A stretch of DNA of 64,000 bases. It comes from a virus. The stretch lies in IMG/VR virus record IMGVR_UViG_3300027749_000060, positions 45,419-109,418 of that record; one strand, 5' to 3'. The notes beneath the pieces were generated by a model, which worked only from the letters and a program-made list of their open reading frames with translations, made no database searches and had not been told where the DNA came from. Numbering within the stretch: position 1 is the first letter of the stretch; each line of letters starts with the position of its first letter. Positions 1 through 64,000 of this stretch are shown one piece after another. The position numbers were made by a program, and so were the translations under genes.

Positions 1-1227
1 TTCTAATGCAGTTTTTGTCATTTCTTCAATTTGATCATCGTATGGATCAATTTCAAGTTTTTTCTGTTCTATTTGCTGCAACAGATTTGCTAATGTAGCT
101 CTATGCTCAACGGCGTCTGACTCGCGGTCGTAAAACACATTAGGATGTGTACCTAATGCACCCAAGTCGTTTAATTCCTGTGTATTTTCTATGTATTGAG
201 TATTAGTAGCTAGCGACTGTAGTGCAGCCTCTTGCAATGCTTTCTTTTTGCTGTCTAACAATTTTACTTGTTTATCATCGTGGAATGATTGCCCGCAACT
301 ATGACATGTATGATTTTCTAAACTGGCTATTTCAGTTTTAAGTTGATCAATAAGTTTAATTTCGCGAGTTTCATCTAGTTCACAGCGTTTAATTAAACTG
401 TTAAGAGTTCTAATCTTTGTTGATTTTTCGTTGTAGGCTGTTAATGCACGATGTGCAGCTAGCTCTGCCTCAATGTCAATTTGATTCAATTGATCATATG
501 CGCTTTGTAGTTGGTCGCAATCTGTATTGTATTTGTTAACCCAAAGAGTTTGTCTGCGTCGTAGGGCTTGAATTTGTTCTTCTATGCGTTTATTTGCATC
601 AATGACAGCTCTAATGCGGAATTCGTCCTGCTGTATATCGTCTTTGGTCTGTTTAATTCTATCTTTTAGTACTTCTGCTTTTTCACTTAGCAGGGTAATA
701 CCCATTAGCTGCTCAATGATTTCTCGTTGATCGCTGGCCCGTAGACTTAAAAAGGGCTCTGTATAGGTGTTTAATGCAACAATATGCTTAAACATACTGT
801 GGCTCATGCACAATAGTCGTTCAATGTCCTGCTGTGTTTCTCTACTATCGCCCTGACTTTCATCTACAATCTGTTGCTCAACATCAGCAACATAAAATTT
901 CATCACGTTAGGTTTACGTCCGCGTTCAACTCTATATTCAACGCCGTCTTTTTCAAAATCAATAGTAACCATCATGCCTTTGGCATTAGTTCTATTAATC
1001 AGATTGTCTTTTTTGATATTGGTTAGTGCATTGCCATACAAAGCATAGCTAACTATATTCAATAATGCGCTTTTTCCAGTGCCGTTGCGAGCACCGCTAT
1101 CGTCGCCGCCTAAGTCGAGGTTCTCGCCCAGTATCAGTGTTAGGTCATTACGATCTAAATTGACACTCTGGGTAACATTGCCAATTGACAAAAAGTTTTT
1201 TGCCGTAACAGATTTTATTTTAAGCAT
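1..1227 (-). CDS. 46: Recombination endonuclease subunit gp46 (SbcC/Rad50-like), partial
   Basis: SMC-type ATPase that with gp47 resects DNA ends for recombination-dependent replication. Only the N-terminal 409 codons are present; the frame runs open off the left edge. The start ATG (1225-1227) overlaps the gp47 stop by one base (TAATG), so the pair is translationally coupled. The Walker A region reads GENLDLGG followed by GARNGTGKSALLN near residues 30-52, a longer loop than a plain P-loop. After it comes a conserved nucleotide-binding head, then coiled-coil sequence. A zinc-hook motif C-H-S-C lies at about 286-305, where the coiled coil would turn back. The second coiled-coil arm and the Walker B head lie outside the window. 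Confidence 0.92.
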   Translation of the reverse strand, partial: MLKIKSVTAKNFLSIGNVTQSVNLDRNDLTLILGENLDLGGDDSGARNGTGKSALLNIVSYALYGNALTNIKKDNLINRTNAKGMMVTIDFEKDGVEYRVERGRKPNVMKFYVADVEQQIVDESQGDSRETQQDIERLLCMSHSMFKHIVALNTYTEPFLSLRASDQREIIEQLMGITLLSEKAEVLKDRIKQTKDDIQQDEFRIRAVIDANKRIEEQIQALRRRQTLWVNKYNTDCDQLQSAYDQLNQIDIEAELAAHRALTAYNEKSTKIRTLNSLIKRCELDETREIKLIDQLKTEIASLENHTCHSCGQSFHDDKQVKLLDSKKKALQEAALQSLATNTQYIENTQELNDLGALGTHPNVFYDRESDAVEHRATLANLLQQIEQKKLEIDPYDDQIEEMTKTALE

Positions 1228-2243
1228 TAGAGAGTACGATAGATTTCAAGCAACAAGTTAGTATTATAGTTATCGCTGGTAATACCTGTCAATTGATTAG
1301 ACACAATTTGATCCACGCTTTGAAATGATATGTTGCCTTGTGCAACCATGCCTTCGAGATCCACATTTGATTGTGGAATTAATTTAATCTCTCTAAGATG
1401 ATGACTATTAATAAACGTTTCTTTAATAAAACTAGCTTCTTCGTAGCTAATGTCGATGTCCAAGTTGACCCTAGCATGCATATTCTTACGTAACAACCTA
1501 TCGGAGTCATTTAAGATACTGCTGAGATTGTATACTCTATACACGGGTTGATCAGGCCATGCATGATATACAGGCTCTTGTCCCCATTCAAGTATCATTA
1601 GTCCGCGTTCGTCGTCACCGGCATCGGCATAGTTATGCGGAAAACAATTGCCAATGTAAGTAATATTCTTTTTAGTTTGACGTTTATGAAAATGCCCAGT
1701 AAACACATGATCAAAGTGATTAAAGTCTTCTCTATGCACAGTGCCGTGATCGGGCATTTCTACCATAGCATTCATCAGGTAACCTGGCAATTCAAAATGC
1801 CCAAACATATACCTGGCAGATAGCTTAGGTATACGTTTATGGTCGTCGGCAACAAGCCAAGGAGCAATAACTACATCGCCCTCAATGAGCCAATCGTTGC
1901 AAATGACTACATTCTTTAAATGTTTAGCCCACTCAACACTTTGTACATCGCGCTTGTCTCTATAATACAAATCATGATTGCCGGGTATAAAAAACACCCT
2001 ATCAAAATTTGCATTTAAATGTTCTAATGCTTGTAGACTATAATTAAGAGTAACAATATTAATGCTAGCTCTATTATTATGCCAATCACCAAGAAACATG
2101 GCTGTTTCGCAGCCCTCTTCCTTGGCCTTAGCAGTAGCCCACTTTACAAAATTTAAACAGTCATCGTTGTGTTGGCTGCTGTTTGATTTTAATCCAAAGT
2201 GGATATCAGTAAAGACAGCAGCTTTTTTAAAAAGATTACTCAT
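1227..2243 (-). CDS. 47: Recombination endonuclease subunit gp47 (SbcD/Mre11-like)
   Basis: Metallophosphoesterase nuclease, partner of gp46. All metal-binding motifs are visible: TDIHFG (12-17), GDWHN (52-56), GNHD (88-91) and GHFHKRQ (183-189). Its 338 residues match the T4 gp47 length (about 339). The Mn-dependent active site occupies the N-terminal 200 residues; the C-terminal part should hold the capping and gp46-binding region. No Shine-Dalgarno precedes the ATG. Instead a sigma-70-like promoter (2250-2279) ends 6 bases upstream, which would give a leaderless message. The gene is first in a two-gene operon with gp46. Confidence 0.93.
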   Translation of the reverse strand: MSNLFKKAAVFTDIHFGLKSNSSQHNDDCLNFVKWATAKAKEEGCETAMFLGDWHNNRASINIVTLNYSLQALEHLNANFDRVFFIPGNHDLYYRDKRDVQSVEWAKHLKNVVICNDWLIEGDVVIAPWLVADDHKRIPKLSARYMFGHFELPGYLMNAMVEMPDHGTVHREDFNHFDHVFTGHFHKRQTKKNITYIGNCFPHNYADAGDDERGLMILEWGQEPVYHAWPDQPVYRVYNLSSILNDSDRLLRKNMHARVNLDIDISYEEASFIKETFINSHHLREIKLIPQSNVDLEGMVAQGNISFQSVDQIVSNQLTGITSDNYNTNLLLEIYRTL

Positions 2244-2249
2244 TCATCT

Positions 2250-2279
2250 ATTATAACAGTTTGCCCTACAGTATGTAAA
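2250..2279 (-). promoter_or_regulatory. Sigma-70-type promoter before gp47
   Basis: On the minus strand TTTACA (2274-2279) and TATAAT (2250-2255) are separated by 18 bases. The -10 box ends 6 bases before the gp47 ATG, so the predicted transcript would begin at or next to the start codon. Confidence 0.6.
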
Positions 2280-2290
2280 GCATTATGGCG

Positions 2291-3172
2291 CTAATCGTGG
2301 TCGCCATCGCTACCACCTGTATAACCAGATGACATACCTTGTCTGGTATAACTTGGATTAAAGTTATTCATTTCTAAAATATCGTCGCGTAAGTTCTGAT
2401 TACGTTTTTCAATATTCAACACACGAGTAAAGCTATTAGTGATAGCGGCAGTATAATACGCAAAAGGGTTCTGCGATTTTGACTCATCAAATTGGAGTCC
2501 AATTTGGCTGAGTTGTAGTAAGGCTTGGCTTCGCATTTCGTCATTGTAGGTATATCCTCTCCAGTTTGATCTTGTTGCATATCTCTCGCATAATTTCATA
2601 AACATCAGGGCTAGCTTTTTAGTCATAGACCCATGGTCTCTTGACCATTCTCCGTCATCTATATTGCCCTTCCAGTGGCTTTTGCCTACGCAATAGCTAG
2701 CACCGTTTACATCAATTTTATAATGTTGGAACGGAGGGAAATTGCATTTAGTGTATTTAATTATTGCAGCTGGTACTTTATAGTCGGCGTCGTCATCGTA
2801 TTCGGTATGAGCAGCGGCTTCTTCGTCTGCCGCGTCTTGACTCTTTTTAGTAGCAGCTTCGTTTATTGGTACATGAGCCCAAGTCATTACTCGAAAAATT
2901 ACATCTGTAGTAGGAATTTCTTCAGTTGGAAGTAAAAATTCGTCTAGTTTACGTTTTTCGCCCTGGGCAGCAGCAGCTTCAAGTTGAAGTTTTGCTAATC
3001 GCTCTGCTCGATTTTCCTGTGCTTGCCGTATGTTATCTGTGGTGATCTGTAATAAATCATGGATAATCATATCATAGTCGGCGTAGTCTGGTAATGTAAA
3101 AGTACAGTAAGTACTTTTGCTACGGTGTATCTCTTTTAAGATATCTTTATTATTTAGGTAATTATGTTTAAT
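2291..3172 (-). CDS. 55: gp55-like late-transcription sigma factor
   Basis: Directs host RNA polymerase to late promoters of the TATAAATA type. The N-terminus KHNYLNNKDILKEI matches my recollection of the T4 gp55 start (KYNYVNNKELLQAI). The second half has the sigma-2-like core, with FDESKSQNPFAYYT and VLNIEKR near residues 228-257. Between them is an extra stretch of about 150 residues, rich in Ala, Glu and Lys, that T4 gp55 (185 residues) lacks. The C-terminus ends in Gly/Ser/Asp and shows no hydrophobic clamp-binding tail. Start: a strong AAGGAGA (3179-3185) stands 6 bases before an in-frame ATT (3170-3172). A TTG at 3188-3190 lies upstream of that ribosome site, and the first ATG is 40 codons in and would delete the conserved N-terminus. 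I therefore favour ATT. Confidence 0.85.
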   Translation of the reverse strand: MKHNYLNNKDILKEIHRSKSTYCTFTLPDYADYDMIIHDLLQITTDNIRQAQENRAERLAKLQLEAAAAQGEKRKLDEFLLPTEEIPTTDVIFRVMTWAHVPINEAATKKSQDAADEEAAAHTEYDDDADYKVPAAIIKYTKCNFPPFQHYKIDVNGASYCVGKSHWKGNIDDGEWSRDHGSMTKKLALMFMKLCERYATRSNWRGYTYNDEMRSQALLQLSQIGLQFDESKSQNPFAYYTAAITNSFTRVLNIEKRNQNLRDDILEMNNFNPSYTRQGMSSGYTGGSDGDHD

Positions 3173-3207
3173 TTTTATTCTCCTTAGCAAATTACTGCAT
3201 TGTTTTT

Positions 3208-3236
3208 AGTTTAGCATATAAATCAACGTATTGCAA
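3208..3236 (-). promoter_or_regulatory. Possible promoter for gp55
   Basis: TTGCAA (3231-3236) and TAAACT (3208-3213), 17 bases apart on the minus strand; each hexamer matches 4 of 6 consensus positions. It lies in the 125-base divergent gap between gp55 and the tail block. Confidence 0.4.
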
Positions 3237-3270
3237 CCATTTAAGTATAAACATAGCATATTTTAACTCA

Positions 3271-3278
3271 TATAAATA
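3271..3278 (+). promoter_or_regulatory. T4-type late promoter for the tail block
   Basis: An exact TATAAATA, the T4 late consensus read by gp55 with the gp45 clamp. Predicted initiation is about 6 bases downstream, just before the AGAAGG ribosome site (3285-3290) and the ATG at 3298. It heads the long plus-strand structural block and diverges from gp55. Confidence 0.75.
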
Positions 3279-3297
3279 TAGTTAAGAAGGTACAACC

Positions 3298-4224
3298 ATG
3301 CCATTTAATATTCCAGATTTATCTACAACTGCCATACAAAAAATGACAGGGCCTCCTAACCTATACCAGAGTCTGTCGGGAATTTCTAATCCAGTCAGTG
3401 ACTTAACGTCGTTGTCAGATCCGGCTGCTAGTAGGTTGTCTTCAGCGGGATTGTCAAAAGGTGCATATCTGCCAGATGCTGACGAAGTGGATCCTTCTAA
3501 CATAGATTATGAAGAATCCGACGATACTAGCCAAGATGGTGGCGGAGGCGGTGCCGACGACGATAACGAAGGCGACAGTTCGTCTCCAACGTCCTCTAAT
3601 AGGGCTGCATTTAAAACGTCGCAAATTGCAGCATTTTCTGGACCACAGGGCAAAGATTGGCGTTTAAAAGTCACGTGTAAAGAAATCTCAAACTTTTCTG
3701 GATTATTAGGACCATTAAAAAATACAGGTGGCGTTATATTTCCGCACACTCCTACAGTTACAGTTGGGTATCAGGCAAACTATGCAGCACAGAGATATAC
3801 ACATAGTAATTATCCAATGTATACATATGAAAGCAGTGAAGTTCAACCTATACAAATATCTGGAGAATTTACTGTACAAAACAGTGCAGAGGCAGCCTAC
3901 GTATTAGCTTGTATTTATTTCTTTAGGGCAAGTACAAAAATGTTCTTTGGATCTTCAAAAAATGCAGGTGCTCCTCCCCCAATAGTCAGACTTACTGGAT
4001 ACGGAGATCAATATTTTCCGTCAGGTGGTGTTCCTTGTGCAGTAACCTCGTTTACTCACACTATGCCGCCTGATGTAGATTACATTAATACAGGGCAAAC
4101 TCGAATGCCCGTAATTAGTACCATAACAGTAAATTTACAACCAATTTACAGTAAATCAACTTTGACAAAATTTGATTTAAGTAAATTTTCTACAGGTGGA
4201 CAACTAGGAACAGGATTAATATAA
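3298..4224 (+). CDS. Baseplate tail-tube junction protein (gp48/gp54-like)
   Basis: Probable protein at the top of the baseplate that starts or caps the tail tube. It is first in the structural block and directly precedes gp53. The N-terminal third (residues 1-105) is low-complexity, Ser/Gly/Asp-rich and presumably disordered. The rest is a compact beta-rich domain with YESSEVQPIQISGEFTVQN near 178 and a strand-rich end, like tube-type domains. Its 308 residues are close to T4 gp54 (320). I cannot separate gp54 from gp48 by eye. The stop overlaps the next ATG by one base (TAATG). Confidence 0.55.
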   Translation: MPFNIPDLSTTAIQKMTGPPNLYQSLSGISNPVSDLTSLSDPAASRLSSAGLSKGAYLPDADEVDPSNIDYEESDDTSQDGGGGGADDDNEGDSSSPTSSNRAAFKTSQIAAFSGPQGKDWRLKVTCKEISNFSGLLGPLKNTGGVIFPHTPTVTVGYQANYAAQRYTHSNYPMYTYESSEVQPIQISGEFTVQNSAEAAYVLACIYFFRASTKMFFGSSKNAGAPPPIVRLTGYGDQYFPSGGVPCAVTSFTHTMPPDVDYINTGQTRMPVISTITVNLQPIYSKSTLTKFDLSKFSTGGQLGTGLI

Positions 4225-4526
4225 TGGCTGCAATATACTCAAAAACTAGTCCGTACTATACAACCTCTGTTACCGGTAATTTTTTAAATGTGTTGGCATA
4301 CCGCCCTATCCCTAAAAATCCAATGGATATAAAATATACAATTGATTATGTTTATGAATTTAGGCCTGACATGTTAGCATCTGACCTATATGATAATTCA
4401 GGACTGTGGTGGGTATTTGCAATAAGAAATCCAAATGTAATTGCAGATCCAATATTTGATTTCTATGCTGGTCAGATTATATATCTTCCTAGTAAAGATA
4501 CATTAATTTCATCATTGGGAATGTAA
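4224..4526 (+). CDS. 53: Baseplate wedge protein gp53-like (LysM-type fold)
   Basis: Short wedge protein (100 residues). It carries the pattern of the gp53 family: DIKYTIDYVYEFRPDMLASD, then LWWVFAIRNPNVIADPIFDF and AGQIIYLPS. This resembles a LysM module in which the protein steers to its site in the wedge. T4 gp53 is about twice as long, so this is the conserved core with little else. It starts on the stop codon of the previous gene and is followed one base later by the hub gene, as expected for a co-translated baseplate set. Confidence 0.7.
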   Translation: MAAIYSKTSPYYTTSVTGNFLNVLAYRPIPKNPMDIKYTIDYVYEFRPDMLASDLYDNSGLWWVFAIRNPNVIADPIFDFYAGQIIYLPSKDTLISSLGM

Positions 4527-4527
4527 A

Positions 4528-6801
4528 ATGGCTGACAACGGTGCTTATGCACGATATCTTGAAGCTCAAAGGCAACAAGCCATTAAAGATAACAAGGCTA
4601 AATTTTCAGCTGTATCTAAAGCAGAAGATGATAAAATAAAACTCCGTGGCGCCGGGTACGGCGATTTAAGTACCGGTGCTCAAATAAACAATAGAGCCAA
4701 TGGCAAATTACTTAGATCGGGCGGATCCCCGGCAGTGGGCACATCGGGCAAAGTATCCGACCCGTATGCTGATAATAGAAAAAATGCAGGTAAAGGTGGG
4801 TATGACGAAGCAGGTGACCCAATTGACAATTATTCTTCTAATAGAAAAAATGCAGGTAAAAGTGGGTATGATGAAGCAGGCGACCCAGTTGATCCGTATG
4901 CAAAAGACCGTGCCAATGCTGGTCAGTCTGGATACGATGAAGCCGGTACAAAAATTAATAGTGACGGCACACCAGGCGGATCTCAAAAAGTAAATTCCAA
5001 TGGGGAATCTAGTTCAAGCGACTCGGGCGGCGGTGGTGGTGGAAGTGGCAACCCACTGGATCAATACGCCAACTATACATATGGTTTAAGCCTGCATGTA
5101 ATTAAACCCGAAGAATACGAGGGATTAAAGCCAGGGTACAATCCCGATGGAAAAGTTTTAATTGCCAGCGGTGGCCGGCAAGGTAGCGGATTTGGGCGTA
5201 TTGCAGGATTCCAGTCTGATTTCTATTTTGATAATTTTAGGATGACTACAATAATAGGAATGAATCAACGCACTCGCGGCAGTAATGTAATAGATATGCA
5301 ATTTACAGTACTAGAACCGTTTGGCATGACACTATTAGATAAGATACTTAAAGTAGCAGATCTACTTGGAGCAAAAAATTGGAACGAAATGCCGTTTGTA
5401 ATGCAAATTGATTTCTTTGCTAATACCAACGATGATAGGTCTGTATTAATATCAGGGCATACAAAATATATTCCTATTAAATTAATTGAATGTAAAATAT
5501 CAGCAACTTCAAATGGCGCAAGTTATCAATTCCATGGTATTCCATACAATCACGCTGCTTTTCAAACTAATTCTGTTTCTACCCCAGCCTTTAATGAAGT
5601 AACTGCCAAAACTGTTAAAGAATTTTTTAGCAGTGACAGTAAAGACAAAGGCAGCTATGCATTGGCATTAAATAATTATCAGAAAAAATTAGCGGCAGAT
5701 GAAGCTAAGTATCAAGAATTTCCTGACATATATGAATTTAAGATTGATTCAGAAATAGGTGATGCTAAGATTGTATACGAAAAAAGAAATAACGTAAAAT
5801 CTGCACCAATGGCAAGTAAATCAAATAAAACAGCCACAAAGGACGACGGAAAACGTGCCGCCGAAGGTGGATCTGCTGCACAATTGGATTTAGAATATCA
5901 AGCGATTCCTATCAACGCAGGAACTTCCATTATTGATGTAATCAGCCAAGTTATAAGAAATAGTAGTTATATGGCGGAACAAGTTGGTAAAGGTGGCGAC
6001 GACCTTATAAAATCTTGGAGGGTTATTCCTGAAATTAAAATATTAAAATTTGATAATTATAGAAAAATTTATCAGAAAAAATTTACTTATCATGTTAAAA
6101 AAGCTGATTATCATAATACAAAATATCCAGATGCTCCAATGAAAATGCCAACAAAGATTTCTAGGAAATATAATTATTTGTATACTGGAAAAAATCAAGA
6201 TGTATTGGATTTTGCTATAGATTTTAATGTGGTATTTTATACAGCAATGACTGCAAACAGAGATAAATTGAAAAAAGTTGAAGTTGATAAAGAAACCAAA
6301 AAAAATGAAAAAGATAAAGGTGTAAGTGCGTCGGCCAGCCCAAATAAATTAGATCCAAAACATGTAAAGACTGTTGCTACCCAAGCCGATGTAGCAACCT
6401 CTGCCCAAGGAGCAAACGATGCAAAAAATGTGTCATCGAATGATTTAGTTAGATCAATGTTCACCGATTCTCGTGGTGATATGATTAATATTAATTTAAA
6501 AATATCAGGGGATCCTGCATATATCAAACAAGATGATGTATTTTTTAAACCTTCTGCCAGTAACAATTCTGCAGGAACAATTGACCAGCACGGTAGTTTT
6601 TCCACGGACAACGGCGAGCTATTTGTTGAAGTTAATTTCAGAACTCCGTCGGACATAAATCCAAGTACTGATACGTATGATTTTAGCAATAGTGAAAAAA
6701 CAGCGTTTAGTGGAACATATAGGGTAATGACAGTTGACAATGTTCTTGAAAGAGGACAATTCACTCAAACGTTGTCGTTGATTAAAGTTTTTCCAGCATA
6801 A
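4528..6801 (+). CDS. Putative baseplate hub protein (gp27-like role)
   Basis: 757 residues immediately before the gp5 spike gene, where the hub ring subunit is expected. Residues 1-180 are low-complexity and contain three 22-residue repeats (4765-4962) and a Gly/Ser linker. From about 185 a folded part begins with ANYTYGLSLHVIKPEEYEG, then LEPFGMTLLDKILKVADLLG. The C-terminal 130 residues (ISGDPAYIKQDDVFF, then YRVMTVDNVLERGQFTQTL) look like the beta domains that end gp27/gpD-type hub proteins. A Lys-rich, probably disordered stretch (about 590-640) interrupts them. Function is inferred from position and these patterns only. Confidence 0.5.
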   Translation: MADNGAYARYLEAQRQQAIKDNKAKFSAVSKAEDDKIKLRGAGYGDLSTGAQINNRANGKLLRSGGSPAVGTSGKVSDPYADNRKNAGKGGYDEAGDPIDNYSSNRKNAGKSGYDEAGDPVDPYAKDRANAGQSGYDEAGTKINSDGTPGGSQKVNSNGESSSSDSGGGGGGSGNPLDQYANYTYGLSLHVIKPEEYEGLKPGYNPDGKVLIASGGRQGSGFGRIAGFQSDFYFDNFRMTTIIGMNQRTRGSNVIDMQFTVLEPFGMTLLDKILKVADLLGAKNWNEMPFVMQIDFFANTNDDRSVLISGHTKYIPIKLIECKISATSNGASYQFHGIPYNHAAFQTNSVSTPAFNEVTAKTVKEFFSSDSKDKGSYALALNNYQKKLAADEAKYQEFPDIYEFKIDSEIGDAKIVYEKRNNVKSAPMASKSNKTATKDDGKRAAEGGSAAQLDLEYQAIPINAGTSIIDVISQVIRNSSYMAEQVGKGGDDLIKSWRVIPEIKILKFDNYRKIYQKKFTYHVKKADYHNTKYPDAPMKMPTKISRKYNYLYTGKNQDVLDFAIDFNVVFYTAMTANRDKLKKVEVDKETKKNEKDKGVSASASPNKLDPKHVKTVATQADVATSAQGANDAKNVSSNDLVRSMFTDSRGDMININLKISGDPAYIKQDDVFFKPSASNNSAGTIDQHGSFSTDNGELFVEVNFRTPSDINPSTDTYDFSNSEKTAFSGTYRVMTVDNVLERGQFTQTLSLIKVFPA
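4765..4962 (+). repeat. Three 22-codon tandem repeats in the hub gene
   Basis: Three in-frame units of 66 bases, each encoding a variant of YADNRKNAGKGGYDEAGDP plus three residues. The units differ at scattered third positions and by a few substitutions, so the duplication is not recent. Confidence 0.85.
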
Positions 6802-6813
6802 GAGCAAATAAAA

Positions 6814-8958
6814 ATGTCTAAAACAGATAGAAGAATAGGAAAAAAAGTACCTGACTATATACGCAGGGAAGATGCTGCGGGCGTAAGATTTGATTCGGGT
6901 CCGTATGTAGGAAAAATAAAAAACAACTACGATACTATTCGCCAAGGGAGACTTCAAGTATGGATTCCTGATTTAGGCGGTGGTGACGAAGACGATGTCT
7001 CAAATTGGCGAACCGTTAGCTATGCAAGTCCATTCTTTGGTTCTACGTATCAAGAACCCGACAATAAGAAAAATACATTTAAAGATGTAAGACATACTTA
7101 CGGGTTCTGGTTTACACCACCAGATATAGACAATTTTGTTATGTGTACTTTTATTGCCGGAGATCCTCAACGCGGATTTTGGTTTGCATGTATACCATCG
7201 CAATTAGGGCAACATATGGTTCCTGCTATAGCAGGAACGAGTAGCTACGACACTGAGGGAATTACCAATAGTGCAGTGCAAAAAATGAACAAGCCGTCGG
7301 TGTTGCCGGTAGTTGAATTTAACGAAAACAAAGAACAGGATTGGACAGATTTCACTGGGCTAAAGAAGCCGTTACACGAAACACAAATTGAGATATTAAT
7401 AACACAGGGTCTTGATAGGGACACAGATCGAGGAGTAGTAAGCAGCAGTAGCCAACGCGAGAGCCCTAGTAGGGTGTTTGGAATTAGTACCCCGGGGCAA
7501 CCCGAATCGGGTGCTACTAAAGACGAATTTGTTTATACACGTAAAGGTGGACACACTTTAGTAATGGACGATGGTGATTTTAAAGACAAAAATAGAATAT
7601 TTAGATTGCGATCGTCAGGTGGCCATCAAATTATAATGAATGACACCCAGGATATATTTTATATTGGTAACAGTAAGGGAACAGCCTGGGTTGAATTAAC
7701 CGAAGCAGGAGCAGTTAATATCTTTAGTGACACAGATATAAACTTTAGAGCAAAAGGTGATTTTAATTTCCATGCTGATAAAGATTTTAAAATACATGTA
7801 GGTGGCAAATTTAGTTTATTTGCTAAAACATCTATCCAATCAGAATCTGAACTAATAACATCAACCTCTAGTGCAAAGACCACTATATTTGGTAACGGTG
7901 TTGAAATTGGCAGCGAGTCTACTATTGATATTAATCCTGCAGGAGCAGGTAGTTTCACATGTGGGCCCACATTAACAATGTCGGCGGGCACAATAAAATT
8001 AAATTCTGGTAGTGGCCCAACAGTATCAAAACCTGACAAGATTACAGTCAACGATGTAAATGAAGCCGAACTTGACGGAAGTGGACAATGGCAAACTAAA
8101 GCAGCCGCATTAAAAAGCATTGCAAGTGTTGTTCCAACGCACGAGCCGTGGCCTCGCAAAGGTGGAAAACCAAATGCAGCAGCTAGCGGCGCATCAAGTG
8201 CAGCAGGCGGTGGTAGTAGCAGCACCAGTGGAGGTGGCAACACTGGCGGCAACACTGGCAGCGGCAACTCCACATTAAATTCAGGTACAGGTGGTGCAGC
8301 TACAGATGGTAAAGGAAATCCGGCTGTTAGTGGCCAGTCGGGCGACGGCGGCGGCCCTAATGCCGCAGCGTCACAAAGTGTTAAAAATCCAGCATCAAAA
8401 TCGTCTATGTACAATAAGGACAATCCAACTCCTACTACAGGGGTAGGCCCATTGGATCCTATAGATAAAAAAGCACTTAAAACACAAATAGCTCATAACG
8501 AAAGTGGCGGCAGGTATGATATAGTTGAAGCTAAGAGAGGCAACTATTTAGGAAAATATCAAATGGGCGCAGGTGCGTTAGTTGGCGAGGGATATATTAA
8601 ACCTGATGCGTATGCTAAATATGGGTCATCCGCAGTTAATTATCCCTCAAGCTGGACCGGTAAAGGCGGAGTATCATCAAAAGAAGACTTTTTAAATAAT
8701 CACGATGCACAGGAAAAATCAATGGATGGTCTACTAGATAAAAATTATTCCACGTTACAGAGAACTGGCGGAGTCAAACCCGGAGACAGTAAAGAAACTG
8801 TATCCGGTATGTTGGCAACAAGTCACCTATTAGGTGCAGGAGGTGCAACAACATGGCGTAAAACAGGTGGCGGCGCAGATGCCAATGGTACATCGGGTAC
8901 CTCTTATTATAACATGGGCCGGTATGCATCTAATGTGCTAGCCAAACAAACTGCTTAA
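6814..8958 (+). CDS. 5: Baseplate spike gp5-like with C-terminal peptidoglycan hydrolase
   Basis: Cell-puncturing spike. Residues 25-135 form the OB-type domain (YVGKIKNNYDTIRQGRLQVW, then FWFTPPDIDNFVMCTF). Residues 230-400 give short repeating beta strands with DINFRAKGDFNFHADKDFKI, as in the gp5 beta-helix needle. A long Gly/Ser/Asn linker (450-530) leads to a C-terminal enzyme domain. There AHNESGGRYD (Glu563) with GKYQMG resembles the catalytic glutamate and GxYQ motif of lytic transglycosylases. In T4 gp5 the lysozyme sits between OB domain and needle; here the enzyme is at the end. It follows the hub gene by 12 bases. Confidence 0.8.
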   Translation: MSKTDRRIGKKVPDYIRREDAAGVRFDSGPYVGKIKNNYDTIRQGRLQVWIPDLGGGDEDDVSNWRTVSYASPFFGSTYQEPDNKKNTFKDVRHTYGFWFTPPDIDNFVMCTFIAGDPQRGFWFACIPSQLGQHMVPAIAGTSSYDTEGITNSAVQKMNKPSVLPVVEFNENKEQDWTDFTGLKKPLHETQIEILITQGLDRDTDRGVVSSSSQRESPSRVFGISTPGQPESGATKDEFVYTRKGGHTLVMDDGDFKDKNRIFRLRSSGGHQIIMNDTQDIFYIGNSKGTAWVELTEAGAVNIFSDTDINFRAKGDFNFHADKDFKIHVGGKFSLFAKTSIQSESELITSTSSAKTTIFGNGVEIGSESTIDINPAGAGSFTCGPTLTMSAGTIKLNSGSGPTVSKPDKITVNDVNEAELDGSGQWQTKAAALKSIASVVPTHEPWPRKGGKPNAAASGASSAAGGGSSSTSGGGNTGGNTGSGNSTLNSGTGGAATDGKGNPAVSGQSGDGGGPNAAASQSVKNPASKSSMYNKDNPTPTTGVGPLDPIDKKALKTQIAHNESGGRYDIVEAKRGNYLGKYQMGAGALVGEGYIKPDAYAKYGSSAVNYPSSWTGKGGVSSKEDFLNNHDAQEKSMDGLLDKNYSTLQRTGGVKPGDSKETVSGMLATSHLLGAGGATTWRKTGGGADANGTSGTSYYNMGRYASNVLAKQTA

Positions 8959-8966
8959 ATACTATT

Positions 8967-9341
8967 ATGACTACATACAAAGGATTCAGTACTTACAACA
9001 GAATGCGTAAATTTACGCTAACTGACTTTGACTTGATTAAGCAAGATTTATTTAATCATTTTTCAATTCGCAAAGGTGAAAAACTAATGAATCCAAAATT
9101 TGGGACAATTATTTGGGGTCTTTTATTTGAACCAATGTCCCCGGATATTAAAGCATTAGTGTCCCAAGACGTTAAAGAAATCATTGACTACGATCCAAGA
9201 ATTTCGGCTGATAGAATATCAGTGACTGAATTTGAACACGGGATTCAGATCAATTTGAATATACGTTATGTATTAACGAATCAAACTGGAACAATGGCGT
9301 TAAAATTTAGTAGAGCTTCAAATCAATTAACTTATAGTTAA
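8967..9341 (+). CDS. 25: Baseplate wedge protein gp25
   Basis: 124-residue wedge protein of the gp25/GpW family that nucleates sheath assembly. It shows the core layout: an N-terminal helix (FTLTDFDLIKQDLFNHF), the charged turn IRKGEKLMNPKFGTIIWGLLFE, and a final strand pair IQINLNIRYVLTNQTGTM. The length agrees with T4 gp25 (132). No obvious ribosome site precedes the ATG, which lies 8 bases after gp5, so translation is probably coupled to gp5. Confidence 0.85.
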   Translation: MTTYKGFSTYNRMRKFTLTDFDLIKQDLFNHFSIRKGEKLMNPKFGTIIWGLLFEPMSPDIKALVSQDVKEIIDYDPRISADRISVTEFEHGIQINLNIRYVLTNQTGTMALKFSRASNQLTYS

Positions 9342-9360
9342 CAACCCACTTTTATTACAT

Positions 9361-9368
9361 AATAAATA
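9361..9368 (+). promoter_or_regulatory. Possible late promoter before gp6
   Basis: AATAAATA matches the T4 late box TATAAATA at 7 of 8 positions and lies 20 bases before the gp6 ATG in the only gap (47 bases) between gp25 and gp6. Confidence 0.4.
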
Positions 9369-9388
9369 TATGAACAGAGTCTTATAAC

Positions 9389-12300
9389 ATGGCTATTATA
9401 TCTCGACAAACCGGACTGCTCGCAGCAGAAAACTGGAAAAAAATCTATCAGACCTTCCGCGAGGCCGATTTTACTACCTACGACTTTGAAACTCTGCGCA
9501 AGAGTATGATTGATTATATCAAGCTATACTATCCTGAGGACTTTAACGATTTTACAGAAAGTAGTGAATTTGTTGCATTGATTGATTTAATAGCATTCAT
9601 GGGGCAAAATTTAGCATTTAGGACCGATTTAAATGCTCGAGAAAACTTTATTGACACTGCTGAACGCAGAGAAAGTATATTAAAACTAGCAAAATTGGTT
9701 AGCTACAACCCTAAAAGAAATGTACCGGCTAGTGGATATTTAAAAATTGAAAGTGTAAGCACTACCGAATCGCTATTTGATAGCAATGGATTTGATCTAA
9801 GTAATACTATTATTACTTGGAATGACCCAGCTAATGATAATTGGCTAGAACAATTTACTACCATTTTAAATGCATCGTTGGTTGGTAGCCAAATAATAGG
9901 AAAACCTGCTCATAGTCAAGTTATAAATGGAATTATGACTGACGAATACAGCATAAACAATATAACTACTGCGGTTCCTATTTTCAGATTTGAAGCAACA
10001 ATTGAAGATACTACATCTTCATTTGAAGTGGTTAGCGGAACAAGTTTAGGAAAAACATATATATACGAAGCTGCGCCCGACTACGAAAAAGCGTTTAATG
10101 TTTTGTATAGATCTGACAACAACGGCAACTCCAGTAACAGTACAGGATTTTTCTTTTATTTCAAACAAGGCGAAATGTCTAGTTTTGATTTTAATATACC
10201 CGAGGCTGTGCCAAACAAAGTTGTTAGCATTGATATTAACAATATTAACAATACTGATGTATGGTTATATAAATTAAACACCGACGGTACAACGCAATCA
10301 CTATGGTCGGCTGTTCCTTCTACTACTGGTATTAACATTATATACAACAAAGTTGAAGATAGAAATTTATATCAAATTGGTACAAGAACATCAGACCAAA
10401 TTAACTTAACTTTTGGTGACGGATCATTCTCAAATGTGCCACAAGGCGACTTCAGATTATACTATAGAACTAGTAATGGATTAAATTATAAAATAACACC
10501 CAACGAGATGCGATCTATTGCTATATCTATTAGATATATTAGTAGAAAAAATAGGCCAGAAACAGTTACAATTCGTGCTAGTTTAAAATATACAGTAGTA
10601 AATGCAGTACCAACTGAGTCAACAGATGCAATAAGACAAAAAGCACCACAACAATATTATACGCAAAATCGTATGATAACCGGTGAAGACTATAACATAT
10701 TGCCTTACACATCTTTCAGCAATATTATTAAAGCCAAGTCTATTAATAGAACTAGTAGCGGTTTAAGTAGGTATCTTGACATGTTAGATACAACTGGAAA
10801 GTACAGTAGCACTAATACATTTGGTCAAGATGGTGCAATTTACACTGAAAATTTCATAAACACATTTTCGTTTGGATTTGTATCTGCTAACGATGTTCGT
10901 AAAATTGTATATAATCAAATAATTAATAAAATTATTCCTGATAAAAGATCGTTGCATTACTATTATAAAAATTTAACAATTATTAATTCTGCTAATAGCT
11001 TAACACCGGCTACTGCTTTGGTTACAGGTAGACGTTATATCATTAATAAAGTTGGCGTCACCGACTTTACCCTATTAGGGGCTAGTAGGAATGCACCGGG
11101 CGTTAATTTTATAGCAACTGATCATGACACAAGAGATCCTAATTATTTTGCAACAACAGTTGGTCAAGCAATAGAGGCATCTATATCTTGGCATTTAAGT
11201 ACGGTAGGAAGTAATAGCTCAAATGGATATTTCATTGGACCTGCGTTTACTCCTTTATCGGTTCGAGCATTGGGGTCTGTAGCAAAATACCTCAGAGCAG
11301 GTGCAATAATAAGATTTGTTGCTCCGAACGGTAGTTACTTCAATGCAGGAAATAACTTAATAACAGGAGCACCGGTTGGCCCTGAAGATAAACTTGAATT
11401 ATATGCGGCTGTGGTTGATATCATTGGTGATGGTACAAATGATGGATTGGGTAATTTTACCAATGGTGCAGGGCCAGTATCATTGAACACTAAAATACCT
11501 ACAGGGGCTATAATTAAATATATTGTGCCAGCATACAAAACTAATTTTGGAGCAGGATTTACAACCGCATTAGTTAATAATATAACATCTTATAAGAATT
11601 TTGCTATATTATATAATTCAACAATGCAAAATTGGCAATTAGCAAGCCCAACAGACATAACAAATGATAAATGGTCAATTAAATTTGATTACAGCAATGA
11701 AAATGGAACATATCTTGTTAGTTATAAAGGTATTAATTATATCTTCTATAGCCCAATGGAAACCACATTTTACTATGATCAAGCATTAAAAGTATATGAT
11801 AGTAAAACAGCAAGTGTGATATACGATCATATAAAAATACTTGGAACGAATCCCGGGCCCGACTCACCAATGCCAATTGGAAAAACAGTTGTATGGGATG
11901 TTTTAGACAAAGTAACTAATTCGGATGGTACCATTGACAGTAGTAGAATATATATAACATATTCAGATTCTGACAATGACGGAGTTCCTGACGATCCAAA
12001 CATATTTAACATAGTGGTTAATCCAGAAGTGAATCCAATAAGCAAATTGGTATTTTTTGAATTAACTACAAGTACAGGATATACAAAATACGTAAACTTG
12101 GATATATTAGATCTGTCAAGAGTTACTACGCAGTTCAATACAAGGTCACAAATTGTTGCCGTATCGGCATCTTACTCAGTGGGAGATATATTTTATGCGC
12201 CCGGCGATGATGCATTTTATTCAATTTTGCATTCAAAGACCGAAAACGCTAACTATGTTAGTGAAAGTTTAACAAAATACAAATATTTTACTGGCAGACA

Positions 12301-12934
12301 AAATCTGAATTATCAATATAGACATAATTCTCCTAATACACGTAGGATTGATCCTAGTGTTAGTAATATTATAGATATATATCTTCTAACATCTGCATAC
12401 GACACCGACTATAGAGCATGGATCAACGATACATCAAATTCAATTAGTCAGCCGTCACCGCCTACTAGCACTGAGTTATCGTTATCGTTCTCAGGACTAA
12501 ATGAAATTAAATCAATCAGCGACACTGTTGTATTTCAAAATGCAATATATAAACCTATTTTTGGATTAAAAGCTATTAATAATTTACAGGCAATATTTAA
12601 AGTTGTAAAAAATCCAAATTTGAATATCAGTGATGCAGATATCAAAGTGTCTGTTATTAATGCTATAAATGACTATTTTAGTATTGACAATTGGGACTTT
12701 GGTGAAACATTTTATTTCAGTGAATTGTCTGCCTATTTACATCAAATTTTAAGCCCTAACATTGCTAGTATTATTATTGTTCCAAGAGATAGTACAATTA
12801 AATTTGGTACTCTTTATCAAATTAATGCAGAGGCAAATGAAATTATTATTAGTGCTGCTACAGTTGAAAATGTCGAAATCATAAGCGCAGTTACGGCAAT
12901 GCAATTAAATCAAGGCGTGTCCCTGACTTATTAA
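9389..12934 (+). CDS. 6: Baseplate wedge protein gp6
   Basis: Main wedge protein, whose dimers form the inner baseplate ring. The N-terminus is typical of the family: LRKSMIDYIKLYYPEDFNDF, SSEFVALIDLIAFMGQNLAF and TDLNARENFIDTAERRESIL (residues 35-110). The mid-part QQYYTQNRMITGEDYNILPY (about 420) is the J-like baseplate core. At 1181 residues it is almost twice T4 gp6 (660). Much of the excess lies in residues 530-890 and includes the small module YIINKVGVTDFTLLGASRN, which recurs twice in the next gene. The C-terminus (SDADIKVSVINAINDYFSI) returns to family-like sequence. Confidence 0.9.
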   Translation: MAIISRQTGLLAAENWKKIYQTFREADFTTYDFETLRKSMIDYIKLYYPEDFNDFTESSEFVALIDLIAFMGQNLAFRTDLNARENFIDTAERRESILKLAKLVSYNPKRNVPASGYLKIESVSTTESLFDSNGFDLSNTIITWNDPANDNWLEQFTTILNASLVGSQIIGKPAHSQVINGIMTDEYSINNITTAVPIFRFEATIEDTTSSFEVVSGTSLGKTYIYEAAPDYEKAFNVLYRSDNNGNSSNSTGFFFYFKQGEMSSFDFNIPEAVPNKVVSIDINNINNTDVWLYKLNTDGTTQSLWSAVPSTTGINIIYNKVEDRNLYQIGTRTSDQINLTFGDGSFSNVPQGDFRLYYRTSNGLNYKITPNEMRSIAISIRYISRKNRPETVTIRASLKYTVVNAVPTESTDAIRQKAPQQYYTQNRMITGEDYNILPYTSFSNIIKAKSINRTSSGLSRYLDMLDTTGKYSSTNTFGQDGAIYTENFINTFSFGFVSANDVRKIVYNQIINKIIPDKRSLHYYYKNLTIINSANSLTPATALVTGRRYIINKVGVTDFTLLGASRNAPGVNFIATDHDTRDPNYFATTVGQAIEASISWHLSTVGSNSSNGYFIGPAFTPLSVRALGSVAKYLRAGAIIRFVAPNGSYFNAGNNLITGAPVGPEDKLELYAAVVDIIGDGTNDGLGNFTNGAGPVSLNTKIPTGAIIKYIVPAYKTNFGAGFTTALVNNITSYKNFAILYNSTMQNWQLASPTDITNDKWSIKFDYSNENGTYLVSYKGINYIFYSPMETTFYYDQALKVYDSKTASVIYDHIKILGTNPGPDSPMPIGKTVVWDVLDKVTNSDGTIDSSRIYITYSDSDNDGVPDDPNIFNIVVNPEVNPISKLVFFELTTSTGYTKYVNLDILDLSRVTTQFNTRSQIVAVSASYSVGDIFYAPGDDAFYSILHSKTENANYVSESLTKYKYFTGRQNLNYQYRHNSPNTRRIDPSVSNIIDIYLLTSAYDTDYRAWINDTSNSISQPSPPTSTELSLSFSGLNEIKSISDTVVFQNAIYKPIFGLKAINNLQAIFKVVKNPNLNISDADIKVSVINAINDYFSIDNWDFGETFYFSELSAYLHQILSPNIASIIIVPRDSTIKFGTLYQINAEANEIIISAATVENVEIISAVTAMQLNQGVSLTY

Positions 12935-12954
12935 AATATTACAATAGGTAAACA

Positions 12955-15900
12955 ATGGCAACTAGAAAGACACTAAATCTTCTTCCGAGTATATTTCAAA
13001 CGGAAACCAATAAGAAATTTCTTGGTGCAACACTAGATCAATTGGTCAGCGAACCAGATATTTCCAAGTTCAATGGATTTATAGGAAGAAAGTTTTCACC
13101 GGTTAATAAACCTAGTGATAATTTTATCAACGAGCCTACAGTTAGCAGAGAAAATTATCAATTTGAACCGGCTGTTGTTATTAAAAATACTAGTAATGGT
13201 ATTGACCTATATGCAGATTACCAAGACCTATTAGAAAAAGTTGCAAATCATGGCGGGATAACAGAAAATCATAATAGATTATTTGAATCAGAATATTATA
13301 GTTTTAATCCTAGAATTAATTTTGACAAATTTATTAACTATACCAGATATTTTTGGTTACCAACAGGTACCGATCCTGTAACAGTATCTGCAGGCACACC
13401 CGGCAATGATAGAACATTTGTCATTACTAGAAATGATCCAGGCGGTTATGCTACTATAAATCAAGACTCCACTCCAAATTCAACTATAACATTAGTACGT
13501 GGCGCAGTATATAAATTTAACGTCAACCAGCCCGGTGCCAAATTTTGGATTCAAACAGAAGTTGGTATAGATGGCTTTAAAGATTTTAATCAAACTATCT
13601 CTACTAGAGATATTATTGGCATTGAAAATAACGGTGCCGAATCCGGAACTATTACTTTTACTGTGCCAGACAAAGATTCGCAAGATTATTATTTTAAAAT
13701 GCCATCATTGGGATTTATTGATTATGCTATTAGTGAACCGTTCTCTGCAATTGACGGTCAGTTTTGGGTAAACGGTAATAATGCAATGGATCAAATTGAA
13801 GGTTCAACTCGATATCCACAAGGTTATTATGTTGTTTTTACATCAACTAGTACAAATCCTGATAACTGGATTGATTATACGGGTAATCCAGTACCAATAG
13901 ATAAACGACATGGTCTTTGGAAAATTACTATTAATCAAAATTCTAAAATACAAATGGAGTTTGTTAGAACAATACCGTTGGGGTATAAAATTAGAATTAA
14001 TTATGGAGCAAATGCTGGTAAAGAATTCTTTAAAAATTCAGGAGATAATTTAGTACTATCTCCTCCAATTACTGCACCTTTATCAACATTGTTTTATCAA
14101 GACGAAAACAATGAATCTATAGTGGGAAAAATCAACATTGTTGATTTTCCGGGTAATGCAATTAATGTTAATTCGGATATATTGGGCAAGGTTACATACA
14201 CTAGTCCTAACGGTGTAGTGTTTACCAATGGGTTAACAGTTGTTTTTGATAACACTGTATTTCCTAATTCGTATCGCAATTCAAAATATATCATTGAAGG
14301 TGTTGGAAAATCAATTAAATTAATTGATATAATATTATTAGAATCTGTTGAGAGCGTTGACACGAAATCTAGTGTGCCATTTGATCAAGAACCATTTGAT
14401 ACTCTTGGATTAGATCAACCAATAGCAAACAGTGTCGCTATACCCGACTATATTGTTATGAATAAATCAACAACAGATTTAAATGCATGGGCTCGCGGCA
14501 ATAGATGGTTCCACGAAGATATAATTGCAAAAGCAGCTGAATATAATAAAACAACAGTAAAGATTGATCCAACTAAAAGAGCAAATAGACCAATCATCGA
14601 ATTTGAAGAAGATTTACAATTATTTAATAGTGGAAAGAACTTTCTTGCTATAATAGATAGGGCCGACACTAATTTTGTAGGAACTGGCGAAAAAATATTA
14701 AATGCATACACTGATGTTAATGACAAATATGTCAATGATGCGTCTATTAGACGTTTAAATTATATAGAAAATCAAGTAGCTATTTTCCCCAATGATATTA
14801 GTAGTAATGTTAGAAATGCATTATTTAGAATTGAATTTAAAAATCAAACTACTGCAACATCATTTAATGGAGTTGGCACCGGATATGTTAACATACGTCA
14901 GGGATCAAATCGAGTTTATGAAAAAATATTAGATGGTAATAGAACAACATTCAGAGATCAATATATACCGGGTACATTGTTATATGCAGTGGATAATACG
15001 TATATTGGAAAAATAAAATCAATTTTTAGTAACAACGAAATGATTTTAGAGTCGCCTGCATTAGTGACTCGTAACGAAGTAGTTGTAAAATTTAATTATC
15101 CTAAAATTACTTTACGCAAAATAAAGACAGCAGTCAATAATGATTCGGTGGTTGTCAGGACTGGACTTAATCAAAAAAACACATTCTGGTTAAATTCAGG
15201 AGTCTGGGCATATGCACAATATAAAAAAGATGTTAACACTCCTATTAAATTTGATGTAGTTGATAAAGATGGCATTAGTTTATCTAGTCCATCTAAGTAC
15301 ACCGAAAGTAAATTTGCTGGAACAACTGTATTTTCTTATGACATAGGCAGTAGTATATCAGATCCTATACTTGGTATCAAATTGCGGTATACTGGCATAG
15401 GTAATTCAATATCAGATATCAATTTTGTAAATTCTTTTGAAACTGATACATTTACATATAAACCATATGATTATAAAACATTAAATATTTCGTCGATTGG
15501 GTATTTAAGTAAACGCACTGGAAGAAATACTTATAGCTTGCTCACTGTTTGGCAATCTATATCAGAGCCTACAAAACAATATCAACATATAGCAGATTTG
15601 TCCGATGGTACAACTAACTATTTTGAAATTGATATACTGCCCGGTGATATAGTAAATCAGCCAAACATAAAAGTTTTTGTTAATAATGTACTAATTAAAA
15701 ATGAAGATTTTGTTATAGAAACGGTAGGGATCAGACATGCTGTTAATATATTAACTACAGTCCTTGACGGTGATAAGATTGATATATTAATTTATAATAA
15801 AAAATCAATTAGTGATCTTGGTTATTATCAAATTCCAAGTAACTTAGAATTTAATGCACAAAACTATGATATAACAAACGTAACACTAGGACAACTCAGA

Positions 15901-18900
15901 GGGCATTGGAATGCTATTGGAAAAAATACTATTGGATTAATTGGAAATCCTATTTCATCAAATAATCTACGTGATCTGAATACTAATGCACAAAATGGTT
16001 TAATTCTACAACACTCGGCGCCTACAATTTATGCATCGTTGTTTTTAATTGATCCGCATCTTAATTTTATTAATAGTATTGAATTTGCACGTAGTGATTA
16101 TTCAAAATTTAAAAATAAGTTTTTAGAACTATGTGTAAACACACCGGGGCTTCCCCGTAATAATACACCAGCTGGTGTTGATATGATATTAAAAATTATC
16201 AACGGTGTAAAAAATCAAACATTTCCGTGGCATTATTCAGATATGATTCCATGGGGCGATGATGTTGTATTAGATACATATAAAATAATTAATGCACAGA
16301 CTAGACTGTATACACTGAATAATATATATCTATCGCCAATTGGCGATAAAATGTATCCAAAAAATGGTCCATCAAATTGTGCTGTTCTTGTTTATCTTAA
16401 TAATAGATTATTAGTCATTGATGTTGAATACACCATTACTAATGGTAATCCTTATATTACTATTAGTGATAGTGTGTTATTGTACGAGGGTGATTTACTT
16501 ACAATAAAAGGTTACAAAAATACTGACGGTAGTTATGTGCCCGAAACACCTACTAAAATGGGAATGTATCCTAAATTTGTTCCAAGTATATTTGTAGATA
16601 CAGCATTCAGAACACCTATAAATGTAATACAAGGACATGACGGAAGTAGACTTCCAGTTTTTAATGATTTGCGGGACGACTATCTACTAGAACTTGAAAA
16701 AAGAATATTTAATAACATTAAAGTAGAATACAATGCTGAATTATTTGATGTATTTACATTTGTACCCGGCAAGTTTAGAAATAATGACTATACCAGGCTT
16801 GAATTTAATGAAGTATTAAATTCTGATTTTTTAAAATGGATAGGAACTAATCAACTAGACATTGGCAGCAATGAATATTTCTTATCCAATAACGAATTCA
16901 GCTGGAATTATAATCAAGCATCTGATTCTATTAATGATGAATTGTTGCCAGGTTATTGGAAAGGAATTTATCAATATTTCTATGATACGTGTCGCCCGCA
17001 CACACACCCATGGGAAATGTTAGGACTACAAAATAAACCAGTCTGGTGGGAACCTACATATGGCGCCGCCCCCTATACACCTTCCAAAACTCAAATGTGG
17101 ACCGATTTGGCATATGGATTTAATCGCGGCGATCGTACCACTAATACACAATATGCAAGGCCTGGATTATTGAAAATTATTCCAGTTAATGATGCCGGGG
17201 AATTATTACCTCCGGTGTCTAAATTAGTAAAGAAATATAATGGGACTACATTTAATCAAAGTTATGCAATAGGAGATCAAGGGCCAGTTGAGTCGGCCTG
17301 GAGAAATACCAGCGAATATGTATTTTCATTACATCGTGCAATAGCGTTATTAAAACCTGCTAAGTATTTTGGATTATTTTTTAATACCTCTTCGTATATC
17401 AACGATCCGGTAATAAATCAGTATGTTTTAAAAAATAATAAAAAGAGAATAACTCCAGAGTCGTTGCTAATTAACGGAGAAGTAGTGTCAGGTGCAATAA
17501 CCAGATCGTCAAGTTACGTAAATTGGATACATGGTTATCTGACTAATTTAGGAATTAATGCTGCACAAAAAATAAGAACTACAATTAGTAATCTGGATAT
17601 TAGACTAGGATATAGGATGTCTGGTTATAGTGATAAATCTTATTTCACTGCTCTGGTAGAACAGTATAGTCCTAACAGTGTAAATCAATCTGCTATTATT
17701 CCATCTGAAAATTACATTGTTCATTTAAATAAAAGCTCGCCTATACGTAGTGCAACCTACAGTGGGGTTATTATTTCTAAAACTACAGGCGGTTATGTTA
17801 TCAATGGATATAATTTAAAATATCCTTATTTTACAGTTATACCTAGTTTAATAAATGGCAATTTTTATAGAATTGAAGCAGTAACAGCAACTGCAATTAT
17901 ATATAAAGATTACATTGATCAAAAAATAAATGTACCGTATGGATTTGAATTTGGTTCATCGCAAGAGTTAGTTGACTTTTTAGTTGGCTACGAACGATTT
18001 TTAATGTCCCAGGGTTTTATATTTGAAGCATATGATTCAGATCTTGGTGAAGTAAAAAATTGGATACTAAGTGCAAAAGAATTTTTAGGTTGGACTTTGC
18101 AAGGGTGGAACGAAGGTAATATATTAGTATTAAGCCCAGTTCATTACACACTACAATTGTTTTCAACTGATTCAGTTGTGGATACAGTCATTGGGCAAAC
18201 TTCTAATACTCAAGTATTGGGACCAAATTTTAATGTTATCAAAGCCGACGAAATTGCAGTATTAAAAGAACCGGGACGTACAACTGTTACTGTAATTTCT
18301 GGACAAACTATTGCATTTATAGAATTGCAGTTGGTTCAATATGAACATGTATTAGTATTTGACAACACAACTGTGTTTGCTGATGTTATATATAAACCAG
18401 AATTGGGCAGTCGACAGTATAGATTAAAACTAATTGGATCTAAAACCACTGGGTGGGACGGATCATTAAACATACCTGGATTTATTTACAACACAGGATA
18501 TATTGAACAATGGACCCCTGGCAGAGATTACAAAAAAGCAGATATTATTCAATATAAAAAACAAAACTATACAGCTATAGCAGATATATCTGGGACAGAT
18601 ACATTTAAACATGATCTATGGAGTATAACTGATCGTAAAATTGTAGCAAAATTAGTACCAAACTTTTCTCAAAATGCGTCTAAGTTTAATACGGTGTATA
18701 GCTTGGATACTCCAAATATAGATAGTTACTTTTCAGGATTCAGTAATGGGTTAACAGGATATAGGAATAGATCGTATCTTGAAGATTTAGGAATGGATCA
18801 AATTGCTCAAACTAAATTTTATCAAGGCTATATAAAAGAAAAAGGCACATTTAGTTCAATATCGGCACTATTTAAAGCTCGTCTTGATAATACAATAAAC

Positions 18901-21900
18901 AATGTAGAAATATTTGAGGAATGGGGTCTAAGAGTAGGCGAGTATGGAGCAACTAAAACAAATCAATCAATTGATTTAATCTTAGATGAAAAGAAGTTTC
19001 AAGATGATCCAATAGTATTTTCAGTCATTAACGGAATAGAAATTCCACCTCCGAATGTAAAATTCTTTCGACCTAATACTTTATTAAGCAAAAGTATAGA
19101 TTTTAAATCGCCGTTGTTTTCGCATCGTCCAATGAATGAATACTTTGAGACAGATATAAAAACAGCAGGATATGTCAATATCAATGAGGTTGATAGCTTA
19201 TTATTTGATTTTAATAATTATAAAAACTTAAATTTAACAATATTGGCTGATCTAGTAAATGGATATAAACTTTGGGTAGCTAAGGATTTTAATAAAGATT
19301 GGCAAGTTTATAAAGTAGTAGAAGTAGACAATCAAGTACTTGGTATTAGTTACGGCCTTGACAACAAAGTTATTATTACTACTAAGTATGATCACGGCTT
19401 ACAAATTGCCGATATAATAGCTATCAGAGATTTGAATTCTCTATACGACGGTTTTTATCAAGTATTAAATGTTGAAGCACCGAATACTTTTATTTGTATA
19501 ATATCTACAAGTTTAATATCATCAATACAAACTGTTCCAGTTTATGGAACCGGCACTTTATTTTTATTACAGAAATCAAGATATAAAACAACAGAACTCA
19601 GAGAGTCTAATGTCACTAAAAGTATTTGGCAAGCTGGAGATTTAGTCTGGGTGGATGAAAACAATGGTCCAAATTGGGCTACATACAAATTTGTAAGTAG
19701 CGATCCTGGAAATTTTGGTGGACTGCACAATTTCTGGGGAATAGACAGCGGCTCAATAATATTCAGATCGTCTGGATTACCATATCACGAATTTGGAAAT
19801 ATACAGTTTGATGTAACCGCAGTTAAACAAAATTATAATCGTATTTGGCCTCTTTATGCTGGAAAAAATATACCTGCTACTGTAGCAAGTCCGATTGGCA
19901 GCGGAATAATTGGATTTTGTTTAAATGGAGTTCCAATTTATAGTAGTATTGCTGCCGATTTTACAGCACCTGCTGATTATAGTACCCCTGGGGGATTTAA
20001 TTATAACTTATCGTTCTCAGATTACAATTTCTTTAAGATAGATAATGCCGGAGGTACTACAACATTTAGCGGCGAATACTTTTATAGAAGTTTTACTTTT
20101 GGACAGGCCTGGAATACCGGTATTGGTGGTAGTGATACTAGAGTAAATGTAGAATATAAGTCGGAAATTTTATCTATTGCATATTTAGGCGGTGGTTTGG
20201 CTCATGCCAATGGCCATAGTAAAATATTAGGATTTGCAATCGACGGCTATCCAATTTATGGGCCGTATGGTTATTCAAATCCAAATAATATTCGTACACC
20301 AATTATAAGGATGACCAGCGGTTATGCACTTAGAAATCCTTCGTACAGAGCACCAACTGAAGCATGCGATTTAAATGTATATCCAATGGGTATGTTTGCA
20401 CAAGATTACGAATTTACTCAAGACGGGACACTAGACAAACATAACGGTAGATATTGTATTACTCCTGACTACCCTAACGGTACCTATGCATATTTTGCTA
20501 CTGTTAATAACTCCGGGCCTACATATCCATATTTTATCGGACCTACTTTTTACGGAACTGTTTCGTCAGTGAGCAATTCTCTTATACCGGGACCCGGCAT
20601 TAAACCTCGGGTATTTGACGACCAGGTTAACGCAGTTTGGGAATTATATAAAAATCAGGAACCGTCGGTTGATTTTAACAGTATGCGTGGTATGCATCTA
20701 ATAGATAATGTTAATAAGAATATACTTGTTAAGTTAGATATAATTGATCCAGCTAAAGGAAGAATACTTGGGTCGGCACAAGCTGATATTGATTTTACTA
20801 CTTCGTTTGATCCTGCATTTTATAACAATGGTACAAATGATGCATTGACAATTGATAGTGAATTCAATTGGGGTGAACAACAAATAGGATTAGTCTGGTG
20901 GGATTTGGAAGCTGTCAGATATTACGACTACGAACAAAGTACTATTGAATATAGAGCAAACAATTGGGGAAAAGTGTTTCCTGGAAGTAATATTTTTATA
21001 TACGAATGGGTGTCAAGCGACGTATTACCGTCAATGTATGTTGCTGCTGGATTAGATGGTATTCCAAAATATGCAGACGACTCGGGGTATTCTACATTAT
21101 ATTATGTCGACGACATCACAATGACAGTTAAGACCAAATATTATTATTGGGTCAGAGCTAAGAATAGTGTAGGGAAAACATCTAAATCGCATAGCGTGTC
21201 TGGATTAGAGCAAATGGTTGCGGATCCTGGAAAACAAGATATACCATATGCAGCATTGATTGATAATAAAACTGTTGCATTATATAATATTGGAAAATAT
21301 CTATTAGAAGATAGAGTAGCATTGCACATTGAATATTCATTAGCTAAAAATGAAAATATTGTACATAGTGAATTTGAATTATTTCAACAAGGTAACAAGA
21401 ATGCAATAATGCATCCCCGAATTGAGAAAAAAATAATTGATAGTTTAGTTGGGGTAGATGAAAATAAAAATTTAGTACCTGACCCTAGTTTATTACCTGC
21501 CGATCGCCTTGGGGTCTCGGATCGCCCAAGACAATCAATAATAGCTGATAGATTAGTAGCGCTCGACAATATAATTGGATTTATTAATCAAATTATATTA
21601 AAATATCCAGTTGCAACACGCATATTCGATAAAGAAACAGTATACTCTGATAATTTCTATGCAGCAGAGCCGTATCCTGCCAAATCCGAATATGATTTAA
21701 TAGTTGACACATTTATACAGTTAGATTATCTATTTGAAATATATCCAACTGATTTAGTAGTAGGTACAGAATATATTATTGCACAAGCTGGTAATACTAA
21801 TTTTGTTGAGTTAGGTGCAAGTGCAAATCAAATTGGCGTGAGGTTTAAAGCAACAGGCACCGGGGTTGGGCTTGGTACAGTATTCCATAGTCGTATATTG

Positions 21901-24060
21901 GTTGCCAAAGATATCAATAACGGAAATAGATGGGCAATTTATTATAAACGTGTAGGTATTAATCCTTTGCCATTATTGTTAAAAATTCAATCTTATAACA
22001 CAACTAATTTTTGGAATTTTATAGATTGGTATGCAAAAGGGCACGATAAGAATACACTAGTAGTTACTAAAAGTTTTGACAATTATAACTTAACATACAC
22101 AGATACCTTTGACATAGGAGATATTGTTAAAATTAATGATAACGGAAAAGGTAAATTTTCAATCTATAGATATAATGAAAATAGTACCCTTGAGTTAATA
22201 GCCATAGAGTCGGGTACAATTGAGATATCTTCTGAATTCTGGAATAAATCTGGATTTGATCACGAAGGAATGGATTTCTTATCATTTGATTATAGTTACT
22301 TTGAAGAACTACGATACATATTTAAAGGTATTAAAGAAGATATTTTTGTAAAAGATTTAGAAATTTATTACAATCAATTTTTATTCTATGTAATTGAATA
22401 TGTACTGTCGGAACAGAAATATGTAGACTGGATTTTTAAAACTAGTTTTATAACAGTTGCACACGAATTGCAAGGGTTAGTGCAATTGCCTTCGTATGTT
22501 AAAGATAGACAGACTCTGTACGAACAATATATCAATGAAGTCAAACCTTATAGAACAAAAATTAGAGAATACATACTAAAATATTCCAATTTGGAAACGT
22601 TAGATACCAACACAGTAACTGATTTTGACCTACCATCATATTATGATTTTGATTTAGGAAAATTCCGTAGCCCCAATGGAGAATTTCCAGGCAAAGACCA
22701 AGTATTATTAGCAACAAAACCAGAGTATCAAGATTGGAAAAACCACCATGGATATTCAATTGGGTCAATTGAAATAGCAAACGCAGGAATTGGTTATATT
22801 AGTAATGGACAAGTCGTAACACCCGACATATCTATAGTTCCTACCGATGAAACAGGATATGGTGCCAATGCTACCGCAGTAATAGACGAAAGAATTGCTG
22901 GTGCAATATCGTCTGTGAACATTAAGACACCCGGAGATTTTTATACTACTACACCACTAATAGTTGTTAGCGGAGTGGGAGCAACTCAAATGAGTCGATA
23001 CCAAGCCGGACATCCAAAATCAGCTCTACTATCTCCGAGATTGTTGAATAAGAAAATAAGAAAAATTAATACGGTAATGAAATTTGACAGAGTTACGTAC
23101 GACACTCAAGTTCAAGAATGGGCCCCGAATACTAACTATGATAATGGTGTATATGTAACGTACCAAGGGAAATGTTATATAACCAACTCAAATATTGGAA
23201 CATTGAGCAAATTTGATAAAACTCAATTTGTTAGCGTAACGTCAAATGTATTCGACAATGCAAACGATCGAATAACTGCATTTTACAATCCCACTGCCTC
23301 AATGATACCAAAAACATTATCCAGACTAATGACTGGCTTGGATAGACCTATACTGTCCGGAGAACAGAATGTAATAATTGATACAGCAATACAAGGTGGC
23401 GGGTTTACTGGAACTTCTATAGCAGCAGGAAGATTTGTATTAGGTAAAGACTATATTATTATTAATATAGGTAATACAGATTTTACACTATGCGGAGCCT
23501 CGTCTAACAAAGTAGGACTGAAATTTACAGCAACCGATGTTGGGATTGGGACCGGATCGGCAACAATTGCGTTGTCTACATCTGGGTACGGAACAGCATC
23601 TGGAATTGAGCCAGGAACAATTACATTAACAGGTGGTGCATTTGTTTATGAAACATTCAGCCATGCCCCAGAGGAATTATTACCTGGTATAACATTTGAT
23701 GCTGTCAGCATCCGTGTCGTTGACGATAATGGAGTTGGATATAGAAAATTTGTAAACATGAATCAAATAAAAACTGTTTCAAATACAGCACCGCAAAGTT
23801 TAACTACGCTCTCACAAGATTTGTTAATTACAGATCAAACCATAACAGTGTCAGATTCTAGCAAACTTTATACACCTAGTAGACTTTCAATTTCGCCCGG
23901 TTTAATATTTGTAAATGGTGAGCTAATTGAGTATTACACTAAAACTAACAATGTACTTGGTCAGTTACGCAGAGGTGTAGGCGGAACTGGGACTCCGATG
24001 GTACATCTATTAGGTAGTACTGTTGAAAATTCCAATCTCCCCGGAGCACTGAGACTATAA
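12955..24060 (+). CDS. Giant baseplate/tail structural protein (3701 aa, gp7 position) with YHYH-like domain
   Basis: Takes the place that gp7/gp8 hold after gp6 in T4 but is over three times longer than gp7 (1032). N-terminal sequence (NLLPSIFQTETNKKFLGATL, FNPRINFDKFINYTRYFWLP) marks a virion protein of T4-like aquatic phages. Modules seen: two CBM5/12-like patterns (18490-18600 and 23110-23200); a YHYH-like domain at about 19890-20560 with FAIDGYPIYGPYG, HNGRYCITPDYPNGTYAYF and PYFIGPTFYG, in which the namesake YHYH is AYFA; two copies of the G-TDF-GAS module near 21750 and 23430. The end resembles fibre attachment sequence. A wedge or peripheral receptor-binding role is inferred. Weakly spaced AATAGG precedes the ATG. 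Confidence 0.65.
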   Translation: MATRKTLNLLPSIFQTETNKKFLGATLDQLVSEPDISKFNGFIGRKFSPVNKPSDNFINEPTVSRENYQFEPAVVIKNTSNGIDLYADYQDLLEKVANHGGITENHNRLFESEYYSFNPRINFDKFINYTRYFWLPTGTDPVTVSAGTPGNDRTFVITRNDPGGYATINQDSTPNSTITLVRGAVYKFNVNQPGAKFWIQTEVGIDGFKDFNQTISTRDIIGIENNGAESGTITFTVPDKDSQDYYFKMPSLGFIDYAISEPFSAIDGQFWVNGNNAMDQIEGSTRYPQGYYVVFTSTSTNPDNWIDYTGNPVPIDKRHGLWKITINQNSKIQMEFVRTIPLGYKIRINYGANAGKEFFKNSGDNLVLSPPITAPLSTLFYQDENNESIVGKINIVDFPGNAINVNSDILGKVTYTSPNGVVFTNGLTVVFDNTVFPNSYRNSKYIIEGVGKSIKLIDIILLESVESVDTKSSVPFDQEPFDTLGLDQPIANSVAIPDYIVMNKSTTDLNAWARGNRWFHEDIIAKAAEYNKTTVKIDPTKRANRPIIEFEEDLQLFNSGKNFLAIIDRADTNFVGTGEKILNAYTDVNDKYVNDASIRRLNYIENQVAIFPNDISSNVRNALFRIEFKNQTTATSFNGVGTGYVNIRQGSNRVYEKILDGNRTTFRDQYIPGTLLYAVDNTYIGKIKSIFSNNEMILESPALVTRNEVVVKFNYPKITLRKIKTAVNNDSVVVRTGLNQKNTFWLNSGVWAYAQYKKDVNTPIKFDVVDKDGISLSSPSKYTESKFAGTTVFSYDIGSSISDPILGIKLRYTGIGNSISDINFVNSFETDTFTYKPYDYKTLNISSIGYLSKRTGRNTYSLLTVWQSISEPTKQYQHIADLSDGTTNYFEIDILPGDIVNQPNIKVFVNNVLIKNEDFVIETVGIRHAVNILTTVLDGDKIDILIYNKKSISDLGYYQIPSNLEFNAQNYDITNVTLGQLRGHWNAIGKNTIGLIGNPISSNNLRDLNTNAQNGLILQHSAPTIYASLFLIDPHLNFINSIEFARSDYSKFKNKFLELCVNTPGLPRNNTPAGVDMILKIINGVKNQTFPWHYSDMIPWGDDVVLDTYKIINAQTRLYTLNNIYLSPIGDKMYPKNGPSNCAVLVYLNNRLLVIDVEYTITNGNPYITISDSVLLYEGDLLTIKGYKNTDGSYVPETPTKMGMYPKFVPSIFVDTAFRTPINVIQGHDGSRLPVFNDLRDDYLLELEKRIFNNIKVEYNAELFDVFTFVPGKFRNNDYTRLEFNEVLNSDFLKWIGTNQLDIGSNEYFLSNNEFSWNYNQASDSINDELLPGYWKGIYQYFYDTCRPHTHPWEMLGLQNKPVWWEPTYGAAPYTPSKTQMWTDLAYGFNRGDRTTNTQYARPGLLKIIPVNDAGELLPPVSKLVKKYNGTTFNQSYAIGDQGPVESAWRNTSEYVFSLHRAIALLKPAKYFGLFFNTSSYINDPVINQYVLKNNKKRITPESLLINGEVVSGAITRSSSYVNWIHGYLTNLGINAAQKIRTTISNLDIRLGYRMSGYSDKSYFTALVEQYSPNSVNQSAIIPSENYIVHLNKSSPIRSATYSGVIISKTTGGYVINGYNLKYPYFTVIPSLINGNFYRIEAVTATAIIYKDYIDQKINVPYGFEFGSSQELVDFLVGYERFLMSQGFIFEAYDSDLGEVKNWILSAKEFLGWTLQGWNEGNILVLSPVHYTLQLFSTDSVVDTVIGQTSNTQVLGPNFNVIKADEIAVLKEPGRTTVTVISGQTIAFIELQLVQYEHVLVFDNTTVFADVIYKPELGSRQYRLKLIGSKTTGWDGSLNIPGFIYNTGYIEQWTPGRDYKKADIIQYKKQNYTAIADISGTDTFKHDLWSITDRKIVAKLVPNFSQNASKFNTVYSLDTPNIDSYFSGFSNGLTGYRNRSYLEDLGMDQIAQTKFYQGYIKEKGTFSSISALFKARLDNTINNVEIFEEWGLRVGEYGATKTNQSIDLILDEKKFQDDPIVFSVINGIEIPPPNVKFFRPNTLLSKSIDFKSPLFSHRPMNEYFETDIKTAGYVNINEVDSLLFDFNNYKNLNLTILADLVNGYKLWVAKDFNKDWQVYKVVEVDNQVLGISYGLDNKVIITTKYDHGLQIADIIAIRDLNSLYDGFYQVLNVEAPNTFICIISTSLISSIQTVPVYGTGTLFLLQKSRYKTTELRESNVTKSIWQAGDLVWVDENNGPNWATYKFVSSDPGNFGGLHNFWGIDSGSIIFRSSGLPYHEFGNIQFDVTAVKQNYNRIWPLYAGKNIPATVASPIGSGIIGFCLNGVPIYSSIAADFTAPADYSTPGGFNYNLSFSDYNFFKIDNAGGTTTFSGEYFYRSFTFGQAWNTGIGGSDTRVNVEYKSEILSIAYLGGGLAHANGHSKILGFAIDGYPIYGPYGYSNPNNIRTPIIRMTSGYALRNPSYRAPTEACDLNVYPMGMFAQDYEFTQDGTLDKHNGRYCITPDYPNGTYAYFATVNNSGPTYPYFIGPTFYGTVSSVSNSLIPGPGIKPRVFDDQVNAVWELYKNQEPSVDFNSMRGMHLIDNVNKNILVKLDIIDPAKGRILGSAQADIDFTTSFDPAFYNNGTNDALTIDSEFNWGEQQIGLVWWDLEAVRYYDYEQSTIEYRANNWGKVFPGSNIFIYEWVSSDVLPSMYVAAGLDGIPKYADDSGYSTLYYVDDITMTVKTKYYYWVRAKNSVGKTSKSHSVSGLEQMVADPGKQDIPYAALIDNKTVALYNIGKYLLEDRVALHIEYSLAKNENIVHSEFELFQQGNKNAIMHPRIEKKIIDSLVGVDENKNLVPDPSLLPADRLGVSDRPRQSIIADRLVALDNIIGFINQIILKYPVATRIFDKETVYSDNFYAAEPYPAKSEYDLIVDTFIQLDYLFEIYPTDLVVGTEYIIAQAGNTNFVELGASANQIGVRFKATGTGVGLGTVFHSRILVAKDINNGNRWAIYYKRVGINPLPLLLKIQSYNTTNFWNFIDWYAKGHDKNTLVVTKSFDNYNLTYTDTFDIGDIVKINDNGKGKFSIYRYNENSTLELIAIESGTIEISSEFWNKSGFDHEGMDFLSFDYSYFEELRYIFKGIKEDIFVKDLEIYYNQFLFYVIEYVLSEQKYVDWIFKTSFITVAHELQGLVQLPSYVKDRQTLYEQYINEVKPYRTKIREYILKYSNLETLDTNTVTDFDLPSYYDFDLGKFRSPNGEFPGKDQVLLATKPEYQDWKNHHGYSIGSIEIANAGIGYISNGQVVTPDISIVPTDETGYGANATAVIDERIAGAISSVNIKTPGDFYTTTPLIVVSGVGATQMSRYQAGHPKSALLSPRLLNKKIRKINTVMKFDRVTYDTQVQEWAPNTNYDNGVYVTYQGKCYITNSNIGTLSKFDKTQFVSVTSNVFDNANDRITAFYNPTASMIPKTLSRLMTGLDRPILSGEQNVIIDTAIQGGGFTGTSIAAGRFVLGKDYIIINIGNTDFTLCGASSNKVGLKFTATDVGIGTGSATIALSTSGYGTASGIEPGTITLTGGAFVYETFSHAPEELLPGITFDAVSIRVVDDNGVGYRKFVNMNQIKTVSNTAPQSLTTLSQDLLITDQTITVSDSSKLYTPSRLSISPGLIFVNGELIEYYTKTNNVLGQLRRGVGGTGTPMVHLLGSTVENSNLPGALRL

Positions 24061-24078
24061 TAAACCTGGAAAAATAAG

Positions 24079-24234
24079 ATGATAAATAATGATAATATTC
24101 AGTTAGATCAAGATTCTTTAAAGGAATCCGAAAAAGTAGAAAAACCAGACGAAGAGCCTGGTATATCTGTGCAAGGGTTTTTAAAAATATTTGATCCAGA
24201 GTCTGGAGAAGTTTTAGCCCACGGTAGAGCTTAA
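24079..24234 (+). CDS. Small acidic protein related to the N-terminus of the next gene
   Basis: A 51-residue ORF ending ISVQGFLKIFDPESGEVLAH. The core Q-G-F-L/I-K-I matches GIQGFIKISDVSD at the start of the 24250 product, so this looks like a paralogue or a cut-down copy of that N-terminus. The first half is acidic (DQDSLKESEKVEKPDEEPG). It fills the gap between the giant protein and 24250. The ribosome site is poor (GGAAAAATAAG). Confidence 0.5.
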   Translation: MINNDNIQLDQDSLKESEKVEKPDEEPGISVQGFLKIFDPESGEVLAHGRA

Positions 24235-24249
24235 TAAATTTAAAGGATA

Positions 24250-24879
24250 ATGATGCAATCACACGAAACAATACAACCAGGAATACAAGGTTTTATTAAA
24301 ATATCCGATGTTTCGGATAGTTCCCGCCCTGTTATTTTAGTTGAAAAGAAAAATGCAATACATTATGAAAATATCAGTGAAGCATTAGCAATGGGATTAG
24401 CCAATAAATCAAGTAATTTTATATATGAAATGCATTTTGGAAATGGTGGTACTACAGTAGACCAGACTGGTATCATAAACTATTTGCCACCAAATGTTAA
24501 TACACAAAATTCTAACTTATATAATCCTACCTTTTTTAAAACTGTAGATGATACAAATGAAACAAATACAGACCCTATTAGGAATAAACTTGAAGTTCGT
24601 CATGTTCCGGGTACTGTATATTCTGACATTTTAGTAACTTGTCTTTTGGATTACGGCGAGCCAGCTGGGCAATTGGCATTTGATAATAGTCCTTACAGTG
24701 AAGATACCTTTGTGTTTGATGAATTGGGACTTAAAGGATGGAGCGCAACTGGCGCTGGCTTGGGAAAATTACTAACACATGTTATTTTCCACCCGGTTCA
24801 GAAAAGTTTAAATCGATTAATTCAAATTGAATATACAGTAAGAATACAATCCCTAACTAATTTAACAGGATTAGCATAA
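24250..24879 (+). CDS. Conserved virion structural protein
   Basis: 209 residues with AAAGGAT eight bases before an ATGATG start. Visible core: PGIQGFIKISDVSD, then YENISEALAMGLANKSSNFI and MHFGNGGTTVDQTGIINYL. The second half is strand-rich and ends EYTVRIQSLTNLTG. This pattern is familiar from T4-like cyanophages, where it is listed as a structural protein of unknown role. Its position between the giant protein and the S74 fibre suggests a fibre-attachment or collar-type baseplate part. No enzyme motif. Confidence 0.6.
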   Translation: MMQSHETIQPGIQGFIKISDVSDSSRPVILVEKKNAIHYENISEALAMGLANKSSNFIYEMHFGNGGTTVDQTGIINYLPPNVNTQNSNLYNPTFFKTVDDTNETNTDPIRNKLEVRHVPGTVYSDILVTCLLDYGEPAGQLAFDNSPYSEDTFVFDELGLKGWSATGAGLGKLLTHVIFHPVQKSLNRLIQIEYTVRIQSLTNLTGLA

Positions 24880-24886
24880 TGACATA

Positions 24887-24894
24887 TCTAAATA
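24887..24894 (+). promoter_or_regulatory. Possible late promoter before the S74 fibre
   Basis: TCTAAATA matches the late box at 7 of 8 positions and lies 36 bases before the ATG at 24931, leaving room for a leader with its GGAG ribosome site. Confidence 0.4.
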
Positions 24895-24930
24895 AATGGG
24901 TAAATACTAGTAACTTGGAGTTAAAGTTCT

Positions 24931-26142
24931 ATGGCATATAATATATACAAATCAAATGGCGATTTGTTATCCATCGTCGATGACGGCTTTGCCGATATAA
25001 ATTCTGCTAGTGTTGCATTAATAGGAAAAAATTTCCCAGGATATGGCCAATACTTTAATGAAAATTTTGTTCACTTAACAGAAAATTTTGCTAGTGATAA
25101 TGCACCCGATAATCAGCTAACCGGACAACTCTGGTATCAAACTAGTACTAGTCAATTGAAAATATGGAACTCGACTGAATGGGTATCTGCAGGCAAGCCA
25201 ACTATTATCAATGACAATGCCAGTGCTAATAGACATTTTGTAACGTTTGTTGATAGTTTTGGCGGCACACCAGATTTTAAAGTTGCAGCAAACAAAGGTA
25301 TAACTTTTATACCTAGTTCTGGATTCTTTGGTCTTGGTGCAGAAAACCCAGACTCTAAATTAACAATTAGTACTAACATAGGTGCTGCCCTTGCAAATCC
25401 TGCACCAAATTTAAATACCGCAGTGCATATATTGGGTGACAATGGAAAAAGTCAAACTCTGTTAACAGAAAGTTATGGCGGCAATGGTCCAACTTATAAC
25501 GCTAATAATGCTCCTATTATAGCATTACGTAGAAATAACGGAACAGGAGCTGGCAGGGAAGCAGTCAAAGTATCTGATATACTTGGTGTAATAGCAGGAC
25601 AAGGCTACAACGGAACTTCTGCTACTACAACCAGAATTGGTATCAATTTTGAAGCAACTGAAAACTGGAGTCCAACTTCTACGCCTACCAGGATGGTGTT
25701 CTATACAACACCAACGGGCACTATAACAACAGCAAACGCAATAGGAATATTGAGCAACCAAACATTAGAGTGTTATGGCAATGTATCCATGCAAAAAAAT
25801 CTGACTACCACTGGGTTTATCAGAGCCGGCGGCGACGTAACAGCATATTATACATCCGATGAACGACTTAAGACAAATGTTTTACCCATAAGCGATGCAT
25901 TAGATAAAGTTGCATCATTGAATGGCATTACATTTAATTGGAATGATTTGGCAACAGACAAAGACCTGACTGTCAGGGAAGCTGGGCTTTTTGCGCAAGA
26001 TTTATTAAAAGTTTTACCCGAATCCGTTACAGTCAGGGATAATGGATATTTAGCAGTTCAATATGAAAAAGTAATTCCGTTGTTGGTTGAAGCTATTAAA
26101 GAACTTGTAGCAGAAATAAATGCTCTTAAAAAAACTGTTTAA
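24931..26142 (+). CDS. Tail fibre protein with C-terminal S74 intramolecular chaperone
   Basis: 403 residues. The N-terminal part (about 1-110) reads as a virion-attachment domain found in aquatic T4-like fibres (NFPGYGQYFNENFVHLTENF, QLTGQLWYQTSTSQLKIWN). The middle is a glycine-rich beta fibre. From about residue 300 comes the S74 domain, with the self-cleavage motif TSDERLKTNV (Ser near 309, Lys in RLK), then LNGITFNWND and a terminal coiled coil. S74 domains trimerise the fibre and then cut themselves off. It is likely a trimeric side fibre or short fibre. Confidence 0.85.
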   Translation: MAYNIYKSNGDLLSIVDDGFADINSASVALIGKNFPGYGQYFNENFVHLTENFASDNAPDNQLTGQLWYQTSTSQLKIWNSTEWVSAGKPTIINDNASANRHFVTFVDSFGGTPDFKVAANKGITFIPSSGFFGLGAENPDSKLTISTNIGAALANPAPNLNTAVHILGDNGKSQTLLTESYGGNGPTYNANNAPIIALRRNNGTGAGREAVKVSDILGVIAGQGYNGTSATTTRIGINFEATENWSPTSTPTRMVFYTTPTGTITTANAIGILSNQTLECYGNVSMQKNLTTTGFIRAGGDVTAYYTSDERLKTNVLPISDALDKVASLNGITFNWNDLATDKDLTVREAGLFAQDLLKVLPESVTVRDNGYLAVQYEKVIPLLVEAIKELVAEINALKKTV

Positions 26143-26163
26143 AATTAAAATTGGAATACTAGA

Positions 26164-29100
26164 GTGACTATACAATCCTGGACTACTAATCCTCTTACAT
26201 CATTATCATTGAGTGAAATCCAACGCGAGTTTGATGGAGTAAACCCGATTAGCATGAGTGAGTATCGTGCAACATCATCTGGATACGTTAGTATTGGAAG
26301 AACTGGCTACCCATTTGGTGAGGAAGTAGAAATCCCTGGACTTGGGGTATCTATTTCAATTAGTAATTTTTACGGCGCAAGTTCTGTTCCGTATGCTATA
26401 TATCCACAAAAAGTTTCGTTCAATGAGGGCGAAACAATGACATTTACTATCACAGCTCCAGTTACAAACGGAACAAAATTATACTGGACCTTTGATGATA
26501 CAACAGTGAATATTCTCGTATCGCCAACTGTGTTCGATGCTGGATATAAAGATGTAGCGTATCAGACTCAGTTGTCGGCCACTGGCGGTGTTGGTAATTA
26601 CACATACCGCATTGGAAGAGGCTCACTGCCGTCTGGCCTAACATTGTTTTCTGGAAATGGTTTAATATCGGGTACTCCAACAGTTGTAGAAAGTAAAACT
26701 TTCCTGGTTAATACATCTGACACTGAATTTAATTCAAATGCATTTTTATATACCATAAGAATTGACGAGGTATTAATTTCTATAACACCAACTAGCTTTA
26801 CTCCTGTTAATAAAAATGTACCGTTTACGTATTCTGTTAATGTATCAGGGGGCGCAACACCATATATAATTACTCTGGATAGTGGATCTTTGCCACAGGG
26901 AGTCTCGTTAACACCAATGACGGATACCAGGGCCGATTTAGGAGGAATTGCAAGCATTCCGGGCACATACAATTTTGTAATCAAAGCAGTTGACCAAAAT
27001 GGTGCATCTAAAACTCGCTCATACGCTTTTGCTGTAAATGAGGTTGGTATTAGTATTAATCCAACATCATTATCACCTGCGGTTGTTAATACTCCTTATA
27101 GTCAAATTGCATACGCTACCGGTGGTACAAGTCCTTACACATATACACTGAATCTTGGCTCAACATTACCTGCTGGGTTAACACTATCGGGTAATACAGG
27201 ATTAATAAGTGGATCTCCTACAATGCCGGGGGTATCATCGTTTACAATAAGAGCAACAGATTTTAATACAAATTATGGTACCAGAGCATATACATTAACC
27301 GTCGGTGCGTCGAGTGTAGTGGTATTACCCGGAGCAATTCCTAATGTATATAAAAATGTGCCATTTAACATTAACATAACCGGTGCAGGCGGCAGCTCAC
27401 CGTATGCTTATTCTATCATATATGGGTCTTTACCAACTGGGTTGACTTTCTTCAACGCCAATGGTTATGTAACAGGAACGCCGACGGTGACTGGGACTTA
27501 CGTGTTTGAAATAAAAACTATTGATGCAGTTACAAACTTCGCTACTAGACGTTACACAGTAATGTGTGTACAAGTTGTATTAATTTTTGATCCACCGTTC
27601 TTGCCGAGAGCTAAAACAAATGTAAACTATACTCAACCTTTAATTGTATCCGGTGGCCAATCACCATATTCTTTTGCTGTTACCAGCGGGGCATTGCCTA
27701 GTGGTGTGTCATTGAGTTCTAGCGGAATTATTGTTGGTGTTCCGTCTGCACCAGTTACTGTTAACTCGTTTACAGTAACAGTAACTGATTATAATGGTAA
27801 TACTGGTACTAAAGTTTATGCATTATTGGTAGACCCTGTAGAAATAATTGTTTTACCGGCAATTTTAAACGACGGTCTTACTTCTATACCTTATTCAATG
27901 AGTTTAGCATCGTCGGGCGGAACTGCTCCTTACACTTATACATTGGTATCTGGCACGCTGCCACCTGGCATTACATTGTCAAGTGCTGGAGTATTGTCTG
28001 GTACACCAACAGTAGTTGATTTATACAATTTTACTATAAGATCGTCAGACATAAACACCAATTCAATACAAAAAGCATATTCTTTAGCAATTTTAACTAA
28101 TCAATGGTCGTTGTCGTTAATTGGTTACAGTGAAGGTGCAGTGTCTGGTTCACCAATTACAGTCACCGAAGGATCAGCGTTAACATATATAATTAATTGG
28201 CCTACTAATATTCCTGAAGCGGCACAATCCCAATTGAGAATAGTTGGTCCTAAATTGACAGATGCATCAGACGTTGATTTAGAAACAATTGATGTATACA
28301 CCGGTGTATACAATTACGACGTTGGGTTCAGCAATGAATATAACATAACCGGAGCAGCATTAAATTTAGCAAAATCAATTGGTAGTAGTTTTTATCTGTC
28401 CAATAATTCCTTCTTTACGTCAGACGGAATTAGATATGGCCTTTACAGGAAACCAGATGCCAATGGACTGCGTTACTGGGTTAAATATGCACAAGACAAC
28501 AATTTAGCTGTAAGCGACCAAGCCTTTATTGATGCTTTCTTTTTAAAAGCGTCACTAGGTACAGGTGCTCCTGGAACAATACAGGATGGTACAAGATGTT
28601 TAAACAACACAAAGTCTTTGTCAGTTGGGTATTATGAAGGTACTGACTTTTTTGACAGACCTAATACAATTGGAAGAGCCGGTATTGCTAGTATACATAT
28701 AGTTGCAGATCAATTATTGGAAGGTGCTGAATCTTTTAATGTTAAATTATTCTATAATAGTGCAGTAGTTTCTACATGGGGTGGGGTAAATGTAACAGAT
28801 ACATCAACTCCGCCACCACCTAGTATTATATTAAGTAACATTGCAACCACTGGTGAAAGAGGTGTTTTGTACGACAGTACCATTTCTGCAACAGGCGGCG
28901 CAAGTCCGTACACATTAACATTCACCGGCGGTGTAATACCCAATGGTCTTACACTTGGCCCCACTGGTAATTTATTTGGCCGACCGTCTAGTACAGGAAC
29001 TTTTAGTTTTACTATACAAGCAATAGATTCAGAAAATTACTCGGTGTCTAGAACTTATAGCATTTCAATCAGTGGAAAAACTTTGATACTAACTCCAAGT

Positions 29101-29847
29101 TCGTTACCTGATTTTTATCTAGTAGGTCCAAGTTTGTCACCGTATTATAATTCACAGTTAAGTACCACAGGCGGCATAGGCAATTATACATATCAAGTTG
29201 TTGCAGGAACGCTACCATATAACTTAACATTATCAGAACTGGGATTGATAACACCAAATGCCAATCCAGGTGTTGCTGCTACTTATACATTCACTATCAG
29301 ATCAAGTGACTCGTATGGTAATTCAATTGATAAACAATATTCTATTGTTGACCATGAAACAACAAATGTACCGCCACCACCACCTCCTCCCACGCCTGGG
29401 CCAACGCCTCCGTATTATCCACCGTCTCCGTACACACCTGGCAACAGATTAACAATTGACGGGTCGGTTAGATTAAGTGCGGCATTTACTTATGTCAATG
29501 AGTCGGGTGTGGCGCCCAGAGTTGGTATATATTGGACAGCTGGGCATAACACAATACCTTATACATATCGCATTGTAAATCCACCAAGCGAAATTACATG
29601 GACTATATCACAGGGAAATTTACCTCCAGGATATGAATTAATACCGTCGGGATTTGGGTCAGTTGTGATACAAGGAGTAGCAAATACAACAACATATTGT
29701 CAATATGGTGATTGTACTCCTGGTAACTTAGTATACAGTCCCAATAACCCTCCTACGTTTACTATAAGAGCAACAGCCGCCAATGGTGATTATGGAACTC
29801 TAATAGACGGAATATTTGTGTTTAAAACCAACGGATTTCCTTCTTAA
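26164..29847 (+). CDS. Large Ig-repeat tail adhesin 1
   Basis: 1227 residues, GTG start. Eight repeats of about 90 residues of the He_PIG Ig-like type fill most of it (consensus ATGG-PYTY...GSLP-GLTL...G-ISGTPT...Y-FTIRA-D). Six lie before and two after a central block at 28110-28790. That block has a Calx-beta-like edge (ITVTEGSALTYIINWP) and a DUF4214-like module (YGLYRKPDANGLRYWV). A short polyproline stretch (29372-29430) precedes a distinct 140-residue C-terminal domain with two cysteines (TTYCQYGDCTPG). The design is that of a cell-surface adhesin. It shares modules with the next two genes. Confidence 0.75.
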   Translation: MTIQSWTTNPLTSLSLSEIQREFDGVNPISMSEYRATSSGYVSIGRTGYPFGEEVEIPGLGVSISISNFYGASSVPYAIYPQKVSFNEGETMTFTITAPVTNGTKLYWTFDDTTVNILVSPTVFDAGYKDVAYQTQLSATGGVGNYTYRIGRGSLPSGLTLFSGNGLISGTPTVVESKTFLVNTSDTEFNSNAFLYTIRIDEVLISITPTSFTPVNKNVPFTYSVNVSGGATPYIITLDSGSLPQGVSLTPMTDTRADLGGIASIPGTYNFVIKAVDQNGASKTRSYAFAVNEVGISINPTSLSPAVVNTPYSQIAYATGGTSPYTYTLNLGSTLPAGLTLSGNTGLISGSPTMPGVSSFTIRATDFNTNYGTRAYTLTVGASSVVVLPGAIPNVYKNVPFNINITGAGGSSPYAYSIIYGSLPTGLTFFNANGYVTGTPTVTGTYVFEIKTIDAVTNFATRRYTVMCVQVVLIFDPPFLPRAKTNVNYTQPLIVSGGQSPYSFAVTSGALPSGVSLSSSGIIVGVPSAPVTVNSFTVTVTDYNGNTGTKVYALLVDPVEIIVLPAILNDGLTSIPYSMSLASSGGTAPYTYTLVSGTLPPGITLSSAGVLSGTPTVVDLYNFTIRSSDINTNSIQKAYSLAILTNQWSLSLIGYSEGAVSGSPITVTEGSALTYIINWPTNIPEAAQSQLRIVGPKLTDASDVDLETIDVYTGVYNYDVGFSNEYNITGAALNLAKSIGSSFYLSNNSFFTSDGIRYGLYRKPDANGLRYWVKYAQDNNLAVSDQAFIDAFFLKASLGTGAPGTIQDGTRCLNNTKSLSVGYYEGTDFFDRPNTIGRAGIASIHIVADQLLEGAESFNVKLFYNSAVVSTWGGVNVTDTSTPPPPSIILSNIATTGERGVLYDSTISATGGASPYTLTFTGGVIPNGLTLGPTGNLFGRPSSTGTFSFTIQAIDSENYSVSRTYSISISGKTLILTPSSLPDFYLVGPSLSPYYNSQLSTTGGIGNYTYQVVAGTLPYNLTLSELGLITPNANPGVAATYTFTIRSSDSYGNSIDKQYSIVDHETTNVPPPPPPPTPGPTPPYYPPSPYTPGNRLTIDGSVRLSAAFTYVNESGVAPRVGIYWTAGHNTIPYTYRIVNPPSEITWTISQGNLPPGYELIPSGFGSVVIQGVANTTTYCQYGDCTPGNLVYSPNNPPTFTIRATAANGDYGTLIDGIFVFKTNGFPS

Positions 29848-29860
29848 TAAATAATTGATT

Positions 29861-32800
29861 ATGACCATTAAAGTATCAGACTTCGCATCTAGCTCGCTAT
29901 CGGGGAATGTAGTTTTAACTACTAAAACGGCTACATTTAGTACCACCATAACCGCAGACGGTTTGCCCGAAGGCGCTGCAAAGATAATTGCTAAACTTAG
30001 AAAAGATAGCGTAACTGGAACGGTGTTAGCAGCATCTGATACTATTTTAATTAATGATACTAGCCAGTCCGGAACTGGCGTTGCTATTACTGTATTGCCT
30101 TTTACACTAATTCAACCAATTAGTAATATTGCATATTCAAGACAATTGACAGCCACTGGTGGCACTGCTCCGTACCAATTTTCTTATAGTGGGAATTTGC
30201 CCACTGGATTAGATTTGTTACCAAACGGTATTTTAACAGGAATACCCAAAGAAGTTGGAGTATTTAATTTTACAGTCAGAGCCACTGATATCAACACAGA
30301 CTTTGGTACAACTTATTATCAATTGGCTGTTACTGGTCCTGGTATATATTTGGCACCTTTGACAATACTTGAAGGCTATACAAATATATTTTATCAAACA
30401 ACGTTTACAGCTACCGGCGGACTTGCTCCTTATTATTTTACTATATCTCAAGGTGCATTACCAACAGGAATAGAATTAGCACCAAGCGGATCGTGTGAAG
30501 GAAAAACTTCAGCAGCAGGACCTGTTGCCATAGTAGTGACAGCAACTGATTCCAATGGTAACTCGGGATCTAAATCTTATATACTTACAATAAATCGTAT
30601 TACTATAAATGTAAATCCAGTTACTTTACCGCCAGCATTTAAAAAATTACCATACTCTCAAAATATCACCGGAACTGGCGGATCAACTCCCTACACCTGG
30701 TCGGTGATAAGCCAGAATACTTTTCAAACTGGAATATTATTAAACCCTGATAACGGAACATTATCGGGTACTTCTGTTGCTGTAGGAAGTAAATCTTTAA
30801 CTGTGCAAATTACAGATAAAAATGGAAACTATGGTACCAGAGATTACACATTTTTAGTTAATGATGTAGTCATTTATATTACTCCTAATACGGCTGTATT
30901 AGCCAATATACAACTAAATTCAAGATATAGCCAGGTAATAACAGCCACTGGTGGTGCAGCATTGATCAATACAGCACCGTCGTACTCATGGGTTGTGTTC
31001 AGTGGTACTTTACCACCCGGAATAACATTCAACGGAGTTAGTGCTACTCTAGCCGGAAGGCCAACTGAAATTGGTAATTATTCGTTTGCAATACAAGCAA
31101 CCGATGGATATCAAAATAGCGGAACAAGATCGTATCTGTTTAGTGTATTAGCAGTTACGATTACATTGTCTCCAAATGAATTAGGCATTGTTACTATTGG
31201 TGATTTATATACACAGGTAATTAGTGCAACAGGCGGAGAAGCGCCGTATACTTTTGCGGTAACCGCAGGAACATTACCATCGGGTTTGACATTAAATACA
31301 AATGGAACACTATCGGGCACTACTTATATAACCTTAGAACGTTTGATTACTATCAGAGCAACTGATATAAATGGAAATTCTGGATCTAAACAATATAAAA
31401 TAACAGTTGCATCTGACCATTGGATAATAAATTTAAAAAATGTCAACAGTGTTTCTTTAGAAGCATACACAGCCGCCGAATCGTCAAATAACCCTGGCAG
31501 TATTAATACAATTAACGAAAATGAATATGCAACTAGGGTAGTAGTCTCATCAAGATATTCAGTTGGAAATGAAACTTTATATTGGAACATAGCTCAGGCC
31601 CCTGGGATAGATGCACACCCAGTGGGCAGCGATTTTGGAATTATTACAGCAAGCACAGTTACTAAAGCCATATACGATTACGACACTCGTTTCGCTAATG
31701 AGTTTTCTTTTAATGCCGGGCAAATAACGTTAGCTAAATGGATAGCAACAAATCTATATCAGTCAAATACCTCATATAATACAGATACTGGTACAAAATA
31801 CGGATTATTTAGAAAACCCGATGCAGCTGGATTGGCTGGTTGGGTTAGAGGTGCTACCGCTAATAACTGGGGTGTAGGAAACACAAGTTTAATTAATCAG
31901 TTCTTTAGAGGGGCAAGCACAGAAATGGACTATGCCAGATCATTAACATCTAATAAAACATTTTTACCTGACATAAATCAGTCTGGGACTTATTTCTACG
32001 ACAGACCCGACAGCGTTGGTGGTACAATTATTACATTTAATCCTTATACTTACACAAACGGATACAGCCAAGAGTTTAATGTAGTAGGAGCTGATCTGAC
32101 ATTAGCTCAATGGATTGGCGCTAATTTATACGCATCAAACAGTCAGTTTACTACAAATTTAACCCCAGCAATACGATACGGATTATTCAGGAATCCTGAT
32201 CTACTGGGATTAAACTCTTGGGTTAATAGAGCAAAAGCAATGAGTTGGGGCATCAATGATGCAAATTTAATAAATGAATTTTTTACCGGCGCATCAATAA
32301 ATGTACTTGACGGCCCCAGATCACTAACAAACAAAAAAGATTTTATACCCGGACATTCCCCCGGCGATGTGTTTTATGATAGACCAAATAAAACCGGTCT
32401 ACTTGGGATTTCAGCAGTTGCAGATAATCTCACCGAAGGTCCGGAACAGTTCATTGTAGAAATAAGACAAAACAGTTTAACTGGACCGGTTGTTGCAACG
32501 ACCGATAATATTACTATTGCTGATAATAGTACAGCTAGCGCGACCACTTATAATAATAACGCGGTTGGATTCAGAAATTTCATCTATAGAGTAAGCGAAG
32601 GCGACACAATGAATTTTGAAGTGTTGGCACCCGGTAATGTGTCAACCGCTGACTTAGCAGTTAAATTAACTCAAATAGTAGTATCTACACCGTCTACTGC
32701 CAGCCCACCGGATTTTGTTGTAAGTACAAAAACTGTCCCAATGGTTGGAAGAGTAGGAACAGCCAGTTTGACAGTGGTAGCAGACATGATAACCGAAGGC

Positions 32801-35749
32801 GAAGAATATGTTACTATTGCGGTGGTATATGATGCCTTACAACGATCTTCGTTGGAAGGACCAGTGCTAATTGCTGATACGTCAAAGGTAACATATGATT
32901 TTGTTAACACACCTGCTGCCGTTAACGAAGGAAGTGTAGGGACTTTTACTATTAACACCACGGGAGTTTCTGATGGTACAAGATTATACTGGCGTATTAA
33001 TCATATAACTACACAACCAGCAGATTTCTTTTATGCAGCATCAAAATTTGATGTGTTGTATGCATTTGCATCTAATCCCATTGCACCTCTTAAACCATCA
33101 TCTGATGCAGTCATTGAGTATTGGATGACAAATGGATTAACAGCATTTAACTACTTTATACTAACAACAAGAACTAAAAGTCCTGCTGTTGCACAACAAA
33201 TTGATGCAGATCGAATTGCAGATGCAATAGGCACTACCGGACAACCTATACTAGCTACACGAGCTGCGGTGTTGGCTGCTTATTATGATTATAGTCAGGC
33301 TCCAATGTTTCCAATTGAAAGCGATATCAGATATTGGATGACTTACGGATTGGGGGTAAACAATGCTACATTTATAGCTTCAATCCAATCTGCAAACTCT
33401 GCCAACCCTGCACTGCAACTGGCAAATCAACAGCAAAGAGCAGACCTAATAGGCAGAAATACACGTTGGGAAGTGTTGTATGCATTTGCCGGTTGTGCAT
33501 ATGCACCTTTGGTTCCAACTGAGGCGGAAATAGCCGACTGGAGATGCAGGGGATTACTTGGATTCCAGCAAAATATGTCATCTCGATATCGTGGCGCAAG
33601 AGCATCTACAATTTTAGCTCAAAGAAATGCAGATGAATTACTACCTGGGGTACTAGCGGGGCAATATGTTCTTAATTCAAGATCGGCTGTGTTAGCAGCA
33701 TATCAAGACAATCCTGATACACAACCGTTTCCGAGTGAAGTTGAAATAAGGTATTGGATGGAACACGGATTGGGAACCAATAAGACAACATTTAGTAGTG
33801 CAGTTCAAACATACAATCAGCAAAACCCAACTGCTTATGCTCAAAATTTAGCAACTAGGGCACAAATAGCAAAAGATAATTCAAGAGCATGTAGAGGTTC
33901 ATTTTTAGTTCAAGGCGACGTTGGCACATTTGGTATTAGAGCCAGGGCCGATTTATTAGCTGAAACTAGCCAACAATTTACAATAAGTTTAAGTACATCT
34001 GAAAATAGTGAACCGGTTGCAACAACTAGTATTGTTACTATAACAGATACTAGTATAGAAATATATTCAACAGTACCAGTGGACTACGGTGGTGTGCAAT
34101 ATTCTTACTCTAATTCTGCATCTGGATATACATGGTATACAGTAGGGTATGGTTATCCAATATTAATCGATTCCACCAGTTTAAATATAAATGGTGCAGG
34201 ATCCCTGGGGTCTTCGCCGGGTGGTACATTTGTAGTTAGCGGCGGCATTGGTGCTGTTACACCAACATTAAATGGTGAGTCGCCTACTTTTACTATCAAT
34301 AATCCAACTGGAAGAGGAACAATTTATCAAATTGTAGCAGAATATTTTATCAGATCAAATATGCCAATTACGTATGCTATATATCGAGTAGCATCTACTG
34401 GGGATATTCTAGTACAAGAAAATATAAGAACATTTGATAGGGTGTCCGGAATAGATGATGATAACTTTCCGTACAGTCGTTACAACTATTGGCCGTTAAC
34501 TCAAACTGGGTATGTTGTCATACCTAGTAATACCACATATACATTTAAAATAAAAATGTCTGGCACTAGCTATAATTCTATTCCTGCTGGAAGTGGGCTA
34601 ACCTCTGGAACCACAGTTTATTGTGATCCAAGCGGACTACGCAGAATTACAGTTAATCCGGTTATGACAGATGCTCCGGGATATGCATTACCTTTCTATT
34701 GGGTACAAGGGTACTCGGATCAAAATTATATTCCGCCTTCTACATATTATGTATCTTTTAACTCCGTTGGCCAGCCAACTATTACAATGAGCGAAGGTGA
34801 TACTATTACTGTAATAATGACAGGATTTTATATAGTAAACGGTACATATACCTGGAATCTTTATCGTACTGGTGGAGGTGCTGTTAGCGGTAGTGACTTT
34901 AGTGCATCATCTGGGTCATTTACAATGACTAGCAATTATGGATCTTTTACGTTAACTGCACTATCGGATGCAGTTACAGAAGGAACATTAACATATTATG
35001 TGGATATTGTACTTGGCGGAACAGTGATAGTATCTTCTAGTACTATTGCACTTACAGTATTAGATACCAGCTTAACACCACCACCACCATATTACCCACC
35101 ACCACCATATTACCCACCACCACCATATTACCCACCGTACTATGCACCGTACTATGCACCATATGTTGATCCTGGCAGCCGTGGCGGCGGCCGTGGTGGT
35201 GATGGTGGAGTTGGAGTTGGAGTTGGAGACGGCGGCGTTGGCGGTGCAAAAGGCGGTCCTGAGGGCAGAGGCACAATCGGAGGTGACGGCGACGGAGGAA
35301 CTGGTAGCGTTGGCGTTGCCCATGGCTTTGGAGACGGCGATGGCGGCGGCGATGGAGGTGGCGGAGGTGGTGGTGGAGGTGGTGGTGGTGGTGGAGGCGG
35401 ACGTGTAATCTGTACGCATTTCTATCGTAAAGGTGAAATGGATCGTGATACATGGCGTGCCGATCTTGAGTTCACATTTAACCACCTTAGCCCAACTACT
35501 GTTCGTGGTTATCAATTTTGGGGGATTCCGTATGTTAAGTTAATGCGTAGAAGCAAATTAGCAGAAGATATTATGAGACCAATAGCTATTCATCGTGCCA
35601 AAGAGCTTGCTTATCAAATGGGTAAAAGTTCAAAAGGATCGCTATTTGGTAAAGTTGTGCGACTGATATTTGAACCTACATGTTTTGTAATAGGATTATT
35701 TGTAGGTGAACAAGATTGGAAGGCTCTATGGGGCCCAATGAAAGACTAA
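29861..35749 (+). CDS. Very large tail adhesin 2 (Ig, DUF4214-like, Calx-beta, Pro/Gly linkers)
   Basis: 1962 residues from the ATG; a TTG two codons earlier is possible but has no ribosome site. Order: Calx-beta-like start; five Ig-like repeats (30080-31430); two DUF4214-like modules (31670-31920 and 32050-32300) with YGLFRKPDAAGLAGWV; Calx-beta segments; four repeats of about 70 residues of unknown family (33050-33900); a beta region; another Calx-beta; a PPPPYYPP linker (35081-35160); a glycine-rich linker ending in 13 glycines; and a C-terminal 120-residue module (TWRADLEFTFNHLSPTTVRG onward) with one hydrophobic segment. A host-binding fibre is the natural reading. Confidence 0.75.
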   Translation: MTIKVSDFASSSLSGNVVLTTKTATFSTTITADGLPEGAAKIIAKLRKDSVTGTVLAASDTILINDTSQSGTGVAITVLPFTLIQPISNIAYSRQLTATGGTAPYQFSYSGNLPTGLDLLPNGILTGIPKEVGVFNFTVRATDINTDFGTTYYQLAVTGPGIYLAPLTILEGYTNIFYQTTFTATGGLAPYYFTISQGALPTGIELAPSGSCEGKTSAAGPVAIVVTATDSNGNSGSKSYILTINRITINVNPVTLPPAFKKLPYSQNITGTGGSTPYTWSVISQNTFQTGILLNPDNGTLSGTSVAVGSKSLTVQITDKNGNYGTRDYTFLVNDVVIYITPNTAVLANIQLNSRYSQVITATGGAALINTAPSYSWVVFSGTLPPGITFNGVSATLAGRPTEIGNYSFAIQATDGYQNSGTRSYLFSVLAVTITLSPNELGIVTIGDLYTQVISATGGEAPYTFAVTAGTLPSGLTLNTNGTLSGTTYITLERLITIRATDINGNSGSKQYKITVASDHWIINLKNVNSVSLEAYTAAESSNNPGSINTINENEYATRVVVSSRYSVGNETLYWNIAQAPGIDAHPVGSDFGIITASTVTKAIYDYDTRFANEFSFNAGQITLAKWIATNLYQSNTSYNTDTGTKYGLFRKPDAAGLAGWVRGATANNWGVGNTSLINQFFRGASTEMDYARSLTSNKTFLPDINQSGTYFYDRPDSVGGTIITFNPYTYTNGYSQEFNVVGADLTLAQWIGANLYASNSQFTTNLTPAIRYGLFRNPDLLGLNSWVNRAKAMSWGINDANLINEFFTGASINVLDGPRSLTNKKDFIPGHSPGDVFYDRPNKTGLLGISAVADNLTEGPEQFIVEIRQNSLTGPVVATTDNITIADNSTASATTYNNNAVGFRNFIYRVSEGDTMNFEVLAPGNVSTADLAVKLTQIVVSTPSTASPPDFVVSTKTVPMVGRVGTASLTVVADMITEGEEYVTIAVVYDALQRSSLEGPVLIADTSKVTYDFVNTPAAVNEGSVGTFTINTTGVSDGTRLYWRINHITTQPADFFYAASKFDVLYAFASNPIAPLKPSSDAVIEYWMTNGLTAFNYFILTTRTKSPAVAQQIDADRIADAIGTTGQPILATRAAVLAAYYDYSQAPMFPIESDIRYWMTYGLGVNNATFIASIQSANSANPALQLANQQQRADLIGRNTRWEVLYAFAGCAYAPLVPTEAEIADWRCRGLLGFQQNMSSRYRGARASTILAQRNADELLPGVLAGQYVLNSRSAVLAAYQDNPDTQPFPSEVEIRYWMEHGLGTNKTTFSSAVQTYNQQNPTAYAQNLATRAQIAKDNSRACRGSFLVQGDVGTFGIRARADLLAETSQQFTISLSTSENSEPVATTSIVTITDTSIEIYSTVPVDYGGVQYSYSNSASGYTWYTVGYGYPILIDSTSLNINGAGSLGSSPGGTFVVSGGIGAVTPTLNGESPTFTINNPTGRGTIYQIVAEYFIRSNMPITYAIYRVASTGDILVQENIRTFDRVSGIDDDNFPYSRYNYWPLTQTGYVVIPSNTTYTFKIKMSGTSYNSIPAGSGLTSGTTVYCDPSGLRRITVNPVMTDAPGYALPFYWVQGYSDQNYIPPSTYYVSFNSVGQPTITMSEGDTITVIMTGFYIVNGTYTWNLYRTGGGAVSGSDFSASSGSFTMTSNYGSFTLTALSDAVTEGTLTYYVDIVLGGTVIVSSSTIALTVLDTSLTPPPPYYPPPPYYPPPPYYPPYYAPYYAPYVDPGSRGGGRGGDGGVGVGVGDGGVGGAKGGPEGRGTIGGDGDGGTGSVGVAHGFGDGDGGGDGGGGGGGGGGGGGGGGRVICTHFYRKGEMDRDTWRADLEFTFNHLSPTTVRGYQFWGIPYVKLMRRSKLAEDIMRPIAIHRAKELAYQMGKSSKGSLFGKVVRLIFEPTCFVIGLFVGEQDWKALWGPMKD
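33050..33900 (+). repeat. Four-unit repeat inside adhesin 2
   Basis: Four units of about 70 codons begin near 33053, 33269, 33473 and 33689 with VLYAFA or VLAAY. Each then has P--P-E-EI-YWM--GL and ends in a Gln/Ala-rich helix. Units 1 and 3 share the bases gtgttgtatgcatttgc, and units 2 and 4 resemble each other more, so an ancestral pair seems to have duplicated. I do not recognise the family. Confidence 0.75.
35081..35155 (+). repeat. Coding microsatellite, PPPPYY linker
   Basis: Three tandem copies of an 18-base unit (accaccaccatattaccc) encode PPPPYY, then tyrosine/alanine variants. The same unit recurs at 36286-36420 in another gene. Confidence 0.85.
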
Positions 35750-35750
35750 T

Positions 35751-35936
35751 ATGATACATTTAAACGAATTAATTCCAGGATACGAAAACTTGGAGACAAG
35801 AAATCAAATTATAAAGGACATAGATGACTATGCACTAAGTATCGAGTTTACTCAAGAAGAAGTAAATTCTATTCAGGACCCTAGAATGATTTTAATAGCA
35901 TACGAAGCAATGATGTACAGAAGACTAAAAGGATAA
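35751..35936 (+). CDS. Small conserved-looking protein of the fibre cluster
   Basis: 61 residues beginning one base after the adhesin 2 stop. It is mostly helical and charged (LETRNQIIKDIDDYALSIEF, MILIAYEAMMYRRLKG), with no signal peptide or membrane segment. Its tight fit between two adhesin genes suggests an assembly helper or a small accessory of the fibres; this is inference from place alone. Confidence 0.55.
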   Translation: MIHLNELIPGYENLETRNQIIKDIDDYALSIEFTQEEVNSIQDPRMILIAYEAMMYRRLKG

Positions 35937-35942
35937 TATAAA

Positions 35943-37286
35943 ATGGGCTACAGTGCAAGTATTAGAGAAAATCAATTCCAAGTTTTTTGGGAAATACGAA
36001 CAGCAAATGTACCAAACGGTACAACTCTATACTGGACACTAGGACTGGCCGAAGGCGGCAGCCCTGGTGTCACTCCAGCCGATTTTGGCCTAGCACAAAA
36101 TTGGGGCACTGTAATTATCAATGACAACTTTAGTAATTTTACGCTGCGAGGAGTTGAAGACCAAGTATACGAAGGCCCAGAGTTTTTCATACTACAATTA
36201 AGAACAGGTAGCCAATATGGTCCTGTTATTGCAACTAGTAATTACATACAAATTGTTGATACTAGCACTAGTGTCCCGGTAGCACCACCATATTACCCAC
36301 CACCATATTACCCACCACCACCACCACCACCACCCGATACACCACCACCACCACCATATTACCCACCACCATATTACCCACCACCTGAAACACCACCATA
36401 TTACCCGCCAGTACCACCTCCACCTCCGCCACCTCCACCACCTCCAGCACCTCCTGCGGTTGCCCCTACTCCTACATATCGTTTGTCAGTATCTCCTGTT
36501 ACCGTAGCAGAAGGGGGTACACTCACTTACGTCTTAAATGGAACAAATGTTGTAAACGGTACATATTATTGGTTTGTTAATCATACTGAGACTGTTCCGG
36601 CAAGTTTTGTATCCAGCTCTGGAGCGTTTGCTGTTACAAATAATTTGGGAAATTTTGAAGTGACTGCTTCGTATGATATCCCTACAACTCAAGCATTTAC
36701 AGTAAGTGTATATCTGACCACTACTACCACCAGTAGTTTCAATGGGCTTTTCCAATATAGTTCTCCTAACGTATTGACAACTTCTGACACATGCTATGTA
36801 ACACAAAGCGGCGGCAGCCTCGGCGGCGGCGGCGGCGGCTTTGGTGGCGGCGGCGGTAGCGTTGCAGTTAATGCATATATGCCATATACAACTAAAAGAG
36901 CAGCTGAGATAGCTGTCGGTGATCCATTATTGTTGTTATCAATTGATAGACAAGGTACAATGCCGGGCACAACAATAAGTAATAGAATTAGTCAACAGAA
37001 TTTATTAACGCTAATCAGTGAGTCTGGTATTAGATTAACATTATCGGACAATACTCCGTTGACATTACCAAATGGTGCGTATGTTAATAGTACACAGGCA
37101 TTAGGCAATTATTTACCAGTGCAAGATGTAAATGGATTCCGTTGGGAACGAATTGTGGAAGTAGTTGATGCAGGACAAGGTCTTGTTGCTACAATAGCAT
37201 GCAAAAATCAATGTTATGCAGCAGGTGACGAGCCAGATAGATTCATATGGACGCACAATGTCATGATGCAAATGGAAAAATATTAA
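35943..37286 (+). CDS. Tail protein with Calx-beta, polyproline and C-terminal Hint-like domain
   Basis: 447 residues. Residues 1-105 are Calx-beta-like (VEDQVYEGPEFFILQLRTGS). Residues 114-180 are a Pro/Tyr-rich linker, then a second Calx-beta-like unit (VAEGGTLTYVLNGTNVVNGT). A glycine linker (288-305) leads to a Hint-type fold (307-447): TTKRAAEIAVGDPLLLLS matches the block after the splice cysteine, LTLSDNTPLTLPNGAYV the middle, and AAGDEPDRFIWTHN the terminal HN motif. There is no cysteine or serine at the expected first splice position and Val follows the HN, so classical splicing looks lost. ATG preceded by GGATAATATAA. Confidence 0.65.
   Translation: MGYSASIRENQFQVFWEIRTANVPNGTTLYWTLGLAEGGSPGVTPADFGLAQNWGTVIINDNFSNFTLRGVEDQVYEGPEFFILQLRTGSQYGPVIATSNYIQIVDTSTSVPVAPPYYPPPYYPPPPPPPPDTPPPPPYYPPPYYPPPETPPYYPPVPPPPPPPPPPPAPPAVAPTPTYRLSVSPVTVAEGGTLTYVLNGTNVVNGTYYWFVNHTETVPASFVSSSGAFAVTNNLGNFEVTASYDIPTTQAFTVSVYLTTTTTSSFNGLFQYSSPNVLTTSDTCYVTQSGGSLGGGGGGFGGGGGSVAVNAYMPYTTKRAAEIAVGDPLLLLSIDRQGTMPGTTISNRISQQNLLTLISESGIRLTLSDNTPLTLPNGAYVNSTQALGNYLPVQDVNGFRWERIVEVVDAGQGLVATIACKNQCYAAGDEPDRFIWTHNVMMQMEKY
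36286..36450 (+). repeat. Coding microsatellite, PPYYPPP linker
   Basis: Imperfect repeats of ccaccatattaccca and runs of cca/cct triplets encode the proline/tyrosine linker. It closely matches the repeat at 35081-35155. Confidence 0.8.
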
Positions 37287-37310
37287 AATAACAAATAGAG
37301 GAATATACAA

Positions 37311-37607
37311 ATGAACTATCACATTAGAGCATTCAATAAAGTGCTAGGCCACTTATATGTTGAATTTGAAGGATTCGGGAATAAAGCAATCAATGTACCA
37401 ATCAACGAGAATGGGCTTTATATAAACGGCACTGAGTTAGACGAATATATAAAAAACTTTATACCAGAATCTGAAGTTAAAAGACGAGCAGCACTGGAAG
37501 CTGGAATACCAAATTGGGAAGACATTCAGAGTTTAGTACCAGAACCGGATCAGCAAACTTTTGTAACAAATTCTAATCCAGTTATTGATACAGGTCCAGT
37601 TCAATAA
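37311..37607 (+). CDS. Small protein ending the structural block
   Basis: 98 residues, with AGAGGAATATACAA before the ATG. It opens MNYHIRAFNKVLGHLYVEFE, a two-strand start, followed by a helical segment and a loose Pro/Asn-rich tail. Last plus-strand gene; its stop is one base from the stop of the first minus gene, with no obvious hairpin between. Not recognised; possibly a fibre accessory. Confidence 0.6.
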   Translation: MNYHIRAFNKVLGHLYVEFEGFGNKAINVPINENGLYINGTELDEYIKNFIPESEVKRRAALEAGIPNWEDIQSLVPEPDQQTFVTNSNPVIDTGPVQ

Positions 37608-37608
37608 T

Positions 37609-37851
37609 TTAAAGCCATCTTAGGCAAAAATAAGTTATATCCTCAGAGTGTAACTTAGCAATAACTTTAAAAGAATAATTGTAGTTGTTGGGGTCAATGG
37701 CTTGTTCCCATCTAGGCTTTTCCACAGCATGTCCCATAACCCATTGACCTGCTTCACTAGTCTCCCATTCGTATAGAGGCTCAGAGGCATACACACTAGG
37801 ATCTTCTGCCCAAGCATCTACTAGAAATGTATGGACAACGATCTCTTGCAT
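37609..37851 (-). CDS. Small unknown protein downstream of ThyX
   Basis: 80 residues, acidic and aromatic (YASEPLYEWETSEAGQWVMG, VIAKLHSEDITYFCLRWL). The C-terminal sequence and length suggest a compact alpha/beta fold. Last gene of the thyX operon, starting 3 bases after the thyX stop with a weak ribosome site. No function can be assigned. Confidence 0.55.
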   Translation of the reverse strand: MQEIVVHTFLVDAWAEDPSVYASEPLYEWETSEAGQWVMGHAVEKPRWEQAIDPNNYNYSFKVIAKLHSEDITYFCLRWL

Positions 37852-37854
37852 ATA

Positions 37855-38538
37855 TTATTCTGACACGTATTCTTCAGCCATCGGGAATATAGCAGCAATG
37901 GCTTTAGCACAGGCCAATGCCACAAGTTGATGTTCTTTTTGTGTACCATTTGCACTACGTAGTTCTATAAAGTGAACCCAGCTACGTAATGTGCCATTCA
38001 TATATAAACGGCTAACAGTATTACCTTCGGGCAGTATAGCTCTAGCCTGCTCTTTAGCAATACCTTGGTCTATTGCCCATGAATAATGCTCATGTACTAG
38101 ATCTATTACCTCTTGCTGTCTACGGTTCCACTCGGCAGTAATACCCTGTTGTTTTGCATCATTAGCATCAATTTCTATGCTGTTTTGTCTATTCTTGGTA
38201 TCCTGTAAGCGTGCCTCTCTAAGAACAAAGCTAAGATCCTTAGTAGGGTCTGCATAGCGTTGACTAAACTCTTGGAAACTAAAACTACGGTGCCTGAGAA
38301 TTTGACGTGCAATATCCCGTGTGGTTTCAATTTCTACACAAGCCGAAACCATTTCGAGTGGACTCCAATGTGCGTGTTTAACCAGGTACCGAATAAGTTT
38401 CTCACTAGATTCAGTATTGAATTGATTAGACGGATTGCTTACACGAGCACAGTAGGCAATTAGCTCTTGTGCATCGTTAATACCTTGTTGTTGAAATTCA
38501 GTCGTAGGTTGTGAGAATGAAACTAAAGTTACGTTCAT
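37855..38538 (-). CDS. thyX: Flavin-dependent thymidylate synthase ThyX
   Basis: Makes dTMP from dUMP with FAD, NADPH and methylene-tetrahydrofolate. The ThyX signature RHRSFSFQEFSQRY is at residues 82-95, with HAHWSPLEM (55-63) and the C-terminal RSWVHFIELR (about 184-193). Its 227 residues are normal for the family. The start overlaps the preceding stop (ATGA). ThyX in place of the classic T4 Td enzyme is common in aquatic T4-like phages and helps raise the thymidine supply during replication. Confidence 0.95.
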   Translation of the reverse strand: MNVTLVSFSQPTTEFQQQGINDAQELIAYCARVSNPSNQFNTESSEKLIRYLVKHAHWSPLEMVSACVEIETTRDIARQILRHRSFSFQEFSQRYADPTKDLSFVLREARLQDTKNRQNSIEIDANDAKQQGITAEWNRRQQEVIDLVHEHYSWAIDQGIAKEQARAILPEGNTVSRLYMNGTLRSWVHFIELRSANGTQKEHQLVALACAKAIAAIFPMAEEYVSE

Positions 38539-38876
38539 AGGTCTTTAAGTATTTGGTCGGTTATGGGTTGAATGGCTTTTGCAACATCGTCGACATCAAC
38601 ATAAAAGTCAACATCAACAATAATATGATCCAAGGCTGTTAACCGTGAATCTAACATTTCTTCAATCGCGCTAGGATCGTTTCCCTCGTCGATCAATTCT
38701 TTAACATCGATATTAACTACAGTTCCATCTATTAGATTTACATTAAGCGACCGAAGTAACGTAATAGGAATTTCATTTTTTTCTACATCTTTAAGAATTT
38801 TTTTCCATTGATCTCGAGGAGAAACATTAATCTTTTTTAGCTTTGACCGCGGGTTTTTTCTTGGTTGGGGTGACAT
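38535..38876 (-). CDS. Conserved phage protein of unknown function
   Basis: 113 residues, with an RDQWKKILKDVEKNEIPITL segment and an acidic second half (VDVDFYVDVDDVAKAI). The ATG at 38876 makes a 50-base overlap with the upstream gene and has no ribosome site. The conserved-looking sequence begins only near residue 17 (ATT-AAT-GTT at about 38828), right at the upstream stop, so the true start may be later and non-canonical. Between a conserved phage gene and thyX; function unknown. Confidence 0.5.
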   Translation of the reverse strand: MSPQPRKNPRSKLKKINVSPRDQWKKILKDVEKNEIPITLLRSLNVNLIDGTVVNIDVKELIDEGNDPSAIEEMLDSRLTALDHIIVDVDFYVDVDDVAKAIQPITDQILKDL

Positions 38877-39501
38877 TTTTTGCAGTTATAGGGTCGAGCG
38901 CAGCGGCTTCTGTTAACAGACGATCGGCTTCTTTTAAAAGTTGCTCGGCATTGGCTTTCATAGTCTCGGCTTGTTTGATTCGGTCTTTGGCTAAATCGGC
39001 ATCACTTAACACTTGGTCTACTGGTGCTTGAATAGAAGCAGGAATGGATCTACTAGAGCTAGGGACTCCTACTTCTCTTGGTTCTGGTTTACGCTTCTTA
39101 CCAGACATTCCACGATCCGCATCTAACTCAGCAAGACGCTTAATTGCACTTTCGCCTTGTGCCATTTCATTTAAGATTGTATTCATTTCATCTAAACGAA
39201 CAGAGCTAGTGCTATTAGGTGTTAGTATAACTTGATTGGTTGGGATTTTTTTAAGTAATCCGTTTTTATGTAATGCTTCCAGACAATTAGTTCCATCAGA
39301 CATTAGATTTCTAAATAAGACATCTGACAAACTTTCGGCTGCTTGACCCGGCGCACTTTCTAAAACCGACATTACTGTGTCGTGATACATTCTTGGAAGT
39401 AAATCACTATATGCAACTAAGCACATATGATCTTCTCCGGGAAGGGTTCTAAATATTAATACAATTTTTTTGTTGTTATGTTTGCCAATATGTTTATACA
39501 T
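38827..39501 (-). CDS. Conserved T4-like phage protein (MYKHIGKHN family)
   Basis: 224 residues with a good AAAGGA ribosome site. Residues 1-110 are a folded domain (MYKHIGKHNNKKIVLIFRTL, CLVAYSDLLPRMYHDTVMSV) and 110-140 an amphipathic helix (LDEMNTILNEMAQGESAIKR). The C-terminus has a coiled coil (KQAETMKANAEQLLKEADRL) and a Lys-rich end. I recall very similar proteins in T4-like cyanophages, annotated as unknown. The basic end and coiled coil would suit a nucleic-acid or scaffold contact, but that is a guess. Confidence 0.6.
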   Translation of the reverse strand: MYKHIGKHNNKKIVLIFRTLPGEDHMCLVAYSDLLPRMYHDTVMSVLESAPGQAAESLSDVLFRNLMSDGTNCLEALHKNGLLKKIPTNQVILTPNSTSSVRLDEMNTILNEMAQGESAIKRLAELDADRGMSGKKRKPEPREVGVPSSSRSIPASIQAPVDQVLSDADLAKDRIKQAETMKANAEQLLKEADRLLTEAAALDPITAKNVTPTKKKPAVKAKKD

Positions 39502-39512
39502 AATAATTTCCT

Positions 39513-39743
39513 TTAAGTGGTGCTATCGTTTGTTTCGTCATTTTTGGCTGCATTAGCTGCATTAACAAAAGTTGTAATACGATCGTATACTGCGCCCACA
39601 CTTGAAAGTTCGTCCGGTTTCCAGGCGCCTCTTTTTGTTACAGTTTCTATAATCTGTAACATTATGTTTAAGTCGTTTAAACTTAATGTTGGTGTTGTGT
39701 TTGACGGAATCTCGCTAGATTCAGTATTTGAAACTTCAGACAT
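39513..39743 (-). CDS. Small unknown protein
   Basis: 76 residues: a Ser/Thr/Glu-rich disordered start, then a helical core (LNDLNIMLQIIETVTKRGAW, ELSSVGAVYDRITTFVNAAN). A strong CGGAGA lies before the ATG. It opens a small group with the 38827 gene, 12 bases downstream. Its helical core resembles small proteins next to that family in other aquatic T4-like phages. Confidence 0.55.
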   Translation of the reverse strand: MSEVSNTESSEIPSNTTPTLSLNDLNIMLQIIETVTKRGAWKPDELSSVGAVYDRITTFVNAANAAKNDETNDSTT

Positions 39744-39801
39744 AAATTGATTCTCCGATGATACACTTATTTAATAGTAATGGTCATCGGCCAATAAATT
39801 T

Positions 39802-40101
39802 TTATAATTTAAAACTATTAATGTCTGACAGCACCAATGCAAAATACGATGCTTCGCTATGTATCTCAAATCCGGCACGTTTACGCATAGAAAATCCACT
39901 GCTACCTTCAGCAATAGATACCACATCACCAAAATAAAACCTACCTTCAAGATTTTCAAATATCCAATTGACTATCTGACTAGCAGGCCCGGTTAGATCA
40001 AAGTCCACCGCAAAAAAATGTGGCGGGCAATGATCTAATTTACGTAATCCGTGTACGTTTAACGGATTAATCTGGAATGACTGTAGTGATTGTAACGTCA
40101 T
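39802..40101 (-). CDS. Unknown protein, single alpha/beta domain
   Basis: 99 residues from the ATG at 40101; a TTG three codons earlier is the only longer start. It overlaps the upstream gene by 35 bases. Sequence: HFFAVDFDLTGPASQIVNWI, then FYFGDVVSIAEGSSGFSMRK and AGFEIHSEASYFALVLSDI. The regular alternation suggests an alpha/beta fold. Not recognised. Confidence 0.55.
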   Translation of the reverse strand: MTLQSLQSFQINPLNVHGLRKLDHCPPHFFAVDFDLTGPASQIVNWIFENLEGRFYFGDVVSIAEGSSGFSMRKRAGFEIHSEASYFALVLSDINSFKL

Positions 40102-40336
40102 TAAAAACAATTTCGTTGGCCAGATCTTCTAAATCTAATCGATCTTTAAGATACTCGTTTGCAGTTTCGACAAAACTATTTAATAGATGTGGCTGACTTG
40201 TCATGATTGAAATCTCAGCTGAGCGAGCCAAATCATCCAAGTAACGCTCACAATCTAGTAACTTAATTTGTAAGTCTGTAATTACTTGACGAGCTTGTTT
40301 AAGACGTTTTACAGAGTCTGGATTTACAATTTTCAT
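40067..40336 (-). CDS. Small helical protein
   Basis: 89 residues, nearly all helix (VKRLKQARQVITDLQIKLLD, ERYLDDLARSAEISI), likely a coiled coil. The start overlaps the vWA-protein stop as ATGA, so it is translated with that gene. It could be an adaptor of the vWA/MoxR pair, judged only by coupling. Confidence 0.5.
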   Translation of the reverse strand: MKIVNPDSVKRLKQARQVITDLQIKLLDCERYLDDLARSAEISIMTSQPHLLNSFVETANEYLKDRLDLEDLANEIVFNDVTITTVIPD

Positions 40337-41592
40337 TTGACTGCATCCTCGTAGTGAGCCCAGATACCAAACGGTGGTTGAGCAGATTCATTACCTTTAA
40401 TAATCCAAACGGTGTCGCAGTAGTTGGCATCACCCCAAGACCCATTTGGGTAACCGTCAGTGAACACAACCAACTTCTTAGGCTCAATTCCGTTCTCTTT
40501 CATGAATTCAAAATTGGCTTCGAACAAAGTGCCACCGCCGCCTGCTGGCTCGTACTCGGAAATTTGTTTCATGTTGTCTTGTGTGAATTCTTGCATGTTA
40601 TGAACATCAGTATCAAAACACCACACTTTAATTTTGTAGTCGGTATAAGAATCCATAATGCCTTGGATTTCTCCTAAGAATATTTTAAGTTCTTCGTTAC
40701 CAATGCTACCTGAAGTATCAATGGCTACACAGATATCAACAGTTTCTCCATACTTGGTACCTGGCAGGATAGCATCCATATGCCAGCCTCTGCGGTTAAC
40801 TCGCATGAAGCTGTAGTCATCTTTGATTGTACTTTGAATCTGTTGCAACAACAATTCGCGCCAGTCAATAACCGACTCAGTCATATCTTTAATTAGACGC
40901 TTGACACCATCGGGCAAATCATTAGAACCAGCGGCCTGTGCAGCCTGCAATACTGCTTCTTTGATTTCGTCACGCAAGGCTTTACGTTCGTCTTTGCTCA
41001 GTTTAGGCCGACCGTTGCCATCGCCGTCTTGATCACCATCACCATTGCCATCACTGTCATCTTCGTCTAGATGCTCGTCTAGCATTTGATCAATCAATTT
41101 TTTAATGTCAATCTTTTTAGCATTCTTATACAAGTCGTCGTAGACTTCTTCGTAGCTCATGCCGCGATACTTACGATCTAGTAGAATTGGAACAGTGGTA
41201 ATCTTCTGACCAATATTGTGATCTACTAGATCTTGATTAACGCAATAGTCGGCAGCAATGTTACTAAGCACCGGGTCACGATTTTCACGACGTCCTAAAT
41301 GATCATATACCACATGCAACACTTCATGCCCAAACAAGAACTCGCATTCTTTTAAACTTAGACGATTAATGAATTCGCTATTGTACCAAAAATTACGTCC
41401 GTCGGTAGCGGCAGTAGAGCACCAGCTATCGCCGTTAATTAGTTTTAACCGAGTTGCCAAGTTACCAAAAAACCCAGCTCGCAATAACAAACCTACACGA
41501 GCTGTAATAAGTTTTTCGCGGGCAATTGCATCAATTTTAGGATTGGTAACTGTAACGACTTTTTGTTTTTCTGCTAGGGTAGTGTCAGACAT
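40333..41592 (-). CDS. Metallopeptidase-like and vWA-domain protein (DUF2201 type)
   Basis: 419 residues. The N-terminal half is a zincin-like domain with HEVLHVVYDH (89-98) and LSNIAADYCVNQDL. An acidic Asp/Gly-rich linker (about 175-195) follows. The C-terminal half is a von Willebrand A domain with the metal-ion site DTSGSIG (about 292-298) and VVFTDGYPNGSWG. Such proteins usually work with a MoxR AAA ATPase, and one is encoded immediately upstream. The pair probably remodels or activates a protein complex in the infected cell; the target is unknown. It has its own consensus promoter (41615-41643) and a CAGGATAT ribosome site. Confidence 0.85.
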   Translation of the reverse strand: MSDTTLAEKQKVVTVTNPKIDAIAREKLITARVGLLLRAGFFGNLATRLKLINGDSWCSTAATDGRNFWYNSEFINRLSLKECEFLFGHEVLHVVYDHLGRRENRDPVLSNIAADYCVNQDLVDHNIGQKITTVPILLDRKYRGMSYEEVYDDLYKNAKKIDIKKLIDQMLDEHLDEDDSDGNGDGDQDGDGNGRPKLSKDERKALRDEIKEAVLQAAQAAGSNDLPDGVKRLIKDMTESVIDWRELLLQQIQSTIKDDYSFMRVNRRGWHMDAILPGTKYGETVDICVAIDTSGSIGNEELKIFLGEIQGIMDSYTDYKIKVWCFDTDVHNMQEFTQDNMKQISEYEPAGGGGTLFEANFEFMKENGIEPKKLVVFTDGYPNGSWGDANYCDTVWIIKGNESAQPPFGIWAHYEDAVK

Positions 41593-41614
41593 AATATATC
41601 CTGGTTAAAATTGT

Positions 41615-41643
41615 ATTATACATTATTCTTATCCGTTTGTCAA
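41615..41643 (-). promoter_or_regulatory. Consensus sigma-70 promoter for the vWA gene
   Basis: Perfect TTGACA (41638-41643) and TATAAT (41615-41620) with a 17-base spacer. Lies between the MoxR terminator and the vWA gene. Confidence 0.85.
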
Positions 41644-41646
41644 GAT

Positions 41647-41672
41647 AAAAAAGAGGCTTGCGCCCCTTTTTT
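41647..41672 (-). terminator. Rho-independent terminator after the MoxR gene
   Basis: On the minus strand GGGGC and GCCTC pair around a GCAA tetraloop, flanked by six A and followed by six T, right at the MoxR stop. Confidence 0.85.
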
Positions 41673-42771
41673 ATTTAACTGCGGCAACCACGTACTTACC
41701 AAAACGCTTATGGAACTCGTCAAAGTTCTTGATCTTGCCAGGCACAAACGGAATGCCGTATGTGGTAATAGCAATACGCGATGCCATAACTACCAATTCA
41801 GTAGTGAAATTATCCATGATGAAGCGGAAGAAATTATCCGTCATCTTAGTCCACTCTTCTGACTTTGGACCCAGTTTATCAAAAGAATCTTTGAGTTCAT
41901 AGCATAAGCTGATAGTCAAAGAGTACATGGCACTGATCTCTTTAATTTTCAGTTCAGTGATACGACCTTTCAACACTTCAACTGGGTCGGGCATCTGACC
42001 TGCTACTTTACGATGAGCCATAAACTTAACTGCAAGCCCTTCGCCTACTGCACCAGAGATCAAGTCAACAGTGCCAGAGTCCATACCATCATCGTCGTCT
42101 AGCAGTTCGCTAACAAAGACCCACGAACGTGGTGTAGCAAAGGACCGTGTACTAGAGCGTGGGTCAAAGTCAAACAAGTCTTGTTTAGCAAAACTCAAGT
42201 AACCGACAACATCTTTATGGATCTTGTTGTTAACTGCCCATGTCTGCCAGGATTCAAAGTCTACTCGTAGTTCCATATGAATGAAACGATTGCTCAATGG
42301 ACTAGGCATACGGAAAGTAACGCCTTTATCGCTTTCGCGATTACCGGCCGCAACCATAACAACATTCTTAGGCAATACATACTTGCCGATACGACGGTTT
42401 AGAATAAGTTGATAAGCCGCCGCCTGCACACTGGGAGCCGCTGAGTTTAGCTCATCAAGGAACAGAACAATAATAGGATACTGACTGGCCATTTCTTCAT
42501 CGGGCAAATCAATAGGAGGAGCCCAATCCATTTTACTTTTTTCTTTGTTGAAGAAAGGAATGCCGCGCAGGTCAGTTGGATCCATCTGGCTTAGACGCAG
42601 ATCAATCATATGCCCGCCCAAGTCTTCAGTAATGCCAGCTACCAGCTCGCTCTTACCAATTCCTGGGGGACCCCAAAAGAACACAGGTCGTTGTTTCTTA
42701 AAACAACGCATGAGACCACGACGTGCCTCAACTGGAGTAACTGTACGTGCATCTGAAATCTGAGTAGCCAT
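41671..42771 (-). CDS. MoxR-family AAA+ ATPase
   Basis: 366 residues. Walker A GPPGIGKS (34-41), Walker B VLFLDELN (102-109), sensor-1 region KNVVMVAAGNRESD, and the arginine-finger strand FRMPSPLSNRFIHMEL follow in MoxR order. MoxR ATPases act as chaperone-like motors for metal or complex insertion and typically pair with vWA proteins, as here. An AAAGG ribosome site precedes the ATG. The region upstream has a TATAAT (42800-42805) beside a long inverted repeat. Confidence 0.9.
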   Translation of the reverse strand: MATQISDARTVTPVEARRGLMRCFKKQRPVFFWGPPGIGKSELVAGITEDLGGHMIDLRLSQMDPTDLRGIPFFNKEKSKMDWAPPIDLPDEEMASQYPIIVLFLDELNSAAPSVQAAAYQLILNRRIGKYVLPKNVVMVAAGNRESDKGVTFRMPSPLSNRFIHMELRVDFESWQTWAVNNKIHKDVVGYLSFAKQDLFDFDPRSSTRSFATPRSWVFVSELLDDDDGMDSGTVDLISGAVGEGLAVKFMAHRKVAGQMPDPVEVLKGRITELKIKEISAMYSLTISLCYELKDSFDKLGPKSEEWTKMTDNFFRFIMDNFTTELVVMASRIAITTYGIPFVPGKIKNFDEFHKRFGKYVVAAVK

Positions 42772-42810
42772 GATAACCTTTCAAGTTAAATAAAAATGTA
42801 TTATAGCATA

Positions 42811-42847
42811 CAATCAATAACCCGCACAATTGTATGGGTATTGATTG
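42811..42847. promoter_or_regulatory. Long inverted repeat upstream of MoxR
   Basis: CAATCAATAACCC (42811-42823) is matched by GGGTATTGATTG (42836-42847) with one bulged A; the loop contains the palindrome ACAATTGT. It touches a TATAAT (42800-42805, minus) and lacks a T-run. Operator or RNA hairpin; cannot tell. Confidence 0.5.
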
Positions 42848-42867
42848 TGGTATTTTTGCAACACCTA

Positions 42868-43161
42868 TTAGGCTACTACAGCCTCATCCAAAACCAGCTC
42901 TAACATGCTGGCAGGAACTTTCCAAAGACCGTTGGTAGTTCGCACTGTGACGAACTTAATGGCAATTTTTTGAACAGTACCACGTACTAACATTCCGCGC
43001 CTGGAGTCACGAAACTGTACAGTGTCGCCTAAGTCTAGAGCACGGCGATTCTGTTTTGTTAGTTGGGCACGGGCAAACTTAACTGCATCAATAATGCTGG
43101 TCAGCTGATCGTTAGTAAAATCACCAAACATGATAGCGGTATTAATTTGAGTAATGTTCAT
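42868..43161 (-). CDS. Small SH3/KOW-like protein
   Basis: 97 residues with a CTGGAG ribosome site. An N-terminal helix pair (FTNDQLTSIIDAVKFARAQL) precedes a small beta barrel (LDLGDTVQFRDSRRGMLVRG, VQKIAIKFVTVRTTNGLWKV) that looks like a KOW/SH3 fold. I recall similar proteins in T4-like phages of aquatic bacteria. RNA or protein binding is plausible. Second gene of a small operon from the promoter at 43578. Confidence 0.55.
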   Translation of the reverse strand: MNITQINTAIMFGDFTNDQLTSIIDAVKFARAQLTKQNRRALDLGDTVQFRDSRRGMLVRGTVQKIAIKFVTVRTTNGLWKVPASMLELVLDEAVVA

Positions 43162-43184
43162 AGTAGACTCCAGTTAGTTAAAGG

Positions 43185-43412
43185 TTAAACAGTTTCAATT
43201 TCAAGTTTAGTAACACGCATTGCCTTGAGATTTTGATGAGTGGCACACAGGCGAACTGAATAATCATGTCCGGCAATCTGACCAACTAAGATATCAATCC
43301 AAGGAACAACTTGGTTGGCAGCGTTGAGGTTCAACGAAATGTTAGTGATAACACCTTCGAGAACGCCTGCACTAGAAGACCAAGTAACTGTATCGTTGAC
43401 GTTAAGATTCAT
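43185..43412 (-). CDS. Small beta-barrel protein
   Basis: 75 residues with an ACGGAG ribosome site. The sequence (LNVNDTVTWSSSAGVLEGVI, ...WIDILVGQIAGHDYSVRL) has the rhythm of an SH3-like barrel and resembles the barrel half of the next gene, so the two may be distant duplicates. Function unknown. Confidence 0.5.
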   Translation of the reverse strand: MNLNVNDTVTWSSSAGVLEGVITNISLNLNAANQVVPWIDILVGQIAGHDYSVRLCATHQNLKAMRVTKLEIETV

Positions 43413-43435
43413 AATTAACTCCGTTCAGTTAAGGG

Positions 43436-43546
43436 TTAAACCAAAGTAGAAAGTTCAGGAAATACATTGGCCAGTAGCTCTGCAATAACATTCATACCCA
43501 TGAACTTTGCTGTTATTACTAAAACTGCTGTTACTGCTATTTCCAT
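43436..43546 (-). CDS. 36-residue hydrophobic peptide
   Basis: MEIAVTAVLVITAKFMGMNV then a second hydrophobic stretch ending FPELSTLV. An AGGA lies 7 bases before the ATG, and the consensus promoter at 43578-43606 drives it as the first gene. One weak membrane helix is possible. Too short for a family call. Confidence 0.4.
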   Translation of the reverse strand: MEIAVTAVLVITAKFMGMNVIAELLANVFPELSTLV

Positions 43547-43577
43547 CTCTATCCTGTTTGTTGCTGTCTATGTATGT

Positions 43578-43606
43578 ATTATAGTGCCTTTCGGGCTAGC
43601 AGTCAA
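43578..43606 (-). promoter_or_regulatory. Sigma-70 promoter for the small-gene operon
   Basis: TTGACT (43601-43606) and TATAAT (43578-43583) with a 17-base spacer; drives 43546 to 42868. Confidence 0.8.
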
Positions 43607-43637
43607 CCGTTTTTTATGGAATTTTTACGGATTTTTT

Positions 43638-43676
43638 GTTGTTTTTAAACAACAAAGTGGGCCTAAAGCCCACTTT
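43638..43676 (-). terminator. Tandem hairpins, likely terminator
   Basis: AAAGTGGGC and GCCCACTTT (43654-43676) pair around five bases. A second hairpin, GTTGTTT/AAACAAC, abuts it (43638-43653). They follow the 43699 gene and precede the promoter at 43578. The T-rich run after the stem is interrupted. Confidence 0.6.
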
Positions 43677-43698
43677 TTGCTGGTTTTTTCAGCAGTTT

Positions 43699-43971
43699 TT
43701 ACTTTTTGCTAGTACCTTGGTTTACAAAACCGTACATTTTTTCAGCAGTTTCTAGCACTTTGTCCAGTCCCGGAAAAGTTGGCATTGCTACTGTACTGAC
43801 AATTTGACCTGTCTTCTCGTCACGAGTAGCAGTCAATTCCCATCCTTGGAATTTAGCATGGAAATCGTCTTGTACCAGGCTTTTAGCCATGCCCAAGATA
43901 TCAGTGCGGATTTCATACCCGTTTTTGTTGAATTTAATTTCTGGTGTTTTTGGTAGTTCAAATGTTGACAT
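43699..43971 (-). CDS. Small unknown protein
   Basis: 90 residues with AAGGAGA before the ATG. It has the strand-helix-strand look of a small cytosolic protein (IKFNKNGYEIRTDILGMAKS, FQGWELTATRDEKTGQIVST) and a Lys-rich end. The ATG lies 1 base after the stop of the upstream gene. No recognised domain; its pairing with the 43973 gene suggests a shared role. Confidence 0.55.
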   Translation of the reverse strand: MSTFELPKTPEIKFNKNGYEIRTDILGMAKSLVQDDFHAKFQGWELTATRDEKTGQIVSTVAMPTFPGLDKVLETAEKMYGFVNQGTSKK

Positions 43972-43972
43972 A

Positions 43973-44251
43973 TTATTCTCCTTGTGTGTTAATGTCTGTG
44001 TCGGCTGATTTTTTGACAGTCTTTGCCTTGACTGTTTTTTCCTCCGTTTGAGGATAGAAAACTTTACTCATTGAGTCAACGCTATAAGTGAGCATTTCGA
44101 TTGTGTTGTTGACTATCATTTTACCAAATACTGTTTGAGCATCAATAAAATTATTTGCAACTTTATTCAGTCTATCGTCAGTGTAGACTTTGTTGGTCAT
44201 CATTCTTTTAGATGACTGGAAGAGATCGATGTAAAAATCGGGTGTAAACAT
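43973..44251 (-). CDS. Small helical protein, phasin-like in look
   Basis: 92 residues with AAGGACA before the ATG. The helical body (FYIDLFQSSKRMMTNKVYTD, KMIVNNTIEMLTYSVDSM) and Lys/Thr-rich tail (TVKAKTVKKSADTD) recall phasin-like proteins, but the resemblance is compositional only. A late-like box, GATAAATA (44281-44288, minus), lies upstream. Confidence 0.5.
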   Translation of the reverse strand: MFTPDFYIDLFQSSKRMMTNKVYTDDRLNKVANNFIDAQTVFGKMIVNNTIEMLTYSVDSMSKVFYPQTEEKTVKAKTVKKSADTDINTQGE

Positions 44252-44323
44252 AATTGTGTCCTTGTGTGTATGTTAACTTATTTATCTACTTAATGCAATA
44301 GCTAAACAGTTTTTTTTGGTGAA

Positions 44324-44458
44324 TTAAATCCACCCTTTAAAGTCTTCCATCATGAGCCTTTTAGCACCTACATGGTCGCCACGTTGTGCAAGATGAGTAG
44401 CAGCACGGGCCTTGCCCATGTCGCCCAAAAAGTTATAAATTGATTTAAGTAATTTCAT
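44324..44458 (-). CDS. 44-residue basic peptide
   Basis: MKLLKSIYNFLGDMGKARAA then THLAQRGDHVGAKRLMMEDF, ending KGWI. Its ATG overlaps the stop of the upstream ORF (ATGA), and GGGTTGG precedes it. Both this and its neighbour end in K-G-W-I, a small coincidence or a shared tail. Confidence 0.5.
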   Translation of the reverse strand: MKLLKSIYNFLGDMGKARAATHLAQRGDHVGAKRLMMEDFKGWI

Positions 44459-44631
44459 ATCCAACCCTTTCCTGCGTGATGCATATCAAATTGGCGTGTA
44501 AGACGATCTACATCACATGTATTTTGTGGTGCGTGTCTGACAATGTATTCTTCTAATGCTGATCCGTAAGTTTGTGGCTTTTCAAATGCCTGAAACATCT
44601 TTTGGAAATAACCGGCTAGCTGGTTTAACAT
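44455..44631 (-). CDS. 58-residue protein
   Basis: MLNQLAGYFQKMFQAFEKPQ, then ALEEYIVRHAPQNTCDVDRL and TRQFDMHHAGKGWI. An AGGAGA sits 6 bases before the ATG. The DVDRLTRQFD stretch resembles short phage proteins with a C-terminal helix. Translationally coupled to the 44-residue peptide. Not recognised. Confidence 0.55.
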   Translation of the reverse strand: MLNQLAGYFQKMFQAFEKPQTYGSALEEYIVRHAPQNTCDVDRLTRQFDMHHAGKGWI

Positions 44632-44692
44632 ATTTTTCTCCTGTGTGTAATGTTAATAGAAACTCATGGTTTCTACTTACGTATTTACCTTG

Positions 44693-45076
44693 TCAAGAGA
44701 TATTCTGCGTATGATCTAGGTAAGATTGGAGGTTATTGTTATATAGAGTAAGAGCTAAACTAGTAACATCGTCAAACGTGCTAATAGAGGATTCATTCCT
44801 TATTAAATAAGGTTGTGTTAAAAACTTTTCTAATTGTACTAAAGTTTTTGGTAAAATATTGTGTTGGAGATTGTGTGAATAGTGTTGCACACCAAGTGCC
44901 ACAAACTCAGAAAATCCTTCAAAAGTCAATCGCATGCTACGATCATTTGTAGGATTATACCAATACCTTATCCGGAAGTAATTGATCGAGTGCTGCTCTA
45001 CTTGCTCTGGAAATTTTTTTGTTTTTAACTCAACTAATGCTTTAGACCATTCAAGTTGAGTTTTAACAATTGTCAT
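44693..45076 (-). CDS. Unknown protein
   Basis: 127 residues. YFRIRYWYNPTNDRSMRLTF and FVALGVQHYSHNLQHNILPK suggest a globular alpha/beta protein. Its start overlaps the stop of the 45073 gene (ATGA). No motif recognised. Confidence 0.5.
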   Translation of the reverse strand: MTIVKTQLEWSKALVELKTKKFPEQVEQHSINYFRIRYWYNPTNDRSMRLTFEGFSEFVALGVQHYSHNLQHNILPKTLVQLEKFLTQPYLIRNESSISTFDDVTSLALTLYNNNLQSYLDHTQNIS

Positions 45077-45366
45077 ACAGCTGAATAAACAACAGGCCCT
45101 TGATTTAATAAAACAACGGTAAAACTCTCAGTTTTAAATTGAGTGTTTAATTTTTTGGCTAAACTAATAGCATGCCCTGGATTTGAAAAAGATACTTTTC
45201 TGTACTTTGGGCCAGGATAGCTTACTAATATATTTTGTGTTTTTAAATTTACAGGTTTACCATTGTGATAAACTGCCCAAATTCCATCCGACGCTAGTAC
45301 TTGGTCGCATTTATAGTTTGTTTTATTTAGATTTTCTAAAATTACAACAGGTTTAGGTCTACTCAT
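45073..45366 (-). CDS. Unknown protein
   Basis: 97 residues with AAAGGAC before the ATG. Beta-rich (GIWAVYHNGKPVNLKTQNIL, YPGPKYRKVSFSNPGHAISL), ending with TVVLLNQGPVVYSAV. The pattern KVSFSNPGHAISLAKKLN resembles small phage proteins of unknown role. A late-like box, CATAAATA (45399-45406, minus), lies upstream. Confidence 0.5.
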   Translation of the reverse strand: MSRPKPVVILENLNKTNYKCDQVLASDGIWAVYHNGKPVNLKTQNILVSYPGPKYRKVSFSNPGHAISLAKKLNTQFKTESFTVVLLNQGPVVYSAV

Positions 45367-45423
45367 AACTAAGTCCTTTGATATATCATCATGTACTTTA
45401 TTTATGCGTAGTTAATTAACTCT

Positions 45424-45888
45424 TTATTGTATTACTTCCAATAATTTAGAATTTGCTTCGCTCTGTGTGATAAATGGACCAAAAAATTTATTTCTGGCTA
45501 ACACAATTTTCTTAGGACAAAACACACTAGACCATTCGCCTTCTATATTAACTAAGTAATACCCTGCACAGTAAAAACTTTTACTTTTTGGTTCTTTAGT
45601 AAACAACGGCAACCTGGACTTTAAATCAAATATGCCATTATAGGGAATACTATCACAAGGAAATTCAAGAACTTGGTTGGTATTCTCTTTTTTTGCTTTC
45701 CCTATCTTGGTAGGTGCAATGTTGTATTTAGAACTTAATATCTTAAATGATGGAAACTTTTCACGTGATGTACCACGTACTAGAACAACACCATCGGGCG
45801 CGGCCTGTATAGTACCTATTTTTTGGCCATTGTTTTCGACAATCCAAAATTTATTTTTAATAACTGTTTTAGCAATCATTGAACTCAT
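45424..45888 (-). CDS. Unknown protein
   Basis: 154 residues with AAAGGATTA before the ATG. The first 50 residues form strands (FWIVENNGQKIGTIQAAPDG), then SREKFPSFKILSSKYNIAP, and a cysteine-containing second half (SKSFYCAGYYLVNIEGEWSS, VFCPKKIVLARNKFFGPFIT). Similar proteins occur in T4-like cyanophages by my recollection. Function unknown. Confidence 0.5.
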   Translation of the reverse strand: MSSMIAKTVIKNKFWIVENNGQKIGTIQAAPDGVVLVRGTSREKFPSFKILSSKYNIAPTKIGKAKKENTNQVLEFPCDSIPYNGIFDLKSRLPLFTKEPKSKSFYCAGYYLVNIEGEWSSVFCPKKIVLARNKFFGPFITQSEANSKLLEVIQ

Positions 45889-45898
45889 AATTAATCCT

Positions 45899-46306
45899 TT
45901 ATTTTGTTTTTTCTGCTATCTCTTTATACCCTGCCCAACTGGGATGAATACCATCTGGTTGTAATCGAGTAATAGGAATAACAGTATCGCCGAAGCCAGA
46001 TGCTACTTCCCGGACTATTGCTTGTATCTCGGGTTTAATAGCAGGCATGATCCAATAGACACGTTTAGCAGATACCAATTGACGTATCCGTGAAATCTCT
46101 TCTCGAGAGTGTACACCTTTGTGATCATTTGATCCTAGACTAATGATTAGCGTTTCGGCTTTGGGTAATGCACCTTGATCTCCATCAAGATATTGCCGGC
46201 GCCATTGCCAACTATTAATTCCGCCTTTGGCAATGGCTACACAATCAGGGCGAAACTGTTTTGTACCAACAGCAATGCTGTCACCTATAATTAGACAATC
46301 AATCAT
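45899..46306 (-). CDS. SGNH/GDSL-type hydrolase
   Basis: 135 residues with all four SGNH blocks: IIGDSIAVG (Ser10), AIAKGG (Gly), ISLGSND (Asn60) and the Asp-His pair in LQPDGIHPSWAGY (about 117-129). Such enzymes hydrolyse esters of lipids, sugars or cell wall groups. There is no signal peptide, so it acts inside the cell or goes into the virion. It overlaps the RNase H stop by a few bases. It may remove acetyl groups from a surface polymer, but the substrate is not visible. Confidence 0.85.
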   Translation of the reverse strand: MIDCLIIGDSIAVGTKQFRPDCVAIAKGGINSWQWRRQYLDGDQGALPKAETLIISLGSNDHKGVHSREEISRIRQLVSAKRVYWIMPAIKPEIQAIVREVASGFGDTVIPITRLQPDGIHPSWAGYKEIAEKTK

Positions 46307-47304
46307 ATAACTGGATTGGGATAACTTGATCCTAGCAATTCACCAAAACTAGTAGCATTCTCGCTTAACTTGTTTAATTCAAATTTGCCACAAAATTTTA
46401 AAAACTGTGCGCCAACCATGGGTTTGGATTTTACTACGCTATTGCTAATAATAGTTTCGGCTATCTTCAGTTTAATATTATCGGGTTGGGCAGACAAATC
46501 AACTAGTACACGATTGCGCTCGTAGTCGTCTTTAACTCTGTGCTCTTGACCATTGTGGTCAGACCAACGTTGCAACATGAGATTGTTCCAGGAAAATCCT
46601 TTATGATCTCGGTCGTTGTAGGCTTCTTCCAATCCCACCTTGTTCTTGCTGCCTTTAGTACGCACACCCGGATAGGCACTAAAGACATTATCAGTGGGGT
46701 CGCCACGCATACATTTCTCAAATAGTATCCAGCTGGGGTCGGGGATACGTTTAGGTTCTTTGGTCTTCTTATCAATTACAGGTTTGCCTTTTTTATCAAG
46801 GATGCCATCTAAGGTGTGCAATTCATCTGCAATACCATTATATTGTTTTACGTTAGTAGCCAACAACTGATGAAAATCGGTGTCGCTGCTAACAATAACA
46901 TGATTATCCAGTGGATGACTTTGTATCCACCCTGCAATTAAATCATCTGCTTCTAGCTCGGGATGACGCAAGGTAGTACAGTTAGTGCGATCGGTGAAGA
47001 AATCCTTAAGAGAATCAAGTCCTTCCCAAAACATCTTATCTTCTTCTTGTTCTGCTACAGTAGCAGCGTCTCTGGCTACTGCACGATTAGCTTTATAAGG
47101 AGGATAAAAGTCCTTACGCCATGATCGGCCTTCGTTGCAGATAACCACATGATCGGCACGTTGATCTCTCCAGCATTTATTAATGCTGCTCATAGTTACA
47201 TGTAATCCAAATGCCACTCGTTCTTCTAATGTACTGCCTCTGTGTGCAGCATGACGAGCCCGGAAATAAGTATTTGCTAAATCAATGAGTAGGTATGTAG
47301 TCAT
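46303..47304 (-). CDS. rnh: T4-type RNase H (5'-3' exonuclease, FEN family)
   Basis: Removes RNA primers during lagging-strand synthesis. 333 residues (T4 305). The acidic active-site residues appear in LLIDLANTYFRA (Asp8), LEADDLIAGW (about 121) and SSDTDFHQLL (about 140), followed by the helix-hairpin-helix region RGDPTDNVFSAYPGV (about 198). An extra loop of Lys-rich sequence (about 169-185) is unlike T4. A TTGACA/TAACAT promoter ends 6 bases before the ATG, predicting a leaderless transcript. Confidence 0.92.
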   Translation of the reverse strand: MTTYLLIDLANTYFRARHAAHRGSTLEERVAFGLHVTMSSINKCWRDQRADHVVICNEGRSWRKDFYPPYKANRAVARDAATVAEQEEDKMFWEGLDSLKDFFTDRTNCTTLRHPELEADDLIAGWIQSHPLDNHVIVSSDTDFHQLLATNVKQYNGIADELHTLDGILDKKGKPVIDKKTKEPKRIPDPSWILFEKCMRGDPTDNVFSAYPGVRTKGSKNKVGLEEAYNDRDHKGFSWNNLMLQRWSDHNGQEHRVKDDYERNRVLVDLSAQPDNIKLKIAETIISNSVVKSKPMVGAQFLKFCGKFELNKLSENATSFGELLGSSYPNPVI

Positions 47305-47310
47305 ACCGCA

Positions 47311-47339
47311 ATGTTAACATAGATTTGTTTAGCTGTCAA
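47311..47339 (-). promoter_or_regulatory. Sigma-70-type promoter before RNase H
   Basis: TTGACA (47334-47339) and TAACAT (47311-47316), spacer 17. The -10 box ends 6 bases before the ATG, the same geometry as at gp47. Confidence 0.55.
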
Positions 47340-47785
47340 CGGTACTCTGATCGATTTGAGTCTAATTTTGTTTTATTTACATAACGTGCATCAGGATCTG
47401 CTTGTTCTTGCTCAAATGCTTCGGTTAATACATTTCGGCAAATTTCTTGGAACCATAAATCAACAATTTGTTGATCGGTCTTTCCTTTGTATCCTGCACG
47501 AACCAACTTGGCCAAGAAAATCTCATTCCAGTCTAGCTCGAATGCACCATTGCCAACATTATCAGGATCAATTTCTACACCAATAACAGATACCCATGGT
47601 TCACCGGCAGCAGTAGCTTTATCTTTTTCTGACGTTACCGATACTGCTACTACAGGCTCTTTAGGCTTGCTTTTACTACGGCGTGCTTTCGGTGCTTTGG
47701 GTTCTTCGGGGACTACAACCGGGTTGGCCTCAACCGGTGGCGGCATAGATTCTTTTTTTCCAAATACTTTATCAAATAGTCCCAT
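47336..47785 (-). CDS. Conserved phage protein, disordered N-terminus
   Basis: 149 residues. It starts MGLFDKVFGKK, then a Pro/Lys/Ser-rich tail-like region (25-50). The folded second half has ELDWNEIFLAKLVRAGYKGK and DQQIVDLWFQEICRNVLTEA. I recall this family in T4-like cyanophages as unknown. The stop lies in the promoter of RNase H. Function unknown. Confidence 0.6.
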   Translation of the reverse strand: MGLFDKVFGKKESMPPPVEANPVVVPEEPKAPKARRSKSKPKEPVVAVSVTSEKDKATAAGEPWVSVIGVEIDPDNVGNGAFELDWNEIFLAKLVRAGYKGKTDQQIVDLWFQEICRNVLTEAFEQEQADPDARYVNKTKLDSNRSEYR

Positions 47786-47807
47786 GATTTTAAATCTTTC
47801 TTTATAG

Positions 47808-47903
47808 TTATTCTCTATCTACTCTAGCATCTTCGTTGGAACGATAGCACATATATAATACGCCTATAATATAACCAAGCAAGAAACACAAAAAGTAATT
47901 CAT
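47808..47903 (-). CDS. 31-residue membrane peptide
   Basis: MNYFLCFLLGYIIGVLYMCY then a charged end RSNEDARVDRE. One transmembrane helix with a basic/acidic cytoplasmic tail. Starts one base after the upstream stop; the ribosome site is weak. Plausible but unproven. Confidence 0.4.
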   Translation of the reverse strand: MNYFLCFLLGYIIGVLYMCYRSNEDARVDRE

Positions 47904-47904
47904 G

Positions 47905-48102
47905 CTAGTTAATGCCAAACCGTTGTTTAATCATGCCAGCTGCTCCCAAACTGGTCATTTGAGTAGTACTACCTTTATCACATATATCAATGCACTCTAA
48001 TAGGATTAGTTTTGCAAAACGCTCTTGTATATCCGGATTAATGTCAGGATAAAAACTTCCACCAGCCATTAATTGTAAATTTTTAAGTAATTCTTTATTC
48101 AT
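47905..48102 (-). CDS. Small conserved phage protein
   Basis: 65 residues from the ATG at 48102, which follows the QueE stop by one base; a longer frame to 48150 would overlap queE by 47 bases. MNKELLKNLQLMAGGSFYPD then ERFAKLILLECIDICDKGST resembles a very common short family in T4-like phages and other myoviruses (K-FAELIV-EC). Function unknown. Confidence 0.65.
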   Translation of the reverse strand: MNKELLKNLQLMAGGSFYPDINPDIQERFAKLILLECIDICDKGSTTQMTSLGAAGMIKQRFGIN

Positions 48103-48103
48103 A

Positions 48104-48970
48104 TTAAGTACCCCACTCATTTTTAAATAACGGTACTTGTAGCCTATCACTGTACCGTAGTCCGTGTTTCATTGCCAACAATGCCACATTACGATTGTTT
48201 AATGCATACACACTTTCAACACCGCCCACTGGCATTAGATACACATGCCCTGTAAATCCTGCTGCACGATATTCAGCAATGGCACGTTCTGCATCTTCAA
48301 AATCTTCCTGTGTGGCAATAACAAACTTTAAATATGCTGTGCCGTATTCTTCATATTCACAAACTACTTCGGGTAGAATAGCTTCTTCCCACGGCTCACC
48401 ACTACAAGGCAATTTGGCACTTACTGAGAAGGTAATCTCACGCCAAAAGTCTTGATCATGATGTGATTTCCATGTGTGCAAATACGAAGCAAAGTCTAGA
48501 GCAAGTTTCTGAGTACCATTGGTTTCAAATGTAATTTCTTTCAAGCCAGCCATCTTAGGATGATTTAACAAATCTGGATAAGCACGTTGCCATCCCAGCA
48601 ATGGTTCGCCTCCGGTGATAACCAAATGCTCATCGCGCCACTCACCATGCGGAAGTATTTCCATAATGCGTTCTACAATTGCATCTGTCGTTAACATTGG
48701 ACTTAGATCTTTAAATGCTGGATCCCAGCTGGCATAGCTATCGCAGCCTGTGCTTACTAACGGGAGCTCTTCATACTTTTGAAAAGGGGTAACCAATGAA
48801 TGTGTAGCTGCAATACCAGCAGCCTCCATACTTAATTCTCCGCGTGGCATACCAAACCCTGCACATTTAAAATTACATCCAAATGTACGTAAGAAAACAG
48901 ACGGCACACCCATGTAACGTCCTTCACCTTGGATGCTGTAGAACAGCTCTGCTATTTTAATTTTGCTCAT
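48104..48970 (-). CDS. queE: QueE, 7-carboxy-7-deazaguanine synthase (radical SAM)
   Basis: Converts carboxy-tetrahydropterin to CDG, the ring step of preQ0 synthesis. 288 residues from the ATG at 48970, with a 14-base overlap with MazG. YSIQGEGRYMGVPSVFLRTF (11-30) and VITGGEPLLG (117-126) are QueE hallmarks. The FeS motif is odd: CNFKC (32 and 36) lacks the usual third cysteine two residues on (it is Phe39). GCDSYASW (Cys76) about 40 residues later may supply it, as in other phage members I recall. It works with FolE and QueD encoded nearby. Confidence 0.9.
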   Translation of the reverse strand: MSKIKIAELFYSIQGEGRYMGVPSVFLRTFGCNFKCAGFGMPRGELSMEAAGIAATHSLVTPFQKYEELPLVSTGCDSYASWDPAFKDLSPMLTTDAIVERIMEILPHGEWRDEHLVITGGEPLLGWQRAYPDLLNHPKMAGLKEITFETNGTQKLALDFASYLHTWKSHHDQDFWREITFSVSAKLPCSGEPWEEAILPEVVCEYEEYGTAYLKFVIATQEDFEDAERAIAEYRAAGFTGHVYLMPVGGVESVYALNNRNVALLAMKHGLRYSDRLQVPLFKNEWGT

Positions 48971-49235
48971 AAATGTTAGACCATTTCTTAAGTTTTTCAA
49001 TCTTTGCTTTTTTTGCAACTTCTAAGTTGTCTATGGATATTACACCCAACTCAAGCATAATGTCAATCATTGCGAGCATATCGCCCAATTCTTCTTCAAG
49101 ATGCTCTCGATTGGTTTTAGGTTTACCCGGTTTTACATTGTCGGCTCCAAAGCGATTAATTTTACTAACTGCTTGGATTACCTCTGCACATTCTTCTTGA
49201 AGAATATCCATTACTTCTTTTTCTTTAGCATTCAT
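48957..49235 (-). CDS. mazG: MazG-like nucleotide pyrophosphohydrolase
   Basis: 92 residues; all-alpha NTP-PPase. LQEECAEVIQAVSKINRFG (12-30) and EELGDMLAMIDIML (47-60) give the E-x2-E and E-x3-D metal ligands. It hydrolyses nucleoside triphosphates and in phages may alter ppGpp or clean the pool. Its end overlaps queE by 14 bases. Confidence 0.85.
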   Translation of the reverse strand: MNAKEKEVMDILQEECAEVIQAVSKINRFGADNVKPGKPKTNREHLEEELGDMLAMIDIMLELGVISIDNLEVAKKAKIEKLKKWSNIYEQN

Positions 49236-49253
49236 TCGCTATGTCTTTCAGTA

Positions 49254-49862
49254 TTAATAATAAGGTCCAAAATCTGGAGTACGTTGATATCTTGCAACAT
49301 ATGCATTCCACATTAGAGAAAAATCGTTGCAGGTAAACAAACTAATTAACTGCTTTTGATTTAAATAGTTTTCAGTATGTGTACCTACTGTTTTGTTTAT
49401 TAGTGCTACATATTGATCTGCTACTGGTAAATCAAATGCTTGCAATAATCTAACTGATTTTTTTAGCGTATCTTGGCTACCTGCTAAGTCGTCAACTAGT
49501 AAAATAGGATTACCGGTTACTCTGCCTTCGGTGAAATTTAATAATCCGTACGATTTACGTGTTTTTTTTAAACTAATCATTGGTGACCCTAATATTTGAG
49601 CCATACCAAATCCTAGTGTAATTCCTGCATCCTCGCATGCCCCAATTTGCACATTAGTATGCGGCAATTTTTCTATTAGAAGTTCTGCTGCTGTAGTTAC
49701 AAACTTAGGATCAAATAAACATCTACGCAAATAGAATTGCCAATAGTAAGAATCATTTGCTGCTTTTGCTGGAATTGCTGCTTGCCCATCTGGCACTCTA
49801 TAAATGCCGCGATGCTCAATTTCGTTTCTTAAATAAATCCATTTTTCGTTACTAATGCTCAT
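49254..49862 (-). CDS. Phosphoribosyltransferase (orotate-PRTase-like fold)
   Basis: 202 residues from the ATG at 49862, which overlaps the queD stop (ATGA). The PRPP motif LLVDDLAGSQDT (121-132) is clear, preceded by the hood and core strands (VQIGACEDAGITLGFGMAQI, PMISLKKTRKSYGLLNF). The pattern is closest to PyrE-type transferases, which join a base to PRPP. Coupling to queD and closeness to queE and mazG suggest a base or nucleotide salvage role; the actual base is not determinable by eye. Confidence 0.75.
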   Translation of the reverse strand: MSISNEKWIYLRNEIEHRGIYRVPDGQAAIPAKAANDSYYWQFYLRRCLFDPKFVTTAAELLIEKLPHTNVQIGACEDAGITLGFGMAQILGSPMISLKKTRKSYGLLNFTEGRVTGNPILLVDDLAGSQDTLKKSVRLLQAFDLPVADQYVALINKTVGTHTENYLNQKQLISLFTCNDFSLMWNAYVARYQRTPDFGPYY

Positions 49863-50356
49863 GCAAATAAGTCCTCGTTCCATTCACGATGTCCTTCACG
49901 GAAAGCCATATTGGCCTGTGTCTCACGCACTTCCACACGATAACACCACAGTCGCTTGGCTTCACCTTCGCCCCAGTAGTCGGGGATATAAACACCATTG
50001 ACATACTTGTACAGCATGTCACTCAGCGACTCGCATCCCATGGCTGGCAGGATAGTCAGTTTGGCCAACTTACGGCGTTCCATTTCTTTGTAGAACTCAA
50101 GTTCTGGATCATCATGTGCCACCAGAGTTGTGTGATCAAATTGGTCTTCTAATATCTTTTTAAGTTCTTTCAATCCGCCGTAGTCAGCAACCCAGTTGCG
50201 AACGTCTAAGTCGTTGGTTCCAAAATAGAACTTCATACTAAACGAGTAACCGTGATTCATATTGCAATGACTATCGGCCCTCCATTGTCTATAAGCGCAA
50301 GGAAATGCGTCTATGTACTCTTTTGTACTAGTGTACTTGTATGTGATTGGGGTCAT
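49859..50356 (-). CDS. queD: QueD-like 6-carboxytetrahydropterin synthase
   Basis: 165-residue T-fold enzyme for the second step of 7-deazaguanine synthesis. FPCAYRQWRADSHCNMNHGY (18-37) carries Cys31 and two histidines (30, 35), where QueD has its catalytic cysteine and zinc histidines. The HGH of bacterial QueD is HGY here, and the first zinc His is absent, so metal binding may differ. FDHTTLVAHDDPE (73-85) and GCESLSDMLY follow as in the family. First gene after the promoter at 50375. Confidence 0.8.
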   Translation of the reverse strand: MTPITYKYTSTKEYIDAFPCAYRQWRADSHCNMNHGYSFSMKFYFGTNDLDVRNWVADYGGLKELKKILEDQFDHTTLVAHDDPELEFYKEMERRKLAKLTILPAMGCESLSDMLYKYVNGVYIPDYWGEGEAKRLWCYRVEVRETQANMAFREGHREWNEDLFA

Positions 50357-50374
50357 GCTGTTTCTCCTATGTTA

Positions 50375-50403
50375 ATTATAGCATAGGCGGCGGAGTTTGT
50401 AAA
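50375..50403 (-). promoter_or_regulatory. Sigma-70 promoter for queD
   Basis: TTTACA (50398-50403) and TATAAT (50375-50380), spacer 17; AGGAGA follows before the queD ATG. Confidence 0.8.
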
Positions 50404-50440
50404 GCGGGACGATGCCGATAGACCGCTGTATGTATTTATC

Positions 50441-50884
50441 TTATTGTTCGGATACGTTTAGTATTTGAGCTGCTTGAACATCATCTTCTAAAATATTACC
50501 ATTCTCATCTACTAGACAGATTTTAATTGGATTACTAATACGCATATAGGAACCATCAATAATCCATTGATCGTCAATTCCGTTAACTCCGTCTCTTCCC
50601 CAATTAATTCCAATACTATCTGTTTCTTCTTGAGTAAAATCACCGTAGAATTTGTAGAATGTTTGAAATTGATTTTTGTACACACATGTATCCATTGGAA
50701 AATGCATATTGTCGTCGTTTATTTCTTGCTGTGTAATTGGATTGTCTAAACTTCTAGTTCCGTATCCGGATACATATGTATCAGTTACGCTCCAACCGCG
50801 ATCATTGTTTACAGACTTAATATTATAATAAACACTAATGCTACCGTTGTCGTATGTTGGATACACTCTGTATGAATTTGTCAT
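50441..50884 (-). CDS. Unknown acidic protein
   Basis: 147 residues with AGGACA before the ATG. Beta-rich and Tyr/Asn/Asp-rich (YRVYPTYDNGSISVYYNIKS, DDQWIIDGSYMRISNPIKIC). It lacks membrane or signal sequences. Not recognised. Confidence 0.5.
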   Translation of the reverse strand: MTNSYRVYPTYDNGSISVYYNIKSVNNDRGWSVTDTYVSGYGTRSLDNPITQQEINDDNMHFPMDTCVYKNQFQTFYKFYGDFTQEETDSIGINWGRDGVNGIDDQWIIDGSYMRISNPIKICLVDENGNILEDDVQAAQILNVSEQ

Positions 50885-50922
50885 AATTATTTTTGTCCTT
50901 GCTTTATATTTAGTACTTAAAA

Positions 50923-51393
50923 TTATAAGAAATCGTCACTGTCGTAATAATCACTAATACCATATTCCTCATCCAGTTCAGGGGGTATAGTATCGACTAA
51001 CTCTTCTTTTGATAAATGACTGTAGTCGTATTGTTGATCGTCACCGTTATCCCAAATACCACAAAATCCTATTCCTGGTTCGTAGTAAGTTGCATATACA
51101 CTAAATCCTTGATCTAGTAATGATTTATATGCCATTAACGGTGGTGCCCATGCACTAGTAAAACTAAGTGTAATTTTATTTGGAGTTACTTCTAAGAAGC
51201 CGTCGTTTTCTCCAATGTCCCATTTAGTACCCCAGTTTTCAATATTCCATGTATACCAATTTTCGTTATGTTCTGTTGGTCTTGGAACTAAGGTGTTTAA
51301 AAATTCACCTTTGGCAAAGGCATTACCAGCACGTTCAATTACTTCCGGATCGTTGTGTTCTAAAATTAATTTGTTATCACACCAATTTGGCAC
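50923..51393 (-). CDS. YubB/DUF1281 ferredoxin-like protein
   Basis: 156 residues with a GTG start (51391-51393) and AAGGAGA 7 bases ahead. MPNWCDNKLILEHNDPEVIE is the usual opening of this family. NWGTKWDIGEN and TSAWAPPLMAYKSLLDQ, then YYEPGIGFCGIWDN, complete it. Members occur on plasmids and phages; the function is not known. The C-terminal 40 residues are acidic. Confidence 0.8.
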   Translation of the reverse strand: MPNWCDNKLILEHNDPEVIERAGNAFAKGEFLNTLVPRPTEHNENWYTWNIENWGTKWDIGENDGFLEVTPNKITLSFTSAWAPPLMAYKSLLDQGFSVYATYYEPGIGFCGIWDNGDDQQYDYSHLSKEELVDTIPPELDEEYGISDYYDSDDFL

Positions 51394-51404
51394 AATGGTT
51401 CTCC

Positions 51405-51617
51405 TTAGGCAGCAGATTTTTTACGAGATGTCTTAACAGGGGCTTCTACACTTAGTATAGCAGCCTTCACTTCATTAAGCAAGGCTTCGTCATCCCATTT
51501 TAATTCAGTGCGCCCATTCGGAAAAGTTGTAACAGTTAAATGATTACCTTTAACTATCTTTACTACATCCAACCCAGTAGCATTGACTACTTCGGATTTC
51601 TTTTTTTTAGTTGCCAT
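51405..51617 (-). CDS. Small Lys-rich protein
   Basis: 70 residues, basic at both ends (MATKKKKSEVV, VKTSRKKSAA), with a small strand pair between (HLTVTTFPNGRTELKW). Possibly nucleic-acid binding. It starts within the end of the preceding gene (11-base overlap). Confidence 0.5.
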   Translation of the reverse strand: MATKKKKSEVVNATGLDVVKIVKGNHLTVTTFPNGRTELKWDDEALLNEVKAAILSVEAPVKTSRKKSAA

Positions 51618-52023
51618 CTTGTGCTTCCTCTATTTCTTCTATCTTTAACAAATCATTAAACCAGTATTCCGAACGATCAAAAATCCATCCAGATTCTTCC
51701 AATGATTTATAAATGTCTATTCCAATTAAATTTTTAATTTTAATTTGTTCTTCACTATTGACTTGTGATGGAAACAACCAAGCAGCCACTGATACACTAG
51801 TTTTAGGAACAAGCGTTAACAAACTCCAACTATATTCGGTACCTTTTGTTAATTCAATTCCGTCAATGTTTTCTAAATTCATATCAGGCATGGTATGGTT
51901 CCAGCATACAAATTCTGAATATTCAAATGTCTCACGCCGTGAAATAGTCAAACTGCCTTTATACCAATATTGCTGCTCAATTATTTTGTTTTTGTATTGA
52001 GGTGATATTTTCCATTTTTTCAT
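51607..52023 (-). CDS. Unknown protein downstream of FolE
   Basis: 138 residues, Trp/Tyr-rich (YKNKIIEQQYWYKGSLTISR, YSWSLLTLVPKTSVSVAAWL). Start overlaps the folE stop as ATGA, so the two are co-translated. No motif recognised. Confidence 0.5.
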   Translation of the reverse strand: MKKWKISPQYKNKIIEQQYWYKGSLTISRRETFEYSEFVCWNHTMPDMNLENIDGIELTKGTEYSWSLLTLVPKTSVSVAAWLFPSQVNSEEQIKIKNLIGIDIYKSLEESGWIFDRSEYWFNDLLKIEEIEEAQDGN

Positions 52024-52730
52024 CGCGGTGCAAACTCCTGCTGTAGTTTGATGTTATCAAAAAACTCCTTCTTGGTGCTTTGATCTGTTTGAAATGCACC
52101 TCGAAGCACAGTAGTTTGAGTTAGACTGCTATGTGCCATGATACCACGATTCTCACAGCATCCATGTGTAGCTTGGATATAAACACCTAGGTCTGTTGCT
52201 CCTGTAGCTTTTTGGATTTCTCTAGCAATGTCATTGGCCAGTTCTTCCTGCAAAGTACCACGACGAGCGCACCAATGAGCAATACGAGTGTACTTAGACA
52301 AACCAATGAGCTTTTCTGCGGCGATAATCCCAATATAAGCGACACCAGATACAGGCTGGTGATGATGGCTACACATACTGCGTAGTTCACTTCTAACCAC
52401 AAGCATGCCTTCGTATCTATCTGCTGAATCATTTGGAAAAGCCGTTGCATTCGGTGCTGGTTCATATCTACCTTCCATAATTTCATTAAAATACATTTTA
52501 GCTAATCGACGTGCAGTACCTTTACTATTAGGATCTGTTTCACGATCAATTAATAATCTATCCAGTACAGTTTCAAATGCTAGTGTAGCTTCGTCAATTA
52601 AAATGTCTTTATCCAATCCGCTGATATATTCGCTAATATTATCGCCTGCCCAAAAGCGTTTGTTATCGCGTTTCATCTTAGAGCGAATATGATCGCCGAG
52701 ATAAATTTCTTTGTTGTCTGTTTCACTCAT
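52020..52730 (-). CDS. folE: GTP cyclohydrolase I (FolE-type)
   Basis: Opens GTP to dihydroneopterin triphosphate, the first step towards preQ0 or folate. 236 residues. Zinc ligands lie in RSMCSHHHQPVSGV (Cys120, His123) and ATHGCCENRG (Cys191 or 192). LIGLSKYTRIAHWCARR (141-157) and the N-terminal LRDPNSKGTARR-like stretch RETDPNSKGTARRLAKMY (63-80) match the family. With QueD and QueE here it most likely feeds 7-deazaguanine synthesis. It has CGGAGA before the ATG and its own promoter. Confidence 0.95.
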   Translation of the reverse strand: MSETDNKEIYLGDHIRSKMKRDNKRFWAGDNISEYISGLDKDILIDEATLAFETVLDRLLIDRETDPNSKGTARRLAKMYFNEIMEGRYEPAPNATAFPNDSADRYEGMLVVRSELRSMCSHHHQPVSGVAYIGIIAAEKLIGLSKYTRIAHWCARRGTLQEELANDIAREIQKATGATDLGVYIQATHGCCENRGIMAHSSLTQTTVLRGAFQTDQSTKKEFFDNIKLQQEFAPR

Positions 52731-52773
52731 TTTATTTTTCTCCGATGTTAAGGCAGAGGATTGCCATGTTTGT

Positions 52774-52803
52774 ATTATATATTATTTAGACCAACAGAGT
52801 CAA
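52774..52803 (-). promoter_or_regulatory. Sigma-70 promoter for folE
   Basis: TTGACT (52798-52803) and TATAAT (52774-52779), spacer 18, in the gap after galE. Confidence 0.75.
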
Positions 52804-52806
52804 TAA

Positions 52807-53775
52807 TTATGATAGGGTTTTTTGCCATTGCCATGCAGTTGCTACAATATTTTCGATAGTACTATTGCGTGGCCGCCAAGAGGTTAGTTGTTTAAATTTT
52901 ACGCTGTCGGCTACAAGTTTATCTGGATCACCCTCACGGCGTGGCCCAATATCTACATTGATTGTATCTCCTACAGCATAACTACATGCATTAATAATTT
53001 CTTTATTACTATAGCCATGGCCAGTTCCTAAGTTGTATGCTTCGAACCTTCCGGGATCGAAACTTTCAGCCAAACACACAGATTCTAAATGTGCCTGCGC
53101 GATATCAGTTACATGCAAATAATCGCGTATGCAAGTGCCATCTGCGGTATCATAATCATTTCCGTTTAATACAAATGATTTCTTATTTTGATATGCACCT
53201 AATATCCGAGGAATGATATGTGTAGCATCAGCAGTATGACCTAATGCTCCTCCGGCATCCGCTCCGCAGGCATTAAAATAACGTAATGCAATACCTTTGT
53301 ATCCGTGTGCATTGCAATGATCTGCAATCACTTGTTCGCACATGAGTTTACTCCACCCATATGGATTCATTGGTTCTTGTTTAGAAGATTCACTAATAGG
53401 ATTAGAACAGTAATTACCGTAGGTAGCAGCACTACTACTGAAAACAATTTTACCTGACCAACCGTGCAATTGATCTAACAAAATGTTAGTTTTTGACACA
53501 TTATTGTTATAATATTCACCAGGATTGGTCATGCTAGGACCTACTAGACTTGTACCTGCACAATGTATAATAGCATCTGCATTATTTATTTTTGCAGCAG
53601 TTGCAGCAACATCGGTGTAGTCGGCTACTAGCATATTGTCCATATAATGTGCAGCCTTGGGTATAGTTATAGTGCGATCAACACCGATAACATAATACCC
53701 TGCTTCTTTAAAAGTCTTGGCGGTATGACTGCCAATAAATCCAAATGCACCAGTAATTACAACTCTTTTACTCAT
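52807..53775 (-). CDS. galE: UDP-glucose 4-epimerase-like (GalE, SDR family)
   Basis: 322 residues. NAD motif TGAFGFIGSH (8-17), catalytic SSSAATYG and YGWSK (Tyr-x3-Lys), RYFNACGAD and the GTCIRDYLHVTDIA block all fit GalE. It interconverts UDP-glucose and UDP-galactose, or their amino sugars. Next to a glycosyltransferase, it probably supplies sugars for modification of phage DNA, virion or host surface. Directly after the glycosyltransferase stop. Confidence 0.92.
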   Translation of the reverse strand: MSKRVVITGAFGFIGSHTAKTFKEAGYYVIGVDRTITIPKAAHYMDNMLVADYTDVAATAAKINNADAIIHCAGTSLVGPSMTNPGEYYNNNVSKTNILLDQLHGWSGKIVFSSSAATYGNYCSNPISESSKQEPMNPYGWSKLMCEQVIADHCNAHGYKGIALRYFNACGADAGGALGHTADATHIIPRILGAYQNKKSFVLNGNDYDTADGTCIRDYLHVTDIAQAHLESVCLAESFDPGRFEAYNLGTGHGYSNKEIINACSYAVGDTINVDIGPRREGDPDKLVADSVKFKQLTSWRPRNSTIENIVATAWQWQKTLS

Positions 53776-53776
53776 A

Positions 53777-54955
53777 TTAATATTTTGTTTCGTGTGTGTG
53801 TTTCCGATAGTCTGTGCTCATACGCAGCCATTTCTCGCCTGTACCTTGCAAGATATCAACCACGCGATCAATGGTACCATCATTCCAGTCACTGATCTCG
53901 CCTTGGCGTTCGTGTGCATAACCCAGTAGATCTTCCAGCTTGGTCAATGCATCATCGATGCTCCAAGGGATATAAAGTCTTGTAGGATCGTTAGCAAAGG
54001 TTTCGGGGAAACTGCGATAAGCAGGGTAAAGTACATTACAACCAAGAGTGTCCGCTTCTGATACAGTGTTTGAGACCCAATCTTGTAAAGCGCAATTAAA
54101 AAGCACACGAGTATCATTAAGGAGAGCATAGTAGTCGTTCTTTTCCAAGTCCTCATAGATTGTCAGCAGGCCACGTGCTGCAAGATTGTGTGTACGAGCC
54201 ATGTAGCTGTCGTTGTTGCTCTTTAGTTTTGCACCACTGAAGATACAGAACTCTACTGGATGTGCCGGAAAACGTGCATGCCAGGCTTCGATAAGATCCA
54301 TGTAAAAGTCTGGTTGCTTTTCTTGATCCCAACGTGCAGCAAAGCCCACACGCATGGTGCGATCACCAAAGTCCTTTAGTTCGCCAGGCACACGGCTACG
54401 TACTTCTGCCTTGCCAAATGCCAAGCCTGAAATATTGTAGATAGGACTTTTCCAGCCTGCAACCTTCATGTGCATTACCATTTCTTCATTGGTGGCCAGT
54501 ACTCCGTCGACAAAGCTGTCCACCATTTTTTCATAGTGTCCCATGAAATCTTGCATACCCCATACATGAACAAAATCGTCAGGATCAATGGACTGAGCAA
54601 GACAGCGAACATAAATCCTAGGCCGGTGACTGTTATCGATCTGTTTAAGAATATACGGGAGGCTTTCGATTCCAGGCTGAAACATGTCTTCAAAGTAAAT
54701 AACATCTTCATTGTTGAGTTCTCCTGCCTTCATCATTCTAATTAGATTCATCAACTGGCTCATACCAAAGTATGTGCGGCCGTGTGCATCCAGTACTTGT
54801 CCAGTTACAATGGCTTGATCGTTGCTGAGTGTTTCGCCGGGTACTATAACATAGTCAATGCCGCGTTGTTCAAAAACAGCACGATTCCACTCTTGCAGTT
54901 GTAGAGTGTATCTGGCCTTGTAAGGTTCAAGACCCATGTAATAAAGTTTACGCAT
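53777..54955 (-). CDS. Glycosyltransferase (GT-B, family 4-like)
   Basis: 392 residues from the ATG at 54955, where AAGGAAT stands 5 bases ahead; longer frames overlap the upstream gene. MRKLYYMGLEPYKARYTLQL begins a Rossmann-like N-terminal half with VIYFEDMFQPGIESLPYIL. The second half has RVGFAARWDQEKQPDFYMDL and FNCALQDWVSNTVSEADTLG, the E-x-G-like donor-binding region. Acceptor unknown; DNA or surface sugar. Confidence 0.8.
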   Translation of the reverse strand: MRKLYYMGLEPYKARYTLQLQEWNRAVFEQRGIDYVIVPGETLSNDQAIVTGQVLDAHGRTYFGMSQLMNLIRMMKAGELNNEDVIYFEDMFQPGIESLPYILKQIDNSHRPRIYVRCLAQSIDPDDFVHVWGMQDFMGHYEKMVDSFVDGVLATNEEMVMHMKVAGWKSPIYNISGLAFGKAEVRSRVPGELKDFGDRTMRVGFAARWDQEKQPDFYMDLIEAWHARFPAHPVEFCIFSGAKLKSNNDSYMARTHNLAARGLLTIYEDLEKNDYYALLNDTRVLFNCALQDWVSNTVSEADTLGCNVLYPAYRSFPETFANDPTRLYIPWSIDDALTKLEDLLGYAHERQGEISDWNDGTIDRVVDILQGTGEKWLRMSTDYRKHTHETKY

Positions 54956-54966
54956 GATATTCCTTA

Positions 54967-55209
54967 TTAACGAGCATCGTTTCCATAACGACGTCCTTGA
55001 CGTATCATCCATCCCCAGTTGTCACGAGGCCAGCGTCCATTCTGGAAACGTATATAGTCTCCAAATGGGCTATACTCATTGCCCAGATGGGCTTCGTTAA
55101 ACGGAAAACCATAATCCGCACAAAATTTGCAATACTTATCGAGGTCGTCAAAAATACGACTCACTTCTGGTTTCATGACAAAATATTTTTTAAGTTGATG
55201 ATTAGACAT
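54967..55209 (-). CDS. Small conserved phage protein
   Basis: 80 residues from the ATG at 55209 (AAAGGAT ahead). MSNHQLKKYFVMKPEVSRIF, DDLDKYCKFCADYGFPFNEA and NWGWMIRQGRR are like a short family I recall in T4-like phages. Not assigned. Confidence 0.6.
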   Translation of the reverse strand: MSNHQLKKYFVMKPEVSRIFDDLDKYCKFCADYGFPFNEAHLGNEYSPFGDYIRFQNGRWPRDNWGWMIRQGRRYGNDAR

Positions 55210-55229
55210 AATATAATCCTTTAATAAAG

Positions 55230-55679
55230 TTAAACAGAAATTTGTTTGGCACTGTAGCGATGGTAAAAAATATTGCAACCGTTCTCTCCATCTTCGGAGA
55301 CTTCGATTTCTATATCTCTATCTGGGTATCGAGTAGCAATAACTTGATATAGTTCATCACTAATCATTTCGCAGCTTTTATGATCTAGTTGTAGTGAATC
55401 TTTGTACAAGTTTTCAATCCAACGTTTAAATTGAATAAATTCAATATCACGATCGGCATGAAATACTTGGATAGAAACTTTAAAGTGAAATATATGACGA
55501 TGCGGAAATCCTAGGAAACTCACATCATATTCATCACCGGTTGCCAGTGCTGGATCGGTTGCTGCTGCTGGATACATATGGATACCTTCTTTACGGAAGG
55601 TGATCCAAATTAATCTCTTTGCTCGGTCGGCAATACGATTTCTTTTTTCTGCTAGTGCAGTTTCGGTTTGTGTAAACAT
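55230..55679 (-). CDS. T-fold-like protein, possible QueD/QueF relative
   Basis: 149 residues. The second half (HIFHFKVSIQVFHADRDIEF, then FKRWIENLYKDSL, SCEMISDELYQVI and DRDIEIEVSEDGENG) has the layout of T-fold enzymes, where a Glu late in the chain holds the pterin or deazaguanine. I cannot see the zinc triad of QueD or the Cys of QueF, so catalysis is open. Similar proteins exist in T4-like cyanophages. Its own promoter lies at 55712. Placement beside the dpdA-type gene supports a link with deazaguanine. Confidence 0.5.
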   Translation of the reverse strand: MFTQTETALAEKRNRIADRAKRLIWITFRKEGIHMYPAAATDPALATGDEYDVSFLGFPHRHIFHFKVSIQVFHADRDIEFIQFKRWIENLYKDSLQLDHKSCEMISDELYQVIATRYPDRDIEIEVSEDGENGCNIFYHRYSAKQISV

Positions 55680-55711
55680 CTTTATTAAATAAAGTTAGTT
55701 GATAGATATGC

Positions 55712-55740
55712 AGTATACACTGCGGCGACAACAAAGTCAA
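55712..55740 (-). promoter_or_regulatory. Sigma-70 promoter for the T-fold gene
   Basis: TTGACT (55735-55740) and TATACT (55712-55717), spacer 17, between 55751 and 55679. Confidence 0.75.
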
Positions 55741-55750
55741 TGACTTTGAA

Positions 55751-56257
55751 TTATAATACAGAGTCTTTGGTGTATTCCCGCCAGCTGGTAAAGTTGGCAG
55801 GGTTGGTTAAGGCGTGTAGGCTATGGCACCATACGCCGGGATTGGTGGCATCAAAATCTTTGTCATCAATTTTGACAGTGGCATTATATCCCAGCTGTTG
55901 CAAGTAGGGTATTTTGACTGATATCACAGGGATAAAGTTGTGGTACTCAGTAAGGCCGCACTCTAGTAGGCCTTCTACAGATCGAACATCGATATCCAAT
56001 GAGCACAGGTAACCTGCTCTCAGGAACGGCGTAATCATATCTTGCCACTGGTCCCAAGTGTTAGCATCGTTAACATCAGGATTGGGAAAACTCATGTTAG
56101 CACCAAAGTAGATATGCTCGCATCCGTTGATGTGTTGGGCAATATCATCTTCGGGTTGTACTCCGACTACAAACAGGGTTTTCTTACCGTATGCAGGTGT
56201 GCGCTCAATTTCAATGCCGTAGAAGAAACTTACTTCTTCGTGACCTTCTCTAATCAT
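55751..56257 (-). CDS. Conserved phage protein coupled to DpdA
   Basis: 168 residues; its ATG overlaps the DpdA stop (ATGA). EEVSFFYGIEIERTPAYGKK, LFVVGVQPEDDIAQHINGCE and YLCSLDIDVRSVEGLLECGL describe an alpha/beta protein. A near-identical pattern occurs in T4-like cyanophages, by recollection, as unknown. Coupling suggests it may assist DNA modification, but no catalytic motif is seen. Confidence 0.6.
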   Translation of the reverse strand: MIREGHEEVSFFYGIEIERTPAYGKKTLFVVGVQPEDDIAQHINGCEHIYFGANMSFPNPDVNDANTWDQWQDMITPFLRAGYLCSLDIDVRSVEGLLECGLTEYHNFIPVISVKIPYLQQLGYNATVKIDDKDFDATNPGVWCHSLHALTNPANFTSWREYTKDSVL

Positions 56258-57885
56258 GATATTTCCTTTTCTTCAAACAAATCATTAAACTTTGTGCGAC
56301 CGTTAAGGGCCTTCTTGCCAATGAATCCGCGACCACCAATAATATCCATCCAATAGTTACGGTAGTGTTCTATGATAGCCTCTGATTCTTCTTTGACATC
56401 TGTAGCAAAGATAGCATCTACTATGTCTTTGAACATTTCATAATCGCCATTGTTTTTACGCATCATACCAGGATACTCGCCTGCATCGTATGTTCTATTA
56501 GCACGTTGTACAGCCTCAATGTGGGTCCATACATTATGTCCCATCAATAATGCATAACTAAAACTATCCCAGCTAGTTTTACCTTCTTTGCCATTCTTAT
56601 TTACATCACCCGGCTTGTAATAGCAAATGTCTTTCATTTTAAGCAGACTGCTAATGGGACTTTCGTCAAAGTGGCTAACCCACTTTTCTTGTACAGCAGT
56701 AACACCATATGGGCGCATATCAGTTGCATACTTCTTATCATCTACAATAGGGCTCATACGATAACACCATTTACCTTCGTGCGGCAAATCAATCTCATGA
56801 TATACTTGTCCATTGGCAGTAGCTAAGAATGGGCTGGCGCAATCAAAGCTGATAGTAAAGGCTGGATTGACGTACTTTCTGACAGCTCTTTGTATGTCAG
56901 TTAACAATACTGCCCACTCTAATTTGCTAGTACCCAAGAAGTGCATCCAATCATGTACACCTTCTTGCAGCAAGTTGTCGTGGCGTAATGCTACTAATCT
57001 TTTTAGTATAAGATGCACATCACACATATTCTGTCCGCCCATTGCCCAACCATCAAAGTGTTTATCTGGATAGACTGTAGGATCACAAAATACTTTCATA
57101 GCCTGATACCAATCCTCGGCACTGGTATGATTATCACCTTGCAATACATTTAAGTATTTTGCACCACCGTTGTTCTTGCCACGGCGATGACGCATAAAGT
57201 ATTCGTTATTGTATTTTGTTGCTGCAACCGCCTCTGGCAAGGTAGTAATACCGCAGGCATTGCTGGCTTTCTTGTCATGAATAACCCAAGTTGGAATATC
57301 TAAGATCATTCCATAGTCAGAAATACTATCTAACCAAGTAAGCACACCGCCGCGTTTCTTTTGTGCTGCATCAATTTTATCTTGATACAGTTTGGCGTGA
57401 TTAATGTTAACAGTCTTTGGTACACCTTTTTTCATTACAGGATTGCCAGCTTTGTCTAGTACAGGCCGAGCTTCGATACCCAATGCCTGCATAGCTGCCA
57501 TTTTCTGTGTAACTTCTGGGCCATTAGGGTCACGCCATTCGCCTTCCCACAAGCCCTTGGCAATCTGAAATCCGCCCGAATCACCTAACATAAAAGTGCC
57601 AGGCTTGCGATTACGAACCATGTCCTCACTGGCGTCTGGTTTATTCAGATCTAAGTTGGCATGCCCTGCACTATAAAGACTCCAGCGATAAGGAAACAGA
57701 CCTTTTTGATCATCTAACCAATTCATCTGCTCCATGTCTGTTAAGCCTTGAGGAAAACGTGCAGGATCTACGTAGTCGTTATTAACACGTTGTTTCCCCA
57801 CAAAAGTAGCATAGAATCCCGATATAGCTGGTAAGAATACAGCGTAGTCGTTTTGTTTAGCGGTTAAATTATCCTGCGACATCAT
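56254..57885 (-). CDS. dpdA: DpdA-like DNA-guanine transglycosylase (TGT superfamily)
   Basis: 543 residues. A TIM-barrel enzyme that exchanges guanine in DNA for a 7-deazaguanine base. GDSGGFQIAK (101-110) holds the TGT-type Asp; WAMGGQNM and HFLGTSKLEW form the base pocket; SFDCASPF (about 343) is the likely nucleophile region of the family. Phage DpdA proteins are longer and more divergent than tRNA TGT. With FolE, QueD and QueE in the same block, DNA as substrate is the best inference. Two ATGs in a row start it; the longer form overlaps the previous gene by 17 bases. Confidence 0.8.
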   Translation of the reverse strand: MMSQDNLTAKQNDYAVFLPAISGFYATFVGKQRVNNDYVDPARFPQGLTDMEQMNWLDDQKGLFPYRWSLYSAGHANLDLNKPDASEDMVRNRKPGTFMLGDSGGFQIAKGLWEGEWRDPNGPEVTQKMAAMQALGIEARPVLDKAGNPVMKKGVPKTVNINHAKLYQDKIDAAQKKRGGVLTWLDSISDYGMILDIPTWVIHDKKASNACGITTLPEAVAATKYNNEYFMRHRRGKNNGGAKYLNVLQGDNHTSAEDWYQAMKVFCDPTVYPDKHFDGWAMGGQNMCDVHLILKRLVALRHDNLLQEGVHDWMHFLGTSKLEWAVLLTDIQRAVRKYVNPAFTISFDCASPFLATANGQVYHEIDLPHEGKWCYRMSPIVDDKKYATDMRPYGVTAVQEKWVSHFDESPISSLLKMKDICYYKPGDVNKNGKEGKTSWDSFSYALLMGHNVWTHIEAVQRANRTYDAGEYPGMMRKNNGDYEMFKDIVDAIFATDVKEESEAIIEHYRNYWMDIIGGRGFIGKKALNGRTKFNDLFEEKEIS

Positions 57886-58234
57886 AATCTCTTGTTAATG
57901 CCAATAGTAAATCTAATTTACTTTTAGCTTGTTCCACTTCTTCGATGGCACCTACTAGCTGTGGATACTGATCTTTAAGCAATTCTATATCACGTTCTTG
58001 CTGCATCTTGTACTGGGCCCAGTCTATGGCCTCTTGTGCTTGATTGCTGAGTCCCACGGTAGCATAGCTGGTGTTCATGACAATCCAATTTGCGCCATTA
58101 AACACCTCCATGTTTGTACCGTTAATACGAAGCATACCTTGTGCGGGATTACTTGAATTGGTACTAATATAAGGCACAGAGGTATCGCCCCCTGTAACTA
58201 TTACATGCCGCTCGCCCATGAGACCTTTTATCAT
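57869..58234 (-). CDS. Conserved protein of the replication block
   Basis: 121 residues. A beta-rich first half (NPAQGMLRINGTNMEVFNGA) resembles short fibre-like strands, and the second half is a long coiled coil (AQEAIDWAQYKMQQERDIEL). It overlaps the clamp gene by ATGA. I recall it as a conserved unknown in T4-like cyanophages. Not assigned. Confidence 0.55.
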   Translation of the reverse strand: MIKGLMGERHVIVTGGDTSVPYISTNSSNPAQGMLRINGTNMEVFNGANWIVMNTSYATVGLSNQAQEAIDWAQYKMQQERDIELLKDQYPQLVGAIEEVEQAKSKLDLLLALTRDYDVAG

Positions 58235-58962
58235 TTTGTCATTGCAGGTATGGTGTAATTATAAACAGCAATGCCAGAATCAACTGTGATCTGTGCTGCA
58301 CCTTCATCGCTAAAACGCATAGTTTTATCGCCCGGCAAACCTAAAATGTTTTTAACAACATTAACAGGCCATGGCCAACCTCTTGTTAAATTGCCTGAGA
58401 TATTAGTTTCAAATACAAAGCTACCTGCATGGGTACTGTTGTCACCAAAATAGAATTTAAGATCCTTACCTTCTACTTTAGCAATGAATGTTGTTTCTTC
58501 GCTATTAGCCTGGCTTTGAAATACAAATCGTTGTATACCTAGCACAGTAGGAGCAACATCGACACCCCATTTAACATCTTTAAATTTCATTGTTTTGATC
58601 TTGTCGTTAACAATAGATGCACCCATAAAGCGATAGTCGTTTTTAAAGTCTCCTACTTTATTTTCAAAGTGGATGCCAGATGGTACTGCGGCACCATTAA
58701 CAGTTTGTCTGCTAATACTAATTTGTGCATCTTCCTTGTATTCAGGAATATTTAAAATAGTGTTTAGTTTGCCCAAGTTAGGCATTCCAAACTGTCCAAT
58801 GAACTCTGCCACTGGACCATGAAAGGTAGCATCAAGAATAACACTTTTGTCTTCTGCAATAGCGTTAACAAGAGTTTCTTCTTCTGTACCTGTAATTTTA
58901 ATTAAGTCAATCACACCCAGGTTGTGTGTGTGCTTGACCATATCTAATAGTGCGTCTTTCAT
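58231..58962 (-). CDS. 45: Putative sliding clamp (gp45-like)
   Basis: 243 residues, immediately downstream of the gp43 gene, with AAGGAA before the ATG and its own promoter. The length, the two-domain strand pattern and the ending AVYNYTIPA are clamp-like. FGMPNLGKLNTILNIPE, then AQITVDSGIAVYNY, agree with clamp candidates of aquatic T4-like phages as I recall them, though it is far from T4 gp45 (228). It would encircle DNA for gp43 and also activate gp55 at late promoters. The call rests on position and shape more than on sequence. Confidence 0.6.
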   Translation of the reverse strand: MKDALLDMVKHTHNLGVIDLIKITGTEEETLVNAIAEDKSVILDATFHGPVAEFIGQFGMPNLGKLNTILNIPEYKEDAQISISRQTVNGAAVPSGIHFENKVGDFKNDYRFMGASIVNDKIKTMKFKDVKWGVDVAPTVLGIQRFVFQSQANSEETTFIAKVEGKDLKFYFGDNSTHAGSFVFETNISGNLTRGWPWPVNVVKNILGLPGDKTMRFSDEGAAQITVDSGIAVYNYTIPAMTK

Positions 58963-58985
58963 AGTGGTTCCTTATAATAGTTGAT

Positions 58986-59014
58986 ATAATACATGATATA
59001 TTTAGATTTTGCAA
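58986..59014 (-). promoter_or_regulatory. Sigma-70-type promoter for the clamp
   Basis: TTGCAA (59009-59014) and TATTAT (58986-58991), spacer 17, in the gap after gp43. Confidence 0.65.
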
Positions 59015-59028
59015 ACGTTTCGATGAAA

Positions 59029-61689
59029 TTATTCAAACGTGAATAATTGATCAAATGTAGTTTTTGTTCCGGTATTGTCTCTAATGTCCCAATCCAGAAC
59101 TCCTAATAAGTTATCAACCTTTTGGTCAACAATAGTTGCTTCCATTAGGTCGTTATCAAATGGTAAGTCTTTAAACCATTGTGGTATGTGAGTTTCGTCA
59201 GTTGGATAGCCAACAGATGTAAATCCTAATGGATTTGCTTTTAGTTTACAAACAATAGTTTTCATTCCGTCGATTATGCTCATACTGCGATTGTCGCTAT
59301 TCATACGCCTCAACGAATTCCAATTGATTGCTGCACGTACATGCCCTGGCATATTAGATCTACCTTTACGTTCCTCAAGTTCGGCAAACTTAGTTAAGTT
59401 GTTTACACGTTTAGGTGTACCTTTTTCCCAAGCCGGCCGCTCTTGAAAACTCAATTTAAAAGTTAACACACGTTGGTAGATTTCTTTCTTCTCGGCACCT
59501 GTTAGTACTGCTAATAATAGTTCACTTAAAAAGTCTTGTACAACCTTAGGAGTATCACTACGCTTTAAGTCCAACCCCATTGCCTTTACCTTGCCTAACT
59601 TACCATTGACATTCTGTTTGTTTCCTTCAAGGTCGACAATAAGAACTGCATAGCGTTTCTTTTTAATAAACAACCCTTTACTAGCTACTAGCTCTCGGCC
59701 GCCAACAATAATACTGCCCATTTCTCTTGGACAATGGAATGCTCTTTCCATGAACCCCGGGAAACTGGTATTAACTTGATCGGCGATGTTATCGTACAGT
59801 TCGATGCACATTTCTTCAGTCCACTTCATATTACCAGCAGCAACGTCATCCTTGATAACTGGCCACGCTGAGAAATAAACTGAGTCTGTGTCACCGTAAA
59901 TAATAGAGTCACCTGTATGATCGTACTTGCCTGTTATGCATTCATTGGTATGTGCATCCATATGTCTAGCAATAACACGCCCAGTTAAGGTAGTCGATTG
60001 GCCAATTCGCTTATCAAAAAACCTACAGCCAGGATTAAGAATAGCGCCGTACAAGCTGTTGAGATTAATCTTTTTAACCAGCTGACGTTTGTCCCAGAAT
60101 GCTTTATCTTCATTTGTTTTAGCTTCCTTCTTCTTAGCCTGAAGTTCTTTACGCTCTGCATACCAACGTTCCAGTAATCCGGGCACAATACCTTTAGCAT
60201 CGTACTTAAAGATAGTACCATTGGCACTAAGTATCCAAGGTTGATTGCCTTCGAATACTAAACGCCAAACATCAGCGGCAGACATAGTATCATTACCGCC
60301 GCCCTCCCAGTCAATGGTTATGTCTGTGCCAGGCTCCATATTCATTACACTGGTATATTCTAAGCTACCAAACAAGTTTTCCCAGGCGTCTGCAAAACTT
60401 GAACCTGCATCCATTTTTTCTTTTATGTATTGATCGGTCCTTGTTTGTCTGAGCTGTCCGACAATAGTCTCACATGCCATGTTGAGGGCACGAATAGCCG
60501 AGGGATAGAGCGAGTTGATGTCGATTGCTCCAATCCATTCGTGCATACCCTTTTTGGGGTAAGCAACGTAGGCACCTGCTGCTTGCGTTTCACCTTGTTC
60601 ATCTTGATTACTCCTATTTTGAACTATTAAACCTTGACGATGTGATTCATTAATAATGGCTTGTTCGGTAACAGCCACAGCCCCCATAGTAGTAGGAAGC
60701 AATACAGTATTGTCGTGTGCCAATTCGTTGGCAAGATCAATAAAGCGAAGTTTCTTATCCAACTTGGCCAACAACATGGTGTCTTGCCTGTTGTAGTCAA
60801 TAAATTTAGGAAAATCTTTATTGTATAATTGATCCAATGTACCTTCGTACTGGAGTTTGCGTTCTTCAAGTTCGTACTCGCCGATAGCATCTAAGCTGTA
60901 GCTATGACGTTCTTCATATGTGTATTTGCGATACAGTTGCATATAGTCCATATGCACACGACCAATCAAGTCGAATGTGATGTTTTCAGCACCAAAACGT
61001 TCAAAGGTTCTCTTTTTAGGAAATTGATTCCATAAGCAATAACGACGGGTATCGTCTTTGCTGAGTACTTTGATAGTACGCATTACCATATACGGAACGT
61101 CAAAGCCCTCTGAGTTCCACCCGCTTAGTATGTCTGCATCCTCAATGAGGTCAAGGAATGTTTTAATCATATCATCTTCGCGAGCAAAGATAAAACAATT
61201 ATCAAACTGACTGGCTACTTCTTGTGCAGTATCCCAGCTATAGCTTTTTGGTGGTACTGCTAGTGTAATCAATTTATCAAGCCAAGACAAGTAAACTGAA
61301 ATTGCAGTAATGGGATTAAATGGATCTTCGGGTCTGCTGTACCCGCGCACAGGATCAAAGTCCACCTCAATATCAAAAAAGCAAATGTTCAAATTAGGTG
61401 CATCCTTACCTAAATAGTTTTCTTCTAAACATCTTACCAATGGTTTAATGTCAGATTCCCACAGTTTATTTTTTGGATGTATTTTAATTTCTTTATAGAA
61501 CTCTTTGCCGTTACGAGTACTAAACCTGCTGACAGGCGTACCGTATATGGTTGTAAATTTACCTCTAGGGTCGTCGTAGTAGAATAGATAGTTAGCAGGA
61601 TATTCTTGATATACCCTGCGACCTTCTACTCGTTCTACTACATGAATCCTGTCGTTCTCTTTATCAAAAAGTGCGTCAACATAACTCAT
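59029..61689 (-). CDS. 43: DNA polymerase, family B (gp43)
   Basis: Replicative polymerase with proofreading. 886 residues (T4 898). Exonuclease motif I FFDIEVD (104-110), further Exo motifs near NSEGFDVPYMV and YNRQDTMLLAKL. Polymerase motif A IDINSLYPSAIR (about 390), motif B KINLNSLYGA (about 547), motif C YGDTDSVYF (about 598). Nothing is missing. The ATG overlaps the stop of the membrane-protein gene (ATGA), forming the operon DsbA-membrane protein-gp43. Confidence 0.97.
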   Translation of the reverse strand: MSYVDALFDKENDRIHVVERVEGRRVYQEYPANYLFYYDDPRGKFTTIYGTPVSRFSTRNGKEFYKEIKIHPKNKLWESDIKPLVRCLEENYLGKDAPNLNICFFDIEVDFDPVRGYSRPEDPFNPITAISVYLSWLDKLITLAVPPKSYSWDTAQEVASQFDNCFIFAREDDMIKTFLDLIEDADILSGWNSEGFDVPYMVMRTIKVLSKDDTRRYCLWNQFPKKRTFERFGAENITFDLIGRVHMDYMQLYRKYTYEERHSYSLDAIGEYELEERKLQYEGTLDQLYNKDFPKFIDYNRQDTMLLAKLDKKLRFIDLANELAHDNTVLLPTTMGAVAVTEQAIINESHRQGLIVQNRSNQDEQGETQAAGAYVAYPKKGMHEWIGAIDINSLYPSAIRALNMACETIVGQLRQTRTDQYIKEKMDAGSSFADAWENLFGSLEYTSVMNMEPGTDITIDWEGGGNDTMSAADVWRLVFEGNQPWILSANGTIFKYDAKGIVPGLLERWYAERKELQAKKKEAKTNEDKAFWDKRQLVKKINLNSLYGAILNPGCRFFDKRIGQSTTLTGRVIARHMDAHTNECITGKYDHTGDSIIYGDTDSVYFSAWPVIKDDVAAGNMKWTEEMCIELYDNIADQVNTSFPGFMERAFHCPREMGSIIVGGRELVASKGLFIKKKRYAVLIVDLEGNKQNVNGKLGKVKAMGLDLKRSDTPKVVQDFLSELLLAVLTGAEKKEIYQRVLTFKLSFQERPAWEKGTPKRVNNLTKFAELEERKGRSNMPGHVRAAINWNSLRRMNSDNRSMSIIDGMKTIVCKLKANPLGFTSVGYPTDETHIPQWFKDLPFDNDLMEATIVDQKVDNLLGVLDWDIRDNTGTKTTFDQLFTFE

Positions 61690-61976
61690 TGTGTAAGCAT
61701 CCTTGTTAATCCTATACTATCAATTGTAATCAGCAGTGAGTAGTTTGCCAGCATGCCAAAAGATCTACGGCTATAACTAGCCCACCCATACATACAACAC
61801 TGAATAATAAAAACAGGATAAATGTAAATAAGAGGCGGATTAGGTACAGTGAGTGCCATAGTGATACTGCATCCAATTGAAATAACCCAAGCCGCAGCTT
61901 CAACGATAAAACGAACAGGGTTAGTTTTATAGTCGTTTTTGATCCACGTAAAAACATTACGGATACTGTCGTTCAA
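61686..61976 (-). CDS. Small membrane protein, three segments
   Basis: 96 residues with a TTG start that overlaps the upstream stop (TTGA). RFIVEAAAWVISIGCSITMA, PPLIYIYPVFIIQCCMYGWA and MLANYSLLITIDSIG would each cross the membrane. I know similar proteins before gp43-type genes only vaguely; transport or anchoring of replication is speculative. Confidence 0.6.
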   Translation of the reverse strand: MNDSIRNVFTWIKNDYKTNPVRFIVEAAAWVISIGCSITMALTVPNPPLIYIYPVFIIQCCMYGWASYSRRSFGMLANYSLLITIDSIGLTRMLTQ

Positions 61977-62233
61977 AGTGTCTTGCCTACAGTTTCCAAT
62001 ATAGTATTTAGATCGTCGTGATCGCGATTGGTCTCGCCTAGTTTACTCTTGCTGGCTATCTTAATTGCTTTTTTAAGAATAGCAGGCTTAACTTCAAGTT
62101 CTTCAGCAATTGCTTTGATGGTTTCGTTGAGCCCTGTGCTTAGTGCTTCAACTTCGGCCATTACTTGCATGCCTTCATTGATAATTTGTGTTAGTTTAAT
62201 TTTTTGATCGCCGCTGAACATACGTGCTGTCAT
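61973..62233 (-). CDS. dsbA: DsbA-like double-strand DNA-binding protein
   Basis: 86 residues with AAAGGA before the ATG. LNETIKAIAEELEVKPAILK then KAIKIASKSKL matches the DsbA pattern (LIKDI--RAKDELG-DG-FN) seen in T4 (89 residues), where DsbA binds late promoter regions. Its N-terminal half is amphipathic helix. It begins the operon with gp43 under the 62262 promoter. Confidence 0.6.
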   Translation of the reverse strand: MTARMFSGDQKIKLTQIINEGMQVMAEVEALSTGLNETIKAIAEELEVKPAILKKAIKIASKSKLGETNRDHDDLNTILETVGKTL

Positions 62234-62261
62234 AAAGATCCTTTATAGTGAATTATAGTTA

Positions 62262-62290
62262 ATTATAGATTACTTATTTCACAAAAGCAA
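62262..62290 (-). promoter_or_regulatory. Sigma-70-type promoter for the DsbA/gp43 operon
   Basis: TTGCTT (62285-62290) and TATAAT (62262-62267), spacer 17; a second TATAAT (62252-62257) lies 4 bases downstream of the first. Confidence 0.65.
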
Positions 62291-62300
62291 GTGTTTAGAT

Positions 62301-62318
62301 AAAAAAAGTGCTCACTTT
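62301..62318 (-). terminator. Terminator after the GC-rich element
   Basis: On the minus strand AAAGT and ACTTT pair around GAGC, followed by seven T. Ends the transcript running from 62409 downward. Confidence 0.6.
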
Positions 62319-62402
62319 CGAGATTCCCGGTAGCGAATCGGGCCGTCCCGCGCCAGCAGCCGGCGCACACTTAATATAACGCAAAGGTCCTAAGATAGTG
62401 TG
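62319..62402 (-). ncRNA. GC-rich structured RNA element, unclassified
   Basis: Non-coding stretch between the metallopeptidase stop and a terminator. In an AT-rich genome, 62326-62366 is strikingly GC-rich. Complementary arms: GCGCC/GGCGC (62350-62354 with 62362-62366); CCCG/CGGG (62326-62329 with 62339-62342); alternative CGGG/CCCG (62339-62342 with 62347-62350); CACACT/AGTGTG (62366-62371 with 62397-62402). The strand is inferred from the downstream terminator; I do not recognise a family, and tRNA does not fit. Could be a 3' UTR structure or a small RNA. Confidence 0.45.
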
Positions 62403-62408
62403 TTCGTA

Positions 62409-62804
62409 TTAACCGTTAATGTAATTTGGATGCGCTTTATTAAACTTGCGCATAATAATGCCAGCTACGCTATTAGCTTCGTTTTCTTCATCACTGCCAG
62501 TTTCGCCGCTGTTGGCATTAAGTTGATCTTCTTGGTGTTGTTTAAAATGAACAAGTTCGTGTGCCAGTGTTCTACAAATATCAATTGGATGTCTGCGATC
62601 TATACCCAAACTAATGGTCATATCTGATGGGGAAAAACTACCAAATGTAGGCTGCTCTTGTTGATTCATTGATTTGAAAATGTTAATTTCAGGTAAGTTA
62701 GTTAGTCCTAGTTCTTCCATGGCCAATGGAAGTAAATCCTTTATTGCACTGTATACAACTTGGTAGGATTCCTTTGATTCAACTAGGAATTCAACAGCTC
62801 TCAT
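62409..62804 (-). CDS. Zincin-like metallopeptidase
   Basis: 131 residues from the ATG at 62804, which overlaps the upstream stop by one base (TAATG). LAHELVHFKQHQED (80-93) is an HExxH zinc site, followed by Glu-rich EENEANSVAGIIMRKF that may give the third ligand. Resembles small phage peptidases of the HELVH type. There is no signal, so action is inside the cell or in assembly. Substrate unknown. Confidence 0.65.
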   Translation of the reverse strand: MRAVEFLVESKESYQVVYSAIKDLLPLAMEELGLTNLPEINIFKSMNQQEQPTFGSFSPSDMTISLGIDRRHPIDICRTLAHELVHFKQHQEDQLNANSGETGSDEENEANSVAGIIMRKFNKAHPNYING

Positions 62805-64000
62805 TATTCTTGATCTCGCCAACGTTTCTCTGCAGAGTCCCAATATCTTCCACCAACTACATTTTTGGTTTCTGTTTTAGATTCTTCATATGGTTGCTCT
62901 TGTGTATCAGGCTCATTGGTAGCCGGTACAACTTGATCGTAGTCTTTCATGGTCAGAGTATTACCATTACTACTTAGATTTACTAGTTTTTCTGCCACAT
63001 CGTGCAAATCTAAGTCAGTTTTTGCATCTTCTCTAGCAAATTCCATTACACGCAATAGCATAGGAACGTCCATGGTGACAGTATCAGTTGGATTAGATGA
63101 TGCTTCTTCGTCTAAGTTTATTAATTTTAGATAGTGGCGCTGTAGATATTCTTTAGCCCATTTTGCATCATCAAATAATGGACCAACACGCACACCTGAA
63201 TGATTTAACACTTCAAATCTTTCGCCCTTGCTACCGTCCGGTCTCATGATATTAACTTTACGTACACGCGGTCTGCCAGATTTAATTTCTTCGCCCTCGG
63301 GAATCATACCATTGCGGGCACTGTCTTCTAATTCTAAGTATGCAGCCTTGGCTTTTTGATAGTTGGTCTCGTCACCAATTTTATCGTAATGTTGCATCAG
63401 GTCGTGCAGTCGATCTGCTTCTTTAATATAATCACGCATGCTCATTTTAGCAGGTTCGGCAGATTCGTTTTTATCTTGCCACCAGTAATTACCGTTAACA
63501 GGTTTTGATTTAGGCAACGATGGTGTTTTATTCAACATACGGCTACGTGCAGCTAGCGCCATTTTTTTTAATGTTTCTGGATCTTTGCCACTTAGATTGG
63601 GATGAGTGGAAGACTGGAAACGTTTAATCCATGTGTCTGGGGAATCGTTTGCAGTTAGTTTACCTTCGTCTATTTGTTGTGCTAGTATGCGTTCGACTTG
63701 TTTAATCCAGCTATTTAAATTATTCGATTCAATACCTTGTGCATTGTTTCCAACCATGCCTGCAACAGAATTAATAGCATCACTTACACGATCAGACCCA
63801 TATTTTAGTAAATCTGGTCGTTTTTCTGTAATGCCCTTAACGATAGCACTTATAACAGAACTATTCGACACGCCTTCCGCCACATTTGACTTATAACTTG
63901 GTTGTGTTTGTGCATCGGTTTCTTGAACTGCGGCTACTAATAATTTATTTCCAGCCTCTATTGCTTTTTCTAATGCTTGTTGTCTACTAGTCCATATTAT
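62804..64000 (-). CDS. Unknown conserved phage protein, truncated at right edge
   Basis: The frame is open to the window end (399 codons). A GTG at 63883 is not the start, since uninterrupted coding sequence (QQALEKAIEAGNKLLVAAVQ) continues beyond it. Seen parts: a helical N-terminal region, a GNYWWQDKNESAE loop, a Lys/Asp-rich helix pair (MRDYIKEADRLHDLMQHYDK), a beta piece with HSGVRVGPLFDDA, and VPMLLRVMEFAREDAKTDLD near the end. The last part recalls a short domain shared by marine phages. Function unknown. Confidence 0.65.
   Translation of the reverse strand: MIWTSRQQALEKAIEAGNKLLVAAVQETDAQTQPSYKSNVAEGVSNSSVISAIVKGITEKRPDLLKYGSDRVSDAINSVAGMVGNNAQGIESNNLNSWIKQVERILAQQIDEGKLTANDSPDTWIKRFQSSTHPNLSGKDPETLKKMALAARSRMLNKTPSLPKSKPVNGNYWWQDKNESAEPAKMSMRDYIKEADRLHDLMQHYDKIGDETNYQKAKAAYLELEDSARNGMIPEGEEIKSGRPRVRKVNIMRPDGSKGERFEVLNHSGVRVGPLFDDAKWAKEYLQRHYLKLINLDEEASSNPTDTVTMDVPMLLRVMEFAREDAKTDLDLHDVAEKLVNLSSNGNTLTMKDYDQVVPATNEPDTQEQPYEESKTETKNVVGGRYWDSAEKRWRDQE

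Follow-up and report, generated by a model that had tools for sequence, protein, structure and literature searches.

Introduction

To our knowledge, guided modification of rRNA is not known in bacteria or phages. In T4-type phages, PeSLs are mobile intergenic cassettes near promoters that combine a promoter with a stem-loop and occur in several copies. Some of the RNAs GOLLD, ROOL and OLE, all far longer than ~95 nt, are linked to phages, and the s2m motif of RNA viruses resembles the 530 loop of 16S rRNA. GOLLD, ROOL and OLE are described as conserved structured RNAs whose function is not settled (PMC12286853), and s2m as a highly conserved motif at the viral 3′ end with no established function (PMC3197151). 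Archaea and eukaryotes have C/D and H/ACA guide RNAs, which are small, structured and complementary to functional sites in rRNA, and two-part guides are described for some of them (PMC3608112, PMC7991803). Small RNAs derived from bacterial 3′ UTRs, of which CisR from prtV is a described example (PMC13250501), lie directly after a coding sequence. Host ribosomes are known targets of phage proteins (PMC10914614); for phage RNAs we found no such report in the open-access literature.

The RNA described here comes from a window of 64,000 nucleotides, the whole stretch of DNA that was analysed, in a 109-kb viral contig. Sinorhizobium phage Phosso has the DNA polymerase most similar to that of the contig (51% identity). 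Like the guide RNAs, the RNA is small, structured and complementary to functional rRNA sites, whereas C/D or H/ACA boxes were not evident by eye among the invariant columns of its consensus. Like the 3′-UTR-derived small RNAs it directly follows a coding sequence, with no upstream promoter of its own seen; it differs from them in being complementary to rRNA instead of mRNA, in having three hairpins and a pseudoknot, and in being phage-encoded. It is intergenic, as PeSLs are, but single-copy and with conserved loops and a pseudoknot, and it is much shorter than GOLLD, ROOL and OLE and has no Rfam match. While s2m resembles the 530 loop, the phage RNA carries the complement of that loop, and the two differ in sequence and structure. 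By analogy, guide RNAs would be its nearest counterparts in function and 3′-UTR-derived small RNAs in location, and we file it under neither. We found no description of this RNA in the open-access literature.

A family of structured RNAs in uncultured phages

The first-pass annotation, made from the letters of the window, had marked 62301–62402 as a hairpin-rich RNA element and the most GC-rich non-coding stretch there. The element is richer in GC than its surroundings (52% at 62300–62399 vs 30–44% in the neighbouring 100-base windows) and the RNA is real, but its extent is offset: the member in the window is about 95 bases long, within a family range of about 75–105 nt, and its features are collected in the table below. 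Beyond this stretch the flanks of homologous loci diverge. A 22-base piece, GGTAGCGAATCGGGCCGTCCCG, has exact matches in 11 viral contigs with differing surroundings, and a looser two-gap pattern was found in at least 120 viral contigs; all of the matches listed align as one element. Scans of viral contigs each gave at least 120 matches, and we compared 155 distinct members among the matches listed. A covariance model (R1) matched the window at 62403–62310 on the minus strand with 67.7 bits (E = 1.6e-15), the window sequence being among the rows from which R1 was built; loci left out of model building scored 32–84 bits. We are therefore nearly certain that many uncultured phages carry this family of structured RNAs and that the window holds one member.

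Features of the RNA and its surroundings in the window
Feature	Position	Strand	Remarks
Upstream gene	62409..62843	−	144 aa; stop codon 2 nt before the RNA
Structured RNA	62310..62406	−	5′ end GAACACAC at 62406; 3′ end AGUGAGC at 62310; exact ends inferred
P1 5′ strand CACACU	62397..62402	−	pairs with 62366–62371; P1 covaries in the family
Word (a) CUAUCUUAGGACC	62386..62398	−	complementary to 23S 1921–1933, one G-U pair
P1 3′ strand AGUGUG	62366..62371	−	family covariation; window sequence
P2 hairpin GCGCC GGCUGCU GGCGC	62350..62366	−	outermost base 62366 also counted in P1
P3 hairpin	62320..62349	−	inner stem 62339–62342 with 62326–62329; loop AUUCGCUAC at 62338–62330
Pseudoknot 3′ strand AAGUGAGC	62310..62317	−	pairs with the P2 loop
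U-run, possible terminator AAGUGAGCACUUUUUUU	62301..62307	−	just 3′ of the RNA; sequence
Downstream gene	61973..62233	−	86 aa, DsbA-like; phrog_12534, E 9.4e-17

Known families did not account for the element. The search of Rfam that the first-pass annotation had proposed gave no match even at relaxed thresholds: with Rfam 15, the whole window had no match at the gathering score, 61900–62700 had none at E ≤ 5 and the loci of six other members had none at E ≤ 0.5. ARAGORN found no tRNA or tmRNA in the window. The element is not an rRNA or rRNA fragment either, as no Rfam rRNA model matched and its rRNA-related words are antisense and not collinear with rRNA. HEARO/IscB and TnpB-type guide RNAs, small ribozymes and group I introns were rejected for lack of an Rfam match and of a constant protein partner.

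Outside viral contigs the RNA was not recovered. BLASTN with three queries against cultured phages and plasmids returned short chance pieces only, and a second covariance model (R2) had no match in seven large cultured phages. When 84,980 species of bacteria and archaea were scanned with the pattern, 7 matches came up, which we judged by eye to be chance because none has the fold. In 20 viral records of 47–353 kb, some of them possibly fragments, R1 detected a single strong copy each. A second, weak copy (32 bits; L150, 1501–1573, or 76943–77015 of record G004), without CUUAGGACC, lies in the 353-kb record that carries L026.

Comparison of the loci places the RNA on the minus strand. Both neighbouring genes lie on the RNA strand in 93 of 113 loci, and in these 113 loci the upstream stop codon is usually within a few bases of the RNA (both among the matches listed), so that the RNA would be transcribed, if at all, from the minus strand together with the upstream gene. 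Read on this strand, wobble cells comprise 168 G-U vs 55 A-C, and 140 vs 14 outside P1; the excess comes mostly from one pseudoknot position, which makes it strong for the strand of the pseudoknot yet a matter of few independent events. Within P1 alone the wobble count is ambiguous, part of the helix having G-U pairs that agree with the plus strand; since P1 is poorly aligned, the strand was decided from the pseudoknot, P2 and P3.

Fold of the RNA

The fold, shown by covariation, comprises P1, which has an internal loop, and the two hairpins P2 and P3; the P2 loop also pairs with the 3′ end to form a pseudoknot. P1 encloses a near-fixed strand, CUUAGGACC, often together with a small inner hairpin. 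Over 95 distinct sequences among the matches listed, 86.5% of cells are paired in the whole fold; the alignment followed the model across P1, P2 and P3, which favours these helices. P2 is paired in 99.2% of cells, with swaps between G-C and C-G. The pseudoknot is paired in 97.9% with compensatory changes, although it was absent from the model used for alignment. When the P2 loop was left free in the search, loop and 3′ strand varied together, as in GGGUGCU/AGUGACC, GCCUACA/UGUAGG, CCCCCA/UGGGGG and UUCCCC/GGGGA. The covariation score was 0.354 vs 0.115 in shuffled controls (0/500 reached it), and structures slid along the alignment scored at most 0.073. Single-sequence folding energies were not significant (z = −0.59 for the plus and −1.22 for the minus strand); as the fold is visible through comparison only, single-sequence folding is of no use as a test here.

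The complementary arms pointed out in the first-pass annotation are present in the sequence, and pairing is kept in relatives with strong covariation, so the lack of conserved pairing that had been named as grounds for abandoning the element was not observed. The further proposal of a switch in which two arms compete for the same CGGG was rejected: the CCCG/CGGG pairing of P3 covaries, whereas the alternative, GGGCCGTCCC, is missing from part of the family and is not conserved as a pairing. In two members, L269 and L301, P2 and the pseudoknot are gone, and P3, with the loop AUUCGCUAC, is a perfect hairpin followed by a U-run, a terminator-like arrangement. In a subfamily with a long P1 (L058, L064, L121, L184, L215, L245, L248, L267 and L268), CCUUAGG can pair with an internal CCUAAGG, which is followed by GGCGUC or GCGUC.

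Complementarity to rRNA

E. coli 16S and 23S rRNA from an annotated operon stood in for those of the host. The rRNA words reported in the first-pass annotation are all present on the plus strand (GCCAGCAGCCG at 62352–62362, TATAACG at 62375–62381 and GGTCCTAAG at 62386–62394), and we found an additional one, GGTAGCGAA, at 62329–62337. They go beyond chance and are a conserved part of the family; the description as rRNA-like did not hold, since on the minus RNA strand they are antisense. On that strand ACCUUAGGACCG complements 23S 1920–1931, the P2 loop with its closing bases, CGGCUGCUG, complements 16S 519–527, and UUCGCUACC in the P3 loop complements 23S 1929–1937.

Antisense words concentrate at 23S 1917–1938 and 16S 517–528 in most of the 155 RNAs among the matches listed, and there was nothing comparable in the sense direction in the same set. 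Among these matches, GGTCCTAAGG (23S 1921–1930) occurs in 142/155 distinct RNAs, CAGCAGCCG (16S 519–527) in 139/155 and GGTAGCGAA (23S 1929–1937) in 99/155, counts that are inflated because the conserved words formed part of most search patterns. A 13-nt match to 23S 1921–1933 is found in 24 of the 155, again among the matches listed; the version in the window has one G-U.

Word (a), the P3 loop and the P2 loop were therefore each left out of the pattern once, the remaining words still being fixed; the counts that follow are among the matches listed. With word (a) left out, CCTTAGGACC was exact in 112 of 126 distinct members and a further 5 had G-U compatible changes. With the P3 loop left out, it was of the [U]CGCUAC type in 77/98 members, CGCCAU (class ii) in 6/98, and of classes without a clear rRNA target in 9 and 3 of the 98. 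The class ii loop, not specified in the search, is complementary through ACGCCAUUC to 23S 1968–1977 by 8–10 nt, on the far side of H71, while classes iii (GGGAGUCGUGCCCC) and iv (GGCCGGGAAUCC) are without a clear rRNA target. All P3 loop classes carry CG at a similar place. With the P2 loop left out, the 16S match was lost in 35 of 113 distinct sequences, and most of the 35, one or two of which may be chance matches, have a corresponding change in the partner strand of the pseudoknot. The weak second copy, L150, without word (a), has a longer 23S-complementary P3 loop that matches 23S 1926–1936 over 11 bp with one G-U, and the P3 loop of L209 reaches 13 bp with two G-U. The class iii loop AGUCGUGCC is kept across unrelated stems (L210, L212, L214, L220, L224, L228, L229 and L232–L235).

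A duplex scan over every 30-mer of E. coli 16S and 23S rRNA ranked 23S 1901–1930 and 16S 516–545 best for the family. For the window RNA alone the best site was 16S 501–530, and the 23S site was absent from its twelve best 30-mers. Run on the E. coli rrn operon, R2 had its best match antisense to 23S 1878–1938 (14.8 bits, E = 0.014). In shuffle tests, which were post hoc and in which the words of one family amount to few independent events, the 12-mer complement of ACCTTAGGACCG (word (a)) gave P = 0.00015 and the other three words, including those of the P2 and P3 loops, gave P = 0.02–0.06 when taken singly. With this P value for word (a), and with both rRNA sites first for the family in the duplex scan, the rRNA words exceed chance, and the complementarity of the loops to rRNA has statistical support at the sequence level. 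Counting against pairing, the target sites are structured in mature ribosomes.

Genomic context

The genes upstream of the RNA fall into dozens of unrelated groups and those downstream vary too; among the 105 loci in the matches listed there was no constant upstream or downstream partner. The 144-aa upstream protein in the window is possibly metallopeptidase-like, from a weak match below the Pfam cut-off. The 86-aa DsbA-like downstream protein also matches phrog_639 ('transcriptional regulator', E = 3.2e-6), and a DsbA-like 86-aa gene lies downstream in 23/105 loci among the matches listed, the window included. One copy per record with unrelated neighbours argues against a riboswitch or a cis-regulator of one gene and is easier to reconcile with action in trans.

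Of 137 flanks, 24 have a promoter-like motif of the late or sigma70 type within the first 40 nt after the RNA, and 1 has one upstream of it. With a stop codon on its other side, the RNA thus has the end of one gene before it and the next promoter after it, and the earlier suggestion of a small RNA or 3′ UTR element stands in the form of a conserved structured RNA at this position. The terminator that had been placed after the element fared less well. A terminator scan of the window region reported none at the RNA, and the sole U-run is the minus-strand one 3′ of the RNA (see table). Across the family, TTTTT is found within 25 nt downstream in 22/137 members vs 5–10 in later windows. A termination-coupled element in fixed register to the stop codon was rejected, the distance being too variable.

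Discussion

Taken as a whole, the explanation that we put forward tentatively, with a chance somewhat short of even, is that a 3′-UTR-derived phage RNA binds rRNA at the subunit interface. The RNA would be transcribed together with the upstream gene, as the 3′ end of a minus-strand operon, and would be released from that message by processing or terminated near its own 3′ end, to accumulate in the infected cell. Its fixed strand and P3 loop, as complements of 23S H69–H71 (1920–1937; 1968–1977 in class ii), and its P2 loop, usually a complement of the 16S 530 loop, could then pair in trans with free subunits or precursors, at the rRNA of the subunit interface. Such pairing might mask, protect or park ribosomal sites to the benefit of the phage, for example by shielding them from host nucleases, by delaying subunit joining or by holding free subunits. 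The bolder form of the claim, that large uncultured phages use a small RNA which binds host rRNA directly at the inter-subunit and decoding sites 23S H69–H71 and the 16S 530 loop as a means of ribosome take-over, we hold more tentatively still. Since the loops are exactly complementary to rRNA where it is most conserved, these phages may act on host ribosomes with RNA and not protein.

The RNA could instead act in cis from the 3′ UTR, where it would terminate, stabilise or process the upstream message; its loops would be fixed by folding or by protein, and the rRNA complementarity would be coincidental or secondary. The position between stop codon and next promoter, the U-run just downstream in part of the family, and the two members in which P3 has become a hairpin with a U-run while P2 and the pseudoknot are gone would all fit, and we regard this account as unlikely but of real weight. 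It would be strange for a general terminator or stabiliser to occur just once in genomes that reach 353 kb, and the complementarity of separate loops to neighbouring 23S sites, class ii included, is left unexplained. Less probable again is that the loops are conserved for tertiary contacts, for binding a protein or for kissing in a homodimer, and match rRNA by chance. The P3 loop classes share the position of their CG and two of them lack an rRNA target; CCUUAGG is almost self-complementary, which makes a homodimer conceivable; the fully self-complementary palindrome CCUAGG is contained in the variants CCCUAGGACC and UCCUAGGUCC; and one subfamily pairs CCUUAGG internally. Chance is hard to reconcile with the shuffle result for the 12-nt match, with two more loop words lying no more than 60 nt from it in 23S rRNA, and with an unbiased duplex scan that puts the same rRNA sites first.

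Two further accounts can be given little credence. The many unrelated neighbours might suggest that the RNA is a mobile intergenic cassette that does nothing for the phage, but there is one copy per record and selection on pairs and loops is strong, which makes this very improbable. An rRNA mimic or decoy made from the plus strand, as in the first-pass annotation, would account for words that read on that strand as 23S H69–H71 and the 16S 530 loop, and part of P1 has the G-U pairs expected of it. On the transcribed strand, however, the words are rRNA complements, so that the RNA could pair with rRNA without resembling it. The gene context places the RNA on the minus strand, as does the asymmetry of G-U vs A-C in the pseudoknot, P2, P3 and P1b, and no promoter for a plus transcript was seen; we consider the mimic ruled out for practical purposes, with the smallest likelihood of all these accounts.

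If the proposed pairing with rRNA is true, the part of the ribosome that varies least is recognised by a short transcript; this would be a novel type of phage–host interaction and a lead for sequence-guided translation control. Standing as a new category depends on the rRNA reading; if that fails, there is still a new structured-RNA family with strong covariation, which many uncultured phages carry and Rfam 15 lacks.

Other features of the window

Elsewhere in the window, a gene for an HNH endonuclease family protein (40333–41592, minus strand; phrog_1314, E = 2.4e-105) adjoins one for an ATPase (41671–42771, minus strand; phrog_1297, E = 5.8e-98). An open reading frame of 3701 aa lies amid tail and baseplate genes (12955–24060, plus strand), and the product of 24931–26139 (plus strand) carries a C-terminal domain common to many tail fibre and baseplate families, with 36 PHROGs matched.
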